Under the pieces are notes generated by a model, which worked only from the letters and a program-made list of their open reading frames with translations, did no database searches and was not told the DNA's origin. A program made the translations under genes and the position numbers. Positions 1 through 64,000 of a stretch of 64,000 nt of DNA are shown piece by piece. Source of the DNA: Microbacterium sp. Gd 4-13 (GTDB lineage: Bacteria > Actinomycetota > Actinomycetes > Actinomycetales > Microbacteriaceae); contig NZ_QEIJ01000004.1 in NCBI RefSeq assembly GCF_003095395.1, positions 248,001 to 312,000 of the forward strand, given 5' to 3'. Each line of letters starts with the position of its first letter. Positions within the stretch are counted from its first letter, which is position 1.

Positions 1-476
1 GCGTCCCATCGCCGGAGCGACAGCCCGAGTCCGACGTGGGGGCCGCCGAGCAGGGCGAGCGCCTGGGCAAGGGTGTCGAGCCGCAGTCGGCGCGCGAGGG
101 TGACGTGCGGGGTCCAGTCGCCGGGCGCGGTGTGCGCCGCATCTGCTCCCGGTCCGGCGGCGGCGTGGACGGCGGCGTGGAGGGCGACGAGCTCGGCGCT
201 CGGCGCGACCCGCCACGCGAGGACTCCGCGGTCGCCGTGGCCGAAGACGACCGGTTCGGCGAGGGTTACGGGGACGGGCAGCCGGGCGATGGCGTCGTGG
301 AAGGCGAACGTCACGAGCTCGGGGCGCACGAGCAGCGTGACGTGAGGGCGGTTCGTGGGGGAGTGGTACGCGCCGAGGCTCGACATGCCCGCCGCAGCAA
401 GACCGTGCCAGTCGGCGCGCACCCGCGCCTCGGTGTCGGGGTCGAGGAGAAGCTCGATGCTGACGACGTCGCTCAT
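1..476 (-). CDS. 2'-5' RNA ligase-like 2H phosphoesterase (3' end beyond window)
   Basis: The gene runs off the left edge; its ATG lies at 474-476 and about 158 codons are visible. The protein shows the two H-x-T motifs that define the 2H phosphoesterase superfamily: RPHVTLL near residue 45 and WTPHVTL near residue 123, about 78 residues apart. In this family the two histidines form the active site and act on cyclic phosphodiester or 2'-5' linkages in nucleotides or RNA ends. Bacterial members (LigT/ThpR-like) usually have 170-190 residues, so little is missing. The physiological substrate cannot be told from sequence. It lies beyond the tRNA-Ser gene on the same strand and is probably transcribed separately. 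Confidence 0.8.
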   Translation of the reverse strand, partial: MSDVVSIELLLDPDTEARVRADWHGLAAAGMSSLGAYHSPTNRPHVTLLVRPELVTFAFHDAIARLPVPVTLAEPVVFGHGDRGVLAWRVAPSAELVALHAAVHAAAGPGADAAHTAPGDWTPHVTLARRLRLDTLAQALALLGGPHVGLGLSLRRWD

Positions 477-640
477 GTCTCCAGCGACAGTACCGTCGCC
501 CGCCGCTGCCCCGGCCGGCCTGAGTCGAGGGCAATCGGCCCGCGCGCGGGCAAACGGCGCCTGATTGCCCGCGCCCGGGCCGAAAGCCCGCGTCTCGGGA
601 ACGCTGCCCGCCAGGAACAGCCGCAGGCCCGATACAGAGA

Positions 641-674
641 AGAAGACGCCGCCCCTGACGGGACGACGTCTTCT
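641..674 (-). terminator. Hairpin downstream of tRNA-Ser
   Basis: AGAAGACG at 641-648 pairs perfectly with CGTCTTCT at 667-674. On the minus strand the hairpin is followed by a pyrimidine-rich stretch. Its place just 3' of tRNA-Ser suggests a terminator; the U-tract is weak. Confidence 0.45.
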
Positions 675-680
675 CTGCGG

Positions 681-765
681 CGGAGGATAGGGGATTCGAA
701 CCCCTGAGAGCTTTCACTCAACACGCTTTCCAAGCGTGCGCCATAGGCCACTAGGCGAATCCTCC
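681..765 (-). tRNA. tRNA-Ser (anticodon GGA)
   Basis: The minus strand gives an 85-nt cloverleaf. The acceptor GGAGGAT pairs with ATCCTCC, the discriminator is G, the T arm contains GGTTCGAATCC, and a long class II variable arm marks a serine tRNA. The anticodon stem-loop has loop CTTGGAA, hence anticodon GGA reading UCC/UCU codons. No CCA is encoded. The DNA-encoded hairpin at 641-674 probably ends the transcript. Confidence 0.97.
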
Positions 766-835
766 ATGGCCTCGAAGGGCCGACGAACATCCTACCCCGG
801 GTGCGGCACCGACCCGTGCCCGGCCCGGCGGATGC

Positions 836-3154
836 TCAGGCCGTCGTCTCTCGCGGGGGCCGCGTCCTCCCGCTCGCGAAGGCGCTGCCGGGCCGGATCA
901 CGAGCGAGCGTGGCAGCACTCGCGCCACGAATCGGCGGAGGGGCGAGGCGGCGCCGAGCAGGCTCGCGCGGGTCGACTCGACCGCATCCGCCCAGTGCGC
1001 GCCGTCGGCCGTGCGGTGATCGCCGGCGTAGCTCACGCGTTCGATGGCGCCGACCAGCGTCGCCACCGCCGCGGCATCTGCGCCGTCGTCGACGAGGCGG
1101 GCGCCGAACACGCGCGGCGATTCCGACGCGGGCGCCGGGATGCCCAGGTCGATCGCGAGCTCCTGCACCGATCCCCACGCGGCGGTCGCCTCGCCGCGTC
1201 CCGCGGCCGACAGCAGCCTCCGGCGCCGCACCTCGCGCGTCACGCCGGGCGCCGCCAGCACGAGCAGCAGGGCGAGCGACGCCGCGAGGGGCCAGAGGGC
1301 GACGGATGCGGCGGAGCCGCCCCGCCCCGCCGACGTGCCGTCCTGATCGTCGAGGGGGTCGAGACCGGCCGAGGAGGTCGGCGTCGGAGTGGCCGTCGGC
1401 ACCGGTGCACTGGGCGCCGTCGTCGGGATCGAACCGGGTGCCCCGGTCGTGCCGGAGGCGAAGTTCGTCGGGCTTCCGAGGCTGTTGGTCGGCTCGAAGG
1501 CAATCCAGCCGATCCCCTCGAAGTGCACCTCCGGCCAGGCGTGCAGCTGGGTGCTCTCGACCGAGTAGACGGTCTCGCCGTCGTCCTGGGTTCCCGCGCT
1601 CGTGCCCGGAAGGTAGCCGACGACGATGCGCGAAGGCATGCCGAGGGTGCGCGCCATCACAGCGAATGCCGAGGCGAAGTGCACGCAGTAGCCCCTGCGG
1701 GCATCGAGGAAGTCGGCGATCGCGTCGACTCCCGTGCCGTCGAAGCCGTCCGAGACGGGGGCGTCGAGCGAGTACCCGAACAGCGGACCGCGGAACCACG
1801 ACTGCAGCGCGACGAGGGCGTCGTAGTCGCTGCGGGTGTCGGCGGTGACCTCCTGGGCGGCCTCGGCGATCACCGACGGGATCTCGTCGGGAAGGTCGTA
1901 GAGCGTCAGGTCGCCGGCGCCGCCGGCCGACCGCGCGCGGATCTGCTCGAGGGTCGGCCGCGGAAGCGACGCCGAGACGTCGTAGGACTGCCCCTGCACC
2001 GACCCCGACGGCGTGTCCACCGTGCGGTTGTCGGTCTGGATCGACCATTCGCCGTCGAGTCCCGATACGTCCGTCGCCGGATACGACACCGGCGCCCACC
2101 GGCTGTTGAGGTTCACGATGTCGACCGTCGTCGACGAATCGACGATCTCGATCCCCTCGTCGACGGTGACGGCCGCGAGATCGGATGCGGCGTCATCGAG
2201 CCCGACGGCATCGCCCCCGTCGGGCTGCCAGACGGCGCCGTCGAACTCCGACAGCGTCGCCACCCGCAGGTAGGGAGCTCGCGCCTCGGTCGTGCTCAGT
2301 TGCAGCACCTCGACCGCACCCGGCTGACGCAGGTCGTCGCCGAGCTCGAGGGTGGGGTCGATCGTGGCGCCGCCGATGTTGCCGCCCGATCCGCCCGCGC
2401 GGGCGACGGGCGAGGGGAGGAGGGGCGCCGCGACCATCGCGACGATCACGGCGACCGCACCGATACCGAGGGCCGCGCCCGGCGCCACCGGCGATCGGCG
2501 GGCCGCAGCGGCGGTTGCGGGCGCGGCGGCGATCGCGGCCGCCCGTTGCCGCGCGCGCGTGTCGACGGCGAGGAGGAAGAGGATGCTGCCGGCGAGGAAG
2601 ACGAACGCGATGATGTCGACGTCGCCGGGCACGGCGATCGACGGGATGATCGAGACGGCGATGACGCCCACGGCGGCCAGGAGCGGCATGCGGGCGGTCA
2701 CCACGACGTGATCGAGGGCGACCGCGAGCAGGCCGATCGAGGCGACGATGAGGAACGACAGCGCAGCTCCCGCTTCGAGGGGAGCGGCTCCGAGGGTCAC
2801 GTCGTCGACGGCCGTGCGCACCAGCACGTTCACGAGGGAGATCGTCTCGGGGGTCGGCACGACGCCGAGCAAGCCCGTGCCGCGGCCGAAGACCGCCGTG
2901 ACGACGGCCAGCCACACCACGAGTTCGACGATGCTGACCACGACCGCCGGCAGGCGCAGGCGCCGCAGCGCGAAGCCGACGCCCAGGACGATGCCGATGA
3001 GGCCGACGCCCCCGGCGACCCATGCCCCCGGGTCGACGACCCGCAGCAGCGGCATCATGGCGGCCGCGAGCGCGAGCCACAACCCGAGGGCGAGCGCGAG
3101 GTCGACCGTCGCCGGCCGCGGTGCGGCGGGCGGGCGCCGCTCAGGCCCCGACAC
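836..3154 (-). CDS. TgpA-like membrane transglutaminase-fold protein (DUF3488 plus transglutaminase core)
   Basis: A GTG at 3152-3154, overlapping the end of the DUF58 gene, gives 772 residues; a longer reading to 3259 would run deep into that gene. The N-terminal third holds about six or seven hydrophobic helices. An extracytoplasmic transglutaminase-like core follows, with the triad Cys490 (RGYCVHF), His538 (LHAWPEVHF) and an acidic residue Glu554 (FEPT; most relatives have Asp). Another membrane helix (ALWPLAASLALLLVLAAPG) and a cytoplasmic tail complete it. Such proteins are thought to be cysteine proteases or transamidases of the envelope; the substrate is unknown. It is the last gene of a translationally coupled moxR-DUF58-transglutaminase operon, a very common bacterial arrangement. 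Confidence 0.9.
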   Translation of the reverse strand: MSGPERRPPAAPRPATVDLALALGLWLALAAAMMPLLRVVDPGAWVAGGVGLIGIVLGVGFALRRLRLPAVVVSIVELVVWLAVVTAVFGRGTGLLGVVPTPETISLVNVLVRTAVDDVTLGAAPLEAGAALSFLIVASIGLLAVALDHVVVTARMPLLAAVGVIAVSIIPSIAVPGDVDIIAFVFLAGSILFLLAVDTRARQRAAAIAAAPATAAAARRSPVAPGAALGIGAVAVIVAMVAAPLLPSPVARAGGSGGNIGGATIDPTLELGDDLRQPGAVEVLQLSTTEARAPYLRVATLSEFDGAVWQPDGGDAVGLDDAASDLAAVTVDEGIEIVDSSTTVDIVNLNSRWAPVSYPATDVSGLDGEWSIQTDNRTVDTPSGSVQGQSYDVSASLPRPTLEQIRARSAGGAGDLTLYDLPDEIPSVIAEAAQEVTADTRSDYDALVALQSWFRGPLFGYSLDAPVSDGFDGTGVDAIADFLDARRGYCVHFASAFAVMARTLGMPSRIVVGYLPGTSAGTQDDGETVYSVESTQLHAWPEVHFEGIGWIAFEPTNSLGSPTNFASGTTGAPGSIPTTAPSAPVPTATPTPTSSAGLDPLDDQDGTSAGRGGSAASVALWPLAASLALLLVLAAPGVTREVRRRRLLSAAGRGEATAAWGSVQELAIDLGIPAPASESPRVFGARLVDDGADAAAVATLVGAIERVSYAGDHRTADGAHWADAVESTRASLLGAASPLRRFVARVLPRSLVIRPGSAFASGRTRPPRETTA

Positions 3155-4400
3155 GCGTCGCCCCCCGCTGCATCGCCGTCTCCCAGGCGTCGCCGAGCTC
3201 GGCTTCCGAGAACGCCGCCCCCGTGTGCCAGCCGCGGTCGTGCAGGCGCGCCAGCGCATCGGACGACGGGGAGGCGGCGATCACCACCGGCATCGACGAG
3301 TGGTGCGCGAGAGGCGCGAGGGACAGGGCGTCCTCGACGCGGAGGCGACCCGTGACGACGATCACCGGACCCGTCTGGTGGCCCGCGAACATTCCCGCGG
3401 TGCGCGCGATGCCGTCACCGCGCCGGGCGGTGAGGGTCGCGAACTGCGTCGCCAGAGCGTCGATCTCGTGCAGATCCCCACCGGGCACGGGTTCGGCGAG
3501 GGCGGCGCCGTCGGTGTCGAGCACCTCGACCGTGTAGCCGTCGCGCACCAGCCGGGCGATGATCGAGACGGCGGCGGCCACCGCGGTCTCGAACGCGTCG
3601 TCGGCGCCCGGGGCCCGGAGGGCCTCGGGACTCCACTGAGCGGCGCTTCGGTCGAGGATCACGGTGGCCTCGGGGCTCGTCTCCTCCTCCTCCTGCCGCA
3701 CCATGAGGGTGTCGCGGTGAGCAGTGGCACGCCAGTGGATGCGTCGCATCGAATCGCCGGGGGCGTACGGCCGGGCGACGAGGTTGTCGGCGCCCTGCCC
3801 CAGCTGGGTGCTGGCGGTCTCACGGGTGCCGCCCGTCTCGCCCGACGACCCCCGGAAGAACGGGAGATCGACCACGCGCGGCGCGACGGTGACCTGCGTC
3901 TTCCCGCCCAGCCGCAGGCGCCGCCGCGCGAGACCGAACGGGTCGGTGACGGTGAGCCCGAACGGGCCGAGGGGATGGATGCCGCGCACTCGCCCCTCGA
4001 CGGTGTAGCGCAGCTCGACGGCGCGCTCGCCGCCGCGCATGGCCGACCCGACCGCGGGGAAGACGCCGCGGGCGCGGGCGACGAGGCCCGCCGGCACCGT
4101 GTCGTCCCAGGTGCCGGGCGAGGTCGGCAGGGCGTTGCGCACGGCGATGCGCACGGTCACCGTGCTCTCGCGCCCCACGGTGGCGACCTCGGGGGAGAGC
4201 GAGCGCGAGACCGCGTCGATGCGGCGCGTGAACCAGAGTGAGACCACGCTGAGAACCAGCACCGCCACGAGCAGCGCGGCGAAGTAGACGAGTTCGATGA
4301 GCCCGGCCTCGTGTGCGACGACGAAGCCCACGACGGAGAGCGCGAGCGCGCCGGTCCCTCGCAGCGTGAGCGGCCAGACCCGCCGCACGAACCCCCTCAT
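3141..4400 (-). CDS. DUF58 domain membrane protein
   Basis: 419 residues. Two adjacent hydrophobic helices lie within the first 55 residues (ALSVVGFVVAHEAGLIELVY and FAALLVAVLVLSVVSLW). A beta-rich segment follows, then the DUF58 signature GDSMRRIHWRATAHR near residue 225. The C-terminal half resembles a von Willebrand A-type fold (ATVILDRSA). DUF58 proteins are partners of MoxR ATPases and are thought to take part in chaperone-like maturation at the membrane; no enzymatic role is established. The start overlaps the moxR stop by four bases (ATGA) and the 3' end overlaps the transglutaminase start, so the three genes are almost certainly co-translated. Confidence 0.9.
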   Translation of the reverse strand: MRGFVRRVWPLTLRGTGALALSVVGFVVAHEAGLIELVYFAALLVAVLVLSVVSLWFTRRIDAVSRSLSPEVATVGRESTVTVRIAVRNALPTSPGTWDDTVPAGLVARARGVFPAVGSAMRGGERAVELRYTVEGRVRGIHPLGPFGLTVTDPFGLARRRLRLGGKTQVTVAPRVVDLPFFRGSSGETGGTRETASTQLGQGADNLVARPYAPGDSMRRIHWRATAHRDTLMVRQEEEETSPEATVILDRSAAQWSPEALRAPGADDAFETAVAAAVSIIARLVRDGYTVEVLDTDGAALAEPVPGGDLHEIDALATQFATLTARRGDGIARTAGMFAGHQTGPVIVVTGRLRVEDALSLAPLAHHSSMPVVIAASPSSDALARLHDRGWHTGAAFSEAELGDAWETAMQRGATRVGA

Positions 4401-5422
4401 GTCCGGACGGCGAGGGGCACCCGGACGCTCGCGGCGACCTGGGCGAGGACGGCGGCGACCGCTTCCGCGCCGGATCGTCCGCCGGCCGCCGCGCGGGTGG
4501 GGATGAGGCGGTGGGCGAAGACGGGGGCCAGCAGCGCGGTGAGGTCATCGGGGATGACGAACCCGCGCCCGTCGAGGGCGGCCCGCACCTTGGCGGCGCG
4601 GATCAGCTGCAGCGTGGCCCGCGGGCTCGCGCCCAGGCGAAGATCGGGGTGGGTGCGGGTGGCGTGGGCGAGGGCCACCGTGTATTCCTCGAGCGAGGGG
4701 GCGACGTGCACGGCGCGCGCCCACGCGATGAGGTCGCGCACGCGTGACGCGGTGACCACCGGCTCGACGCTCTCGAGGGGGTTGATCGTGTCGCGCTGGC
4801 GCAGCATGAGCGCTTCGGCCGCAGCATCCGGATACCCCATCGAGATGCGCATCATGAAGCGGTCCCGCTGCGCCTCGGGAAGGGCGTACGTGCCCTCCAT
4901 CTCGAGCGGGTTCTGCGTCGCGACGACGAGGAACGGATCGGGCAGCACGTGGGTGCTGCCGTCGACGGTGACCTGGTGCTCCTCCATCGCCTCGAGGAGG
5001 GCCGACTGCGTCTTGGGCGAGGAGCGGTTGATCTCGTCGGCGATGACGATGTTGGCGAACACCGCCCCGCGCTTGAACTCGAACTCGCGCGCGACGGGGT
5101 TGAACACTGAGACCCCGGTGATGTCGCCCGGGAGGAGGTCGGGGGTGAATTGGATGCGGTGCACACTCGCATCGACGGAGGCCGCCAGGGCGCGGGCGAG
5201 CACGGTCTTGCCGACGCCCGGCACGTCTTCGATGAGGAGGTGCCCCTCGGCGAGCAGGGTGATCAGCGCCGTGCGGACGGCTTCGGGCTTGCCGTCGATC
5301 ACCCGCTCGACAGACCGCGTGATCCCGCCGGTGAGGGCTTCGAACGAATCGGCCGTGATCGGCTGGCCGTCCGACTCCTCACGCGTGATTCGGCGTCGAG
5401 TGGCCGAGACGGTCTGATCCAT
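4397..5422 (-). CDS. MoxR-family AAA+ ATPase
   Basis: 341 residues from the ATG at 5420-5422, which has GGGGGAAG about six bases upstream; a start 13 codons further up lacks a ribosome site. The AAA_3 core shows Walker A GVPGVGKTVLARAL, Walker B VIADEINRSSP, sensor 1 ATQNP and a C-terminal lid domain. MoxR ATPases work with the DUF58 protein encoded directly downstream, probably as a metal- or protein-insertion chaperone. The upstream 120 bp separates it from the divergent SRP RNA gene and carries a palindrome that could be an operator. Confidence 0.92.
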   Translation of the reverse strand: MDQTVSATRRRITREESDGQPITADSFEALTGGITRSVERVIDGKPEAVRTALITLLAEGHLLIEDVPGVGKTVLARALAASVDASVHRIQFTPDLLPGDITGVSVFNPVAREFEFKRGAVFANIVIADEINRSSPKTQSALLEAMEEHQVTVDGSTHVLPDPFLVVATQNPLEMEGTYALPEAQRDRFMMRISMGYPDAAAEALMLRQRDTINPLESVEPVVTASRVRDLIAWARAVHVAPSLEEYTVALAHATRTHPDLRLGASPRATLQLIRAAKVRAALDGRGFVIPDDLTALLAPVFAHRLIPTRAAAGGRSGAEAVAAVLAQVAASVRVPLAVRT

Positions 5423-5462
5423 GCGTCTTCCCCCGGGTGCGGACGGCGGGGCCGTTCCCACC

Positions 5463-5478
5463 GTTACGCAAGCGTAAC
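5463..5478. promoter_or_regulatory. Perfect palindrome between moxR and SRP RNA promoters
   Basis: GTTACGC-AA-GCGTAAC is an inverted repeat with 7-bp arms in the divergent intergenic space, 40 bp upstream of the moxR start. It has the size and symmetry of a repressor or activator site. No regulator is identified, and chance cannot be excluded. Confidence 0.3.
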
Positions 5479-5524
5479 CTCTGGCCGCGGGCCGGGGCCG
5501 GGAGGTGCCTGTGTGCGAAGTCGG

Positions 5525-5531
5525 TTAGACT
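5525..5531 (+). promoter_or_regulatory. -10 box of the SRP RNA promoter
   Basis: TTAGACT lies 7-8 bases before the predicted first base of the SRP RNA at 5539, the spacing expected for a sigma-70-type -10 element (TANNNT). No clear -35 hexamer was found. Confidence 0.55.
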
Positions 5532-5538
5532 CGTCGTC

Positions 5539-5634
5539 GGCTCTCCGCGTGGCGGCATCCAGGCCAACTCCCCCAGGACGGAAACGTAGCAAGGGTAACC
5601 AGGCTCTACCGGGTGCGCGGAGAGTCTTTTCTTT
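5539..5634 (+). ncRNA. ffs: Signal recognition particle RNA (4.5S type) with terminator
   Basis: The conserved SRP core is present: CAGGACGGAAA with the GGAAA tetraloop region, and GTAGCAAGGGTAACC on the return strand. A terminal helix closes it, CTCTCCGCG at 5541-5549 pairing with CGCGGAGAG at 5616-5624, followed by TCTTTTCTTT. The RNA is of the short bacterial type of about 90 nt. It binds Ffh and targets nascent membrane and exported proteins. It is transcribed toward the convergent nudK-like gene, whose stop lies only five bases beyond the T-run. Confidence 0.95.
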
Positions 5635-5639
5635 GCCCG

Positions 5640-6341
5640 TCAGCCGGTCGTCGAGCCCGTCGGCGCGTGCGTCCGGAACGGGCCGTCGAGCACCGCCCAC
5701 TGCAACAGCATGATCGTCTTCGCGTCCTGGATGCGGCCGTCGCGGATGCGGGCGAGGGCCTCGTCGATGTCGAGCTCGATCAGTTCGATGTCCTCGCCCT
5801 CCTCGACGAGGCCCCCGCGGTCGCCGTCGCGCGATCCGCCGTCGTAGGCCGCCGCGTAGAAGTGCAGCCGCTCGGTGACCGAGCCCGGGCTCATGTAGAC
5901 GTCGAAGACGTGCGCGATCTCCCCGATCGCGACCCCCGTCTCCTCCTCCGCCTCGCGCCGTATCGCCGTCTCGGGATCGTCGTCGTCGAGGAGTCCGGCG
6001 GCGGTCTCCACCAGCATCCCGTCGGGGTGGTCGTTGACGTAGACGGGATAGCGGAACTGCCGGGTCAGCAGAACAGTGCGCCGCTCGGCGTCGTACAGCA
6101 GCACGGTCGCGCCGTTGCCGCGGTCGTAGGTTTCGCGCTGCTGGGTCGTCCATTCGCCGTCGGAGTCCTGGTAGTCCAGCGTCGTCTTGCGCAGCACGTG
6201 CCAGCTCGACGCCAGCAGCTCGACGTCGCGCACGCGCACCCGGGGGTTGCGGTCGAGGTCGAGCCCCGTGCGGTGCAGGCCCGTGCGCCCGCGCGCGTCG
6301 GGAACGTCGGCGCCGGGGCGTACTGAGGAATCCGTGCTCAC
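5640..6341 (-). CDS. Nudix hydrolase, NudK-like nucleotide-sugar pyrophosphatase
   Basis: 233 residues from a GTG at 6339-6341 with GGGAGC six bases upstream. The Nudix region reads GLLDDDDPETAIRREAEEE, preceded by VNDHPDGMLVETAAG and followed by FDVYMSPGSVTERLHFY. This arrangement matches the NudK/YffH group (GDP-mannose or ADP-ribose pyrophosphatases), including the conserved MSPG. The Nudix glutamate after the glycine is Asp here, but the catalytic REAEEE helix is intact. The first 25 residues are low-complexity. It would hydrolyse a nucleoside diphosphate derivative to NMP plus a phosphorylated moiety; GDP-mannose versus ADP-ribose cannot be separated by reading alone. Confidence 0.85.
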   Translation of the reverse strand: MSTDSSVRPGADVPDARGRTGLHRTGLDLDRNPRVRVRDVELLASSWHVLRKTTLDYQDSDGEWTTQQRETYDRGNGATVLLYDAERRTVLLTRQFRYPVYVNDHPDGMLVETAAGLLDDDDPETAIRREAEEETGVAIGEIAHVFDVYMSPGSVTERLHFYAAAYDGGSRDGDRGGLVEEGEDIELIELDIDEALARIRDGRIQDAKTIMLLQWAVLDGPFRTHAPTGSTTG

Positions 6342-6450
6342 GAGGTGCTCCCGTCCGGCCCGCCGTTGCGATCGTGCGTGCGCCGTCTCACGCTACCGAG
6401 TGTTCTCACGAGGTCGAGAGATCCCCAGGTTCGCGCGGCCTGTCGCCGCC

Positions 6451-6456
6451 TACGCT
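6451..6456 (+). promoter_or_regulatory. -10 box for a leaderless pta transcript
   Basis: TACGCT is followed by exactly six bases (GGAGTC) and then the GTG start of pta. This puts the predicted transcription start on or next to the start codon. The GGAG lies only two bases from the GTG, too close for a normal ribosome site. Confidence 0.5.
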
Positions 6457-6462
6457 GGAGTC

Positions 6463-8616
6463 GTGGCGCAGAGCATCTACATCACCTCGGCCGAAGGACA
6501 CTCCGGCAAGTCCAGCGTCGCGCTGGGCGTGCTCGACGCGCTCAGCCGCGCGACTCCGCGGGTGGGGGTGTTCCGGCCGATCGCGAGATCGACCGTCGAG
6601 CGCGACTACGTGCTCGAGATGCTGCTGGCCCACGACGGCGTCGACCTCGACTACGACGAGTGCGTCGGCGTCACCTACGACGACGTGCGCGCGGATGCCG
6701 ACGCCGCTCTCGCTCGCATCGTCGAGCGCTACAAGGCCGTCGAGGCGCAGTGCGACGCGGTCGTCATCATCGGCTCGGACTTCACCGATGTCGGCAGCCC
6801 GGCAGAGCTCGCCTACAACGCGCGGATCGCGGCGAACCTCGGGGCGCCCGTGCTCCTGGTCGTCGGCGGGCGCGCGCATCAGGGGCTCAGCGAGCACCTC
6901 GGCGCGAGCCTTCCCCGCACACCCGACGAGATGGGGCAGATCGCCTCGCTCGCGCTCGTCGAGGTCGTGCACGAGCGGGCCGAGATCTTCGCGGTGATCG
7001 CCAACCGCGTCGACCCCGAGGCGCTGGACGAGACCATCGCCGCCGTGAAGGCCGTCGCCGACGCTCAGCCGTTGCGCACCGCCGCGTCCGCAACGGGGAT
7101 CCCCGTGTGGGCACTCCCCGAAGACCGGTTCCTGATCGCCCCGTCGGTGCGCGGCGTGCTGCGTTCCGTCGACGGCGAGCTGCTCAAGGGCGACCCCGAA
7201 CTCCTCACCCGCGAGGTGCTGGGCGTCGTCGTGGCGGGCATGTCGATGGTGAACGTGCTGCCGCGCCTGACCGAGTCGGCGATCGTGGTCATCCCCGCCG
7301 ATCGCACCGAGGTGGTGCTCGCCACCCTGCTCGCGAACGCGTCGGGCACGTTCCCCTCGCTCGCCGGAATCGTCCTGAACGGCGGGTTCGCCCTCCCCGA
7401 GACGATCGACACGCTCATCGACGGGCTCGGCTCGTCTCTTCCGATCATCGCCACCGACCTCGGAACGTACGAGACCGCGGTGCGCATCATGAACACGCGC
7501 GGCCGGCTGGCGGCCGACTCGCAGCGGCGCTACGACACCGCGCTCGCGATCTTCGAGAAGCACGTCGACATCTCGGAGCTGACCCGCACGCTCGGGGTCG
7601 CGCGGCCGTCGGTCGTCACCCCGCTGATGTTCGAGTACGCACTGGTCGAGCGCGCGCGCTCCGACAGGCGGCGCATCGTGCTGCCGGAGGGCGACGACGA
7701 CCGCGTGCTGCGTGCCGCGGCGACGGTGCTCGCGCGGGGCATCGCGGATCTCACGATCTTGGGCGAGGAGATCGAGGTGCGCAACCGCGCGATCGAGCTC
7801 GGGATCGACATCCGCGACGCGGAGGTGCTGAGCCCCTTCGACGCGGTGCACGTCGCGAAGTTCGCCACCGAGTACGAGCGCCTGCGCGCCCACAAGGGCG
7901 TGACGTATTCGCAGGCGGCCGACACGGTGACCGATGCGTCGTACTTCGGCACGTTGATGGTGCATCTGGGCATGGCCGACGGAATGGTCTCGGGTGCGGC
8001 GCACACCACGGCGCACACGATCCGGCCCGCGTTCGAGATCATCAAGACCCGACCCGGCGTCTCGGTCGTCTCGAGCGTCTTCCTCATGGCGCTCGCCGAC
8101 CGCGTGCTGGTGTACGGCGACTGCGCGGTGATCCCCGATCCGACGAGCGAGCAACTCGCCGACATCGCGATCTCGTCGGCCGCGACCGCCGAGCAGTTCG
8201 GCATCGAGCCTCGCGTGGCCATGCTGTCGTACTCGACGGGGGAGTCGGGCACCGGCGCCGACGTCGAGAAGGTGCGCGCGGCGACCTCGCTCGTCCGCGA
8301 CCGCGCCCCCGAGCTGCTCGTCGAAGGCCCCATCCAGTACGACGCGGCCGCCGACGCCGCCGTGGCGAAGGCCAAGATGCCCGATTCCGACGTCGCAGGA
8401 CGCGCGACGGTGTTCGTCTTCCCCGACCTCAACACCGGCAACAACACCTATAAGGCGGTGCAGCGCTCGGCCGGTGCCGTGGCGATCGGCCCGATCCTCC
8501 AGGGGCTGAACAAGCCGATCAACGACCTCTCGCGCGGCGCTCTCGTCGACGACATCGTCAACACGATCGCGATCACCGCCATCCAGGCCCAGAGCGAGAA
8601 GGGGGATGCTGCGTGA
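6463..8616 (+). CDS. pta: Phosphate acetyltransferase, long form
   Basis: 717 residues from GTG 6463. It interconverts acetyl-CoA plus phosphate with acetyl phosphate plus CoA. The N-terminal third is a BioD/AAA_26-like P-loop domain (TSAEGHSGKSSVALG, residues 8-22). A DRTGG-type middle domain lies around residues 215-330. The C-terminal catalytic PTA_PTB domain starts near residue 400 (RRIVLPEGDDDRVLRAA) and includes SMLSYSTGESGTG-like substrate-loop sequence near residue 590. Length and three-domain order match long-form Pta of actinobacteria and enterobacteria, where the N-terminal part is regulatory. It is coupled to ackA by a four-base overlap, giving the complete Pta-AckA overflow and acetate-assimilation pathway. 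Confidence 0.96.
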   Translation: MAQSIYITSAEGHSGKSSVALGVLDALSRATPRVGVFRPIARSTVERDYVLEMLLAHDGVDLDYDECVGVTYDDVRADADAALARIVERYKAVEAQCDAVVIIGSDFTDVGSPAELAYNARIAANLGAPVLLVVGGRAHQGLSEHLGASLPRTPDEMGQIASLALVEVVHERAEIFAVIANRVDPEALDETIAAVKAVADAQPLRTAASATGIPVWALPEDRFLIAPSVRGVLRSVDGELLKGDPELLTREVLGVVVAGMSMVNVLPRLTESAIVVIPADRTEVVLATLLANASGTFPSLAGIVLNGGFALPETIDTLIDGLGSSLPIIATDLGTYETAVRIMNTRGRLAADSQRRYDTALAIFEKHVDISELTRTLGVARPSVVTPLMFEYALVERARSDRRRIVLPEGDDDRVLRAAATVLARGIADLTILGEEIEVRNRAIELGIDIRDAEVLSPFDAVHVAKFATEYERLRAHKGVTYSQAADTVTDASYFGTLMVHLGMADGMVSGAAHTTAHTIRPAFEIIKTRPGVSVVSSVFLMALADRVLVYGDCAVIPDPTSEQLADIAISSAATAEQFGIEPRVAMLSYSTGESGTGADVEKVRAATSLVRDRAPELLVEGPIQYDAAADAAVAKAKMPDSDVAGRATVFVFPDLNTGNNTYKAVQRSAGAVAIGPILQGLNKPINDLSRGALVDDIVNTIAITAIQAQSEKGDAA

Positions 8617-9887
8617 GCGCGGTCCTCGTCGTCAACAGCGGTTCCTCCTCGCTGAAGTACCAGCTGCTCGATGCCGACACCGAGGAGGTGCTCGCCTCCG
8701 GTCTGATCGAACGCATCGGCTCGTCGACGGGCGCGGGCGGCGATCAGGGCATCGCCACGCACACGGTGACCTCCGCCGCGTTCCGTCGTGCCGATTCGGC
8801 ACTCGCCGACGGCCCGGCGGCGGCGCCGACGGTGCTCGACGCCACATCGACGATCGAGCGCGCGATCCCCGACCACTCCGCCGCGTTCGAGGTCATGCTC
8901 GACGCCTTCGCCGAGTACGGACCCACCCTCGACGAGTACCCGCCGGTCGCGGTGGGGCACCGGGTCGTGCACGGCGGAGCCCGCTTCTTCGAGCCGACCC
9001 TCATCACACCCCTCGTCGAGATCAACATCGACGAGCTCTCGGTGCTCGCACCACTGCACAACCCCGCGAATCTCGCGGGCATCCGTGCCGCTCGGAAGGC
9101 GTTCCCCGACGTCCCGCACGTCGCCGTCTTCGACACCGCCTTCCACCAGACCCTCGCCCCGGCCGCCTACACCTACGCCATCGACGCCGCACTGGCCGAG
9201 GCGCACCGCATCCGGCGCTACGGGTTCCACGGCACCTCGCACAAATTCGTCAGCGAAGCCGCCGCCGCCTTCCTCGACCGCCCGCTCGGTGAGCTGAAGC
9301 AGATCGTGTTCCACCTCGGCAACGGCGCCTCCGCGACCGCGATCGACGGGGGCCGCTCGGTCGACACGTCGATGGGCCTGACCCCGCTCGAGGGACTCGT
9401 GATGGGCACGCGGTCGGGCGACCTCGATCCGGCCGTTCTCTTCCACCTCGCCCGCCGTGCCGATATGTCCACGGGTGACCTCGACGACCTCCTGAACAAG
9501 AGGTCGGGCATGCTCGGCCTCGCCGGGGTCAGCGACATGCGCGACATCCAGGCGGGGGTCGCGCGGGGCGAGGGCGCCGCCACGCTGGCATGGAACGTCT
9601 ACATCCATCGCCTGCGCGCCTACGCCGGCGCGTACCTCGCCCAGCTCGGGGGTGTCGACGTCATCTCGTTCACCGCCGGGGTCGGCGAGAACGCGCCCGA
9701 TGTGCGCGCCGGGGCCCTGGCGACCCTGGGGTTCGCCGGGATCGAGATCGACCACGAACGCAACGCGGCCCGCAGCCGCGGCATCCGCGTCATCTCCACC
9801 GATGCGTCGCGCGTGACGGTGCTGGTCGTCCCCACGAATGAGGAGCTCGAGATCGCCCGTCAGACCCTGGACGTGGCCCGCACCTGA
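8613..9887 (+). CDS. ackA: Acetate kinase
   Basis: 424 residues from GTG 8613, overlapping the pta stop (GTGA) and preceded by GGGGGATG. It carries the ASKHA-fold signatures of acetate kinase: VVNSGSSSLKY at the N-terminus, GHRVVHGG, FDTAFHQTL, YGFHGTSHK, HLGNGASATAI and TSMGLTPLEGLVMGTRSGD, the last containing the substrate and ATP contacts. It converts acetyl phosphate plus ADP to acetate plus ATP. It forms an operon with pta. Length is slightly above the family norm of about 400, owing to an insertion of roughly 20 residues after residue 50 (SALADGPAAAPTVLDA). Confidence 0.97.
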   Translation: MSAVLVVNSGSSSLKYQLLDADTEEVLASGLIERIGSSTGAGGDQGIATHTVTSAAFRRADSALADGPAAAPTVLDATSTIERAIPDHSAAFEVMLDAFAEYGPTLDEYPPVAVGHRVVHGGARFFEPTLITPLVEINIDELSVLAPLHNPANLAGIRAARKAFPDVPHVAVFDTAFHQTLAPAAYTYAIDAALAEAHRIRRYGFHGTSHKFVSEAAAAFLDRPLGELKQIVFHLGNGASATAIDGGRSVDTSMGLTPLEGLVMGTRSGDLDPAVLFHLARRADMSTGDLDDLLNKRSGMLGLAGVSDMRDIQAGVARGEGAATLAWNVYIHRLRAYAGAYLAQLGGVDVISFTAGVGENAPDVRAGALATLGFAGIEIDHERNAARSRGIRVISTDASRVTVLVVPTNEELEIARQTLDVART

Positions 9888-9961
9888 CCGCTTGCCTCGG
9901 GCCGCTACGCTGTACGCACGGCACGACGGAGAGCCGCCGCATCCGTTCCCCAGGAGGTCCC

Positions 9962-10699
9962 GTGCCCGACGAGCTTTCCGCGCTGCCCGACCTCGCCGCG
10001 TACGAGGCGGTGCTGTTCGACCTCGACGGCGTGCTGACGCCGACCGCCGAGGTGCACATGCACGCGTGGCGGGTGATGTTCGAGAAGCTCTTCGCCGACT
10101 GGAACATCTCGCGGCCCTACACCGACGCCGATTACTTCGAGCACCTCGACGGCAAGCGCCGCTATGACGGGGTTGCGAGCCTGCTGCGCAGTCGCGACGT
10201 CGAGGTGCCGTGGGGCGAGCCGAGCGACCCGTCCTCGGCCGACACCGTGAGCGGCATCGGCAACCGCAAGAACGACGTCTTCCGCGAGGTGCTCGAGAAC
10301 GACGGCATCGCCCCCTACCCGGGCTCGCTCGCTCTCGTCGAGCAGTTGCGCGCCGCCGGGGTTCCCGTCGCGGTGGTGTCGAGTTCGAAGAACGCCGAGG
10401 ACGTCCTGACCGCCGCCGGCATCCGCGACCTCTTCCCCGTCGTGATGGACGGTCTGATCGCCGAGCGCGACGACCTCGCCTCCAAGCCCGCCCCCGACGT
10501 CTTCCTCGAGGCGGCACGGATGCTGGGGGTCGACCCCGCCCGCTCCGCCGCCGTCGAGGACGCCATCAGCGGCGTGCAGTCCGCAGCATCCGGGGGCTTC
10601 GCCCTCGTGGTCGGCGTCGACCGCGGCACCGGCGCCGAGGCGCTCCGCGAGGCCGGGGCGACCGTCGTCGTCGACGATCTCGCCGCCTTCGTAGACTGA
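9962..10699 (+). CDS. pgmB: Beta-phosphoglucomutase-like HAD hydrolase
   Basis: 245 residues from GTG 9962 with AGGAGG at 9952-9957. HAD motif I is VLFDLDGVLTP (nucleophile Asp plus general acid-base Asp). A helical cap follows, motif II is VSSSK, and the metal site is VEDAISGVQSA near residue 197. The following gene is a GH65 disaccharide phosphorylase that releases beta-glucose 1-phosphate. A beta-phosphoglucomutase converts this to glucose 6-phosphate, so the pair makes a complete phosphorolytic route for maltose, trehalose or kojibiose. The mutase assignment rests on this context and the subfamily motifs; a plain phosphatase is the alternative. Confidence 0.85.
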   Translation: MPDELSALPDLAAYEAVLFDLDGVLTPTAEVHMHAWRVMFEKLFADWNISRPYTDADYFEHLDGKRRYDGVASLLRSRDVEVPWGEPSDPSSADTVSGIGNRKNDVFREVLENDGIAPYPGSLALVEQLRAAGVPVAVVSSSKNAEDVLTAAGIRDLFPVVMDGLIAERDDLASKPAPDVFLEAARMLGVDPARSAAVEDAISGVQSAASGGFALVVGVDRGTGAEALREAGATVVVDDLAAFVD

Positions 10700-10741
10700 C
10701 CCACCGAGGAAACCCGAATCTCCCTCACCGGAAGGCATTCC

Positions 10742-13279
10742 ATGATCGATCGCGGTCGCTTCCCCGTCGACGAGTGGCGTCTCGTCGAGACCGAGGGGTC
10801 GCTCGACGACGCCGGGGTCACCGAGACCCTGTTCTCGGTCGGCAACGGCTATCTCGGGTTGCGCGGCAACCATCCCGAGGGGCGGTTCGCGCACGAGTCG
10901 GGAACCTTCATCAACGGGTTCCACGAGACCTTCCCCATCCGCCACGCCGAGCAGGCCTACGGGTTCGCCGAGGTCGGCCAGACGATCGTCAACGCCCCCG
11001 ACGCGAAGGTGATGCGGGTGTACGTCGACGACGAGCCGTTGTCGTTCGACGTGGCCGACGTGCGCGAGTACGAGCGGGTGCTCGACATGCGCGAGGGTGT
11101 GCTCCGTCGGCGCCTGCAGTGGTGCACGCCGTCGGGCAAGCTCGTCGAGCTCGAGGACGAGCGCATGGTGTCGTTCGACGAGAAGCACCTCGCCGTGCTG
11201 CGCATGACGGTGACCGTGCTCAACTCCGACGCCCCCGTCACGATCAGCTGCCAGCTCATCAACCGCCAGGACGGCGAGGGCATCTACGGCGGCCGCCCGC
11301 CCGGCAAGGCCACGGCCGGCTTCGACCCCCGCAAGCAGGACAAGCTCGAAGACCGCGTGCTGCAGCCCCTGGAGTACTGGCAGGACGGCGACCGCACGGC
11401 GCTGAGCTATCGCGTGGCGGAGTCGGGCATGACGCTGGCCGTCGTCGCCGACCACCTCATCGACACCGAGAACGACTACACCGCGCGTCGACTGATCGAA
11501 CCCGACATCGCCAAGAACGTCTTCCGCGTGCAGGCCAAGGCGGGCGTGCCGACGACGGTCACCAAGCTCGTGAGCTACCACACGTCGCGCGGCGTGCCCG
11601 CCGGCGAGATCATCGACCGCTGCCGCCGCACCCTCGACCGCGCCCAGTCCCAGGGCGTGGGCGCGGTCTTCGCGCGGCAGCGCGCGTGGCTCGACGCGTT
11701 CTGGGAGCGCTCCGACGTCAAGATCGGCGGCCACCCCGATCTGCAGCAGGCCACGCGCTGGTGCCTGTTCCAGCTCGCGCAGGCCGCCGCCCGGGCCGAC
11801 GGGCAGGGTGTGCCCGCGAAGGGTGTCACGGGATCGGGGTACAGCGGGCACTACTTCTGGGACACCGAGATCTACGTGCTGCCCTTCCTCGCGTACACGA
11901 CCCCGCTCTGGGCGCGCAACGCGCTGCGGATGCGCTATCTGATGCTGCCGGCAGCCAGGAAGCGCGCCCACCAGCTGAACGAGGCGGGCGCGCTCTTCCC
12001 CTGGCGCACGATCAACGGCGAAGAGGCCTCCGCGTACTACGCCGCCGGCACCGCGCAGTACCACATCAACGCCGACGTGGCCTTCGCGCTGGCGAAGTAC
12101 GTGCGTGCGACGGGCGACGTCGACTTCCTCGATTCCGAGGGCGTGGACATCGCGGTCGACACCGCTCGACTGTGGGCGACCCTGGGCTTCTGGCGATCGA
12201 GCGACGGCGTCCACGACGGCGACGGCGACTCGTTCCACATCCACGGGGTCACCGGCCCCGACGAGTACACGACGGTCGTCAACGACAACCTCTTCACGAA
12301 CGTCATGGCGCGCTTCAACCTGCGCTTCGCCGCGCGCACCGTCCGCGAGATGGAGGAGGCCGACTTCCACGCGTACACGCGGATGGTCGAGCGTCTCAAC
12401 CTCGATCCGTCCGAGCCCGAGCTGTGGGACCGCGCCGCGGACGCGATGCACATCCCGCACAGCGACTCCCTCGGCATCCACCCCCAGGACTCCGTGTTCC
12501 TCGAGCGCGAGATCTGGGACCTGGAGCACACCCCCGCCGACCAGCGGCCGCTGCTCCTCCACTTCCACCCGCTGGTGATCTACCGCTACCAGGTGCTCAA
12601 GCAGGCCGACGTGGTGCTGGCGCTGTTCCTGCAGGGCAACCACTTCACGGCGGGGGAGAAACTCGCCGACTTCGAGTACTACGACCCGCTGACGACCGGC
12701 GACTCCACGCTGTCGGCGGTCGTGCAGGCGATCCTCGCGGCCGAGGTCGGCTACCAGGACCTCGCGCTGGAGTACTTCCGGGAGTCGATCTTCGTCGACC
12801 TGGCAGACCTCCACAACAACGCGGCGGACGGCGTGCACGTGGCGTCGGCCGGAGGGGTGTGGACCGCACTGGTCTCGGGATTCGGAGGCATGCGCGATCA
12901 CTTCGGCGACCTGACCTTCGACCCGCGTCTCCCGGCCGCGTGGCCGTCGCTGTCGTACGTGCTGCACTGGCACGGCACACGCCTGAACATCACGTTGACG
13001 GCCGACGCGATGACGGTGGAGGCAGGCGAGGGAGATCCGGTGGACTTCTCGGTGCGCGGTGTCGGGTATTCGGTGCACGGCGGCTCCACCGTCGTCGCGC
13101 CGCTCGACGGGCAGGGGCCGATCATCCCCGGAAAGCCCTCGATCCGGCAGTTCGCCGATGCTCGACGCGAGGACGGGTCGCTCCTGTCGGCGTCTGTGCC
13201 CACGGTCACCGCATCCATCCCGATCATCACCGATGAGGCCGACATCGCTGCAGAGCCGTCGCTCGGCGTCGACGCCTGA
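10742..13279 (+). CDS. GH65 family disaccharide phosphorylase (maltose/trehalose/kojibiose type)
   Basis: 845 residues, with GGAAGG at 10731-10736. The N-terminal domain begins ETLFSVGNGYLGLRGN, typical of GH65. The central (alpha/alpha)6 barrel contains FWDTEIYVLPFL and the catalytic-acid segment HGVTGPDEYTTVVNDN, whose Glu is the general acid. Barrel helices near residue 615 carry KQADVVLALFLQG, which lines the phosphate site, and a C-terminal beta domain follows. GH65 phosphorylases invert configuration and yield beta-glucose 1-phosphate. Substrate among maltose, trehalose, kojibiose or nigerose cannot be fixed by reading. It lies 42 bp behind pgmB, almost certainly co-transcribed. The extreme C-terminus (after residue 780) is a non-conserved tail. 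Confidence 0.92.
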   Translation: MIDRGRFPVDEWRLVETEGSLDDAGVTETLFSVGNGYLGLRGNHPEGRFAHESGTFINGFHETFPIRHAEQAYGFAEVGQTIVNAPDAKVMRVYVDDEPLSFDVADVREYERVLDMREGVLRRRLQWCTPSGKLVELEDERMVSFDEKHLAVLRMTVTVLNSDAPVTISCQLINRQDGEGIYGGRPPGKATAGFDPRKQDKLEDRVLQPLEYWQDGDRTALSYRVAESGMTLAVVADHLIDTENDYTARRLIEPDIAKNVFRVQAKAGVPTTVTKLVSYHTSRGVPAGEIIDRCRRTLDRAQSQGVGAVFARQRAWLDAFWERSDVKIGGHPDLQQATRWCLFQLAQAAARADGQGVPAKGVTGSGYSGHYFWDTEIYVLPFLAYTTPLWARNALRMRYLMLPAARKRAHQLNEAGALFPWRTINGEEASAYYAAGTAQYHINADVAFALAKYVRATGDVDFLDSEGVDIAVDTARLWATLGFWRSSDGVHDGDGDSFHIHGVTGPDEYTTVVNDNLFTNVMARFNLRFAARTVREMEEADFHAYTRMVERLNLDPSEPELWDRAADAMHIPHSDSLGIHPQDSVFLEREIWDLEHTPADQRPLLLHFHPLVIYRYQVLKQADVVLALFLQGNHFTAGEKLADFEYYDPLTTGDSTLSAVVQAILAAEVGYQDLALEYFRESIFVDLADLHNNAADGVHVASAGGVWTALVSGFGGMRDHFGDLTFDPRLPAAWPSLSYVLHWHGTRLNITLTADAMTVEAGEGDPVDFSVRGVGYSVHGGSTVVAPLDGQGPIIPGKPSIRQFADARREDGSLLSASVPTVTASIPIITDEADIAAEPSLGVDA

Positions 13280-13352
13280 TCGGCTGTGCGCCGTTTCCGC
13301 GTGATCACACCAGCCTGTGAGATCGCCTGTGATCTATGAATTCCCTGAGTAT

Positions 13353-13381
13353 TTGACGAGGCCCCCGCTAGCGTGATAGAT
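13353..13381 (+). promoter_or_regulatory. Sigma-70-like promoter for the DUF3494 gene
   Basis: TTGACG (13353-13358), a 17-bp spacer and ATAGAT (13376-13381) form one of the best -35/-10 pairs in the window. About 50 bp of leader would precede the ATG at 13439. The upstream 70 bp contain several TGTGA-like half sites, CTGTGAGATCGCCTGTGATC near 13314-13333, which could bind a Crp-type regulator. Confidence 0.55.
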
Positions 13382-13438
13382 GGCCCATCTCGGGTCATTG
13401 TTCCCTCGCATTTCACGGGGGCTGATAAGGCGGTTCCC

Positions 13439-14833
13439 ATGGGGACCCAAATATTCGTACGCCGTCAATCCGTGGGTTCCGTGCGCGCCGCGCAATCGGC
13501 GGCCGTCGCGCTCATCGTGAGCGGCCTGGTGCTCGTGGGTCTCACGGTCGGTGGCTCGAGCGCCGTGGCCGCGACGAGCGTCGGACTCGGCACGACCGAG
13601 CCCTACGTCGTGCTCGGCGGGCAGTCGGTGACGAACACCGGAAACAGCACCCTCGACGGCGACCTCGGCGTGTACCCCGGCACGTCGATCACCGGCTTCC
13701 CGCCCGGACAGGTCATCGGCGGTGGCGCGCTCCACCAGACCGACGCCAACGCCCAGCAGGCCCAGATCGACCTCGTCACGGCTTACAACTCCGCGGCCTC
13801 CCCAGCGCCCGACGCCACCATCACGGCCGACCTCGGCGGCCAGACCCTCGTCGACGGGGTCTACTTCTCCGCCTCGACGGTGGGACTCACCGGCACGCTG
13901 CGCCTCGACGGCCAGGGCGACTCCGGATCGGTGTGGGTGTTCCAGGTCGGTTCCGCCCTGACCACGGCCACGAGCAGCGTGGTGGAACTCATCAACGGAG
14001 CCCAGGCGTGCAACGTGTTCTGGCAGGTGGGCTCGTCGGCCACCCTCGGTACCGATTCGACGTTCGTGGGCACGATCCTCGCGCTGACGTCCATCACGCT
14101 CGAGACCGGCGCGACCGTCGACGGCCGAGCGCTCGCCCGCAACGGCACGGTGGCCCTCGACGACAACACGTTCGTCGATCCGGGCTGCGACGCCGGCCCG
14201 AGCCCGACACCGACGGTGACGCCTACCGTGACGCCGACGGTGACGCCTACCGTGACCCCGACGGTGACGCCGACCGTGACGCCGACGGTCACCCCGACGG
14301 TCACCCCGACCGTGACGCCGACGGTCACCCCGACCGTGACGCCGACGGTGACGCCGACGGTCACCCCGACGGTCACGCCGACGGTGACGCCGACGGTCAC
14401 CCCGACCGTGACGCCGACGGTCACCCCGACCGTGACGCCGACGGTCACCCCGACGGTCACCCCGACCGTGACGCCGACGGTCACCCCGACGGTGACGCCC
14501 ACCGTGACCCCGACGGCCACGCCTACCGTGACCCCGACGGTCACCCCGACGGTCACCCCGACGGTGACCCCGACGGTGACCCCGACCGTGACGCCGACCG
14601 CCACGCCGACCGCGACACCGACCGCCACGCCCACGGCCGGTATACCGCTGCTGCCCACGTCCGGCCCGACGGCCGGTGCGCCCACCGGCCCGGTGGTCGA
14701 CGGCGGCGGCATGCTGCCTGCCACCGGTAGCGACGGCAGCAGAGCATGGATGCTGCTGGGCGCCGCGGCCGCGTTCCTGCTCGGCGGTTCGATCCTCTTC
14801 ACGTCGCGTCGTTTCACGTCGCGTCGAGGCTGA
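13439..14833 (+). CDS. DUF3494 ice-binding-like surface protein with Thr-Pro stalk and LPATG sortase signal
   Basis: 464 residues from ATG 13439, with AAGG eight bases upstream; an earlier in-frame start at 13373 overlaps the promoter. Order: signal peptide ending near AVAATS; DUF3494 domain of about 220 residues (GLGTTEPYVVLGGQSVTN, VIGGGALHQTD, GVYFSASTVGLTGTL, GSVWVFQVGS, CNVFWQVGSSATLG); 36 four-residue TPTV/TPTA repeats forming a stalk; LPATG; hydrophobic helix; RRFTSRR tail. The LPATG-helix-basic layout is a sortase anchor, so the protein should be peptidoglycan-linked. DUF3494 proteins include ice-binding proteins, but many act as adhesins, so actual ice binding is uncertain. Confidence 0.88.
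   Translation: MGTQIFVRRQSVGSVRAAQSAAVALIVSGLVLVGLTVGGSSAVAATSVGLGTTEPYVVLGGQSVTNTGNSTLDGDLGVYPGTSITGFPPGQVIGGGALHQTDANAQQAQIDLVTAYNSAASPAPDATITADLGGQTLVDGVYFSASTVGLTGTLRLDGQGDSGSVWVFQVGSALTTATSSVVELINGAQACNVFWQVGSSATLGTDSTFVGTILALTSITLETGATVDGRALARNGTVALDDNTFVDPGCDAGPSPTPTVTPTVTPTVTPTVTPTVTPTVTPTVTPTVTPTVTPTVTPTVTPTVTPTVTPTVTPTVTPTVTPTVTPTVTPTVTPTVTPTVTPTVTPTVTPTVTPTVTPTATPTVTPTVTPTVTPTVTPTVTPTVTPTATPTATPTATPTAGIPLLPTSGPTAGAPTGPVVDGGGMLPATGSDGSRAWMLLGAAAAFLLGGSILFTSRRFTSRRG
14207..14638 (+). repeat. 36 tandem 12-bp units encoding TPTV/TPTA
   Basis: A 432-bp uninterrupted array of 12-bp units (for example ACGCCGACGGTG) codes the Thr-Pro-rich stalk of the DUF3494 protein. Units differ mainly at synonymous third positions; Val to Ala changes occur at one internal unit and in a cluster at the 3' end. 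Such arrays change copy number by slippage or recombination, so the length is likely to vary between strains. Confidence 0.97.
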
Positions 14834-14872
14834 GGCAACGCCCCCTCCGGACGGTATGTCGGCGGCAGGTCG

Positions 14873-14878
14873 TAGGCT
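14873..14878 (+). promoter_or_regulatory. -10 box for a leaderless dnaX transcript
   Basis: TAGGCT, then six bases (GGGTAC), then the GTG start of dnaX at 14885. No Shine-Dalgarno sequence is present. Confidence 0.5.
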
Positions 14879-14884
14879 GGGTAC

Positions 14885-17098
14885 GTGACCACAGCCCTCT
14901 ACCGCCGCTACCGCCCGGAGGCGTTCGGCGAGATGATCGGGCAGTCCCAGGTCACCGATCCGCTTATGACGGCGCTCCGGGGCGACAGGGTCGGCCACGC
15001 CTATCTGTTCTCCGGCCCGAGAGGGTGCGGCAAGACGACGTCCGCCCGCATCCTCGCCCGGTGCCTCAACTGTGCGGCAGGACCCACCGACACTCCGTGC
15101 GGCACCTGCGACAGCTGCGTCGAGCTCGGGCGTGGCGGCGGTGGTTCGCTCGACGTGGTCGAGATCGACGCGGCCAGCCACAACGGCGTCGATGACGCAC
15201 GCGACCTGCGCGAGCGGGCGATCTTCGCCCCGGCACGCGACCGGTTCAAGATCTTCATCCTCGACGAGGCCCACATGGTCACCCAGCAGGGTTTCAATGC
15301 CCTGCTGAAGCTGGTCGAAGAGCCGCCCGACCACGTGAAGTTCATCTTCGCGACCACCGAGCCCGAGAAGGTGCTCGGCACCATCCGCTCCCGCACGCAC
15401 CACTACCCGTTCCGGCTCGTGCCGCCGGCGGCCATGCTCGAGTACGTCCAGGAACTCTGCGAGACAGAGGGCGTCTCGGTGCAGGCCGGTGTCCTCCCGC
15501 TCGTGGTGCGCGCCGGCGGAGGGTCGCCTCGCGACACCCTCTCGCTGCTCGACCAGCTCATGGCCGGTTCCGATGTCGCCTCCGACGGCGCCGTCGAGGT
15601 CGCCTACGAGCGCGCCGTGGCGCTGCTGGGTTACACCCACGCCGAGCTCCTCGACGAGGTCGTCGACGCTTTCGGCGCGCGCGATGCGGCCGCCGCGTTC
15701 GCCGCGGTCGATCGCGTCATCCAGACCGGACAAGACCCGCGACGTTTCGTCGACGACCTGCTCGAGCGCCTCCGCGACCTCATCGTCGTCGCGGCCACGG
15801 GGCAGAGCGCCGGGTCGGTGCTGCGCGGCATCTCCGCCGAAGAACTCGAGCGCATGACTCGTCAATCGGGTCATTTCGGCACGCAACGGCTCTCGCGCAC
15901 AGCCGATCTCGTCGTCACGGCGCTCGACGAGATGACCGGCGCGACATCGCCGCGTCTGCACCTCGAACTCCTCGTGGCCCGAGTGCTCGCCGACGCGGGT
16001 GCCGTGTCTGCCCCCGCGCCCGTCGCGGCACCGACGGCGGCCGCACCCGCAGCTCCCGTGTCGGCGCCGCAGACCCCGAGGGCGCCCGCGCCGGCGCCCG
16101 CGCGTGCGGAGGCCGGCCGTCCCTCGGCTACCGCACCCGAACCGGTGGCGCCGTCCGAACCGTTCAGCGAACCCGAGCCGCCCGCCGACCGAGAGCCCCC
16201 GACCGATTCCGATGCGCCGCCCGAGCCCGAGGGCGAGTTCGCCCCTCCCGCCGCGGCGGGGCCGCTCACCGTGCAACGCCTGCGCGACGCGTGGCCCGAG
16301 GTGCTCGCCCGACTCGAATCGATCAGCCGCACATCGTGGTTGATCGCGTCCGGTGCGCGGGTCGCGGCTCTCGACGATGACGTACTCACCCTCGCGTTCG
16401 CCAGCGCGACCGACATCGCGGCGTTCAAGAAGCGCACCGCCGGAGCCGGTCCGAGCGAAGACCTCCGCCAGGCGATCATGGGGGTGCTCGGCATCCGCGT
16501 GAAGTACATCGCGAAGCACGAGGGCGATGCCGGCGGCCCCGGTGACGCCGGTCCTTCCGCCTCGCCGCCTCCCGCGCCCGACCGTCAGGCGCGCGAATCG
16601 CCTGTCGCGCCCCCCGCCCCGCGCTCGAGCGCGGTCTCCGCGCCGTCGGCAGCTGCGCCCGTGACGGACTGGGCGGTCGCGCCGATCCCCACCACTCCCG
16701 AGGTCGACCCCGGCACGGCATCGCCGTCCGCGTTATCCGGCCCGCGCACGTCCGCCGCGCCCGGCGCACGTGCGGTCGGCCAGTTCCCGGTCGACGACGA
16801 GCCCGAAGAGGCATCGTCGGTGCGGGTGGCCACGCTCGAGCCGGTGCGCGACGGCTCGGTGCTCCCGGATCGCGACGTCGAGGCATCCGCGGTCGTCGAC
16901 GACGACCCCGAAGACGAGCTGCCGCCCCCCGACGACGCGGTCGACGCTCCGGTGCCGCCGGTCGTCGCACCGCGCATCGCCCCGGTCATCACTACTCGCG
17001 GCGGCGTTCAGCGAGTGGGGGAGGCTGTCGTGCGCCAGGTGCTGGGCGCAACGTTCGTGCGTGAAGAGCCGTTCGAGTCGCCCACGAGGTTCGTCTGA
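14885..17098 (+). CDS. dnaX: DNA polymerase III subunits gamma/tau
   Basis: 737 residues from GTG 14885. The clamp-loader ATPase has Walker [15 protein letters not shown] (residues 46-59), the zinc module [19 protein letters not shown], Walker B ILDEAHMV, sensor 1 FATTEPEK and an SRC-like arginine finger IRSRTHHY. The clamp-loader body ends near residue 370; a long Pro/Ala/Glu-rich linker and a C-terminal tau-like region follow ([16 protein letters not shown], residues 460-555), then another disordered tail. It loads the beta clamp and couples the polymerases. It is followed after two bases by recR, a conserved pairing, although the usual ybaB between them is absent. Confidence 0.97.
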
Positions 17099-17100
17099 CC

Positions 17101-17694
17101 ATGTACGACGGCATCGTTCAAGATCTCATCGACGAATTCGGGCGCCTGCCCGGCATCGGTCCCAAGTCGGCGCAGCGGATCACGTTCCATATCCTGCAAT
17201 CGCCGTCCTTCGACGTCTCGCGCCTGTCGATCCTGCTCGGAGAGGTGCGCGACAAAGTGCGCTTCTGCGAGATCTGCGGCAACGTCTCGGAACAGGATCG
17301 GTGCGGTATCTGCCGCGACCCCCGCCGCAATCCGACGCTCATCTGCGTCGTCGAAGACGCGAAAGACGTCGCGGCCATCGAGCGCACGCGCGAGTTCCGC
17401 GGTCTCTACCACGTGCTCGGCGGGGCCATCAGCCCGATCGCGGGCATCGGACCCGATGACCTGCGCATCACCTCCCTGATGCAGCGCCTCGCCGACGGAA
17501 CCGTGCAAGAGGTCATCCTGGCGACGAACCCCAACCTCGAGGGCGAGGCGACGGCCACCTACCTCAGCCGGCTGCTGCACACGCTCGAGATCCAGGTGAC
17601 GCGACTCGCGTCGGGGCTCCCCGTCGGCGGCGACCTCGAGTACGCCGACGAGGTCACCCTCGGCCGGGCATTCGAAGGACGACGCACGCTGTGA
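17101..17694 (+). CDS. recR: Recombination mediator RecR
   Basis: 197 residues, the normal length. Helix-hairpin-helix [15 protein letters not shown] near residue 13, C4 zinc finger [16 protein letters not shown] near residue 56, and a Toprim domain starting [15 protein letters not shown] with the C-terminal [15 protein letters not shown]. RecR with RecO/RecF loads RecA at single-strand gaps. It starts two bases behind dnaX and is overlapped by the transporter gene, so the three form one operon. Confidence 0.97.
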
Positions 17695-18641
17695 CCCTGG
17701 CACCGGTGGCCGGGTTCCCGACCCGCTTCACCGCACGTGCCTGGTTGCTGTTCATCGCCATGGCGGTGCTCTGGGGCATGCCCTATCTCTTCATCAAGGA
17801 GGCCGTCGACTCGCTGTCGCCGCCGGCGGTGGTGTGCATCCGCACCCTCGGGGCGGCGCTGCTGCTTCTGCCGTTCGCGCTGCGTCGCGGCGTGCTGGGT
17901 CCTGCTCTGCGCGCGTGGAGGTGGGTGCTGGTGTTCGCCCTCCTCGAGATGGCGGGCCCGTTCGTGCTGCTCGCGCACGCCGAGCAGACGCTCCCCTCGG
18001 GGATCACCGGGCTCCTCGTCGCGACCGTGCCGCTGTTCGGGGCTCTCGTCGCCTTCACGCGCGGCGACCGCACCGCCGTGCGCCCCGCGCGACTGATCGG
18101 ACTCGGCCTCGGTTTCGCGGGCGTCGCGGTCGTCGTCGCCGGCCCGGGACTGTCTCTCGGCGACGGTCCGCTCGGTGTCGTCGCGGTCGGCGAGGTTCTG
18201 CTGGTCGCCGTCTGCTACGCCATCGCGCCCTTCGTCGTCGCGAAGCATCTGCGCGACGTGCCCGCACTCGGGTCGATCACGCTCTCGCTCCTCATGGTCG
18301 GGGTCGGCTACCTGCCGATCGCGGTCCTCACCACCCACAGCATGCCGACGACACGGAGCATCGCGGCGGTCGCCGCTCTCACGGTGCTGTGCACGGCGGT
18401 CGCGTTCCTGGCCTTCTTCGCGCTCATCCGCGAGGTCGGGCCCGCTCGCGCGCCGCTCTTCACCTACGTCAACCCGATCGTCGCCATCCTGCTCGGGGTG
18501 GTCGTACTCGGCGAGGCGCTCAGCGTCGGGCTGCTCGCGGGCTTCCCGTTGATCATCGTCGGATGCTGGCTCGCCGCGACCGGAGGGTCGCTCCGCGTCC
18601 AGCGTCGAAGCGGCGAGATCCCGCCCGTCGCACCCGGCTGA
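17691..18641 (+). CDS. EamA-family (DMT superfamily) transporter
   Basis: 316 residues from GTG 17691, overlapping the recR stop (GTGA). Ten hydrophobic helices form two EamA halves: [22 protein letters not shown] opens the first, and [21 protein letters not shown] opens the second. The second half ends with the typical [16 protein letters not shown] stretch. Such proteins export amino acids, metabolites or drugs across the inner membrane. The substrate is not evident, and the link to dnaX-recR is positional only. Confidence 0.88.
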
Positions 18642-18659
18642 GCGCGCAGCATCCGCTCG

Positions 18660-19148
18660 TCAGCGGAGCACCTCGACCAGTGCCACCCACGACATGACGA
18701 TCGCCGAAACGATCGCGACGATGCAACCGACGGCCGCGATGACCAGCGCGGTCGACGGGTCGAAGAAGACCGTCACGCCGGAGGCCGCGTACGCCGCGAT
18801 CGGCACGAAACCCAGAGCGGCCTTCAGCACCCGGGCATGGTCGTCCGGATCCGGGTCACGCGCGATGACCGCCGCTGCGTGTGCCTGGAAGGCACCCGCG
18901 CCGAGGGTTGAGACGAGGACGACCGCCCCGTACGCACCGGCGGGGATGCCGGGGATCAGCGCCACGCCCGCGACGACGATCGCGAGGACGAGTCCGGCGA
19001 TCGCGGCGGCGAGACGGGACGTGATCGTGGGGGCCTTCACGATCTGAGCGATATTCACACTCGAGGCGACGATCACGAGACCCGCGAGCGCCGCGGTCGC
19101 CCCCACCATGGCGACGTGGAAATCGGTCCACCCCTCGAGCGCGTCCAT
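18660..19148 (-). CDS. Small four-helix membrane protein of unknown function
   Basis: 162 residues from ATG 19146-19148. Four or five hydrophobic helices: residues 10-35 (VAMVGATAALAGLVIVASS), 45-70, 74-95 and two C-terminal ones (AAYAASGVTVFF, ALVIAAVGCIVAIVSAIVMSW). It opens with DALEGWTDFH and has no recognisable catalytic motif, so no function is proposed. On its strand TAGCAT lies exactly six bases before the ATG, predicting a leaderless transcript. It converges with the EamA transporter gene. Confidence 0.75.
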   Translation of the reverse strand: MDALEGWTDFHVAMVGATAALAGLVIVASSVNIAQIVKAPTITSRLAAAIAGLVLAIVVAGVALIPGIPAGAYGAVVLVSTLGAGAFQAHAAAVIARDPDPDDHARVLKAALGFVPIAAYAASGVTVFFDPSTALVIAAVGCIVAIVSAIVMSWVALVEVLR

Positions 19149-19324
19149 GCACGGATGCTAGCGCCGACCCCGATCGACCGCGACGCACGAGACGATCACC
19201 CTTCGTATACCGGGCGGCCATCTTTCGATGTGCCGCCGTACATGACGTGGGGCCAACTTCGAGCATCGACGGTTCTGGAGAATCTCAAGGGGAGTTCTCA
19301 GAGGGACCGCGCGATAGGACGACA

Positions 19325-19876
19325 GTGAGCGACGCGCTCCCACGACGAACGACCCATGCCGGCCGTATCGTCTTCGACACGTTCCGGTCGGCGTACGACC
19401 CGATGCTCAACTCGTGGCTCGTCTTCCGCGCGCAGATCCTTCAGGAGGTGCTGACCGTGCCGGCCGATGTGGCGGCGGCCGACACCGACGAGCGCGAACG
19501 CGCTCGGGCTGGCCGCTTCGGAGTGTGGCGCATCCTCGCCACCAACAACCGCGAACTCGGCCGAGGCTCGGGACTGTTCCCGACGCCGTCCGAGGCACTG
19601 GCCACCGTCGAGGCGCTCCAGCGCGAGGCCATGTCGCTCGTGGCCTCCGTCGTTCGGGGCTCGACGCCCATGACGCACGGCTGGGTGCTGCGTCGCGACG
19701 GCGAGGCCGTCATGACGTCGTCGCGGTGGTACGAGTCGGCGTCCGAGGCTGCCGCCGCAGCGCGAGCCGCGCGCGCGGTGCTGGCGACGGCGGCGATCGC
19801 GACGGGCGTCAACATCGGCACTCAGTCCGGGCGGCGCCTGCGGCGTGCCATCGCTCCCGTGAACCAGATTGTCTGA
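19325..19876 (+). CDS. Hypothetical protein with possible tandem YegP/DUF1508-like repeats
   Basis: 183 residues from GTG 19325; another GTG at 19247 would add 26 low-complexity residues, and neither has a good ribosome site. After an N-terminal helix, two segments resemble each other: FGVWRILATNNRELGRGSGLF followed by a Ser/Glu/Ala helix, and HGWVLRRDGEAVMTSSRWY followed by a similar helix (SASEAAAAARAARAV). Both have the W-x-L...G...S pattern of YegP-like DUF1508 units, small beta-beta-alpha domains of unknown role. The resemblance is my reading and is not certain. Its stop overlaps the region of the kinase start, suggesting co-transcription. Confidence 0.55.
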   Translation: MSDALPRRTTHAGRIVFDTFRSAYDPMLNSWLVFRAQILQEVLTVPADVAAADTDERERARAGRFGVWRILATNNRELGRGSGLFPTPSEALATVEALQREAMSLVASVVRGSTPMTHGWVLRRDGEAVMTSSRWYESASEAAAAARAARAVLATAAIATGVNIGTQSGRRLRRAIAPVNQIV

Positions 19877-19892
19877 CGCGGGCGACGGCGCG

Positions 19893-21536
19893 ATGACCGA
19901 CGGGCTCGTCGCGGGGCGCTTCCGAGTGCTCGGACTCCTCGGCTCGGGGGCGACGGCATCGGTGTACGACGCGCTCGATACCCGCGACGGTGGTCGCGTC
20001 GCGGTGAAGGTGCTGCATCCGCACCTCGCCGCGCGGCCAGAGATGCGGTCGGCATTCTTGAGGGAGGCCGAGCGGGTGGCGGCGCTGTCGCATCCGGCTC
20101 TGTGCGGCGTCGTCGGATCGGGGTCGGACGACCTCGGCGGAGAGGGCGAGACCTGGACGGCGTGGCAGCTCGCGCCCGGACTCACCCTCGGCGAGCAGGT
20201 GCGCGAGCGGGGGACGCTCTCGGCGCGCACCGCCGCGGACGTGGGGGCCAGGGTGCTCGACGGGCTGGCGGTGCTGCACGCCGCGGGGCTCGTGCACCGT
20301 GACATCTCGCCGTCGAACATCGTGGTCGACGTGGACTCGGCGGGGCATCTGCGCGACGCGCGCATCATCGATTTCGGGCTCGTGGATGAAGCGGGGACGA
20401 CCACGCGCGGGGGCGACGTGCTGCGCAGCGAGGACGGCGACGGCGTCGTCGGCAACCTGCAGTACGCGGCCCCCGAGCTCTTGCGCGGTGAGGGCGTGGG
20501 GCCTTCCGCCGATTTGTACCAGCTCGCCGGGGTGCTCTACTTCGCCCTCGTCGGTTCGCCGCCCTTCGCGCGGGACTCGGCGGAGGCGACCATCCGCGCG
20601 CATCAGAGCGCGGCCCCGCCGACGGTTTCGGTGAGCGTCGGCGGGGTGCCGGTCGCGTTCGACCGTGTGATCGTCCGGGCCATGCTGAAAGACCCCGCCA
20701 CGCGATTCGGTACGGCCGGCGAGATGCGCGACGCGCTCTCGTCAGCGGTGGCGTCACGCAGCAACACGGTCGCGGTGCCAGTGGACCGTACGACGCGCAC
20801 GCGGGTGTTCTCTCCCGCCGTGAGCCCGGCCATCGACGCCGCCCAGCACGCATCCGTCGAGCCCGAGGGGCGGGGAGGATCGCCCTGGCTGTGGGGCCTC
20901 GGGCTCGTCGCGGTCGGGCTGGTGGTCGCCGTCGTCGTCGCGCTGTCGTCGGGGAGCCAGCCCACCACCGCGCGGGAGACCCCGGCGCCCGTCGTGTCGA
21001 GTCCGGCCGTGACGGCATCGCCTCCTGCTCCGACGCCGGTCGTGCAGACGCCGCCCCCGCCCGTGATGGCAATGGTCCCCTCGCTCGAGGGGATGGATGC
21101 GGATGCGGCGACTCGCGCGCTCTCGGCGGCCGGCCTCGCGGTGGGCGAGATCATGAGCGTCGACTCGGTGAGACCGATCGGCACGGTTCTGGCGAGCCAG
21201 CCCGCCGTCGGCACGACCCTGGCGGCCGGAGGGTTCGTGGCGCTGACCGTTGCCAGCGGGGCGAACGCCGTTCCCGACGTGGTCGGTGCTCCCGAGCAGT
21301 CGGCGATGGACGCCGTCGTGGCCGCGGGCTTCGTGCCCGTCGTCACCCGGCAGAGCAGCAGCGCACCCACCGGCACGGTGACCGCCGTGCAGCCTGCCGG
21401 TTCCGCGAGTCTTCCTCTGGGGACGACCGTCTCGCTCGTGGTGGCCGCGCCCCTCCCGGCTCCGTCGCCGACCACCCCTCCGGTCACGCCGACGCCGACG
21501 CCGACGCGCACGCCGACACCGGGGGCAACGCCATGA
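19893..21536 (+). CDS. PknB-like serine/threonine protein kinase with two PASTA domains
   Basis: 547 residues from ATG 19893; a TTG eight codons earlier is possible. Kinase domain residues 9-275: glycine loop LLGSGATASVY, Lys39 in VAVKVL, catalytic loop HRDISPSN with Asp137, DFG in IIDFGLVDE and APE in AAPELL. The loop has Ser where most PknB kinases have Lys (HRDLKPxN). A Pro/Ser-rich juxtamembrane segment, one helix ([18 protein letters not shown]) and two extracellular PASTA domains (MVPSLEGMDADAATRALSAA and AVPDVVGAPEQSAMDAVVAA) follow, ending in a Thr-Pro tail. PASTA kinases sense cell-wall fragments and tune wall synthesis. The pst genes begin 170 bp downstream. Confidence 0.92.
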   Translation: MTDGLVAGRFRVLGLLGSGATASVYDALDTRDGGRVAVKVLHPHLAARPEMRSAFLREAERVAALSHPALCGVVGSGSDDLGGEGETWTAWQLAPGLTLGEQVRERGTLSARTAADVGARVLDGLAVLHAAGLVHRDISPSNIVVDVDSAGHLRDARIIDFGLVDEAGTTTRGGDVLRSEDGDGVVGNLQYAAPELLRGEGVGPSADLYQLAGVLYFALVGSPPFARDSAEATIRAHQSAAPPTVSVSVGGVPVAFDRVIVRAMLKDPATRFGTAGEMRDALSSAVASRSNTVAVPVDRTTRTRVFSPAVSPAIDAAQHASVEPEGRGGSPWLWGLGLVAVGLVVAVVVALSSGSQPTTARETPAPVVSSPAVTASPPAPTPVVQTPPPPVMAMVPSLEGMDADAATRALSAAGLAVGEIMSVDSVRPIGTVLASQPAVGTTLAAGGFVALTVASGANAVPDVVGAPEQSAMDAVVAAGFVPVVTRQSSSAPTGTVTAVQPAGSASLPLGTTVSLVVAAPLPAPSPTTPPVTPTPTPTRTPTPGATP

Positions 21537-21577
21537 CGTCCCGCGCTCACGACCGCGACAGCCGTCCTTCTCCGATC

Positions 21578-21599
21578 CTTCGTGGGTTGTTCACCTTCG
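21578..21599 (+). promoter_or_regulatory. Candidate PHO box upstream of pstC (degenerate)
   Basis: GTTCACCTTCG (21589-21599) is a good match to the actinobacterial PhoP half site (GTTCAYCC type). It is preceded at the correct 11-bp phase by the weaker CTTCGTGGGTT. Only one unit is convincing, so this is a tentative site for phosphate control of pstC. Confidence 0.4.
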
Positions 21600-21708
21600 G
21601 CGCCCACGATGGCGAGGATCCGGCCGGAACCCGCCGCCGGTCGTTCCGCTCAGGAAGCCCCATGAGACGCGCTTTCCGCCTGCCCTCGCGCACGTCCGAG
21701 GTATGCGC

Positions 21709-22776
21709 ATGACGAATGTCGGCTCCGACGACCTCACGCAGCTGCTGACGCCGACCGAGCCCGAACAGTCGTCCGTGGCGGATGCTGCGGAGCAGAAGCC
21801 GAAGGTCGCGGCGCGCTCGCTCAAGGCCGCGCCCTCGGTCTCGGACGCCATCTTCCGCTCGGGGTCGTTCCTCGCCGGCGGGATCACCGTGGCGATCATG
21901 CTCGCGGTCGGACTGTTCCTGACCCTTCGCAGCGGAGAGGCGCTGGGAGTCGCGGGGCTGTCGTTCTTCTGGACCCAGGAGTGGTCGCCCGAGACCGGTC
22001 AGTTCGGCATCGTCGCCGTGCTGTTCGGCACCGTCTCGATCGCGCTGGTCGCGATGGCGTTCTCCGTGCCGCTCGCCCTCGGAACGGCGCTGTTGATCTC
22101 GGAGATCGCCCCGCCTCGCCTGAAGTCGATGCTCATCACCCTGGTCGACCTGATGGCCGCCGTGCCCAGCGTCGTCTACGGCCTCTGGGGGGTCTTCTTC
22201 CTGCAGGAGGCGGTCATCCCGGTCGCCCAGTGGATCTCCACCTACTTCGGATGGATCCCGGTCTTCGCGGTCACCGATCCGGAGGGCGCGCGGCTCACCG
22301 AAGCGGGCGCCTTCACCTCCTCGGCGTTCATCGCGGGAATCGTCGTCGCACTCATGGTGTCTCCGACGCAGACTTCGGTCATGCGCGAGGCCTTCTCGCA
22401 GGCCCCGGTGGGGGAGCGCGAGGGCGCGCTCGCTCTCGGCTCGACGAGATGGGGGATGATCCGCACGGTCGTGCTCCCCTTCGGGCGAGGCGGCGTCATC
22501 GGTGGAACCATGCTGGGTCTCGGACGAGCTCTGGGCGAGACGATCGCCGTCTACATGATCATCTCCCCGATCTTCACGATCAACTGGGAACTGCTCAGCA
22601 AGGGCACCAACTCGATCTCCGCGCTGATCGCCCTCCGCTACGGCGAGGCGAGTCAGTTCGGGCTCTCGGCGCTGATGGCCGCCGGTCTCACCCTCTTCGT
22701 CATCACCCTCATCATCAACTTCACCGCTTCGTCGATCGTCGCCCGATCGCGTTCCGGTGCGGAGAGCGACGGATGA
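21709..22776 (+). CDS. pstC: Phosphate ABC transporter permease PstC
   Basis: 355 residues from ATG 21709, chosen over ATG 21703 because GAGG at 21698-21701 is then seven bases away. A cytoplasmic N-tail of about 50 residues precedes six helices. The BPD_transp_1 coupling region is EGALALGSTRWGMIRTVVLP, and the family-typical GRALGETIAVYMII follows. It forms the phosphate channel with PstA. The N-tail contains DLTQLLTP, related to short motifs in the PstA and PstB tails. The stop overlaps the pstA start (ATGA). Confidence 0.96.
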   Translation: MTNVGSDDLTQLLTPTEPEQSSVADAAEQKPKVAARSLKAAPSVSDAIFRSGSFLAGGITVAIMLAVGLFLTLRSGEALGVAGLSFFWTQEWSPETGQFGIVAVLFGTVSIALVAMAFSVPLALGTALLISEIAPPRLKSMLITLVDLMAAVPSVVYGLWGVFFLQEAVIPVAQWISTYFGWIPVFAVTDPEGARLTEAGAFTSSAFIAGIVVALMVSPTQTSVMREAFSQAPVGEREGALALGSTRWGMIRTVVLPFGRGGVIGGTMLGLGRALGETIAVYMIISPIFTINWELLSKGTNSISALIALRYGEASQFGLSALMAAGLTLFVITLIINFTASSIVARSRSGAESDG

Positions 22777-24266
22777 CCGTGACCATCGACACCACCATCA
22801 CCACCGTCATCGATCCGCTCGAAGCCCGCTGGGACACGGCTGACGAGGGTCTCGCGACCGAGCGCGTCGCTTCGGCCCCGCTGTCGTCGTCGGGCGGAAC
22901 GTTCCGCCCCGATCCGGGCGACGCTCCGATCGGACCCCGCCGCCAGATGCGCGGGACCCCCGCCGAGGAGCGATTCAACCTGGTGGGTGCGCTCGCCGCA
23001 GCACTGGCGGTGGCGACCCTGCTGTTCGGCTGGCTGACACCGATGACGGGCGCGGTCGGCTGGGCAGTGGTCGCCTATCTGTCCTTCATCGCGATCTACG
23101 CGCTGCTGATCATCCTGCGGGCCGACCGGCTCGAGGTCGCCGACCGGGTGATGACCGCCCTGCTGTACAGCGCCGGGGCGATCCTCCTCGCCGCGCTCGT
23201 CTTCGTCGTCGTCTTCACGGTCGTCCGGGGCATGCCGGCGATGTTCTCGACGTCATGGCCGTTCATTCGTTTCAATTTCTTCTTCGAGACGATGCAGTAT
23301 GCGGGTCCGCTCGACCCGCTCGAGGTCGGCGGGATCGCGCACGCGATCGTCGGAACCCTGATCCAGATCTCGATCGCACTGCTCATCTCCGTGCCCCTCG
23401 GCATCGCCACCGCCGTGTTCATGAATGAGATCGGCGGGCGCTTCGCCCGTTTCGTCCGGACGATCTCCGACGCGATGACGGCGCTGCCCTCGATCGTGGC
23501 CGGCCTGTTCATCTACGCCGCCGTCATCACGCTCGTCACCCAGGAGCGCTCCGGCTTCGCCGCATCCCTCGCGATCACGGTCATGATGCTCCCGATCATC
23601 ATCCGCGCCTCCGACGTCGTCCTCCGGCTCGTGCCCGGCAACCTGCGCGAGGCGTCGTACGCGCTGGGCGCCTCGCGGTGGCGCACGGTCTGGACCGTCG
23701 TGCTCCCCACGTCGCGTTCCGGCCTCGCGACCGCGGTGATCCTGGGCACGGCGCGCGGGGTGGGGGAGACGTCCCCCGTGCTCCTCACGTCGGGCGTGAC
23801 CGCGGTCATGAACTGGAACCCGTTCTCGGGCGCGATGATCTCGCTTCCCCTCCAGGTCTTCGACATGGTGAAGTCGCCCGAGCCGACGATGATCGCCCGG
23901 GGATTCGGGGCTGCCGCGACCCTCATCGCCCTCGTCCTCGTGCTCTTCGTGATCGCTCGCATCGTCGGCGGGAAGGGACCGGGGCAGCTGAGCCCGCGCC
24001 GACGCCGGGCGCGCGCAGCTGCGTCGCTCGCCGACCTCGAGCGGATCGAGAGCGGGGCCGCCGTGAGGTCGTCGATCGAGGCCGCCGTGTTCGCCCCGGT
24101 CGCCACGCGCGCACCGGTCTCGGCCGAACCGCAGCCGCTGGAGTCGTCCGACGAGGACGACGCGCCCGACACGCCCTCCGATCCGACGATGACCTCGCAC
24201 GACATCACCGACGTGATTCGACCTGATTCTTCCGATACCCCCGACACCCCGAAGGAGCGCTCGTGA
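22773..24266 (+). CDS. pstA: Phosphate ABC transporter permease PstA with extended tails
   Basis: 497 residues, against about 300 for typical PstA. The core has six helices, the coupling loop ASYALGASRWRTVWTVVLP and the PstA signature GTARGVGETSPVLLTSG. It is enlarged by a cytoplasmic N-tail of about 70 residues, two additional N-terminal helices (LVGALAAALAVATLLFGWL and WAVVAYLSFIAIYALLII), and an acidic C-tail of about 95 residues rich in Asp, Ser and Pro. N-tail ITTVIDP and C-tail ITDVIRP echo the PstB N-terminus. It is translationally coupled to both neighbours (ATGA with pstC, GTGA with pstS). Confidence 0.95.
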   Translation: MTVTIDTTITTVIDPLEARWDTADEGLATERVASAPLSSSGGTFRPDPGDAPIGPRRQMRGTPAEERFNLVGALAAALAVATLLFGWLTPMTGAVGWAVVAYLSFIAIYALLIILRADRLEVADRVMTALLYSAGAILLAALVFVVVFTVVRGMPAMFSTSWPFIRFNFFFETMQYAGPLDPLEVGGIAHAIVGTLIQISIALLISVPLGIATAVFMNEIGGRFARFVRTISDAMTALPSIVAGLFIYAAVITLVTQERSGFAASLAITVMMLPIIIRASDVVLRLVPGNLREASYALGASRWRTVWTVVLPTSRSGLATAVILGTARGVGETSPVLLTSGVTAVMNWNPFSGAMISLPLQVFDMVKSPEPTMIARGFGAAATLIALVLVLFVIARIVGGKGPGQLSPRRRRARAAASLADLERIESGAAVRSSIEAAVFAPVATRAPVSAEPQPLESSDEDDAPDTPSDPTMTSHDITDVIRPDSSDTPDTPKERS

Positions 24267-25891
24267 TCCGCCGACGTTTCCGCCCTCTCGCGACGGCGCT
24301 CGTCGCGCTGCTCGTCTCGACCGCCGCCGTCACCGGCGGCACTGCATCGGCGCAGGCCGCGGCGGAGCCGTATGCGAACATCTCCGGTTCGGGATCGACA
24401 TGGTCGCAGAACGCGCTGGACCAGTGGCGCCGCAACGTGCAGACGACCCGAGCGATGACGGTGGATTACCGCGGACTCGGCTCGACGGCGGGGCGCAGCG
24501 ATTTCATCAACCGCACTGTCGATTTCGCGATCAGTGAGATTCCGTTCCAACTCCAGCCGACGGAGGTGGGTGCGCAGCCCGAACGCCCGGAGCCGGGGGG
24601 ATACGCCTACATGCCGATCGTGGCAGGTGGTACCGCGTTCATGTACAACCTGAAGATCGGTGGCAAGCGCGTCACCAACCTCCGCCTGTCGGGCGCGACC
24701 GTCTCGAAGATCTTCGCCGGTCAGATCACGAACTGGAACCACCCCGAGATCCAGGCCGACAACCCCGGCCTCGCGATGCCCGACCGTGCGATCCAACGCG
24801 TCGCACGATCCGACGGCTCCGGATCGACGGCGCAGTTCACCATGTGGATGTCCAAGCAGCACGGTGACATCTGGACATCGGGCATGACGTCGCAGTTCCC
24901 CGGCAACGTGGGAGCGACCCTGCAATCGGGTTCGCTGGGCGTTGCGGGATACGTCAGCCAGAACTACGGCGAAGGAGCGATCACCTACGTCGAGTACTCG
25001 TACGCCGTGAAATCGGGCTTCCCCGTCGCCAAGGTGTTGAACGCGGCAGGTTATTACATCGAGCCCACCGCGTCCTCGGTCGCCGTGGCCATGCTGAAGG
25101 CGCAGATCAACAACAACGCCAGCTCCCCCGACTACCTCACCCAGATTCTCGACGGCGTCTACGGCAACACCGACCCGCGCACCTATCCGCTGTCGAGCTA
25201 CTCCTACATGATCGTCCCGACGACCGTTCGCGGAACCTTCGACCAGGCCAAGGGGCGCACCCTCGGGGAGTTCGCCCGGTACGTGTTGTGCGAAGGTCAG
25301 CAGCAGGCCGAGCAACTCGGCTATTCGCCGCTGCCGATGAACCTCGTCATGGCCGGCGCCGAGCAGATCAAGCGGATCCCCGGCGCGGAGGGCTCGGGCG
25401 TCGATATCAACAATTGCAAGAACCCCACCTTCGAGCCCGGGGATTCCCCCGAGAGCAACCGGCTCGCCCAGACGGCGAAACAACCCGCGGAGTGCGACCG
25501 GCAGGGTCCCGACCAGTGCACGACCGGAACGGCCGGAGCCTCCGACACCGACACCGACGTCACCGGGTCCGGTGGCGGCGGCTCCGCAGCCGGGGCGGAA
25601 GGAACGGGAGCGGCCGCCGCAGCATCGGGGGGTGCGGCCGCCGCCGACCCCGCTGCGGTGGACGCTGGCGCGGTCGGTGGAGACGCCGTGTACGACGCCA
25701 ATGGAGCACTGGTCTCCGGGTCGGTGGCGGGCGGTCGCACGGCGGTGTCGTCGCCGTTCACGATCCCCGATCCTGTCTGGGGCGGCCCGCAGCTGCTGAT
25801 GCTCGCGGCCGCGATCCTTCTGCTCGGGTCGATCGTCCTGCCTCCGGTGCTCTCTCGCAGGCTCCGCGGGGGCGGGCGCAAGACGGGCTGA
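24263..25891 (+). CDS. pstS: Membrane-anchored phosphate-binding protein PstS
   Basis: 542 residues from GTG 24263, overlapping the pstA stop. A signal peptide (LVALLVSTAAVTGGTASAQA) lacks any lipobox cysteine. The PBP-like domain shows PstS phosphate-loop motifs: SGSGSTWSQNALDQW at about residue 36, a VAGGTAFMYNLKIGG segment, KIFAGQITNWNHPEI, SDGSGSTAQFTMW, and near the end LGYSPLPMNLV. A disordered Gly/Ala/Ser linker of about 100 residues follows, then a C-terminal helix (LLMLAAAILLLGSIVLPPVL) and a basic tail. It is therefore held by a C-terminal membrane anchor rather than lipid, which is unusual for PstS. It delivers phosphate to PstC/PstA. Confidence 0.92.
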   Translation: MIRRRFRPLATALVALLVSTAAVTGGTASAQAAAEPYANISGSGSTWSQNALDQWRRNVQTTRAMTVDYRGLGSTAGRSDFINRTVDFAISEIPFQLQPTEVGAQPERPEPGGYAYMPIVAGGTAFMYNLKIGGKRVTNLRLSGATVSKIFAGQITNWNHPEIQADNPGLAMPDRAIQRVARSDGSGSTAQFTMWMSKQHGDIWTSGMTSQFPGNVGATLQSGSLGVAGYVSQNYGEGAITYVEYSYAVKSGFPVAKVLNAAGYYIEPTASSVAVAMLKAQINNNASSPDYLTQILDGVYGNTDPRTYPLSSYSYMIVPTTVRGTFDQAKGRTLGEFARYVLCEGQQQAEQLGYSPLPMNLVMAGAEQIKRIPGAEGSGVDINNCKNPTFEPGDSPESNRLAQTAKQPAECDRQGPDQCTTGTAGASDTDTDVTGSGGGGSAAGAEGTGAAAAASGGAAAADPAAVDAGAVGGDAVYDANGALVSGSVAGGRTAVSSPFTIPDPVWGGPQLLMLAAAILLLGSIVLPPVLSRRLRGGGRKTG

Positions 25892-26010
25892 CGCGCTCGC
25901 CGCACACGGTGACGACGTCACCGTCGATCGGCGTGCAAAAAGCCCGGTCGAAGGGCAGAAACCAGTCGCTCGACGCGCCGTTTCAGCACGCCATGCACAC
26001 GCGGTCCGTC

Positions 26011-26052
26011 GTTGACGGATCGTTCATCTAAACGTCATGACCCGCCCATACT
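26011..26052 (+). promoter_or_regulatory. PHO box and promoter of the surface-protein block
   Basis: Three phased 11-bp units lie in tandem: GTTGACGGATC (26011-26021), GTTCATCTAAA (26022-26032) and CGTCATGACCC (26033-26043). They match the direct-repeat PHO box bound by actinobacterial PhoP. A -10-like CATACT follows at 26047-26052. About 50 bp of leader precede the TTG start at 26102. This predicts phosphate-starvation induction independent of the pstC promoter. Confidence 0.6.
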
Positions 26053-26101
26053 TTCATCGCTGTCGGCAGACACCCGCTGCCGCGAATTCGTAGGAGAACC
26101 C

Positions 26102-28696
26102 TTGCGTACGGCTGCACCCGAACGTCGCGCGCGGCGAGGCCTCGTCTCCGGCCTCACCGGCGTGCTCATCGGCGGTCTCGTCTTCACGGCGATGACCGCC
26201 GGCGGTCTGGCGACCCCGCCTGCATCGGCCGCGGCCGACTCCGAGGCAGATCTGCGCCCGGTTACGATCTCGGCGACGGAGTACTACGCGAACAGTCCGT
26301 ACGGTGGCTCGGCCGCCGAGGGCGCCCCCCTCCCCGACCTCGAGATCACGGTGTCGCAAACCGCCGGTCTGACCGCGCAAGGCATCGAGATCACGTGGAA
26401 GGGAGGGAAGCAGTCCAGCCCGCCGAGCAACCAGGTCGGCGGCGAGAACTTCCTCCAGTTCGCGCAGTGCTGGGGCGACGACCCGCTGAACCCGGGCACG
26501 CCCGACCGCACGACGTGCCAGTACGGCGGAACGGCGACACCCGGCACGGGGCGCGTCGGAAGCCGACCGTTCGACCAGGAGATCCCCGCGCAGGACCGCT
26601 ACTACACCGTCGCCGGAACCGACCCGAACAACCCGGCCGAGACCGCGATCCCGTTCGTCTCCTCCACGTCGCGCGACGGCGTGAACGACAGGGTGGAGCG
26701 CATCGCCAACGGTGCGTACGTCGAGCCGGATCGCCTCAAGCGCGCCGACCTCAATCAGAACCAGTTCATCTCGCAGTACACCACCAACGAGGTCTCGTGG
26801 GCGGGGTCCGGCGCCAACGGCGAAGGCAGCGCGAAGTTCGAGGTGCAGACGGCCGTCCAGTCGCGCGGCCTCGGGTGCGGGCGCAGCACGCAGGCGGCCG
26901 ACGGAACGGCGGCGGCGCAGCCGTGCTGGCTCGTGATCATCCCCCGAGGGACGGCCGACAACGGCGAGAACGCGATCACCCAGCCGGGCGTCTTCTGGGA
27001 CAGCTGGCAGCACCACATCGCCGTGAAGATGAATTTCCGGCCGATCAGCGGCGCGTGCGAGGACGGTGCGAACGAGCGGCAGCTCGTCGGGAGTGAGTTG
27101 ATGGCGGGAGCCGTGACGTCCTGGCAGCCGAGTCTCTGCGCGGGCGGCGGCGACATCTACAACATGATCACCGGCACCGAGTCCGACGCCGTGACGGCGG
27201 CGAACCTCGCCACGGTCTCGGCGCCGCTCGCGCTCACCTCTCGTCCGTACTCGGGCGAGGACGCCGATGACCTGATCTACGCTCCGGTCGCGCTCTCGGC
27301 CGTCACGGTCGCCTTCTCGATCGACCGGTTCCCCGACGGGTCGAAGGCGTCGGAGGAGGAGCAGGCGCGCGCGGGCCTGCCGTTCACCTCGATGAAGCTG
27401 ACCCCGCGCCTCATCGCCAAGCTGCTGACGTACTCGTACGTCGACGCGCTTCCGTCCGAGACCTCGAAGGATCACCTCGCGGGCAACCCGCGCAATCTGC
27501 TGTTCGACGAGGAGTTCCTCGAGATCAACGACCCCGAGTGGAGGAAGCAGGCCATCGCGGGGGTCGGCGTGTCCGACATGCTCCTCCCGCAGGGGCGTTC
27601 GGACGTGGCACTCGCTCTGTGGAACTACGTGCTCGCGGATGCTGATGCCCGCGCCTTCCTGAACGGCGAGCCCGACGCGTGGGGCACGAAAGTCAACAAG
27701 TACAGCTCCACAAACGCCGACGTGAACCCGAGCGGTGCGCTGATTCTGCCCGTCGACAACTTCCCGAAGGCCGATCCGACCAAGCGCGAGGCGATCGCCG
27801 GCGGTGCGGGCGAGCTCAACCTCATCACCTGGCGGCCCTACACGAACGATCTCGATACGTCGGGCTACCTCGCTCTGCGCGGCGACGCGCAGCTCGTGGA
27901 TCGGTGGGATGCGCTCGCCGCGCCGCCCAGGTACCTGCGGGTTCCGCGCAGCCTCCAGGGGAGCCAATCGGTCATCGCCCTGACCGACAGTGCAGCCTCG
28001 GAGAAGTATCAGATCGTCACGGCCGCGCTCGAGAATCCGGCCGGCGAGTTCGTCACCGCCTCCACCGGGGCCATGACGGCCGCCGCGGGGGCGATGACCT
28101 CAACAACCGCCCAGACCCAGGTGCGCGGGTTCAATGTGTCCTCCGACGCGGCACGCTCGGCGACGGGTGCCTACCCGCTGACGATGCCCGTGTACGCGGC
28201 GGCGAACCCCTACATGAGCGACGCCGACGCCCGGTCGAGCTACGCCGACTTCATCCGCTACGCCGTCGGGTACGGCCAGGTGCCCGGAGTGCAGGTGGGG
28301 CAGCTGCCGGTCGGGTACGCGCCCATCCCCGAATCATGGCGATCCCAGTCGATCATCGCGGCGAACGTGATCCAGGGCGGCCTGACGCGGTCCACCGCTC
28401 CTGTGTCGAGCGGCAGCAACGGCAGTGGCGGTGCCGGCCCCGCGACCGGGAGTATCCCGAGGTCGGCCAACAGCGCCGCATCCGCCGTTTCGGGCGCCGC
28501 GTCGTCGTCGGCCTCCGCGACCACCGACACCGGACCGACCGCGTCGGGCGCGGTGGCAGGTGCGCTCGCGGGGGCGCAGACCCCCGCCGACCCGAGCAGC
28601 GGCGGTCTCGGAACCGTGCTGCCGGTGAGCCTCCTCGCCGGGCTCATGAGCGCTGCCGCCGTTCTGATCATTCCCCGACTTCCGCGTCGTACCTGA
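26102..28696 (+). CDS. Large PstS-fold surface protein with C-terminal membrane anchor
   Basis: 864 residues from TTG 26102, which has AGGAG five bases upstream; the in-frame codons before it run through the PHO box. A long signal peptide (LVSGLTGVLIGGLVFTAMTAGG) ends near ASAAAD. The body reads as an expanded PstS-type fold: IYAPVALSAVTVAFSID and VGYAPIPESWRSQS correspond to PstS strands, and GAYPLTMPVYAAANPYM to the typical late PstS segment. About 400 residues of unfamiliar sequence with several cysteines come before. A Ser/Ala/Gly stalk, helix VLPVSLLAGLMSAAAVLII and a basic tail finish it. It may capture phosphate or a phosphorylated ligand at the surface. The ligand is not established. 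Confidence 0.75.
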   Translation: MRTAAPERRARRGLVSGLTGVLIGGLVFTAMTAGGLATPPASAAADSEADLRPVTISATEYYANSPYGGSAAEGAPLPDLEITVSQTAGLTAQGIEITWKGGKQSSPPSNQVGGENFLQFAQCWGDDPLNPGTPDRTTCQYGGTATPGTGRVGSRPFDQEIPAQDRYYTVAGTDPNNPAETAIPFVSSTSRDGVNDRVERIANGAYVEPDRLKRADLNQNQFISQYTTNEVSWAGSGANGEGSAKFEVQTAVQSRGLGCGRSTQAADGTAAAQPCWLVIIPRGTADNGENAITQPGVFWDSWQHHIAVKMNFRPISGACEDGANERQLVGSELMAGAVTSWQPSLCAGGGDIYNMITGTESDAVTAANLATVSAPLALTSRPYSGEDADDLIYAPVALSAVTVAFSIDRFPDGSKASEEEQARAGLPFTSMKLTPRLIAKLLTYSYVDALPSETSKDHLAGNPRNLLFDEEFLEINDPEWRKQAIAGVGVSDMLLPQGRSDVALALWNYVLADADARAFLNGEPDAWGTKVNKYSSTNADVNPSGALILPVDNFPKADPTKREAIAGGAGELNLITWRPYTNDLDTSGYLALRGDAQLVDRWDALAAPPRYLRVPRSLQGSQSVIALTDSAASEKYQIVTAALENPAGEFVTASTGAMTAAAGAMTSTTAQTQVRGFNVSSDAARSATGAYPLTMPVYAAANPYMSDADARSSYADFIRYAVGYGQVPGVQVGQLPVGYAPIPESWRSQSIIAANVIQGGLTRSTAPVSSGSNGSGGAGPATGSIPRSANSAASAVSGAASSSASATTDTGPTASGAVAGALAGAQTPADPSSGGLGTVLPVSLLAGLMSAAAVLIIPRLPRRT

Positions 28697-28764
28697 CGCG
28701 GACACCCGACTTCTCTCTCCGCATTACCCGTATGCACTACTCACCACACACAGTTAGGTATCCA

Positions 28765-29886
28765 GTGAAGCTCAAGAAGATCGCCGCGCTCGGCGCGGCT
28801 GTCGGCCTCGTCCTTTCGGGCATCGGCCTTGCCTCCACCGCCTCGGCCGAGCCGGTGTCGAACAGCTACGTGGCTGTCGGCTCCGACACTCTGCAGGACG
28901 CGATGAACGCGCTGACCAACGGCACCAACGCCTCCGGCTCCTACGTCCGCATCCTCGCGGACGGACAGACCATCGGAAACTTCGACGCGTTCGGCTCGCC
29001 GGCCATCCAGACGAAGTCGGGCGGCCCGTTCTTCGCACGTCCCAACGGTTCGAGTGCCGGTCGCGACGCTCTGCGTCGTTCGATCGACGGCGCGAACTGG
29101 TCGGCGTCGGGCAACACCACGCCCGCTCGTCCGATCACGGGTCAGGTCGACATCGCGCGTTCCTCGAGCGGTGCGGGCACGAACGCGAACGCCGAGGGTC
29201 GCCTCCTCTACGTGCCGTTCGGCCGCGACGCGGTGGCCTACGCCTACAAGGGCGGCAACGCCGAGTGGGCGAACCTCACCGCTACCCAGCTCAAGGGCAT
29301 CTACGAGGGCACGATCACGTCGGTCGGCGGCGCGACCATCAAGCCGCGCCTGCCCCAGACGTCGTCGGGCACCCGCTCGTTCTTCCTCGGTGCGATCGGC
29401 GTGACCAACCCGTCCGGTGTGGCCGACGCGTCGAACACGACGGTCCCCGAGAACGACGCGACCATCCTCGGCGACGGCGAGATCATCCCGTTCTCGGCCG
29501 CCAACTGGGTCGCTCAGTCCAACAACGTCGCGAGCGTCAACACCATCGCCGCCTCGACGGGCGTCTCGCTGGGCTCGCCCGTCAGCGGCGCGGTTCCCTT
29601 CACCGGCACGGCCCCGTCGCTCGTGCCGAACGCCGCCTTCTACTCGAACACGACCTTCGGTCGCGACACCTACCTGATCGTCCAGCGCGCCCGCGTGCAG
29701 TCGAGCTTCACCTACACCGGCGCTCCCTCCTACGACCCGGTTCTCGCGAACCTCGTCAACTCGGCCTCCATCACGAGCCTGACCTCCTTCAGCCTGTCGC
29801 CGCTGGCGGCAGGTTCGGTCAAGCGCAAGTTCGGCTTCCTCGCCCCCAGCTCGACCACCCCTGTCGCCGCGTACGCGCAGGGCTGA
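28765..29886 (+). CDS. Small secreted PstS-fold protein
   Basis: 373 residues from GTG 28765, with AGG six bases upstream. Signal peptide AALGAAVGLVLSGIGLASTASA, no lipobox and no membrane anchor, so it should be released or held by partners. PstS-family features: YVAVGSDTLQDAMNAL (the GSDT phosphate-loop equivalent), QVDIARSSSGAG, VPFGRDAVAYAYKGG, LKGIYEGTITSVGG and TSSGTRSFFLGAIG. It sits between the large PstS-like protein and a WxL-like protein, in the same direction and probably the same transcript. A role in binding phosphate or phosphate esters outside the membrane is inference. Confidence 0.8.
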   Translation: MKLKKIAALGAAVGLVLSGIGLASTASAEPVSNSYVAVGSDTLQDAMNALTNGTNASGSYVRILADGQTIGNFDAFGSPAIQTKSGGPFFARPNGSSAGRDALRRSIDGANWSASGNTTPARPITGQVDIARSSSGAGTNANAEGRLLYVPFGRDAVAYAYKGGNAEWANLTATQLKGIYEGTITSVGGATIKPRLPQTSSGTRSFFLGAIGVTNPSGVADASNTTVPENDATILGDGEIIPFSAANWVAQSNNVASVNTIAASTGVSLGSPVSGAVPFTGTAPSLVPNAAFYSNTTFGRDTYLIVQRARVQSSFTYTGAPSYDPVLANLVNSASITSLTSFSLSPLAAGSVKRKFGFLAPSSTTPVAAYAQG

Positions 29887-29918
29887 TCGGCACTGAAACG
29901 ACTAGGACACACACACTC

Positions 29919-30980
29919 ATGTTCAAGCTCACCACCGTCAAGGCCGCCCTCGTCGGCGCCGTCGCGGTCGCGCTGATCGGAGGCGGAGTCACCTCCGCGT
30001 CCGCCGCGATCACCCCCTCCGGTTCCACCTCCGCCTACTACGTCTTCGACGCCGCCACCGAGGCGCTCGTCGCCGACGGCGCGCCGATCGCGTTCGACCA
30101 GCTCGTCGCGGGTTACCCCAGCGACTCCGGCTTCTCGGACTACAACCAGATGTTCACCGGTCCGGCTGCGGCCACCGAGGTGTACGTCTTCGTCTCGCCG
30201 CGCGGCGACGAGCGCGACACCTCCAAGTGGCTCGGTCGCCAGATGAACGGCTTCAACGACCCCGCCGCGAAGACGGTCCTCACGCCGGCGATGCTGCTCA
30301 ACAACCTGGCGGGCTCGAACTACGCGTCGGTCAAGGCGAACGGCGGCACCTTCTCGGCTGGTATCGCCTTCACCTCGAGCTACGGCGTGACCGTCGAGGA
30401 CGCCGCGTTCGTGCACATCACGGTGCAGCCCGGCGGCAGCTGGAGCTACGTCGCGACCAAGGACGACGCGACCGGCCCGGTCGACCCGACCGACCCCAGC
30501 ACGACGGGCGAGATCGATCTCGAGGCGACCACCATCGCCCCGACCGACGGCAGCCTGTCGCTCGTCGTCCCCGCCGACGCGAAGGCGACGTTCGGCGAGG
30601 CCACCCTCGTCAACGGCAAGTCGACCTCGACCGCGTCGCTCCCCGAGGTCACGGTGAACGACGAGCGCGTCGTCTCGCGCAAGGGATGGACGCTCACGCA
30701 GTCCGTCGCCGACTTCACCAACGGCACGGAGACCATCGGAGCGACCAACCTCGGCGTCGCGCCCAAGGTGAACGCCACCGGCACCACCTCGACCGGTGTC
30801 TCGCCTGCTGCGGCTCAGGTCGCCGGCGCGGCGACCTACCCGGCCCCGTTCGCTCAGGCGGCCGCGGGCGCGGGCGTCGGTGTCACGAAGCTCGGCGCCG
30901 ACCTCACGCTGGTCGCGCCGTCGGACGCCCCGGCGGGCACCTACACCTCGAAGATGACGCTCACGCTCGTCTCGAAGTAA
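29919..30980 (+). CDS. WxL-like secreted cell-surface protein
   Basis: 353 residues from ATG 29919; the nearest ribosome-site-like AGGA is 11 bases upstream, so initiation may be weak or coupled. Signal peptide ALVGAVAVALIGGGVTSASA. The N-terminal domain (YYVFDAATEALVADGAPIAF, EVYVFVSPRGDERD) is unfamiliar. The C-terminal region has the WxL-domain pattern: GWTLTQSVADFTNGTETIGA and NLGVAPKV, then GADLTLVAPSDAPAGTYTSK leading to a final beta strand. WxL domains bind peptidoglycan non-covalently and pair with DUF916 proteins, one of which is encoded immediately downstream. A strong hairpin follows the stop codon. Confidence 0.7.
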   Translation: MFKLTTVKAALVGAVAVALIGGGVTSASAAITPSGSTSAYYVFDAATEALVADGAPIAFDQLVAGYPSDSGFSDYNQMFTGPAAATEVYVFVSPRGDERDTSKWLGRQMNGFNDPAAKTVLTPAMLLNNLAGSNYASVKANGGTFSAGIAFTSSYGVTVEDAAFVHITVQPGGSWSYVATKDDATGPVDPTDPSTTGEIDLEATTIAPTDGSLSLVVPADAKATFGEATLVNGKSTSTASLPEVTVNDERVVSRKGWTLTQSVADFTNGTETIGATNLGVAPKVNATGTTSTGVSPAAAQVAGAATYPAPFAQAAAGAGVGVTKLGADLTLVAPSDAPAGTYTSKMTLTLVSK

Positions 30981-30991
30981 GCCCCATCACG

Positions 30992-31019
30992 CGGGGGCGG
31001 CGCTTCGGCGCCGCCCCCG
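30992..31019 (+). terminator. Strong GC hairpin after the WxL-like gene
   Basis: CGGGGGCGGCGC (30992-31003), loop TTCG and GCGCCGCCCCCG (31008-31019) form a perfect 12-bp stem with a stable tetraloop, 11 bases after the stop codon. There is no long T-run, as is usual in GC-rich actinobacteria. It separates the PstS-like/WxL block from the DUF916 block. Confidence 0.75.
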
Positions 31020-31043
31020 TCGTGCGTCTCTCGTCCGTTCCGA

Positions 31044-31065
31044 GTTCAACCCTCGTTCATCCGTG
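31044..31065 (+). promoter_or_regulatory. PHO box upstream of the DUF916 block
   Basis: Two adjacent 11-bp direct repeats, GTTCAACCCTC (31044-31054) and GTTCATCCGTG (31055-31065), fit the actinobacterial PhoP site closely. They lie 38 bp before the GTG of the DUF916 gene and just beyond the preceding terminator. They predict a second phosphate-controlled promoter that also drives pstB. Confidence 0.65.
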
Positions 31066-31103
31066 GGACCGATCGCGGCAAGCAAATTCTGTGGAGATAG
31101 AAC

Positions 31104-32231
31104 GTGCTCAAGATCACCTTCTCCGCGCGCCCGAACGCGCGGGGCCCTCGCTCCCTCGCGATCGCTCTGATCGCCGGGATCGCGCTGTCGCTCGCCGCTC
31201 TCGCCCCCGCCGCCACGGCCGCCGACGAGGCTGCCCCCGAAGACACGATCGGCATCTCGGCGAAGCCGCAGGCCGCTGATGAGAACTCCGCCGGGCGCAC
31301 GCGCTTCAGCTACCAGATGAGCCCCGGCCAGAACCTCGATGACGTCTACGTCGTCACCAACTCCGGCACGACCGCCCAGACCTTCACCGTCTTCGCCACC
31401 GATGCCTTCAACACCGCCGAGGGCGGCTATGGTCTCCTCGACACGGGTGTTCAGCCCGCCGATGCCGGCGCCTGGGTGCGGTTCGGCGGCGAGACCTCTG
31501 TCACGGCCGCCCTTCAGCCCGGCGAGTCCCGTGAGATCCCGTTCTCGCTGGTCGTCCCCGCCGACGCGTCACCGGGAGACCACGCTGCCGGCATGGTCGT
31601 GTCCGCGCTGGCCGATGACGGGCAGGTGCTCGTCGACCGTCGCGTGGGCACGCGACTCTACGTCCGCGTTCCGGGAGACCTCCAGCCGAATCTCACCGTC
31701 GACGGCATGAGCGCGTCGTACACCCCCAGCATCAACCCTCTCGCCGGCGAAGCGACCGTCACCTTCACCGTTCGCAACGCCGGGAACGTCGCGCTCTCCG
31801 GTGATCTCAAGACCGAGATCAAGGGTCTGTTCGGTATCGGCCTCGCCCCTGCGCTCGAGACCGAGGTCGACGAGATGCTCCCGGGGAGCACGCGGACGGT
31901 CACGACGACCGTGTCGGGCGTCGGACAGTGGGTCTTCCTCAACCCCGTGGTCACCCTCTACCCGTCGGTCGACGCCGAGGCGCTCAACCCCGGACCGCTG
32001 ACCAGCGTCACTCGCGACACGATCCTGTTCGCGGTGCCCTGGGTGCTGCTCGGGCTGATCGTGCTCGGCCTCGGAATCTGGGGCTGGATCGTCTTCAGCC
32101 GCCGCCGCGACGCGCGTCGGGCGCGGGCGTGGATCGAGTACACCGAGGCCGAAGCGCGCCGCAAGGCGGAATACGAGCGCGAGCCCGCCGTGGTCGCCGC
32201 TGCCAGCCCGACACGATCGGAATCCTCGTGA
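31104..32231 (+). CDS. DUF916 / WxL-interacting membrane protein
   Basis: 375 residues from GTG 31104 with GGAGA six bases upstream. Signal peptide IALIAGIALSLAALAPAATA. A WxLIP peptidoglycan-binding-type domain covers residues 40-190: SAGRTRFSYQMSPGQNLDDV, YVVTNSGTTAQTFTVFATDA and FSLVVPADASPGDHAAGMVV. A second Ig-like host-binding domain follows (SYTPSINPLAGEATVTFTVR, GVGQWVFLNP). A single helix (FAVPWVLLGLIVLGLGIWGW) and an Arg/Glu-rich cytoplasmic tail complete it. In Firmicutes these proteins tether WxL proteins to the wall. Here the WxL-like gene is directly upstream. The stop overlaps the next start (GTGA). Confidence 0.88.
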   Translation: MLKITFSARPNARGPRSLAIALIAGIALSLAALAPAATAADEAAPEDTIGISAKPQAADENSAGRTRFSYQMSPGQNLDDVYVVTNSGTTAQTFTVFATDAFNTAEGGYGLLDTGVQPADAGAWVRFGGETSVTAALQPGESREIPFSLVVPADASPGDHAAGMVVSALADDGQVLVDRRVGTRLYVRVPGDLQPNLTVDGMSASYTPSINPLAGEATVTFTVRNAGNVALSGDLKTEIKGLFGIGLAPALETEVDEMLPGSTRTVTTTVSGVGQWVFLNPVVTLYPSVDAEALNPGPLTSVTRDTILFAVPWVLLGLIVLGLGIWGWIVFSRRRDARRARAWIEYTEAEARRKAEYEREPAVVAAASPTRSESS

Positions 32232-33046
32232 GGCACCGTGCGGCTCGCGCCGTTCGCCTGGGCCGCGTGGTCGCGATCCTCGCAGCATCCGTCATCGCCC
32301 TCGTGGCTCTTCCCCTGGGCTCGGCCGTCGCGTCCTCGCCGAGCACGGTGACCTGCTCGACATCGTCCAGCCCGGCACCGAGCGAGGGCGGGGTCGACAT
32401 GTCGGCCACGATCGTCGGTCCTGCCACATCACCGTGCGACGCGAAGCCGAGCGGCACCGTGTCGGGCGGTTCCGGACCCGCCCCCGTCGGCACGTCGACG
32501 CGCCAGAACGGACCCGGCACCGGGGCGGGCGTCGATCCGGCGGGCGTCGTCACCGACGGCGAACTGCCGTCCCTCACGCTCGACGAGGTCGACCTGGGCG
32601 GGATGCTGAGCATCGGCGGGCTCTCGACGTCGTACCGCCCGTCGTTCAACCCCTTCGGCGGAGATCTCGAGCTGTCGTTCACGGTGCGCAACACCTCGCA
32701 GTCGACGGTCGACGCGACGGCGGACTTCTGGATGGAGGGTCCGTTCGGGCTCCGCATCTCGTCGGCCGACGATGTCGCCGTCGCTGCCCTCAAGCCGGGG
32801 GAGACCCGCACCGTGAGCGCCTCGCTCCCGGGCGTCGGCCAGTGGACGGTCCTGACCGCCCACACCACCTTCACGCCGCCCGAGATGGTCGACGACGTGC
32901 AACTGACTCCCCTCACGCGGGACGCCACCGTGTTCGCCCTCCCGTGGTTCGTCGTCCTCCTCGTGGCGCTCGGGCTCGCTGCGTGGGTCGTCGTCCTGGT
33001 GCTGCGCCGTCGTGAGGGCGCCGAGCCGATCGGGGCGTGGGCATGA
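32228..33046 (+). CDS. DUF916-related membrane protein lacking the first domain
   Basis: 272 residues from GTG 32228. After the signal peptide comes a Ser/Gly/Pro-rich region with two cysteines (VTCSTSSSP and SPCDAKP), then a domain clearly paralogous to the second half of the DUF916 protein. Examples are SYRPSFNPFGGDLELSFTVR against SYTPSINPLAGEATVTFTVR, SLPGVGQWTVL against TVSGVGQWVFL, and LTRDATVFALPWFVVLLV against VTRDTILFAVPWVLLGLI. The peptidoglycan-binding first domain is missing. It ends in one helix and a short basic tail. A four-base overlap joins it to the sortase-like gene. A partner or assembly role in the same complex is inferred. Confidence 0.75.
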   Translation: MRHRAARAVRLGRVVAILAASVIALVALPLGSAVASSPSTVTCSTSSSPAPSEGGVDMSATIVGPATSPCDAKPSGTVSGGSGPAPVGTSTRQNGPGTGAGVDPAGVVTDGELPSLTLDEVDLGGMLSIGGLSTSYRPSFNPFGGDLELSFTVRNTSQSTVDATADFWMEGPFGLRISSADDVAVAALKPGETRTVSASLPGVGQWTVLTAHTTFTPPEMVDDVQLTPLTRDATVFALPWFVVLLVALGLAAWVVVLVLRRREGAEPIGAWA

Positions 33047-34053
33047 CGATCGCCGAGTCGCCGGTCGAGCCGGAGGTCGCCGAGCCGGATGACGCCGCGC
33101 CCCCCGCGAAGAAGGGACGCATCCGGCCCCCCGCCCCGCCGAAGCCGCCCCGCACCCCACGGCCGCCTCGCCGACCGCCCGTCCCCCCGCGGGTGCGCCC
33201 GCCCCTCACTCGAGGCGAGGCCCTCGCCCGAAGCATCGCGGCCACTCTCGCGCTGATGCTCCTCATGTTCGTGCTGAACCTCACGGTGTTCAGCCACCTC
33301 CAGCACCACGTCTCGCAGCAGCGGTTGTCGGACGAGTTCCGTCTGCAGTTGCAAGCAGGCACCGCCCCGGTCAGCGAGGGCACGTTCGACGACGTGCTGC
33401 TCGCGGACGGCGCGCCGGTCGCGATCATGGAGATCCCGAGCATCGGGTTCTACGACGTCGTGGTGGAGGGCTCGTCCTCCGCCGAGACGGCCCTGGGCGT
33501 CGCGCATCGCCGCGACACCGTGCTGCCGGGTCAGGCGGGAGTGAGCTACCTCATGGCCCGCTCGGCCGCGTTCGGCGGTCCGTTCTCGGTGATCCCATCG
33601 CTCGATCCCGGCGAGACGATCCTCATCCGCACCGGGCAGGGGCTGCAGACGTTCGAGGTGATCGGAGTGAGATACGCCGGCGACCCGACACCGCCGAACC
33701 TCGCCCCGGGTGAGAGCAGGCTGATTCTGCAGACCTCGCGCGGCGCCCCGTACGTCCCGTCCGGGATCGTCTACGTCGACGCCCGCCTCGTCTCGGACGC
33801 GCAGCCGGCCGGTGTGCGTATGACCACGCCGGGACTGCTCCCGCCCGAAGACAGGGCGATGGCCACCGACACGACGACGGTGTGGGCGCTCGTGTTCGCC
33901 CTGCAGTTCCTCATCGCCGTCGAGATCGCCGCGGTGTGGTCGTTCCGACGTTTCGGTTCTCAGAAGACGTGGATCGTCTTCGTTCCCGTGCTCGCGCTGG
34001 CGGGATTCTTCATCGCGGACCAGGTCACGCGCCTGCTGCCCAATCTTCTCTGA
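33043..34053 (+). CDS. Sortase-fold membrane protein without catalytic residues (pseudosortase)
   Basis: 336 residues from ATG 33043, overlapping the preceding stop (ATGA). A Pro-rich cytoplasmic N-tail ([20 protein letters not shown]) precedes a helix ([19 protein letters not shown]), a sortase-like beta-barrel domain of about residues 105-250, and two C-terminal helices. The sortase outline is recognisable: [37 protein letters not shown] and [14 protein letters not shown]. The usual His (AGHR) corresponds to Arg173 in [12 protein letters not shown]. The nucleophile Cys of TLxTC is Ser232 in LILQTS, and no arginine precedes VYVDARL. It is therefore probably a non-catalytic binding or scaffolding protein of the DUF916/WxL complex. 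Confidence 0.72.
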
Positions 34054-34076
34054 CCACCCCGAAGGAAGCCGTCACC

Positions 34077-35018
<942 letters not shown>

Positions 35019-35024
35019 ACGCGA

Positions 35025-35603
35025 TCAGATCGGCGCCAGGGTCGCCGCGCCGAACGAGACGGCGAAGCGCGCGCACCAGATCGACACGCTCTGGAACCCC
35101 GCGAGATCGGCATCGGCGGGGATCTCATACACCTGGTCGCCCAGATTGCCCTTCAACGCTCCCAGCTCGAGATAGCGCCCGTCGTCGAACACGTGCCAGC
35201 CGTCGACGCCCTCGATGACCGGCTGATCCGAGAGCCAGACCCGCAGATCGGGGCCGTCGCTGGTGTCGAGACCCGCGATCGCCAAGACGCGGGATCCGTC
35301 GGGTTGCTGCACCAGGCGCACCGAACCGCTGGTCTCGTGCTCGTGGGTGATGAACGAGCCCCGAGCGAGGTCGGTGTACACGGGGTCTGCGGAAGCGGCC
35401 GGCGCCGGAGTCTCCGTCGGCGCAGATGCTGCCGGCTCGGCCGTCGCGGTGGACGTCGATGTCGTCTCTCCGGGCGGAAGCGCGTCGTCGACCGTCGTGT
35501 TCGTGAACAGCCGCCACGGCTGGAAGAGCGCAGCGGCCACGACCACGACGGCCACGAGCACCACTCCGGTCGAGGACCAGAGGATCGCTCGCTTACGGGT
35601 CAT
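35025..35603 (-). CDS. Membrane-anchored DM13-domain protein
   Basis: 192 residues from ATG 35601-35603, with GGAGA five bases upstream. An N-terminal signal anchor ([21 protein letters not shown]), a Thr/Ala/Pro-rich linker and a C-terminal DM13 domain follow: [49 protein letters not shown] and [19 protein letters not shown]13 domains carry a conserved cysteine and are proposed to take part in extracellular electron transfer or redox. The single Cys (IWCARF) fits. It is convergent with pstB, only six bases away, and has no obvious functional link to phosphate. Confidence 0.85.
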
Positions 35604-35688
35604 GACCGTCTCCTTCGCTCGCGCCCAGACTAGGCCGCGACGAGGCGGGCGTCTTGTGCGTGCAGAAAACGTCACCGAATCGAAAGAG

Positions 35689-37086
35689 TCACCGACGGAT
35701 GCGCGCGCGCGTGCGGGTGACGCTGCGCAGCGTCGCGCGCACCGGCGCGCCGATGTAGAGGCCGAGCGAGGCGCCCACGGCGAGGCTCACACCGATGATG
35801 CCCGCACCCACGAGGGTGGTGAGGCCCGTGAAGAGCTCCGCCGTGTTCTCGCCCGACTCCACGACGCCCAGGAGTCCTCGGAAGACCGCGGCTCCGGGCA
35901 CCATCGGCAGGATCGCGGCGGTCGTGATGGCGACCGAGGGCACGTGCAGACGATAGGCGACGACCACCCCCACGAAGCTCCCCACGAACGCGCCGACCCC
36001 GCTGGCGGCGGCGGTGTCGAATCCGATGGCGGATGCGGCGACGTAACCGAACCACGCCAGCAGGCTCAGCAGCGCGCTGACGATGATGATGCGGCTGCGC
36101 GCTCCGTTGAAGACGGCCACGGCGATGGCGATGAGGGCGGCTCCGGCGAACTGCAGGCCCACCGGCCCGAGGGGGAGCGCCATGCTCGGCGGTGCCATGC
36201 CGAAACCGATGACGCGCGCGGTCTCGAGGCCGGCGAGGATGCCGATGACGACGCCCAGGGTCTGCGTGATGAGTTCGAGGATGCGGCCGGTCGCCGTGAG
36301 GGCGAAGCCGTCGATGGCATCCTGGGCGGCCCCGACGACGGTGAGGCCCGCGAGCATCAGCACGATCCCCGAGGCGACGATGACCGAGGGGCGGATGGAC
36401 TGCGCCATCTCCCACCCGGTCGCGGCGAGGAGCGGCGACAGCGCGGCGAACAGCGTCAACACGAACGCCCCGGCGATCTGGCTGAAGAAGAACGGCACCT
36501 TCGCCCGCGCGAGGCCGAACTGCGTGAGGGCGGCAAGGCCGGCGGCGATGAAGGCGAGCAGGATGAGCAGCCCGTTCGCCCCGAACATCACGGCGACGCC
36601 GACGGCGAGCAGCGCCTGCGCGAGGATCACCACGGGTGGGCGGTAGCGGAACGGTGTGCGGCGGATCTCGCGGTACCGCGCGACCGCTCCGTCGAGGGCG
36701 AGACCCCCGTCGATCTCGGCCACGAGCGCCTGCAGACGCAGCAGCCGCTCGTGGTCGGGCGCCGATCCGCGGACGACCCTCATCAGGGTCAGCGGCTGCG
36801 CGGCGTCACTGCGGTGATAGGCGACGGTGATCGAGTTGTACGTGACGTCGACGTGCACGGGGTCGAGACCGTAGACGGCGCTGACGCGCACGATCGTGAG
36901 AGTGGTGTCGCTCGCCGTGGCTCCGGAGACCAGCATCGACTCGCCGATGCGGATCGCGAGATCGAGGATGCGCACTCCCAGCGCGTCGTCGATGATCGGG
37001 AGCACCGCGGTCATCTGCGCGTCGGACGGGTCGGAGCGGACCAGTCCGGTCAGAGAAGAGAGGAGTCCTCGGCGTCGCTGCTGCAC
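35689..37086 (-). CDS. ThrE-type threonine/serine exporter
   Basis: 465 residues from GTG 37084-37086 with a GGAG upstream. The N-terminal half is the ThrE (DUF1212) cytoplasmic/membrane region: [20 protein letters not shown] and [21 protein letters not shown]. About ten helices follow, and the C-terminal half is the ThrE_2 (DUF3815) part ([36 protein letters not shown]). Characterised members such as Corynebacterium ThrE export threonine and serine. It is divergent from lysC, the first enzyme of threonine, lysine and methionine synthesis, so a link to aspartate-family amino-acid balance is plausible. Confidence 0.88.
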
Positions 37087-37222
37087 GTGGATCTCCGTTC
37101 ATCGGGTGGGCGCTGCGCATTCCTCGGCCTCACGAGCGCCGCCGCCTCTCGAGTCTACGAGCCGGATCCGGCATCGAATCGGTCGCCCCCGTCACATGGC
37201 GGGCACAGCATGCGGGGCTCCC

Positions 37223-37228
37223 TAGAAT
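37223..37228 (+). promoter_or_regulatory. -10 box of the lysC promoter
   Basis: TAGAAT lies 47 bases before the lysC ATG and predicts a transcription start near 37235, leaving a leader of only about 40 nt. That is too short for a lysine riboswitch. GGGAG at 37263-37267 is the ribosome site. Confidence 0.5.
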
Positions 37229-37275
37229 GGCGGGGTGGGCGCAGCATCCGCCCGTTCGTTCCCGGGAGTTCCCTC

Positions 37276-38562
37276 ATGGCGCTGATCGTCCAGAAGTACG
37301 GCGGATCCTCCGTCGCCGACGCCGAGAGCATCAAGCGCGTCGCCAAGCGCATCGTCGACGCCCGCCGCGCCGGGCACGAAGTCGTCGTCGCGGTGAGCGC
37401 GATGGGCGACACCACCGACGAACTGCTCGATCTCGCGCAGCAGGTGGCGCCGATCCCCGCCCCGCGCGAGCTCGACATGCTGCTCTCCAGCGGAGAGCGC
37501 ATCTCGATGGCGCTGCTGGCGATGGCCATCCACTCGATGGGGTTCGAAGCGCGCTCGTTCACGGGCAGCCAGGCCGGCATGATCACCGATGCCACTCACG
37601 GCGCCGCCCGCATCGTCGACGTCACCCCGATCCGCCTCCGAGAGGCGCTCGATGAGGGCGCGATCGTCATCGTCGCCGGCTTCCAGGGCTTCAACCGCGA
37701 CACCCGCGACATCACCACGCTCGGCCGCGGCGGCTCCGACACGACCGCCGTCGCGCTCGCCGCGGCGCTCAGCGCCGACGTCTGCGAGATCTACAGCGAC
37801 GTCGACGGCATCTTCACCGCCGACCCGCGCGTCGTACCGAAGGCGCGCAAGCTCTCGCGCGTCTCGAGCGAAGAGATGCTCGAACTCGCCGCCAACGGCG
37901 CCAAGGTCCTCTATATCCGCGCCGTGGAATACGCCCGCCGTCACGGTGTGCTGATCCACGCCCGATCCACGTTCAGCTCGAGCGAGGGCACCTGGGTGCT
38001 CGACCGTTCGCGCCACCACGAACTCGTCCCCGAGGGAGAAGAGATGGAAGAGCCCATCGTCGCCGGTGTCGCCACCGACCTGAGCCAGGCCAAGATCACC
38101 GTCATCGGTGTGCCCGACGTCCCCGGCAAGGCGGCCGACATCTTCAAGATCGTCGCGAAGTCGGGTGCGAACGTCGACATGATCGTGCAGAACGTGTCGG
38201 CGGCGGCGACCAGTCGCACCGACATCTCGTTCACCCTGCCGAAGACCGACGCGACCACCGCCCTCAAGGCGCTCGCCGCCGAGCAGTCCGAGGTCGGGTT
38301 CGAGAACCTCGTCCACGACGACCAGATCGGCAAGCTCTCGGTCGTCGGTGCCGGCATGCGCACGCACTCGGGCGTCTCGGCGACGCTCTTCGAGGCCCTG
38401 AGCCTCACCGGCGTGAACATCGAGATGATCTCGACCTCCGAGATCCGCATCTCGGTCGTGCTGCGCGGCGACGACCTCGCCGAGGCTGCGCGCGTCGTGC
38501 ACACGGCCTACGGGCTCGACGGCGACACCGACGCCACGGTGCACGCCGGCACGGGTCGCTGA
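37276..38562 (+). CDS. lysC: Aspartate kinase
   Basis: 428 residues. It phosphorylates aspartate, the committed step to lysine, threonine, methionine and diaminopimelate. N-terminal [18 protein letters not shown] holds the KYGGSS substrate motif, followed by [20 protein letters not shown]. Two C-terminal ACT domains ([20 protein letters not shown] near residue 275, [20 protein letters not shown] near residue 355) are the allosteric lysine/threonine sites. An internal start at ATG 38044 could make the small ACT-only beta subunit, as known for actinobacterial LysC. The usual partner asd lies 6.8 kb downstream, separated by a transporter cassette. Confidence 0.97.
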
Positions 38563-38580
38563 CGCCGCATCCTGCGGTCT

Positions 38581-38659
38581 CCGGCGTAGGAGAAGCGTCC
38601 GGCGTAGGCCGATGCGCCGAAAACCTTCCTACGCTCGGCGCATCTCCTACGCCCGCGAC
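38581..38659 (+). repeat. 79-bp palindromic intergenic repeat, copy 1
   Basis: It begins CCGGCGTAGGAGAAG and ends CTCCTACGCCCGCGAC. GCGTAGGAG at the left pairs with CTCCTACGC at the right, so the unit can fold on itself. A second element of exactly the same length and orientation lies at 45207-45285, with conserved ends and a diverged middle. The unit lies directly between lysC and the end of the ABC importer cassette, and may also terminate transcription in both directions. Confidence 0.8.
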
Positions 38660-38664
38660 GGCGC

Positions 38665-40275
38665 TCAGGCGCGCGTGGCTCCGGGGATCGCTCCGAGCAG
38701 CTCGCGGGTGTAGTCGTGCCCGGGCGCGGCGAAGATCTGCCGGGCGTCGGCCTGCTCCACGATGCGGCCGTCCTTCATGACCGCGATGCGGTCTGAGACC
38801 TGCCGGATGACGCCGAGGTCGTGCGAGATGAACAGGTACGTGAGCCCGTGCTCGGCCTGCAGATCGACGAGCAGCTGCAGCACCTGCTCCTGCACCGACA
38901 CATCGAGCGCCGACACCGGTTCGTCGAGCACGACGAGCTCGGGGCGGAGCGCGAGCGCCCGCGCGATCGCCACGCGCTGGCGCTGACCGCCCGACAGCTC
39001 CGTGGGGCGTCGGGAGAGCAGCTCCGGTGCGAGGCGCACGTCGGCGAGCAGGCCCCGGACCGCCGCGGAACGCTCGGAGCGCGAGACGCCGAACGCCTGG
39101 AGCGGCTCGGCGACGATCCGCTCGACGGTCATGCGCGGGTCGAGGGATCCGAACGGGTTCTGGTAGACGACCTGGATGCGGCGCCGCAGCTGCCGCAGCG
39201 CCGAACCGGCGAGGTCGGTGATGTCGGTGCCGTCGAACGTGACGGTCCCGGCGTCGGACGAGACGATGCGCGCGACCATGCGCGCGGTCGTGCTCTTGCC
39301 CGACCCCGACTCGCCGACGAGCGAGAACGTCGACCCGCGGGGGACGGCGAACTCGACCGCCTCGACGGCGCGCACGGCCTGTGTTCCGCTGCCGTAGGTC
39401 TTGGCGAGCCCGACGACCGACAGGAGCGGCCCGTCGCCGTCGGGGGCCTCCGCGGTGCGCGGGGCCACGGTCGGCGTCAGCCGACGCGCGTTGAGTCCGG
39501 GGGCGGCGGCCACCAGCCTCTGCGTGTACGGGTGCGAGGGAGACGACAGCACCGACGCGGCGGTTCCGCTCTCGACGATCTGCCCCTTCTCGACCACGAC
39601 GATGCGGTCGGCCCGGTCGGCGGCGACGGCGAGGTCGTGGGTGACCAGCAGCACGGCGGTGCCGTGCGCCGACGCCAGCGACTGCATCCGATCGAGCACG
39701 TGGCGCTGCACGGTGGCGTCGAGGGCGCTCGTGGGCTCGTCGGCGATCACGAGGGCGGGCTCGCACGACCACGCGATACCGATGAGCACGCGTTGGCGCA
39801 GGCCGCCCGAGAGTTCGTGCGGGTACTGCCCCGCCCGTCGCTCCGGGTCGGGGATGCCGACCTCGCCGAGGATCTCGATCGCTCTGGCCGCAGCATCCTT
39901 CTTCGACAGGTCGCGGTGACGGCGAAGCGTCTCCGCGATCTGTTCGCCGACGCGCATGAGCGGGTTGAGGCTGTGCGAGGGGTCCTGCGGGACGAAGCCG
40001 ATGCGTGCGCCACGGATGCGGCGGAGCGCGGCCGGCCGCGCACGACCGAGGTCGTCTCCCTCGAAGCGGATCTCGCCCTCGCGCACGCGGGCCTGCGTCG
40101 GGAGGAGCTGCACGATCGCGTGGGCGATCGTGCTCTTGCCCGACCCTGACTCGCCGACGACCGCCACGATCTCGCCCGGAGCGATCTCGAGGTCGACGCC
40201 GCGGAGGGCGGGTGTGACGCGGCGGCCCTGGCCGTAGTCGACGCGGAGTCCGGTCACGGAGAGCAGAGCGGTCAT
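38665..40275 (-). CDS. Oligopeptide/amide-type ABC importer, fused double ATPase (DppD-DppF)
   Basis: 536 residues from ATG 40273-40275; the upstream in-frame stretch belongs to the permease gene. Two complete ATPase domains are fused head to tail. The first has Walker A GESGSGKST, signature LSGGLRQRVLIG and Walker B ALVIADEPTSALD; the second has GESGSGKST, LSGGQRQRVAIA and LVVLDEPVSALD. This equals the DppD plus DppF pair of peptide, nickel or glutathione importers. It is the last gene of a five-gene minus-strand operon behind permeases, a binding protein and an amidohydrolase, and it overlaps the permease by four bases. Confidence 0.93.
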   Translation of the reverse strand: MTALLSVTGLRVDYGQGRRVTPALRGVDLEIAPGEIVAVVGESGSGKSTIAHAIVQLLPTQARVREGEIRFEGDDLGRARPAALRRIRGARIGFVPQDPSHSLNPLMRVGEQIAETLRRHRDLSKKDAAARAIEILGEVGIPDPERRAGQYPHELSGGLRQRVLIGIAWSCEPALVIADEPTSALDATVQRHVLDRMQSLASAHGTAVLLVTHDLAVAADRADRIVVVEKGQIVESGTAASVLSSPSHPYTQRLVAAAPGLNARRLTPTVAPRTAEAPDGDGPLLSVVGLAKTYGSGTQAVRAVEAVEFAVPRGSTFSLVGESGSGKSTTARMVARIVSSDAGTVTFDGTDITDLAGSALRQLRRRIQVVYQNPFGSLDPRMTVERIVAEPLQAFGVSRSERSAAVRGLLADVRLAPELLSRRPTELSGGQRQRVAIARALALRPELVVLDEPVSALDVSVQEQVLQLLVDLQAEHGLTYLFISHDLGVIRQVSDRIAVMKDGRIVEQADARQIFAAPGHDYTRELLGAIPGATRA

Positions 40276-41069
40276 CGGGTTCCTCCGATCGAGCGCGACA
40301 CCTGGTTGACCGCGAGCACGATCGCGAGGATCACGGCGCCCGGGAGCAGGCTGAGCCACGGTGCGGTGGCGACGAAATCGCGGCCCGCCGAGACGAGTGC
40401 GCCCCACTCGGGCGCGGGAGGCTGCGCCCCGAAACCGAGGAAGCTCAGCGCCGACACCGCGAGGATCGCCAGCGCCAGCTCGAGAGCGGCCATCGCGATG
40501 ATCGGGCGGGCGGCGTTGGGGAGCACGTGGCGCACGAGGATCGTGGGGCCCCGGACGCCGAGTGTGCGTGCGGCCTCGATGTACTCCTCGCCGCGCACGC
40601 GCAGCACCTGCGAGCGCATCACGCGGGCGAACGAGCCGGCGGTGCCGAGCCCCACCCCGAGCGCGATGGACAGCGGACCGAAGCCGAGCGAGGCGACGAC
40701 GATGAGGGCGAGCAGGATGCCGGGGATGGCGATGAGCACGTCGACGAACCGCATGGCGATGAAGTCCACAGCTCCGCCGACGTACCCGGTGACCAGGCCG
40801 ATGATCGATCCGACGACCACGCCGCCGACGACGGCCAGTCCGGCGGCGAACAACGACAGCCGTGCGCCGTAGACCACGCGCGAGAACACGTCGCGAGCGA
40901 GGTGGTCGGTGCCGAAGAGGTGCTCCGGCGAGGGAGGCGCGAGCCGCGCCGTGCCGACGGAGTCGAACGGGTCGTAGGGGGCGAGCAGCTCCGGCGCGAT
41001 CAGGGCGGCGGCCGTGAGCGCCAGCACGAGGATCGCGAGGATGAGGGCGGGTTTGCGCAGAACGGTCAT
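40272..41069 (-). CDS. ABC importer permease, DppC type
   Basis: 265 residues from ATG 41067-41069. An N-terminal helix (LILAILVLALTAAALIAPELL) precedes the OppC-type GTDHLARDVFSRVVYGARLS motif. Five helices follow, with the coupling loop EAARTLGVRGPTILVRHVLP. It pairs with the upstream DppB-type permease. Four-base overlaps on both sides indicate translational coupling. Confidence 0.93.
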   Translation of the reverse strand: MTVLRKPALILAILVLALTAAALIAPELLAPYDPFDSVGTARLAPPSPEHLFGTDHLARDVFSRVVYGARLSLFAAGLAVVGGVVVGSIIGLVTGYVGGAVDFIAMRFVDVLIAIPGILLALIVVASLGFGPLSIALGVGLGTAGSFARVMRSQVLRVRGEEYIEAARTLGVRGPTILVRHVLPNAARPIIAMAALELALAILAVSALSFLGFGAQPPAPEWGALVSAGRDFVATAPWLSLLPGAVILAIVLAVNQVSRSIGGTR

Positions 41070-42088
41070 CGGGTCGCTCCCTTCCGGCCGACGAGGCGCG
41101 TGCGGGTGCGGGGGTCGATGACTCCGTACAGGCCGTCGACGACGAGCGTGACGACGGCGTAGACGAGGGCGACGACGATCACGACGCCCATCACGACGTT
41201 GATGTCGCGGGCGAGCACCGCGTCGACGGTGAGGCGGCCGATGCCGTCTCGCGAGAAGACGGTCTCCACGACCGCGGTGCCGCCGGCGAGGTAGCCGATC
41301 TGCAGGCCGATGATCGTGATCGAGGGGAGGAGCGCGTTGCGGAGCACGTGACGCACCACGACCGTGCGCTGGGCGAGGCCCTTGGCGTTCGCGGTGAACA
41401 CGAACGGGCTCGCTCCCGCGTCGAAGACGGCGGCGGAGAAGACCTGGAAGAAGATGGCGGCGGTCGGCAGCGCCAGGGTGATCCCGGGGAGCACGACGCT
41501 GGCGAACCCGTTGGTTCCGGATGCGGGGAACCAGCCGAGCCCGAAGGAGAAGACGGTGATGAGCACGAGCCCGCTGAGGAAGGCGGGGATCGCGATCCCC
41601 AGCGGCGGGATCTGCGCGACGACGTCGCGCATCCAGGCCGGACGGGCCACGTACGCCCACACGGTGAACGCGAGGGCGATGAGGAAGCCGAGCACGAGGG
41701 CGAACAGTGCCACGGCGATGGTGTGCGGGAAGGCGCGCCCGATCATGTCGCCGACCGGCTGGCCGGTCGCGATGGAGGTGCCGAAGTCCCCGCGCACGAG
41801 GGCGAAGAGGTTCGAGAAGTACTGCTGCCAGAGCGGACCGTCGAAGCCGTAGCGCGCGCGCAGGGCGTCGAGCTCGGCGGGATCGGTCGAGGTCGCGTCG
41901 CCGCCCCGCAGGGAGAGGGCGGCGAGTACCGGGTCGCCGGGCAGCGCGTGGATCAGCAGGAAGGCGACCGTGTAGGTCGCCCAGACCACGAAGAGGCACT
42001 GCAGGATCTTCGGGATCAGGAAGCGAGCGACGGACGCCGCCCTGCTTCCTCCGTCCGCTGACGCCACGCGCTGCACCGGCTGTGTCAT
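41066..42088 (-). CDS. ABC importer permease, DppB type
   Basis: 340 residues. The OppB/DppB layout is clear: first helix CLFVVWATYTVAFLLIHALPGDPV, extracellular insert, GDFGTSIATGQPVGDMIGRA, five more helices and the coupling loop NAKGLAQRTVVVRHVLRNALLP. The C-terminal segment FSRDGIGRLTVDAVLARD is family-typical. The first 20 residues are polar and non-conserved. It overlaps the binding-protein gene by one base and the DppC-type gene by four. Confidence 0.93.
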   Translation of the reverse strand: MTQPVQRVASADGGSRAASVARFLIPKILQCLFVVWATYTVAFLLIHALPGDPVLAALSLRGGDATSTDPAELDALRARYGFDGPLWQQYFSNLFALVRGDFGTSIATGQPVGDMIGRAFPHTIAVALFALVLGFLIALAFTVWAYVARPAWMRDVVAQIPPLGIAIPAFLSGLVLITVFSFGLGWFPASGTNGFASVVLPGITLALPTAAIFFQVFSAAVFDAGASPFVFTANAKGLAQRTVVVRHVLRNALLPSITIIGLQIGYLAGGTAVVETVFSRDGIGRLTVDAVLARDINVVMGVVIVVALVYAVVTLVVDGLYGVIDPRTRTRLVGRKGATR

Positions 42089-43698
42089 CAGTCCGAGACC
42101 ACCGCGGTGTCGTAGAGGTGCAGGCGGGCGGCCGAGTCGAACGTGATGCCTTCGACGCCGGCGCGCGAGCCGTGCAGCTGCACGGTCTCCAGCGTCGGGA
42201 TCACGTAGGCGCGCTCGGCGACGATCTGCTGGATCTCGTCGACCAGCTCCTGGCGTGCGGCGGTGTCGGCGGTCTGCGACTGCTCCTGCAGCAGCGTCTC
42301 CAGCTGGGCGTCGTCGACGATGCCCCAGCGCGACTTCGACGCGGTGGACAGGAGCGTCCGCAGAGCGTCGGGGTCGGTGCGGGTGAGGGCGGCGCCGAGC
42401 ATGTCGTAGTCGCCCGAGGCGATCGCGCCGAAGAAGTCGCCGGAGGAGACCATCTTCAGCTGCAGGTCGATGCCGACCTTCTTCAGGTCGATCTGCGCGG
42501 CTTCGAGCACGTCCTGCGCGTAGAAGGCCGTGACCGTGACGGTGAGCGGCTGGCCGTCCTTCTCGTAGATCCCGTTCGACCCGAGGGTCCAGCCGTCGTC
42601 TTCGAGCAGGGCCTTCGCGCCGTCGGCGTCGTACGCGAGCACGTCGCCGAGGTCGGTGTAGCCGGGGGTGGAGGAGGTCAGGACGCTCGTCGGTGCCTGG
42701 CCGCTGATCGAGCCCGCGATGATGTTGATCTGGTCGCGGTCGAGCCCCTTCGAGATCGCCTGCCGAACGGCCTCGTCACCCAGCGGACCCCGCGTGGTGT
42801 TGATCACGAGGGAGTTGGGAACGCCCGGGTTCGCCTTGGCGTAGAGGTTGTAGTCGCCGGTGCTGAAGCGCGACTCGTCGACGTACGGGACGTCCTGGAT
42901 GACGTCGTACTCGCCCGACTCGAGGCCGCCGGTGCGCACGCTCGGCTCGGAGATGATCGGGAAGGTCACCGAAGACAGGTAGGCCTCGCCCTCGTGCTGC
43001 CGCAGCTGCGACGCCCAGTCGTAGCCGTCGCGGCGGACGACCTTCACCGAGTCGTTCGGCACGTACGAGTCGAGCACGAACGGTCCCGTGCCGGCCACCG
43101 AGGCGCACCGCGTCTCGGCGGGCGCGGCCACCGTCTCGGGCGAGAGGATGCCGAGCGAGATCGTCGTGGCGCCCTGCTGGAACTGCACGTTCGGGGTCGA
43201 GAAGTTCACGGTGAACTCGGTGTCGCTGGTGACGTCGGTGCCCGCGTATCCCGCGAGGTAGCCGTTCGCGAGCGAGGCGGACGCGCCGAGCGCGACGATG
43301 GCGTCGAAGTTCGCGGCCACCGCGTCGGAGGTCAGCGGGGTGCCGTCGCTGAAGGTGACGCCGTCGCGCAGCGTGAACGTGTACGAGGTGAGGTCGTCGC
43401 TCACGTCCCACTCGCTGGCCAGCCACGGCACGATCTCGCCGGTGTCGGGGTTCTGGTCGAGCAGCGAGTCGGTGAGCTGGCGTCCGACGATGAGCGAGGT
43501 CGTCACGGACGACTGCTGCGGGTCGATGCAGGTCGGGTCTTCCTTGAGCGCGAAGACGATGTCCTGGGCGACGTCGGCGCCGGGCGTGGCGGAGGTCTCG
43601 GCGGCGCCACCGGCGCAGCCGGCGAGGGTGAGGACGGCGAGGCCGGCGATCAGAGGAGCGGCGATGCGGCGCGCTCCGCGGGTTCGAGGGGTGGTCAC
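42088..43698 (-). CDS. Substrate-binding lipoprotein of the ABC importer (SBP family 5)
   Basis: 536 residues from GTG 43696-43698, with AAGGAGAA immediately upstream; a start ten codons earlier lacks a ribosome site. The signal peptide ends in lipobox LTLAGC, so Cys is lipidated. The SBP_bac_5 fold shows the N-terminal LKEDPTCIDPQQSSV, VPWLASEWDVSDDLTSYTFT and LRDGVTFSDGTPL signatures, then the late LVINTTRGPLGDEAVRQAIS. Family members bind di- and oligopeptides, nickel or related amides. The neighbouring amidohydrolase points to a peptide- or amide-like ligand. Confidence 0.93.
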   Translation of the reverse strand: MTTPRTRGARRIAAPLIAGLAVLTLAGCAGGAAETSATPGADVAQDIVFALKEDPTCIDPQQSSVTTSLIVGRQLTDSLLDQNPDTGEIVPWLASEWDVSDDLTSYTFTLRDGVTFSDGTPLTSDAVAANFDAIVALGASASLANGYLAGYAGTDVTSDTEFTVNFSTPNVQFQQGATTISLGILSPETVAAPAETRCASVAGTGPFVLDSYVPNDSVKVVRRDGYDWASQLRQHEGEAYLSSVTFPIISEPSVRTGGLESGEYDVIQDVPYVDESRFSTGDYNLYAKANPGVPNSLVINTTRGPLGDEAVRQAISKGLDRDQINIIAGSISGQAPTSVLTSSTPGYTDLGDVLAYDADGAKALLEDDGWTLGSNGIYEKDGQPLTVTVTAFYAQDVLEAAQIDLKKVGIDLQLKMVSSGDFFGAIASGDYDMLGAALTRTDPDALRTLLSTASKSRWGIVDDAQLETLLQEQSQTADTAARQELVDEIQQIVAERAYVIPTLETVQLHGSRAGVEGITFDSAARLHLYDTAVVSD

Positions 43699-43747
43699 GG
43701 GTTCTCCTTCATGGGCGGAACAGGTCAAGTGGTGCGAAATCGTGGGC

Positions 43748-44950
43748 TCACGCGGGCAGTGCGCCGGCGATCAGCTCACCGCGGGCGACGACGGCGACGA
43801 TGTTCTCGGCGGTGAGATCGTCGATGTCCTCCCAGGGCTTTCCGCGCACGACGAGGAAGTCGGCGCCCTGGCCGGGGTGGAGGCGACCGACCTTGCCGGC
43901 GAGGCCGATGGCGTCCGCAGCATCCGAGGTTCCGGCGCGCATGGCACGCTCGCTGGTCCAGGCGAACGACTGCTTCATGAGGCGGAGCTCCTCGAGCTGA
44001 TCGCCGAAACGCACCATCACGCCGTTCGCGTCGGTGCCCAGCACGAAGCGGATGCCCGCGGCCGCGGCGCCGGTGAAGTTGGCGTCGCGTTCGGTGACGA
44101 CGGCGCGGCCCTTCTCGGCGGCGTCGTCGCTGACCGGGATCTTGCGATCGGCGATGGCGTCGTTGATCAGCAGCGTCGGGGCGACGGGAATGTTGCGCTC
44201 GAGCAGTGTGTCCCAGTGGCGCTCGAGGATGCCGGTGCCGTGCTCGATCGAGTCGACCTCGAAGCGCAGCGCGATGTCGACGCCCTCGGCGGTGTGCGTG
44301 TGGGCGGCGACGAGCATTCCGAGCGCGTGCGCTTCGTCGACGGTCGCGGCGATCTCGGCCTCGGTCTGGTTGCGCCAGCCGACCTTGTCGCCCATGGAGA
44401 GCACGCCGCCGCTGGTGTAGATCTTGATGCCGTCCGCACCCGAGCGCGCCCACTGGCGTACCAGGCGACGGCATTCGTCGGGGGAGTCCGCCACGGGCGG
44501 ACGCTGCGCGTAGTGCGGCGGGGTGAACAGGTCGCCGTGCCCGGCGGTCATTCCGACCGGGCCGTGCACCAGCAGCCGCGGACCGGGGATGATGCCGGCC
44601 GCGAGAGCGCGCGCCGCGGAGAACTGCACGTCGCCGCCGCCGAGGTCGCGAAGGGTCGTGACGCCGGATGCGGCGGCACGGCGCGCGTGCGAGACGACAT
44701 GCAGCGACCGCTCGGAGGCGGGGGTGATGAGCGGCCACGTGAGCCAGTCGTTCGCCGGTGCTCCCGCCGAGGAGTCGAGGTGCACGTGCGTGTCGACGAG
44801 GCCCGGGACGACGCTGTACTCCGACTCGCCGGGGGCGGTCTCTTCGACCGCGGTGATGCGGTCGCCCTGCCACGAGAGGGTGGCGGTGCCGCGGGGGCGG
44901 TCTCCATCCCACAGGGGCAGGCCGGGAAGGGAATGCAGGCTCGCGGGCAT
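43748..44950 (-). CDS. Amidohydrolase (prolidase-like, metal-dependent)
   Basis: 400 residues from ATG 44948-44950 with GAGGAGT six bases upstream. It is an amidohydrolase-superfamily TIM barrel: metal motif GLVDTHVHLD near residue 56, bridging-lysine strand GIKIYTSGG, AAHTHTAEG, SIEHGTG and the final metal Asp in GTDANGV. A small beta-sandwich is split over both termini (FLVVRGKPWEDIDDLTAENI at the end). No signal peptide is present, so it acts in the cytoplasm. It is the first gene of the importer operon and probably hydrolyses the imported dipeptide, N-acyl amino acid or other amide. Confidence 0.88.
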   Translation of the reverse strand: MPASLHSLPGLPLWDGDRPRGTATLSWQGDRITAVEETAPGESEYSVVPGLVDTHVHLDSSAGAPANDWLTWPLITPASERSLHVVSHARRAAASGVTTLRDLGGGDVQFSAARALAAGIIPGPRLLVHGPVGMTAGHGDLFTPPHYAQRPPVADSPDECRRLVRQWARSGADGIKIYTSGGVLSMGDKVGWRNQTEAEIAATVDEAHALGMLVAAHTHTAEGVDIALRFEVDSIEHGTGILERHWDTLLERNIPVAPTLLINDAIADRKIPVSDDAAEKGRAVVTERDANFTGAAAAGIRFVLGTDANGVMVRFGDQLEELRLMKQSFAWTSERAMRAGTSDAADAIGLAGKVGRLHPGQGADFLVVRGKPWEDIDDLTAENIVAVVARGELIAGALPA

Positions 44951-45102
44951 GAGGACTCCTCGCAGAGAAGGGCGTTCGGGGGGACGCCGGGAGGGGAAGT
45001 GGACGATGGGTTCGCCGGGGGTGGTGGCAACGCTGGTCCGGGCGCCAGGATATCGGCGCCGACGAGGCCTGCTTCGACAATGGCGGCCGCTACGCCGCAT
45101 CC

Positions 45103-45118
45103 TTTACAGAACGGAAAC
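45103..45118. promoter_or_regulatory. Possible GlnR-type half operator upstream of the amidohydrolase operon
   Basis: TTTAC-N6-GAAAC resembles the actinobacterial GlnR consensus (GTnAC-N6-GAAAC) with one mismatch, and lies about 150 bp upstream of the amidohydrolase start. Nitrogen control of an amide/peptide scavenging operon would make sense, but a single site of this length can arise by chance. Confidence 0.22.
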
Positions 45119-45156
45119 ATGGCGCAGGCCGCTCAGAAGGCCTCGGATCCCGCTCC

Positions 45157-45176
45157 CCGGGCGAGATCCCGCCCGG
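45157..45176. terminator. Short GC hairpin in the amidohydrolase-asd gap
   Basis: CCGGGCG (45157-45163) and CGCCCGG (45170-45176) form a 7-bp stem with a six-base loop. No T-run follows. The rest of the 400-bp gap (44951-45351) holds the 79-bp repeat copy 2, the possible GlnR site and the asd -10 TAGAAT at 45310-45315; I see no gene in it. Confidence 0.3.
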
Positions 45177-45206
45177 AATGTAACGATCGTCCATCAACCC
45201 GTGTCG

Positions 45207-45285
45207 CCGGGGTAGGAGAAGGGCCGGAGGTCGGACGATCCGGCCGGAATCCTCCGACCTTCGGCGCTCCTCCTACGCTCGCGAC
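45207..45285 (+). repeat. 79-bp palindromic intergenic repeat, copy 2
   Basis: It begins CCGGGGTAGGAGAAG and ends CTCCTACGCTCGCGAC, matching the ends of copy 1 (38581-38659) in sequence, orientation and total length; the middle has diverged but stays self-complementary. It sits 66 bp upstream of asd, so the two copies bracket the whole amidohydrolase/ABC cassette. Confidence 0.8.
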
Positions 45286-45312
45286 CGGCGGCGTCGCCCG
45301 CCGCGCCGATAG

Positions 45313-46422
<1,110 letters not shown>

Positions 46423-46443
46423 TTGTTCGAGGCGGTGCGCACT

Positions 46444-46467
46444 CGCGATTCGACCCTCTGAATCGCG
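46444..46467. terminator. Hairpin between asd and mqo
   Basis: CGCGATTC (46444-46451) and GAATCGCG (46460-46467) form a perfect 8-bp stem with an 8-base loop. It could terminate asd. It ends three bases before the mqo -10 box, so it may also act as an operator. Confidence 0.4.
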
Positions 46468-46469
46468 CC

Positions 46470-46475
46470 TAGGAT
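46470..46475 (+). promoter_or_regulatory. -10 box for a leaderless mqo transcript
   Basis: TAGGAT is followed by six bases and the GTG start of mqo at 46482. No ribosome site is seen. Confidence 0.5.
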
Positions 46476-46481
46476 TGCCTG

Positions 46482-47957
46482 GTGAGCCAAGACATCGACG
46501 TGCTGCTCATTGGTGGCGGCATCATGAGCGCCACCCTGGGCACGTTTCTGAAGGAACTCCAGCCCGACTGGAAGATCGCCGTCTACGAGCGGCTGAGCGA
46601 CGTCGCGCTGGAGAGTTCGAACGCGTGGAACAACGCGGGTACCGGGCACGCCGCGCTGTGCGAGCTGAACTACATGCCGCAGGCTGCCGACGGCTCGGTC
46701 GATCCCGCGAAGGCGATCACGATCAACGAGCAGTTCCAGCAGAGTCGGCAGTTCTGGTCGTCGCTGGTGGAGAAGGGCGAGCTCGACGCCCCGTCGACGT
46801 TCATCAACGCCACCCCGCACATGACGTTCGTCCGCGGTGAGAAAGACGTCGAGTACCTGCGCAAGCGCTACGAGGCGCTCAAGACGCAGCCACTGTTCGA
46901 GGGCATCGAGTTCAGCGAGGACTCCCGCGTCATCAACCAGTGGGCGCCGCTGCTGATGAAGAAGCGGCTGAAGAGCGACGAGCCCTTCGCAGCCACCCGC
47001 GTGCCCGCGGGAACCGACGTCGACTTCGGGTCGCTCACCCACCAGCTCTTCGCGAACCTCAAGGAGAAGGGCGTCGAGGTCGTCACGAACCGCGAGGTGC
47101 GAAAGCTCAAGCGCGACGGTAACGGCGGCTGGCGGGTCACCACCCGCGAGACCTTGGGCCGCACGCCCGGTCATATCACCGCGAAGTTCGTCTTCGTCGG
47201 AGCGGGCGGCTGGGCGCTGAAGCTTCTGCAGCGCTCGGGGATTCCCGAGATCAAGGGCTACGGGGTCTTCCCCATCGGCGGGCAGTGGCTGAAGACCGAC
47301 AACCCCGCGCTCGTCGCACAGCACAAGGCGAAGGTCTACTCGCAGGCGTCGGTCGGCGCCCCGCCCATGTCGGTGCCGCACCTCGACACCCGTGTGGTCG
47401 ACGGGCAGACGTCGCTGCTGTTCGGTCCGTTCGCGACGTTCAGCCCGAAGTTCTTGAAGAACGGTTCGCCCTGGGACATCGTCTCGCAGGTGCGCCCGCA
47501 CAACCTGCTGCCGATGCTGAAGGTGGCCATCGACAACCCGGGCCTCATCAAGTACCTCGTGGGTGAGCTGTTGAAGACCCACGCCCGCAAGGTCGACAGC
47601 CTCAAGACGTTCGTGCCCTCGGCGGAGGGCAAGGACTGGGAGCTGCTCGGGGCCGGTCAGCGCGCCCAGGTCATGAAGCGCGACCCGAAGAAGGGCGGCG
47701 TTCTGCAGTTCGGCACCGAGGTCGTCACGGCGAAGGACGGCTCGATCGCCGGTCTTCTCGGCGCCTCGCCGGGCGCGTCGACCGCCGTGTCGATCATGCT
47801 CGGTCTGCTCAAGACCTGTTTCCCCGACGACATCGCTCGCTGGGAGCCGCGCCTCAAGGAGCTCGTGCCGAGCTACGGCGAGACCCTCAACACGCGCCCG
47901 GAGGTCGCGCGCGAGGAGCTCGCGAAGACCGCCGGCGTACTCTCGATCTCGGTCTGA
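46482..47957 (+). CDS. mqo: Malate:quinone oxidoreductase
   Basis: 491 residues from GTG 46482. FAD-binding DVLLIGGGIMSATLGTFLKE at the N-terminus, then the Mqo signature NAWNNAGTGHAALCELNY and INEQFQQSRQFWSSL. FVGAGGWALKLLQRSGIPE and GASPGASTAVSIMLGLLK near the C-terminus are also family-typical. This peripheral membrane flavoenzyme oxidises malate to oxaloacetate and passes electrons to menaquinone, bypassing NAD-dependent malate dehydrogenase. tdk follows after eight bases. Confidence 0.97.
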   Translation: MSQDIDVLLIGGGIMSATLGTFLKELQPDWKIAVYERLSDVALESSNAWNNAGTGHAALCELNYMPQAADGSVDPAKAITINEQFQQSRQFWSSLVEKGELDAPSTFINATPHMTFVRGEKDVEYLRKRYEALKTQPLFEGIEFSEDSRVINQWAPLLMKKRLKSDEPFAATRVPAGTDVDFGSLTHQLFANLKEKGVEVVTNREVRKLKRDGNGGWRVTTRETLGRTPGHITAKFVFVGAGGWALKLLQRSGIPEIKGYGVFPIGGQWLKTDNPALVAQHKAKVYSQASVGAPPMSVPHLDTRVVDGQTSLLFGPFATFSPKFLKNGSPWDIVSQVRPHNLLPMLKVAIDNPGLIKYLVGELLKTHARKVDSLKTFVPSAEGKDWELLGAGQRAQVMKRDPKKGGVLQFGTEVVTAKDGSIAGLLGASPGASTAVSIMLGLLKTCFPDDIARWEPRLKELVPSYGETLNTRPEVAREELAKTAGVLSISV

Positions 47958-47965
47958 CACGGGCT

Positions 47966-48571
47966 GTGGCCAAGCTCTACTTCCGCTACGGGGCGATGAA
48001 CTCCGGCAAGTCGACCGCGCTCCTGCAGGCGGCCTACAACTACGAGGAGCGCGGGCAGCGAGTGCTCCTCGCCAAGCCCGAGATCGACACGAAGGGCGCC
48101 GACCAGATCGAGAGCCGCCTCGGCGTCTCGCGTACGGTCGACTTCCTGGTGTCGCCCGATGCCGACGCGCGCGAGGCCCTTCGGGCTGCCGCCGGCGAGG
48201 CCCCGGTGGCCTGCCTCCTCGTCGACGAGGCCCAGTTCTTGACGCCGGCGCAGGTCGACGACCTGCTGCGGATCGCGGTGCTCGACGACATCCCGGTGCT
48301 CGCGTACGGCATCCGCACCGATTTCCGCACCGAGGCCTTCCCGGGCTCCGCGCGCCTGCTTGAACTCGCCCACAGTCTCGAAGAGCTGAAGACGATCTGC
48401 CGCTGCGGACGCAAGGCGATCTTCAACGCCCGGCTGATCGACGGACGCTTCGTGTTCGACGGCGATCAGGTGGCGATCGATCAGGGGCTCACGACCGGCG
48501 AGGTCACCTACGAGTCGATGTGCGCCGTCTGCTACCTGACCGAGTCCGGCGGGCGGCTCGACGGGCGCTGA
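47966..48571 (+). CDS. tdk: Thymidine kinase
   Basis: 201 residues from GTG 47966. Type II thymidine kinase: Walker A YGAMNSGKSTALLQ, Walker B LLVDEAQFLTP with the catalytic Glu, lasso and zinc cysteines in TICRCGRKAIFNAR and MCAVCYLTE. It phosphorylates thymidine to dTMP in salvage. No recognisable ribosome site precedes it, so translation may be coupled to mqo, eight bases away. Confidence 0.96.
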   Translation: MAKLYFRYGAMNSGKSTALLQAAYNYEERGQRVLLAKPEIDTKGADQIESRLGVSRTVDFLVSPDADAREALRAAAGEAPVACLLVDEAQFLTPAQVDDLLRIAVLDDIPVLAYGIRTDFRTEAFPGSARLLELAHSLEELKTICRCGRKAIFNARLIDGRFVFDGDQVAIDQGLTTGEVTYESMCAVCYLTESGGRLDGR

Positions 48572-48599
48572 GCGACGCGAGACGGCCCCCGCAAGTCGG

Positions 48600-48605
48600 T
48601 AGCCT
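48600..48605 (+). promoter_or_regulatory. -10 box for a leaderless galE transcript
   Basis: TAGCCT, six bases (GGAGGC), then ATG 48612. The GGAGG between them is only one base from the ATG, too close to work as a normal ribosome site. Confidence 0.48.
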
Positions 48606-48611
48606 GGAGGC

Positions 48612-49643
48612 ATGCGCGTACTCCTTGCCGGCGGTGCCGGTTACGTCGGAACCCACACGGCGGTAGCCCTCCTCGACGCCGGCCACGAGGTCGTGCTGCT
48701 CGACGATCTGTCGGGCACCCAGGCGGTCGCCGCCGCCCGCGTGGAGCAGATCACCGGAAGATCCGCCCCGCTGGTGGTGGGGGATGCTGCCGACGACGCG
48801 GTCGTGGAGGCCGTCTTCGCCGAGCACGGCCCGATCGACGCGGTCATCCACCTCGCCGCGTTCAAGGCCGTGGGGGAGTCGACGCAGCAGCCGCTGAAGT
48901 ACTACTCCAACAACCTCGACACCACGTTCGCGCTGCTGCGCGCCGGGGTGGCTCACGGCATCCGTTCGTTCGTCTTCTCGAGCACGGGCACCGTCTACTC
49001 CGACCCCGCCGACCTCCCCTTCACCGAGGAGGCGACCACGAGCGTCGACCTCTCGAACGCCTACAGCAAGTCCAAGCGCATGAACGAGGTCGTGCTCGCC
49101 GACGTCGCCCGGGTGAACCCCGAGCTGAACGTCACCGTGCTGCGCTACTTCAACCCGGTCGGCGCCCACCCGAGCGGTCTGATCGGCGAAGACCCGTCGG
49201 GCATCCCCAACAACCTCATGCCGTACGTCTCGCGCGTCGCGATCGGCACCCTCGACCGCATCGGCGTCTTCGGCAACGACTACGACACCCCCGACGGCAC
49301 GGGCCTGCGCGACTACATCCACGTCGTCGACCTCGCCGAGGGCCACGTCGCGGCCCTCGAGAAGGCCGAGCCCGGCTTCGCGATCTTCAACCTCGGCACG
49401 GGGATCCCCGTGAGTGTGCTGCAGCTCATCGCCTCCTTCGAGGCGGCGGTCGGTCGCGAGCTGCCCACCGAGATGCTCCCGCGCCGCGCGGGCGACGTCG
49501 CCGCGACGTACTGCAACCCGTCGAAGGCCGCGCGCGACCTCGGTTGGCGCACGCGCCTGGGCATCGACGACGCGTGCCGCGACTACTGGAACTGGCAGAG
49601 CACGAACCCCCAGGGCTACAGCACCGCCGCCGCCCCCGCCTGA
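48612..49643 (+). CDS. galE: UDP-glucose 4-epimerase
   Basis: 343 residues. Extended SDR fold: NAD-binding GGAGYVGTHTAVALLDAGHE, IHLAAFKAVGES, catalytic Ser in FSSTGTVYSDP and the YxxxK pair in NAYSKSKRMNE. The epimerase-typical LRYFNPVGAHPSGLIGE and YDTPDGTGLRDYIHVVDLA follow. It interconverts UDP-glucose and UDP-galactose for cell-wall polysaccharides or galactose use. It is monocistronic, bounded by a leaderless promoter and a long hairpin. Confidence 0.95.
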   Translation: MRVLLAGGAGYVGTHTAVALLDAGHEVVLLDDLSGTQAVAAARVEQITGRSAPLVVGDAADDAVVEAVFAEHGPIDAVIHLAAFKAVGESTQQPLKYYSNNLDTTFALLRAGVAHGIRSFVFSSTGTVYSDPADLPFTEEATTSVDLSNAYSKSKRMNEVVLADVARVNPELNVTVLRYFNPVGAHPSGLIGEDPSGIPNNLMPYVSRVAIGTLDRIGVFGNDYDTPDGTGLRDYIHVVDLAEGHVAALEKAEPGFAIFNLGTGIPVSVLQLIASFEAAVGRELPTEMLPRRAGDVAATYCNPSKAARDLGWRTRLGIDDACRDYWNWQSTNPQGYSTAAAPA

Positions 49644-49648
49644 GTCAC

Positions 49649-49697
49649 GCGAATCGGCCGAGACACACCGCCAGGCGCGTTGTCTCGGCCGATACGC
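49649..49697. terminator. Long hairpin after galE
   Basis: ATCGGCCGAGACA (49653-49665) pairs perfectly with TGTCTCGGCCGAT (49681-49693), extended by GCG/CGC across one A-A mismatch. A 13-bp perfect stem just after the stop points to a terminator; its size also suits a REP-like dispersed element. Confidence 0.6.
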
Positions 49698-49759
49698 GCG
49701 TCTCACGCCCCCGCCCGCCCCGGCAGCGGGCTATCGTGGGGACTCCTCCGGAGGTGAAC

Positions 49760-50461
49760 ATGCCGAACACGGCACCGCGTGCCTGGCAGGTCGTGCTCGA
49801 GAAGATCGAGGGCGATCTGCTTGCCGGCCGTCTCGGTCCGGGCGACAGGCTCCCTCCCGAGCGCGACCTCTCGGTGCAGCTCGGCGTCGGACGCTCGAGC
49901 GTTCGCGAAGCCATCCGCGTGCTCGAGGTGCTGGGGCTCGTGCGCACCGGTACGGGATCCGGGCCGACGTCGGGCGTCACGATCGTAGCGACGCCCCGCG
50001 GCGGTCTGTCGGCGCTGCTGCGACTGCAGGTGGCCGCGAACGGGTTCGACATCGCCGATGTCGTCAGCACGCGCGTCACCCTCGAGTCGGCCGTCGTGGA
50101 GGCGCTCGCCGCCGCCGACGCGCCCGACCTCACGCAGGTACACGCCGCCCTGCACGAGATGGAGGGGCCGGAGCTGCCGATCGCGGAGTTTCTCGCACTC
50201 GACCGGGCGTTCCACGTCGCGCTGTCGGAAGCATCCGGAAACGCGGTCGTCACCGCCATCATGGTGGGTCTGCGCACCGCGATCGACGCCTACGTCGAGG
50301 CGGGGGCACTGCGCGTGACCGACTGGGACGCCACCGCAGCACGACTGGTGCGCGAGCACCGCGCGATCGTCGGCGCGGTCGAGCGCGGTGACGCCCCGGA
50401 GGCGCAGCGGCTGGTGCGAGCGCACATCGCGGGATATTACGCCGAGGCCGTCACGGCCTGA
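49760..50461 (+). CDS. FadR-subfamily GntR transcriptional regulator
   Basis: 233 residues from ATG 49760 with a strong GGAGG (CCGGAGGTGAAC) upstream. Winged-helix HTH: LLAGRLGPGDRLPPERDLSV, QLGVGRSSVREAIRVLEVLG, then GGLSALLRLQ. The C-terminal helical FCD domain (TRVTLESAVVEALA, FLALDRAFHVALSEASGNAV, EHRAIVGAVERGD) has the Asp/His pattern of metal-binding ligand domains. FadR-type regulators usually respond to organic acids or sugar acids. No obvious target is adjacent; galE lies upstream and the convergent HAD gene downstream. Confidence 0.9.
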   Translation: MPNTAPRAWQVVLEKIEGDLLAGRLGPGDRLPPERDLSVQLGVGRSSVREAIRVLEVLGLVRTGTGSGPTSGVTIVATPRGGLSALLRLQVAANGFDIADVVSTRVTLESAVVEALAAADAPDLTQVHAALHEMEGPELPIAEFLALDRAFHVALSEASGNAVVTAIMVGLRTAIDAYVEAGALRVTDWDATAARLVREHRAIVGAVERGDAPEAQRLVRAHIAGYYAEAVTA

Positions 50462-50470
50462 GCGGACGGC

Positions 50471-51241
50471 TCAGCGGACGGGGAGCGTGGGGATGAGGGC
50501 CTCGAGGTATTCGGCGGTGTCTTCCCAGCCCTCGACCGCGTGGCACTCGACGCCCATCGCGAGCACCGGGTAGTCGTTGCCGTCGGGGTCGAGGCGATCG
50601 CCGACGAACAGCATGTCGTCGAGCGAAATGCCGGTGGCGTCGGCGAGCTGGTTCATGCCGTAGGCCTTGTCGATGCCGCGGTGGGTGATGTCGATCGACG
50701 TCGACCCGCCCGAGCGCACCTCGAGGTCGGGAATGCGTGCGGCGACCGCCTCGCGCAGGGTGTTCTTCTTCTCTCCGGTCGGGTCCCACGCCTTCTTGGC
50801 GTCGAGCGGGGCCTTCTGTCCGAGCGCGGAGAAGGTGATCTGCGATCCGCGGTCTTCGAGGATGTCGCCCCAGGTCTCGCTGGCCCACAGTCCGAGGCGT
50901 TTGGCCTCCTCTTCGACCGCCGCGAGGGCGCGGGTCTTCTCGTCGTCGGTCAGCGAGTGCGCGTAGACGGTCTCGATGCCGGCCGGTGTGAGCAGGTAGT
51001 ACTGCGTGCCGCACGTCGGCAGCAGGTGCACGTGGCTGAGCAGCTCGGCGGATGCTGCGGGCAGCCGCTCGACGACCTGCGTGCGGAACTGCGCGAGTTG
51101 CCCACCGGAGATGATGGCGACTTCTACGCGCTCGGCGAGGGCGATCAGGAGGTCGCCGATCCGCGGGTCGATCGCGGTCTTCGAGGGGGCGAGGGTGTCG
51201 TCGAGGTCGAAGGCGACGAGGCGGGGCGTGAGGTCGGGCAC
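50471..51241 (-). CDS. HAD-IIB family phosphatase (sucrose-phosphatase/phosphomannomutase-like)
   Basis: 256 residues from GTG 51239-51241, which has AGGAG four bases upstream; ATGs at 51328 and 51310 would add 29 or 23 residues. Motif I FDLDDTLAPSKTAID (Asp nucleophile) opens the fold. A type IIB cap follows (ETWGDILEDRGSQITFSALG, resembling eukaryotic-type phosphomannomutases), then THRGIDKAYGM with the motif III Lys and VGDRLDPDGNDYPV as motif IV. Likely substrate is a sugar phosphate. It converges with the FadR-type gene. Confidence 0.82.
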   Translation of the reverse strand: MPDLTPRLVAFDLDDTLAPSKTAIDPRIGDLLIALAERVEVAIISGGQLAQFRTQVVERLPAASAELLSHVHLLPTCGTQYYLLTPAGIETVYAHSLTDDEKTRALAAVEEEAKRLGLWASETWGDILEDRGSQITFSALGQKAPLDAKKAWDPTGEKKNTLREAVAARIPDLEVRSGGSTSIDITHRGIDKAYGMNQLADATGISLDDMLFVGDRLDPDGNDYPVLAMGVECHAVEGWEDTAEYLEALIPTLPVR

Positions 51242-51318
51242 GGGGCTCCTGTACGAGACGTCCAATGAATGAAAGAAGGCTCCGTTAGGCGACGGGGCCT
51301 TCTCGCTCATGATATCCA

Positions 51319-51654
51319 GTGGACCCATCTACCTCTGTTCCACTCATTCGCAGTGCCGATCGTGCTCGGATCCTGACTCGGTACCAAAACGGGGAGCCGT
51401 CGACTGCACGGGCTACGGAGGTTGGTGTCGCGAAGACGAGCGCTCTGGGTGTGCTCCGTGAGAACAACGCAGTGATGCGTCGCCAGTCCCTGACGCCAGC
51501 ACAGGTCGCTGCAGCCGCCGAGCTGCACGGGACAGGCTCTTCACTCTCGCGAGTGGCCGCCGAGCTTTGCCCCAAGCAGGACACGATCCGGCTCGCATGG
51601 AAAGCTGCGGGTGTGGTGCTCAGACCACCGACGGGCCGAAAGGTCCCCAGCTAA
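51319..51654 (+). CDS. Recombinase-type double HTH protein, possibly a remnant
   Basis: 111 residues from GTG 51319, without a visible ribosome site. Two HTH-like units occur in series: RILTRYQNGEPSTARATEVG followed by TSALGVLRENNAVMRR, and LTPAQVAAAAELHGTGSSLS followed by DTIRLAWKAAGVVLRP. The second unit resembles the C-terminal DNA-binding tail of actinobacterial serine resolvases/invertases, but no catalytic domain is present. Base composition is lower in GC than the surroundings. It may be a stand-alone DNA-binding protein or the leftover of a resolvase. Confidence 0.5.
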   Translation: MDPSTSVPLIRSADRARILTRYQNGEPSTARATEVGVAKTSALGVLRENNAVMRRQSLTPAQVAAAAELHGTGSSLSRVAAELCPKQDTIRLAWKAAGVVLRPPTGRKVPS

Positions 51655-51731
51655 GCAGTTGTTCCCGTTCCCGGACATCACATCTAGCTGCTGCTCGAGC
51701 ACCTGTACTCATGAAGTATCAGAAGACTGGA

Positions 51732-52239
51732 TCAGCCAGCGACGGCTTTCAGCGACGAGGATAGTTCAGCAAGTCGGTTCGACATTTCCGCCAGCCCGAT
51801 TGCCGCCGCATCGAAAGAAAGAGTCGCGGCAACCTCACCGGCTCGACGGAGCGCCTGTGGGTCTTCCCAGGTAGTCGAGCCTGCGAGCAAGGCCTGGGCA
51901 TCGTCAATTTCCGTCAAGAGAACCCACGTCTGCTCGTTGACGATATTCGATGCGAATGCCATTGGAGGTAGACGGGAGGTGCCTAGAAGACGCTCGGATT
52001 GCCGAATGATGCGGTTCCGGGAGATAGAAGAAATCACCATTTGGTCAGCCACCGCCCGAGCTAACGCACGTGAACGACTCTTCGCCGTTGAGGATGTCGT
52101 CGAGCGTCGGCGGCTGGTTCGCGGATAAGGGTCGAGGTCTTTCAGAATGGACGATTTCACCCGTATCGTCCGAAAGGCCTCGACGTGCATCACGCGAACT
52201 TCGTTCGCCCTGATGCGTCCACGTTCGAGAAATGCTCAT
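51732..52239 (-). pseudogene. Frameshifted gene of unknown function
   Basis: An ATG at 52237-52239 has a good site (AGGAAA six bases upstream) and opens SISRTWTHQGERSSRDARRG. It reads TLDDILNGEESF and then stops early in its frame. The adjacent frame continues naturally as RALARAVADQMVISSISRNR to SSSLKAVAG at 51732. Removing one base near 52070 would join them into about 168 residues (508 bp is 3n+1). No family is recognised. GC is clearly lower than in neighbouring genes, and an IS3 fragment lies just upstream, so this is probably a decayed acquired gene. A sequencing error is the main alternative. Confidence 0.5.
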
Positions 52240-52263
52240 AGCACTTTCCTCACCTCGTGGTAG

Positions 52264-52344
52264 GGCGAGCTCGAGTACCCGGCACGTCACCGAGACGGGA
52301 ACACCGTCAGCGGCGAGCTCGGTCACGAGCGGGTAGAGCCTCTT
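52264..52344 (-). mobile_element. IS3-family transposase OrfB N-terminal fragment
   Basis: An open frame reads KRLYPLVTELAADGVPVSVT followed by CRVLELA, which closely resembles the start of IS3-type OrfB transposases (YPLVxELAADGxPVAVTCRVLxLA). The similarity ends abruptly and no DDE catalytic domain follows, so only about 27 codons survive. The fragment lies between the frameshifted gene and the tRNA-Pro terminator. Confidence 0.6.
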
Positions 52345-52373
52345 CCCGGGGAGTTGGGCTCCATTCCCCGGAG

Positions 52374-52415
52374 AAAAGCACGGGAGCCCCCCGCAGTCCT
52401 GCGGAAGGCTCCCGT
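52374..52415 (-). terminator. Terminator of tRNA-Pro
   Basis: ACGGGAGCC (52380-52388) pairs with GGCTCCCGT (52407-52415). An inner CCGCAG/CTGCGG stem strengthens it. On the minus strand CTTTTC follows the stem. It lies 54 bases 3' of the tRNA-Pro gene. Confidence 0.75.
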
Positions 52416-52468
52416 ACTTTCACTCTTGGACGGAATGTTTCGTCCAAAAGGTCTGTACATCCTTGAAT

Positions 52469-52545
52469 TGGTCGGGGTGACAGGATTTGAACCTGCGGCC
52501 TCGTCGTCCCGAACGACGCGCGCTACCAAGCTGCGCCACACCCCG
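52469..52545 (-). tRNA. tRNA-Pro (anticodon CGG)
   Basis: The minus strand gives CGGGGTG paired with CACCCCG, D-arm AGCTTGGTAGCGCG, anticodon loop TTCGGGA (anticodon CGG), T-arm AGGTTCAAATCCTGT, discriminator A and an encoded CCA. Length is 77 nt with CCA. Its 3' end faces the decayed accessory pocket at 51.3-52.4 kb, as often seen at tRNA integration sites; no second copy of the tRNA end was found. Confidence 0.97.
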
Positions 52546-52667
52546 GAGCAACCACACGAGTCTACCCCGTTCTGAGGGATGGTTCGAACCGCGGACGCAA
52601 TGAGATGGCCGACCGCCCGCCGACGGCGTGAGGGGCGCGCATCGGCGGACGGCGGCGTTCGGGGAGG

Positions 52668-54170
52668 TCAGGGGGATGCTGTGGCTCGCCGCCGCTGCCG
52701 AAGATGCGCGAGAAGAGCGATTCCGAGCATCAGCGCGGCCCCGCCGGCTCCGGCGATGCGCGGCGTGAGAGCGTCGCTGCCGGTCGCGGCGAGCGTGCGC
52801 GTGGGTTCCACCGGATGCTGCGCCGCCGGGGGCTGCTCGGGCTTCGGCTGCTCGGGCGGGGGAGGAGCTGCCACGGTCACCATCTGCGTGGCGACACCGA
52901 AGTTCTCCGTCCACGAGAACCCGGGAGGCAAGTGAGGGGCGGTGGCGGGGTGCTGCTCGTTCGAGTCGATCTGCCAGACGGCGGCGTAGACGCCCGGCCC
53001 GGGCAGCTCCCATTCGGAGGTGACGCGGTAGACCCCGGACCCGGTCGCCGGGTCGCTCTGCAGCGCAAGGTCGCCCACGTGCTCCGCGTCGGCGGGTACG
53101 GCCTCGGTCTCGGGCAGGACGGCCTCGGTGCGGTAGACCTTCGCGGTGGCGCGGAGCACCACGAACGTGCCGTCGGCGGCGCGCGGCCACGCGCCCTCGA
53201 TCGAAGAAAGCGTCACGTCGTCGACGAACGGGCCACCGTCGATCTCCGGCTCGGCGACCCGCGTGGTCAGACCGGGGGTGAAAACGACCGGGCGGGGCGC
53301 AGCATCCGTCGCCTCGGCGGTGAACTCGATGTTGCCCCCGGGACCAGCCGTGTCCTGACCGCCGGGAGTCGTGACGTGGCGGACGGCCGGAGCGAAGGCC
53401 GCCGAACCGTGTGCTCTCGCGTGAACGCTGAAGGGTGTGCCGTCGTCGGTCGGGGCAGTGGCGACAATCGCGTACTCGGTGCCGGGGGCCGCGTCGGCGC
53501 GCTCGGGCGAGCCCGTGTCGGCGAACACGGCGTTCGTGAGGGCGATGCTTCCCGCCGCCGAGGCATCGAGCTGCACGGTGCCCCGCCGCGGATCGGCGGT
53601 GTCGGTCGTCAACGTCAGGGTCGCCGAGCTCGATGGCACGGTCACGGCCATCCCCTCGGCGTAGTAGGCCTCGGCGAGCGATCCCACCCCGGCGCTGTGC
53701 TCGGGAGCGAGCTTGGAGAACGTCCAGTGCACCGCCTCGGCGAGCGAGTCTCCGCGGTACCCCCACGCGTGCAGGGTCGCGTCTCGATTCGCGATCGACT
53801 TGACCGCCCATCCGACGGCTGCCGCCTGCACCGGGTCTGTCGTTTGCCCGTACGTGGTGACGATGAGGTTGATCCCGGCGAGCTGATGCGGCGTGAGACC
53901 AGCCGCCGAACCGCTCACTCCGTGGTCGACCGAGGTGCCGGTCGGCAGGGGGAGTCCCGGGATGATGCAGTAGGTGTGAACCCCGCCGACGAGCATCGAG
54001 CCGTGCCAGCCGTGCGCCGACAACGGCGCCCACGTTCCGAAGCCCGTCCCCTGATCGGCCGCCCGAGCGGGAGGTGCGGTCCACAGCGCGCCGACGAGGG
54101 TGAGCACCAGGCACAGGACGAGCGCCGCGGGGGCGCGAAGACGGAGGAGAGAGACGGGCACGGTGGGCAT
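52668..54170 (-). CDS. LAATG-anchored surface protein with possible TQXA-like thioester domain
   Basis: 500 residues from ATG 54168-54170, with AAAGGATG six bases upstream. Signal peptide AALVLCLVLTLVGALW ending near ARAADQ. The N-terminal domain contains the only mature cysteine, Cys68 in VHTYCIIPGLPLP, and Gln115 in TDPVQAAAVGWAVKS. This resembles the Cys and Gln of TQXA/thioester adhesin domains. Two or more Ig-like regions follow (SSSATLTLTTDTADPRRGTV; a later one around YRVTSEWELPGPGVYAAVW), then a Pro-rich stalk, LAATG, a helix and a basic tail. LAxTG is the class E sortase signal of GC-rich actinobacteria. It is likely a wall-linked adhesin; the thioester is inference. Confidence 0.78.
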   Translation of the reverse strand: MPTVPVSLLRLRAPAALVLCLVLTLVGALWTAPPARAADQGTGFGTWAPLSAHGWHGSMLVGGVHTYCIIPGLPLPTGTSVDHGVSGSAAGLTPHQLAGINLIVTTYGQTTDPVQAAAVGWAVKSIANRDATLHAWGYRGDSLAEAVHWTFSKLAPEHSAGVGSLAEAYYAEGMAVTVPSSSATLTLTTDTADPRRGTVQLDASAAGSIALTNAVFADTGSPERADAAPGTEYAIVATAPTDDGTPFSVHARAHGSAAFAPAVRHVTTPGGQDTAGPGGNIEFTAEATDAAPRPVVFTPGLTTRVAEPEIDGGPFVDDVTLSSIEGAWPRAADGTFVVLRATAKVYRTEAVLPETEAVPADAEHVGDLALQSDPATGSGVYRVTSEWELPGPGVYAAVWQIDSNEQHPATAPHLPPGFSWTENFGVATQMVTVAAPPPPEQPKPEQPPAAQHPVEPTRTLAATGSDALTPRIAGAGGAALMLGIALLAHLRQRRRATASP

Positions 54171-54294
54171 CGCGGCATCCTTTCGACGGGGTATTCGTCG
54201 ATCGTGCGACGCGAGCGGATGCTGCGGAGCCTGCGGGGGAGCGGATGTGGAGAAGTCGCGCGGAAGCCGGGCTGGGGAGGAGAGGCGTGATGTC

Positions 54295-55308
54295 ATGGAT
54301 TCCGTGAAACCACGACGCCACCGCCCTGCGCTGTTCGCCGTGACGCTCGCTGTCAGCGTGCCCCTGGTGGTGCTCACGGCCTGGCCGCAGGCGTTCGGGG
54401 CGCAGACGGCACCGGTCGTGGCGCAGGTCATCGCGTTCCGCGGGCCGCTCGCAATCGCCTTGCTCACGATCGCCCTGGTCACCTCGATCATCGCGGTCAT
54501 CAGACGTCGGTGGTCGGTCTCGGCGGCTCTCGCGATCGCCGTCGCAGCTGCCGCAGTGATCAACGGCGGCGTCGTGCTCGCGCGCGCAGGGGGCGCTGAG
54601 AGCACCGGCGGTGAGCTCACGGTCGTGGCGTGGAACACGCAGGGCGGCGCCGCCGCACCGTCGGCCATCGCCCGATTGGTGCAGGAGACCGGGGCTGAGA
54701 TCGTGAGCCTCCCCGAGACCGACGCGGACGCCGCTGCCGAGGCCGTGCGGATGCTCGCCGAGCGGGGCGTGCACATGTCCACGGACACCACGTACGGCGG
54801 GACGGGGTACTCGCCGATCCCCACGTCGATCCTCATCGCCGGCGAGCTGGGCGAGTATCGGGTGGACGCGTCGGCGGGATCGACCCCTGGCCTCCCGAGC
54901 GCCGTCTGGCGGCCCGTTTCGGGTGAGGGGCCGACGATCGTCGCCGCACACCCCATGCCGCCCCTCCCGGGAAGCCTGAACCAGTGGCGCGAGGGTCTGC
55001 GCTGGGTCGCTGACCGATGCGATGCGCCGAACGTGATCGTCGCGGGCGACCTCAACGCGACCGTCGACCATCTCTCCGGAACCGGGCGCGGCCCCGCACT
55101 CGTCGGAGCGTGCGCCGATGCCGCTTCGGAGGTGGGCGCCGCCTCGACGGGTACCTGGCCAGCCCGGTTTCCCGCCTGGCTCGCGTCGCCGATCGATCAC
55201 GTGCTCGTCGGACCGGCCTGGTCGGTGCGAGGGTTCGACGTGGTGACGTCGTTCGACGATGCCGGGAGCGATCACCGCCCCGTCGTCGCCGAACTCGAGA
55301 GGCGCTGA
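54295..55308 (+). CDS. Membrane endonuclease/exonuclease/phosphatase (EEP) family protein
   Basis: 337 residues from ATG 54295, with GAGAGG eight bases upstream. Three N-terminal helices (LFAVTLAVSVPLVVLTAW, AFRGPLAIALLTIALVTSII, ALAIAVAAAAVINGGVVLA) precede an extracytoplasmic EEP domain: LTVVAWNTQGGAAAP, IVSLPETDAD (metal Glu), VAGDLNATVDHL, SPIDHVLVG and the final SDHRPVVAEL with catalytic His. All active-site positions are intact. Such proteins cleave phosphodiesters in DNA, phospholipids or nucleotides; the substrate is unknown. It is divergent from the LAATG protein, with 124 bp between them. Confidence 0.85.
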   Translation: MDSVKPRRHRPALFAVTLAVSVPLVVLTAWPQAFGAQTAPVVAQVIAFRGPLAIALLTIALVTSIIAVIRRRWSVSAALAIAVAAAAVINGGVVLARAGGAESTGGELTVVAWNTQGGAAAPSAIARLVQETGAEIVSLPETDADAAAEAVRMLAERGVHMSTDTTYGGTGYSPIPTSILIAGELGEYRVDASAGSTPGLPSAVWRPVSGEGPTIVAAHPMPPLPGSLNQWREGLRWVADRCDAPNVIVAGDLNATVDHLSGTGRGPALVGACADAASEVGAASTGTWPARFPAWLASPIDHVLVGPAWSVRGFDVVTSFDDAGSDHRPVVAELERR

Positions 55309-55320
55309 GCCGCGACCTGC

Positions 55321-55671
55321 CTACGCCAGTTCGGTGACGAAGCCGATCTTGTTGCCGTCGGGATCGATCAGCTCGAAGAACTCGACCACGCCTTCGAAAC
55401 GCTGCATCTCGCCGACCGTCAGGCCCCGCGACTCCAGGTCGCGCCGCAGCGCCGTCGCGTCGGCGACGCTGATGTTCACCGAAATGCCCTCGCGGCCCGC
55501 AAGATCGGGGGCGGCCGCCAGCTGCAACCAGAAGGGGCCGAGGTCGAACTCGACGAGACCGTCCAGGGGAATCTGATCGGGCTCGCCGAGCGAGAGCGCC
55601 GTTCGGTACCAGTCGGTCGCACGGTCGATGTCGCGGACGGGTATGCCCACCGTCACGGCTTTCGCATCCAT
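55321..55671 (-). CDS. VOC-superfamily (glyoxalase/bleomycin-resistance-like) protein
   Basis: 116 residues. Two beta-alpha-beta-beta-beta units: VTVGIPVRDIDRATDWYRTA and FDLGPFWLQLAAAP, then ISVNISVADATALRRDLES and FFELIDPDGNKIGFV. The terminal DPDGNKIGF is a VOC hallmark. The metal-ligand Glu and His pattern is incomplete, so enzymatic activity is uncertain. On its strand TACCGT lies six bases upstream of the ATG, another leaderless layout. Confidence 0.85.
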   Translation of the reverse strand: MDAKAVTVGIPVRDIDRATDWYRTALSLGEPDQIPLDGLVEFDLGPFWLQLAAAPDLAGREGISVNISVADATALRRDLESRGLTVGEMQRFEGVVEFFELIDPDGNKIGFVTELA

Positions 55672-55743
55672 GCCGTCACGGTAGCGCCAACCCGGACCGA
55701 TGCTCCAGAGCAGAAACCGCAGGCCGCGCGGCCGCCACGGCGA

Positions 55744-56667
55744 TCAGCGCGGCAGGAGCGTGAGGAGCGTGACCTCGGGGCGGCAGGCGAACCGCACCGG
55801 GGCGTAGATCGAATGCCCGAGGCCGGCGCTGACGTTGAGCGGCGCGGTGCGTCCCTCGTGCGTCCACTCGCTCAGACCGCGGGCCTGGTCGAGTGGGATG
55901 TCGCAGTTCGCGACGAGTGCATCGCGGCTGCCCGGGATGCGAACCTGTCCGCCGTGGGTGTGGCCGGCGAAGATCACGTCGGCCCCGAGATCGACGTACT
56001 CGTCGAGCACGCGGCGATAGGGGGCGTGGGTGACGCCGAGCATGAGATCGGCCTCGCCGAGCCCGCCGATCGCCGCGGGGAGCACCTCGAGGTCGTCCCA
56101 GTCGCGGTGGGCATCGTTGACGCCGAAGGCGTTGATGCGCACTCCGCGAACCTCGAGCGACGTCGCCGCGTTGTCGATCAGCGTCCACCCGAGGTCGTCG
56201 GTCAGGTAGCCGTCGAGAGCGTCGACATCCATCTGCTCGATATCGGGGCGGCGCTGCGACGGCCCGGTGAAGTAGCGCAGCGGGTTGCGGAACGACGGTC
56301 CTTGGAAGTCGTTCGATCCGTGGACGAACAGTCCGGGCACGCCCGTGAACGGCTCGAACGCCTCGCGCAGCCCCGTCAGGCCGTCGCGGTGCCCGATGTT
56401 GTCACCGGTGTTGACGATGAGGTCGGGCTCGAGTCGGGCGAGACCCGCGATCCACTCCTGCTTGCGGTGCTGCCACGGCGCCATGTGGGCGTCGGAGATG
56501 TGCAGGATGCGGAGGGCATCGGCGTCACGCGGCAGCACCCGCAGGGCGTGATAGCGGACGGTGAAGAGGTAGCGCTCGATTCCCATGCCCCAGGTCGCGG
56601 CGCCCGCACCGACCGCCCCCACCGCCGCGACGGCGGTGAGGGCGGCCTTGGCCGCAGGTGCTACCAC
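55744..56667 (-). CDS. Membrane-anchored metallophosphoesterase
   Basis: 307 residues from GTG 56665-56667, directly after the stop of the penicillin-binding protein gene. An N-terminal hydrophobic anchor (AALTAVAAVGAVGAGAATWG) precedes the calcineurin-like core: LRILHISDAHMAP, IVNTGDNIGH, VHGSNDFQGP, GVTHAPYRRVLD and IFAGHTHGGQVRIPG. The full dinuclear-metal motif set (DxH, GDN, GSND, THxP, GHTHGG) is intact. YkuE-type relatives act on lipid A-like or nucleotide phosphoesters. Pairing with a class A PBP is widespread in actinobacteria and suggests an envelope role. Confidence 0.92.
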   Translation of the reverse strand: MVAPAAKAALTAVAAVGAVGAGAATWGMGIERYLFTVRYHALRVLPRDADALRILHISDAHMAPWQHRKQEWIAGLARLEPDLIVNTGDNIGHRDGLTGLREAFEPFTGVPGLFVHGSNDFQGPSFRNPLRYFTGPSQRRPDIEQMDVDALDGYLTDDLGWTLIDNAATSLEVRGVRINAFGVNDAHRDWDDLEVLPAAIGGLGEADLMLGVTHAPYRRVLDEYVDLGADVIFAGHTHGGQVRIPGSRDALVANCDIPLDQARGLSEWTHEGRTAPLNVSAGLGHSIYAPVRFACRPEVTLLTLLPR

Positions 56668-59259
56668 TCAGCAGGCCTTCGCGGTGTACGCGACGGTGAT
56701 GGCCGTGCCGCGCGAGGTGACGGTGCCGGCGCTCGGGTTCGTGCCCGAGACGAGACCCGCGTCGGGCGCGGCAGGGTCGGCCGTGCAACTGCCCGACAGC
56801 TGGGTGAAGCCCGCCGCCTGCAGTGTCGCGACCGCCTGGGCGGGCGCCGAACCCGCGACCGAGGGCACCGACGTCGCCTGACCGTTGCTGGGGCTGATCG
56901 TGATGTTCGCACCGGAGGGCGCGCGGTTCGCGCTTTGCGACACGACGATATCCGTCGGCTGATCGGAATCGACGGGGCTACCGACAGATACCGAGAAGCC
57001 TGCGGCCTCCAGCGTCGAGGTCGCCTGGTCGACCGACTGACCCACCACGTTCGGCACGTCGCGCTGCACCTGGCGCACCAGGTTGTTGTCGGGCCGCGGG
57101 AACGCGTCTCCGCCATACGCCGCATTGGCCGCGCGCTGCACGTCTTTCGCGATGAAGTAGCGGATGTTCTGCAGGCCGTTGCCTCGGTAGCTGTTCTTGA
57201 AGACGTCCAGCTTGCCGTTGGCGTTACCTGCCCAGACCGCGGTGGCGACCTTCGAGCTCGACTCGACCATCCAGGTCTGCCACTCCTGGTGCGTTCCCGT
57301 CTTTCCGATCAGCGCGGTGCCGTCACCGGTGTTCGCTCGTGAGCCGGTTCCGCCGCCCGCCATGACGCCCTGCAGCGCGTACGCCGCCGTCGCCGCGACC
57401 TCGGGCGTGATGACCTGCTCGCAGGTGGTCTCGGGGATGGGGAGTTCCTCGCCCTTGGAGTTCGTCACACGGTCGATGACCTTCGGCTGGCAGTAGATGC
57501 CGTTGTTCGCCACCGTGCCGTACGCGCCGGCCATCGCCATCGGCGAGACGGCGCTGGGGCCGATGATCTGCGTCGGGTACTCGACCTGGATGGGCTCGCC
57601 GTTGCTGCCCATCACGCCCATCCTTGCTGCCACCTTTCCGATGTCGCACAGGTCGAGCTGCGCGGCCATGGCGACGTATCCCGAGTTCAGCGAATCGCGG
57701 GTGAAGGTCATAGGCGTGCCGTAGCCACCGCCGGTGCCACCGAAGTTGCCCGGTTTCCAGGTGTTGCCGACGATGTTGCCGGTGCAGCTGTTGGTGAAGC
57801 GGCTGATCGCCACGTCTCGACCGTTGACCGACTCGTTGACCGAGTGCCCCTTCTCGAGCCAGTCGATCAGGGTGAAGAGCTTGAACGTCGAGCCGGCGGA
57901 GAACCCGTCGGACCCGCCGTTTTTCTGCGTTCCGGCATAGACGATCGACGAGTACGCCGGGTCGCTCGCGGCCAGGTTGCTGTCCTCCGTGAACTTCGTG
58001 TTCTGGGCGATCGCCAGAACGCGCCCGGTCGTGGCTTCAACGCTCACCGATGTCGCACCGTAGCTCGTTCCGGGCACGGACTCGGGCGCGTATTCGGCCA
58101 TGGCGTCCTGCGCCGCGCTCTGCACGCGCCAGTCGAGCGTGGTGTAGATGTTCAACCCGCCCTGCTTCAGGGCGCGCTCACGGTCGACGGGCTCGGCACC
58201 GAAGGCCGGGTCGCTGCGCACGACCGAGACGACGTACTGGCAGAAGTACGCGGTCGCGCCGGTTGCGGAGCATCCGGTCTGCGCGGGAGTGATCGCCGGG
58301 GTGATCGGCTCGGCCACGGCGGCGTCATGCTGCTCTTGCGTGATCTTGCCGTCTTCGAGCATGCGGCCGAGAACGTAGGTCTGACGCGTCTTGGTGAGCG
58401 CGTATCCGTTCGCGGCGCCGTTCGACGCGTTGTCGGGCTGATCGATGCGGTACGTGTTCGGGTTCTGCACGATGCCCGCGAGAACGGCGGCCTGGCCGAC
58501 GCTCAGATCGGCCGCTGACACGTTGAAGTAGTAGCGGGCCGCGGCGTCGATGCCGTAGGTCGTGCCGCCGAAGTTGGCGATGTTCAGGTAGCCGAGCAGG
58601 ATCTCGTCTTTCGAGTACTCCTTCTCGAGCTGGATGGCGAAGCGCATTTCCTGCAGCTTGCGCTCGTAGCCGTCGACGCCCGACGCCTGGGTCGCCTCGA
58701 GCCAGCAGCTCTGAAGGGCTTCGTCACGGGTCTTGATGGTGGTGACGGTGCCGTCGTCGGCGGTTTCGGTCTCTGCCTGCGCGTCGCGCTCGCACCGCTG
58801 GATGAGCACGTTCTTCACGTACTGCTGGCTGATCGACGAACCACCCTGCGTCGCACCGCCCTGAGCGTTGCTCAGAAGGGCGCGGGTGGTGCCGATGAGG
58901 TCGACGCCGCCGTGCTGGTAGTAGCGGGGGTCTTCGCTGGAGAGGATCGCGTCGTACGCGACCGGGTTGATCTGGCCGAACTCGACCGGGGAGCGGTTCT
59001 GGTCGTAGAACGACGTCAGCTCCACCCAGCCATCTTCGCCCGCGTTCGTGTAGATCGTCGTCGGCAGCATGAGCTCGTCGATCTCGAGGTAGCTCGGCAT
59101 GTTGTCGAAGATCTTGATGGCGCTGGAGGCGGCGGCGCCCGAGACGGCGATGGCCGGGGTCACGGTGGCGGTGATGAGCACACCCGCGACGACGCTGAGG
59201 CCCACGAGTCCGAGAAGACCCCCGAGCGCGCCAGTAGGCGTCCGTTTCTTGTCAGGCAT
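56668..59259 (-). CDS. Class A penicillin-binding protein with two PASTA domains
   Basis: 863 residues from ATG 59257-59259; on its strand TACGAT lies seven bases before the ATG. After an N-terminal helix comes the GT51 transglycosylase (SSEDPRYYQHGGVDLIGTTR with the catalytic Glu, GGSSISQQYVKN). The transpeptidase has SAGSTFKLFTLIDW with the active-site Ser in SxxK, RDSLNSGYVAM (SxN), and the KTGT box in LIGKTGTHQEWQTW. Two C-terminal PASTA domains follow (DVPNVVGQSVDQATSTLEAA and SVPSVAGSAPAQAVATLQAA), ending in YTAKAC. It polymerises and cross-links peptidoglycan. The metallophosphoesterase gene follows directly. Confidence 0.96.
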   Translation of the reverse strand: MPDKKRTPTGALGGLLGLVGLSVVAGVLITATVTPAIAVSGAAASSAIKIFDNMPSYLEIDELMLPTTIYTNAGEDGWVELTSFYDQNRSPVEFGQINPVAYDAILSSEDPRYYQHGGVDLIGTTRALLSNAQGGATQGGSSISQQYVKNVLIQRCERDAQAETETADDGTVTTIKTRDEALQSCWLEATQASGVDGYERKLQEMRFAIQLEKEYSKDEILLGYLNIANFGGTTYGIDAAARYYFNVSAADLSVGQAAVLAGIVQNPNTYRIDQPDNASNGAANGYALTKTRQTYVLGRMLEDGKITQEQHDAAVAEPITPAITPAQTGCSATGATAYFCQYVVSVVRSDPAFGAEPVDRERALKQGGLNIYTTLDWRVQSAAQDAMAEYAPESVPGTSYGATSVSVEATTGRVLAIAQNTKFTEDSNLAASDPAYSSIVYAGTQKNGGSDGFSAGSTFKLFTLIDWLEKGHSVNESVNGRDVAISRFTNSCTGNIVGNTWKPGNFGGTGGGYGTPMTFTRDSLNSGYVAMAAQLDLCDIGKVAARMGVMGSNGEPIQVEYPTQIIGPSAVSPMAMAGAYGTVANNGIYCQPKVIDRVTNSKGEELPIPETTCEQVITPEVAATAAYALQGVMAGGGTGSRANTGDGTALIGKTGTHQEWQTWMVESSSKVATAVWAGNANGKLDVFKNSYRGNGLQNIRYFIAKDVQRAANAAYGGDAFPRPDNNLVRQVQRDVPNVVGQSVDQATSTLEAAGFSVSVGSPVDSDQPTDIVVSQSANRAPSGANITISPSNGQATSVPSVAGSAPAQAVATLQAAGFTQLSGSCTADPAAPDAGLVSGTNPSAGTVTSRGTAITVAYTAKAC

Positions 59260-59359
59260 AGGCTTGATCGTAAGGGAGAACCCTGGGCGATGGCTCGACA
59301 GCCCCGCCGTTTCCGTAGGCCGCGATTCCCGCGCCGACCTCGACGATTCCGGAGCCGCG

Positions 59360-59578
59360 ATGACCACGTGGGAGTACCTCACCACACCCCTTCTCATCCA
59401 CAACACCGCCGCCATCCTCAACAACTGGGGCAAGCAGGGCTGGGAGCTCGTGCAGGTGGTGACCGGTCCGGAGGGCGGGCTCGTCGCCTACTTCAAGCGC
59501 CCGACGGGCGCCGGCTCCGCGAACGCGGGGCTGGATGCTGCGGCCACCGCCGCTCAGCAGTTCGGGGAGTCTTCGTGA
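59360..59578 (+). CDS. DUF4177-like small protein
   Basis: 72 residues from ATG 59360 with GGAG five bases upstream. TTWEYLTTPLLIHNTAAILN and KQGWELVQVVTGPEGGLVAY give the WEY...L...GW(E/Q)LV pattern of DUF4177-type small proteins, followed by FKRP and an Ala-rich tail. No function is known for the family. It is joined by a four-base overlap to the RidA-type gene, so the two are translationally coupled. Confidence 0.82.
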   Translation: MTTWEYLTTPLLIHNTAAILNNWGKQGWELVQVVTGPEGGLVAYFKRPTGAGSANAGLDAAATAAQQFGESS

Positions 59579-60042
59579 CCGCGTCCGCCATGCTGGCCGA
59601 GCTCGGCATTGATCTGCCGAGCGTCCCGCAGCCCGCCGGCGCCTACATCCCTGCGAAGGTCTTCGGCGATCTCGTCTTCACCGCGGGGCAGCTGCCGCTC
59701 GTCTCCGGCGTGCTCCCGGCGACCGGTAAGGTCGGCGAAGGCCGCGACCTCGTCGACCCCGCCGACGCCCACCAGTACGCCCGGCTCTGCGCACTGAACG
59801 CGATCGCCGCGGCGGCGGCCGCCGTCGGCGACGTCGACCGCATCACGGGTGTTCTGAAGGTGACCGGGTTCGTCGCCTCGATCCCGGCCTTCACGGGCCA
59901 GCCCGGTGTCATCAACGGTGCGAGCGAACTGCTCGGCCACGTCTTCGGCGATGCCGGGCGTCACGCCCGATCCGCCGTCGGCGTACCAGTGCTCCCGCTC
60001 GACAGCCCCGTCGAGGTCGAGGTCGTCTTCACGCTCGCCTGA
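59575..60042 (+). CDS. RidA/YjgF-YER057c family protein
   Basis: 155 residues from GTG 59575, overlapping the DUF4177 stop. Signature elements: GAYIPAKVFGDLVFTAGQLP, QYARLCALNAIAAAAAAVGD, ITGVLKVTGFVASIPAF and RSAVGVPVLPLDSPVEVEVV. RidA proteins hydrolyse reactive enamine/imine intermediates to ketoacids. This one belongs to the longer subgroup (MLAELGIDLPSVPQPAGAYI start) in which the catalytic arginine is often absent; the segment RHARSAVGVP supplies an Arg near the expected place, but alignment would be needed to confirm it. Confidence 0.88.
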   Translation: MTASAMLAELGIDLPSVPQPAGAYIPAKVFGDLVFTAGQLPLVSGVLPATGKVGEGRDLVDPADAHQYARLCALNAIAAAAAAVGDVDRITGVLKVTGFVASIPAFTGQPGVINGASELLGHVFGDAGRHARSAVGVPVLPLDSPVEVEVVFTLA

Positions 60043-60052
60043 GCCGCAGCAT

Positions 60053-60091
60053 CCGCCCCGGGCGCTTCGACAGGCTCAGCGACCGGGGCGG
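60053..60091. repeat. Hairpin carrying a CTTCGACAGGCTCAG-type intergenic motif
   Basis: CCGCCCCGG (60053-60061) pairs with CCGGGGCGG (60083-60091) around CGCTTCGACAGGCTCAGCGA. The loop motif CTTCGACAGGCTCAG recurs between genes in many actinobacterial genomes (recollection, not checked). It lies 11 bases after ridA and probably terminates it; the stop codon of the small minus-strand ORF lies inside the loop. Confidence 0.55.
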
Positions 60092-60239
60092 CGGTTGGGA
60101 GACTCTCCCATCGGTGCGAGCAGCGCCGCCCCGGCGATCGCACTCAGACGATGGTGACCGATCACGATGATCGCGGATGAGGCCATCGCCATCCAGACGC
60201 CGAGCACGGGTACGAACCACCGAGTGCGAAACGCTGTCG

Positions 60240-60243
<4 letters not shown>
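60076..60243 (-). CDS. Small membrane protein downstream of acs
   Basis: 55 residues, starting with an ATG that overlaps the acs stop by four bases (ATGA). Sequence features: TTAFRTRWF start, hydrophobic stretch VPVLGVWMAMASSAIIVIG, HHRLS turn, AIAGAALLAP and a basic Pro/Arg tail. It looks like a one- or two-helix membrane protein. Translational coupling to acetyl-CoA synthetase and use of GC-rich codons in frame argue that it is real. I recognise no family. Its stop lies inside the intergenic hairpin at 60053-60091. Confidence 0.55.
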
Positions 60244-62216
<1,973 letters not shown>

Positions 62217-62382
62217 CGGGGCGCGCTCCCTTGCGTGGCGGATGGGAGGGCGGATGCTGCGCATCGCCCGCCGGACAGGCTCAATCTAGCCACGGGTCGG
62301 AGGTGCGACTACCTCCGATAGTTGGTCGGTCGTTCGTGCGCGTCGATCGCGTTCCCCTCGGATTGGGCATAGTATCGATGCC

Positions 62383-62485
62383 AGCCGAACTTCGATTCTG
62401 GCATTCGCGGCGCGCGCACCCCCCCAATCGTGCGTGCTGCGTGGCGGCACCTCATACCCCCCTATGAGGTGCCGCCTCCTCTTTT
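62383..62485 (+). ncRNA. 6C RNA (actinobacterial C-rich small RNA)
   Basis: Two consecutive stem-loops each expose a run of at least six cytosines. The first is GCGCGCAC around a C-run then GTGCGTGC (about 62411-62438). The second is GCGGCACCTCATA, loop CCCCCC, TATGAGGTGCCGC (62444-62475), followed by CTCCTCTTTT as intrinsic terminator. This two-hairpin C-loop architecture, with GATTCTGGCATTCGCGG upstream, is the definition of 6C RNA in Actinobacteria. The loops pair with G-rich ribosome sites, and mycobacterial relatives (B11) repress translation. A -10 TAGTAT at 62370-62375 sets the 5' end near 62383. It occupies the acs-tadA gap. Confidence 0.9.
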
Positions 62486-62569
62486 CCCGGGCGCTCCTCC
62501 CCAGCGCCTCGGCGCTGCGTCTTCTCCACCGCCGACCGCGATCGACGGCGACGAGCAGACGCTTCTTCC

Positions 62570-62575
62570 TACGGT
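62570..62575 (+). promoter_or_regulatory. -10 box for a leaderless tadA-type transcript
   Basis: TACGGT, six bases (CGACGA), then ATG 62582. No ribosome site is present. Confidence 0.45.
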
Positions 62576-62581
62576 CGACGA

Positions 62582-63166
62582 ATGGTCGTCCCCTTCGTCG
62601 TCACCCCGCGTCCGCACCATCCGCGCGCCGAGCCGGCCGAGCCCGCCTCGCTCGTCCCCGTCGTCGTCCCCGCGGCCCGCGACGAGATCGCACCCATCGA
62701 CGAGGGCTTCGTGTCGCGGCATCCGGTGCTCCAGTCGTTCGGACGCTACCTCGACGATCCCGACGTGACCGACCTCTTCGTCAACGGCGACGCCGGACTC
62801 TTCGTCGATCGCGGCGACGGGCCCCGACGCGTGCGGGAGTGGCACGCGGGCGAAAGCGACGTGCGCGACCTCGCGGTCGCGTTGATCGGGCTCGGCGGCC
62901 GGCACATCGACGACGCGACGCCGTGCGTCGACGTGCGTCTCGGCCGAGGGCTGAGGGTGCACGCGGTGCTCGCTCCGATCGCGCAGCGTGGCACGTCGAT
63001 CTCGATCCGCGTGCCGAGGATGTCGTTGCCCGATCTCGACGACCTCGCCCGCGGCGGCATGGTCGACGCGGCGGGCGCCGCAGCGCTCGGCCGGCTCGTC
63101 GCCGACCGCACGAACGTTCTCATCACCGGCGCCGGCGGGGCGGGCAATACCACATGGCGGATATGA
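62582..63166 (+). pseudogene. TadA/CpaF-type pilus-assembly ATPase, disrupted in the P-loop
   Basis: 194 residues remain. The start matches the N-terminal domain of the TadA/VirB11 secretion ATPases: VLQSFGRYLDDPDVTDLFVN, GLFVDRGDGPRRV, LGRGLRVHAVLAPIAQRGTS, ISIRVPRMSLPDLDDL and then NVLITGAGGAGNTTWRI. The last segment should be the Walker A motif (GAGGAGKTT plus LL). Here the Lys codon is changed and the frame ends five codons later, and no Walker B, His box or C-terminal half follows. The rest of the gene is presumably displaced beyond the right edge by an inserted element. Flp/tight-adherence pilus assembly would be lost unless another copy exists. Confidence 0.82.
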
Positions 63167-63242
63167 CGCCAGTAGCGACTATCGACGACCACACGCTGAT
63201 CGGCGATGAGCGGCTGGCGTCGAAAACTAAAGTGATGTGGTA
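63148..63242. repeat. 8-bp inverted repeats at the presumed left end of an inserted element
   Basis: TACCACAT (63148-63155) and ATGTGGTA (63235-63242) are exact inverted copies, 79 bp apart. The first lies exactly where tadA sequence departs from the family. They could be recombinase half sites or a terminal structure of the element. The space between (63167-63234) has no gene and is less GC-rich than the chromosome. Confidence 0.4.
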
Positions 63243-63274
63243 GCTTCTCTGTAGGCGGATGAAGGGAGCCTCAG

Positions 63275-63997
63275 GTGGCGATCGACGAGGGACGTGCATG
63301 GGCGTTGCGGACGCTGGGAGCCGATGGGGTGCTGGTGCGGGAGCAGATCTCGGCCATCATCCGCGACTGCCACGAGAAGATGGCGAACGCGCAGGCGGAA
63401 GCCGACATGAAGCACACCGGCGTGTACGGGCAGATCTGGCGTAAGTGCCTAGATGAGTTTGTGGCGGTGCTCGGGCGGCTTCCCTCGGCTGAGATCATCC
63501 CGCGGCGGGGCTACAAGCTGGTCTCGTTCAACGGCGTGGTCCTCTTCCCGTGGCGCTTCGCCCGGGAGCGCTCCACGGACATCGGATCGCGTCCTTTCGC
63601 GGTGTCGGACACGCGTATCTCCCTCTTCAGGCAGGAACGGGATCTCGCGCAGCAGCGCCTCGACATTGAGTACGAGCACCCGGAACTGACCGAGGAGGAG
63701 CGGGAGCTTCTCGACGCCGAAGCCAAGGCGCTCGAAGAGACGCTGACGTCTCACCGTGTGGTCGTCGTGCCCTACGCGAGCAACCCGTCTGCGCTTCACA
63801 GCATCGACTGGGGCGAGGCGACCCTGGGAGCCGATGGCTACCTCACCTTTGCATCGATGGAGTCGTTGCTCGACGTCGGATCGGACTCGTTGGTGGATGT
63901 CGAGCCTGCGGAGGAAGAGAGCTTCTCGAACGGCCCTATCCCGCGCCCTCAGCTGGGGGTGAAGGAGGAAGAGGCAGACGGAGGCGCTCATGGATGA
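63275..63997 (+). CDS. Unknown protein on the inserted element
   Basis: 240 residues from GTG 63275, with AAGGGAG six bases upstream. I do not recognise the family. The N-terminal half is helical (VREQISAIIRDCHEKMANAQ) and continues GQIWRKCLDEFVAVLG. A central basic/aromatic segment IIPRRGYKLVSFNGVVLFPW leads to RFARERSTDI, a predicted helix follows (LAQQRLDIEYEHPELTEEER), then VVVVPYASNPSALHSIDWGE and an acidic tail. No signal peptide or membrane helix. The stop overlaps a second start (ATG 63990), so at least two co-translated genes exist, as in many small accessory or defence operons; a defence role is speculation. Confidence 0.72.
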   Translation: MAIDEGRAWALRTLGADGVLVREQISAIIRDCHEKMANAQAEADMKHTGVYGQIWRKCLDEFVAVLGRLPSAEIIPRRGYKLVSFNGVVLFPWRFARERSTDIGSRPFAVSDTRISLFRQERDLAQQRLDIEYEHPELTEEERELLDAEAKALEETLTSHRVVVVPYASNPSALHSIDWGEATLGADGYLTFASMESLLDVGSDSLVDVEPAEEESFSNGPIPRPQLGVKEEEADGGAHG

Positions 63998-64000
63998 CCG
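63990..64000 (+). CDS. Start of a further gene, cut by the window edge
   Basis: ATG 63990 has GGAGG five bases upstream and overlaps the preceding gene by eight bases. Only the first codons (Met-Asp-Asp) are visible. The ribosome site and overlap suggest a coupled second gene of the inserted element. Confidence 0.45.

Follow-up and report, generated by a model that had tools for sequence, protein, structure and literature searches.

A dead class E-type sortase lineage linked to phosphate-uptake genes in actinobacteria

Sortases are treated as enzymes, and a match to a sortase domain is easily taken for a transpeptidase. The sortase fold is known, and pseudoenzymes are an established kind of protein. 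What, then, does a protein do that has the fold of a sortase but not its chemistry, when its gene lies among the genes of a phosphate importer? This question is raised by a gene, here called SRTL, in a stretch of 64,000 nucleotides from Microbacterium sp. Gd 4-13, and this whole stretch is referred to as the window. A sequence-only reading of the window had proposed an open reading frame at 33043-34053, which is confirmed with 336 codons, and had assigned to its product a Pro-rich tail and three helices. Such a tail, rich in Pro and Arg, and three membrane helices are present, and the order from the N terminus is the tail, TM1, an extracellular sortase domain, a hairpin made of TM2 and TM3 and a C-terminal LLPNLL.

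The sortase fold, also proposed in that reading, is borne out by several searches. The Pfam family PF04203 (Sortase) matches SRTL with 30.8 bits at a cut-off of 26.6, while the NCBIfam model for class E sortases (NF033747) gives 45.1 bits, far below its cut-off of 160. The best PDB sequence matches are the sortases 5go5, 5go6, and 5uus (E about 2e-5), the titles of which name classes E and F, and when 41 SRTL relatives are compared with 29 active class E sortases by hhalign, the probability is 99.65%. The AlphaFold models were built from eight sequences and have low confidence: the full-length model (pLDDT 51.4) is usable for strand order alone, and the model of residues 105-257 has a pLDDT of 53.5 and a pTM of 0.55. 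When this low-confidence domain model is used in Foldseek, the best 50 of 376 PDB matches are all sortases, with 7cg9 at the top (E 2.8e-07) and T. fusca SrtE 9m2n at 2.4e-06. The 50 rows listed by VIA-align are also all sortases, with Z values from 7.8 to 9.4, as exemplified by 3rcc_F (Z 9.4, 3.6 Å, 117 residues) and 9m2n_A (Z 8.9, 4.5 Å, 124 residues). In the full-length model, strand 4 ends at Arg173, strand 7 ends at Ser232, and strand 8 starts at Ile242; in the domain model, strand 4 ends one residue and strand 7 two residues earlier. According to the excerpted text of PMC5148588, the His of SrtE1 comes directly after strand 4, the Cys closes strand 7, and the Arg is in strand 8, and the modeled strand order of SRTL agrees with this.

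To see how the active site has changed, consider the family of 41 SRTL relatives, defined as sequences with more than 100 bits and with near-copies included (39 at 90% identity). It contains the window itself (L001), a near-copy of the window (L033), and a relative from the window's own genome (L002), while two partial matches at contig ends (L064 and L066, 72.7 and 52.8 bits) and the distant members L110/L117 and L111/L118 are outside it. The 29 active class E sortases are the hits with less than 62 bits in the same searches, and residue identity was not a criterion for their choice. Among these, the substrate Tyr and the catalytic His, Cys, and Arg are each kept in 29/29. In the SRTL family, the catalytic residues occur in 0/41 each. 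The replacements named by the sequence-only reading, Arg173 at the His position, Ser232 at the Cys position, and no Arg before the VYVDARL strand, agree with the alignment, and the losses are conserved in the homologues. At the catalytic Arg position the family has Val in 21 members, Ile in 15, Thr in 2, and Ala, Leu, and Glu in one each. The substrate Tyr, which in the excerpted text of PMC5148588 is Y229 in the beta3/beta4 loop of SrtE1, has been replaced in all 41, by Arg in 33, Gln in 4, Leu in 3, and Ser in 1.

Ser232 is taken as the Cys position because hhalign, the full-length model (where strand 7 ends at this residue), and the distant relative L117, which aligns without gaps at this site (TTSNP versus TTCNP), all favor it; Arg233, a rival equivalent chosen by eye, was dropped for the same reasons. 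A displaced triad was also considered and rejected: no column has a conserved Cys across the 41 relatives, and in the last 230 residues only 8/41 have a Cys, one each. What is seen is a sortase fold with no triad elsewhere in the 41 relatives, so that neither result named in the sequence-only reading as contradicting it has appeared, and the earlier idea of a transpeptidase-derived protein unable to do sortase chemistry is supported by the conserved losses, although L117 keeps the Arg of strand 8.

The genes around SRTL are listed in Table 1. The order in the window is pstC-pstA-pstS1-PstS2-PstS3-WxL-WxLIP1-WxLIP2-SRTL-pstB, all on the forward strand, and the operon thus holds a full Pst set of PstS, PstC, PstA, and PstB, of which three pass their NCBIfam cut-offs. 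PstS2 matches PstS1 in hhalign with 97.55% and has no PDB match better than E 0.5. Profile comparison did not establish PstS3 as a PstS protein, as hhalign to PstS1 gives only 23.6%, and WxLIP2 has no credible Pfam or NCBIfam family.

Table 1. Positions in the window of the SRTL gene, its membrane helices and active-site codons, the neighboring operon genes, and the Pho-box-like repeats
Feature	Position	Strand	Remarks
pstC permease	21703..22776	+	NCBIfam TIGR02138 249.5 bits, cut-off 196.45
pstA permease, long C-terminal tail	22773..24266	+	NCBIfam TIGR00974 211.2 bits, cut-off 193.45
pstS1 phosphate-binding protein, C-terminal TM	24263..25891	+	TIGR00975 217.8 bits, cut-off 205; PDB PstS 8ods E 1.1e-37
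Pho-box-like repeats, 11-nt spacing, upstream of PstS2	26011..26038	+	
PstS2, large PstS-like protein, C-terminal TM	26162..28696 (start 26102 or 26162)	+	TIGR00975 30 bits, below cut-off
PstS3, secreted PstS-like protein, no anchor detected	28765..29886	+	PF12849 36.8 bits, cut-off 27
WxL-domain-like secreted protein	29919..30980	+	PF13731 30.1 bits, cut-off 25
Pho-box-like repeat, 11-nt spacing, upstream of WxLIP1	31044..31060	+	
WxLIP1, DUF916-like, C-terminal TM	31104..32231	+	PF06030 20.4 bits, below cut-off 27.3
WxLIP2, second WxLIP-like membrane protein	32252..33046 (start 32252 or 32267)	+	hhalign to WxLIP1 99.69%
SRTL, dead class E-type sortase, 336 aa	33043..34053	+	ATG 33043, stop 34053
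SRTL TM helix 1, about residues 59-80	33217..33282	+	approximate
Arg156 codon, site of class E substrate-recognition Tyr	33508..33510	+	family Arg 33/41; active Tyr 29/29
Arg173 codon, catalytic His site	33559..33561	+	family Arg 38, Lys 3 (n = 41)
Ser232 codon, catalytic Cys site	33736..33738	+	family Ala 32, Ser 8, Gly 1 (n = 41)
Ile242 codon, catalytic Arg site, strand 8	33766..33768	+	family Arg 0/41
SRTL TM helix 2, about residues 277-299	33871..33939	+	approximate
SRTL TM helix 3, about residues 309-330, then conserved LPN motif	33967..34032	+	approximate
pstB ATPase, N-terminal extension	34077..35018	+	best match TIGR00972 334.9 bits, slightly below cut-off 343.2

The linkage between SRTL and pst genes extends beyond the window. 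When 40 loci are compared, including the window, L033, and L071, with several genomes contributing two places each and with L035 and L055 (short) and L005 (short flank) left out, pst genes are found beside SRTL in 39; the exception, L074, has about 6 kb on one side before the contig ends. In the 35 loci of at least 14 kb, PstS1 is present in all 35, PstA and PstB in 34 each, and PstS2 in 33. PstC is present in 28; of the seven loci without it, six are named loci with an upstream flank of 10 kb, and the seventh (L099) runs into a contig end. PstB follows SRTL directly in only 22/40 loci by a strict count, L073 and L074 have no PstB within about 6 kb downstream, and the gene order differs in distant loci. 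The window genome holds a second SRTL cluster, L071, with 44% identity, and elsewhere another pstA-pstB-like pair (L104, with PstA identified by eye).

If SRTL were a sortase whose substrate is encoded in the same operon, sorting signals would be expected in the neighboring proteins. The LAXTG/LPXTG pattern is absent from the last 60 residues of PstC (0/28), PstA (0/34), PstS2 (0/34), PstS3 (0/21), WxL (0/13), WxLIP1 (0/27), and WxLIP2 (0/16), and it occurs in one of 38 PstS1 proteins (L087; not that of the window). From this near-absence follows that SRTL is not such a sortase. An active partner sortase in the cluster was rejected as well, since phmmer with SRTL (E up to 1e-3) finds no second sortase in the 38 loci L033-L039 and L071-L101, although a very different one could escape such a search.

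How widely the lineage has spread was estimated from genome draws at the level of genus, family, class, and phylum, which overlap and all include the window's own genome. Clear SRTL relatives are found in 6/39 genomes of the genus, 12/60 of the family, 13/79 of the class, with two more cut at contig ends, and 3/80 of the phylum, and the first of these numbers means that most of the genus does without SRTL. Among the named carriers are Microbacterium sp. AG1240, M. testaceum (strain NBRC 12675 holds relative L034), M. hominis, M. rhizomatis, and Lacisediminihabitans changchengi. A tree with 83 rows joins 20 relatives sampled from the 41, the distant L110 and L111, and the own-genome relative (L103) in one clade with support 98/81. 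The row label "active" in this tree is a default: L103 carries it and is the own-genome relative by its coordinates, and L112 carries it and has Asp at the His site. L112 is a sortase-like protein with AGDRVLYG at this site and, in a TCDPP segment, the Cys kept.

The basal member L110 (L117 holds the same gene) shows AGRRTTYGAPF and TTSNPEYLASERLVV: Arg has replaced His, and Ser has replaced Cys, while the Arg of strand 8 and the signature around it are as in an active class E sortase. Since L110/L117 is without His and Cys but has kept this Arg, the sequences suggest that His and Cys were lost first in the SRTL lineage and Arg later. L117 and L118 come from outside the class and are linked to pst genes too; at the substrate Tyr position they have Leu and Val, respectively. 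That the lineage is more widely spread in the class of L117 was not established: 22/24 genomes matched the L117 protein, but 30 of the 56 listed places were retrieved, and among those shown no other has Arg for His; they look active or belong to a group with His replaced by Tyr or Phe. The group of L146, L130, and L141, with Tyr or Phe for His and Thr for Cys, is placed next to the SRTL clade, a position with weak support (64/89), and 19-20 kb of sequence contain no pst match.

The reading of these results to which we give an even chance casts SRTL as a sortase of class E descent that has lost catalysis and acts, embedded in the membrane, as a docking subunit of an enlarged Pst phosphate-capture system. 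Phosphate limitation would lead PhoP to switch on the operon. The membrane-bound PstS1 and PstS2, the secreted PstS3 and, where present, the WxL/WxLIP set would then make up a layer in the wall that gathers phosphate. SRTL would sit beside PstC and PstA in the membrane through its conserved TM2-TM3 hairpin, and its former substrate groove would hold, without cutting, one of the secreted operon proteins, so that phosphate could be handed to the channel. PstS3 would be the natural candidate partner for the groove, because it is secreted and no anchor is detected in the window protein. A common C-terminal motif in the PstS-like proteins was looked for by eye, and none was seen. The most economical account of the data would be that the groove binds but does not cut and that the hairpin keeps the protein in the membrane beside the importer, and the genomic linkage is what points to SRTL as a possible physical part of the importer. 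The scaffold or binding role suggested by the sequence-only reading is plausible.

Two properties of the family bear on this proposal. In the TM2-TM3 region, W310 is conserved in 40, P315 in 41, P333 in 41, and N334 in 40 of the 41 relatives, which is as expected for a membrane contact surface. The dN/dS ratio of the SRTL domain is 0.07 versus L033, 0.17 versus L034, 0.42 versus L036, and 0.27 versus L039 (dS > 1 in the last case), from which follows that SRTL is not a decaying gene.

PhoP control of the operon would be exerted through Pho-box-like repeats. The pattern search used GTTCAY, which we take to be the Pho-box half-site. The Pho box itself is described in the excerpted text of PMC7866108 as two 11-nt repeats. 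With one mismatch allowed, there are 2 hits in the whole window when 0.38 are expected, and 4/100 shuffles reach 2; with two mismatches allowed, there are 9 hits when 6.5 are expected, i.e., no enrichment. In 31 loci, 18/28 hits fall within the 1.4% of bases that lie 30-250 bp upstream of PstC, PstS2, or WxLIP1, and spacings other than 11 nt give 0-2 hits in these regions. When the half-site is permuted 100 times, the mean is 0.4; one permutation reached 19, compared with the real 18, and three are cyclic shifts of the same repeat. These counts are not independent trials, because the upstream regions were picked after an earlier look at the hits and the 31 loci are mutually related.

The docking reading must be weighed against others, and some results speak against it: the gene order varies in distant loci, with PstB directly after SRTL in barely more than half of the 40, most of the genus lacks a relative, the window genome has its other pstA-pstB-like pair, the two-mismatch Pho-box pattern is unenriched in the window, and the AlphaFold models have low confidence. 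A fairly unlikely alternative is that the dead site has become an anion pocket, in which case SRTL would bind phosphate, polyphosphate, or wall phosphate and serve next to the importer as a receptor or sensor. The idea comes from Arg156 and Arg173, which stand where Tyr and His line the groove of class E enzymes; the excerpted text of PMC5148588 places both residues of SrtE1 at the substrate site. In the family, Arg is found at positions 156 (33/41; Tyr in 29/29 of the active enzymes), 157 (37/41; Pro in 18/29), 173 (38/41, with Lys in the other 3; His in 29/29), 210 (40/41; Glu in 20/29), and 226 (39/41; Tyr in 19/29). The pst context of SRTL fits the same idea. The distant L117 and L118 are, however, without Arg at the Tyr position, the models are too poor for side-chain geometry, and the arginines may equally well serve to bind an acidic peptide or just to stabilize the fold. 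A more specific proposal, that the class E groove turned, perhaps once, into an Arg-lined anion site that passes phosphate from a wall-spanning PstS-like set to the PstCA channel, is decidedly improbable; if true, it would make SRTL a Gram-positive counterpart of a periplasmic phosphate trap.

The sequence-only reading had instead drawn a parallel to the assembly proteins that accompany WxL/DUF916 genes. One WxL and two WxLIP-like genes do lie directly upstream of SRTL in the window, and WxL or WxLIP1 is detected in 25/35 of the longer loci, but the parallel is not supported in the form in which it was drawn. Neither is detected in the other 10/35, where diverged copies may escape a detection based on similarity to the window proteins, and in L094 the called genes are pstC-pstA-pstS1-pstS2-pstS3-SRTL-pstB with none intervening, which leaves the Pst importer as the steadier partner (39/40 versus 25/35). 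The WxL clusters are, moreover, defined without a sortase-like gene in the excerpted text of PMC10599100. A general WxL-assembly role was rejected on the 10 loci, and SRTL as an assembly factor for WxL/WxLIP surface proteins is unlikely. That SRTL has remained an enzyme, in which Ser232 is the nucleophile or the triad has shifted, could be argued from the Ser at the Cys position in 8/41 relatives and from L117, which combines Ser with a kept Arg; with the same site occupied by Ala in 32 of the 41 and by Gly in one, with His and Arg in 0/41, and with the single, scattered Cys residues in only 8/41, this is highly improbable. Loss of active-site residues is also what a decaying sortase gene, retained by chance beside pst genes, would show, but this is hardly credible when it is contradicted by the open frames, the dN/dS values, the Arg or Lys for His in 41/41, and a pst linkage that persists outside the class in L117 and L118.

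It remains to place SRTL and its operon among known systems. With the class E sortases (SrtE1 of Streptomyces coelicolor, 5cuw; S. avermitilis SrtE, 5go5; T. fusca SrtE, 9iok) SRTL shares the fold, the strand order, GxGH and LPGxxG-like segments, and an N-terminal TM. It differs from them in the replaced His, Cys, Arg, and substrate Tyr, in its C-terminal TM hairpin, and in its pst neighbors, and no LAXTG/LPXTG tail was found in the window operon. The operon resembles a PstSCAB importer in that PstC, PstA, and PstS1 are above and PstB slightly below the NCBIfam cut-offs and in the Pho-box-like repeats, and it differs by the C-terminal TM of PstS1, two extra PstS-like proteins, the pseudo-sortase, and the optional WxL/WxLIP genes. 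The PstS1 family also has Glu in 22/33 at the position of the key phosphate-loop Asp of PstS, with Asp in 3, Ser in 1, and 7 unmatched by the pattern. Like the WxL/WxLIP surface clusters in the excerpted text of PMC10599100, the operon has a WxL-domain protein and WxLIP-like membrane proteins, but here a single WxL protein, usually with one W-x-L, lies inside a pst operon. The window WxL protein has one W-x-L, and in its family a loose pattern finds one in 9/12, two in two, and none in one.

A limited search of the open-access literature found no description of a conserved lineage of dead sortases associated with a phosphate importer. The SRTL family occurs in several actinobacterial lineages with the fold retained, the chemistry gone, and the tie to phosphate-uptake genes kept, which suggests that an ex-enzyme was taken up as a functional component of machinery that gathers phosphate. 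It is a natural system in which to ask what a sortase groove binds once catalysis is gone. It also points to an apparatus for gathering phosphate at the surface, of which no description was found and which bears on how soil bacteria compete for phosphate.

Some further observations concern proteins around this lineage. A second group of dead sortases is found in another actinobacterial class (L149 9439-10698, +; L150 8876-10258, -; L151 9346-10830, +), with His replaced by Tyr or Phe, Cys by Thr, and Arg kept, no pst match in 19-20 kb, and a long Pro-rich tail that ends in segments of the type NGxDDDGDGLID. Two class E sortases whose active sites are intact and that have no pst cluster in about 20 kb (L152 8492-10657, +; L153 9531-10415, +) have a C-terminal hydrophobic hairpin that ends in LPPDL or LPGNY and resembles the end of SRTL, and these hairpin sortases possibly represent the architecture that preceded the losses. 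The PstS3-like proteins of L094 (7057-9138, -) and L082 (3906-5774, -) are longer and by eye have Ig-type repeat segments at the end. Upstream of the pst operon in the window there is a PASTA-type Ser/Thr kinase (19869-21536, +), and the second cluster, L071, has a kinase at its flank too. A general linkage of kinases to SRTL loci is not claimed, with matches in 10/40 loci, some of them weak, and flanks that are often short. The N-termini of PstA and PstB have TTVIDP-like motifs, which are possible kinase targets. Just after pstB, finally, lies a convergent gene (35025-35675, -) for a DM13-domain protein with an N-terminal TM.
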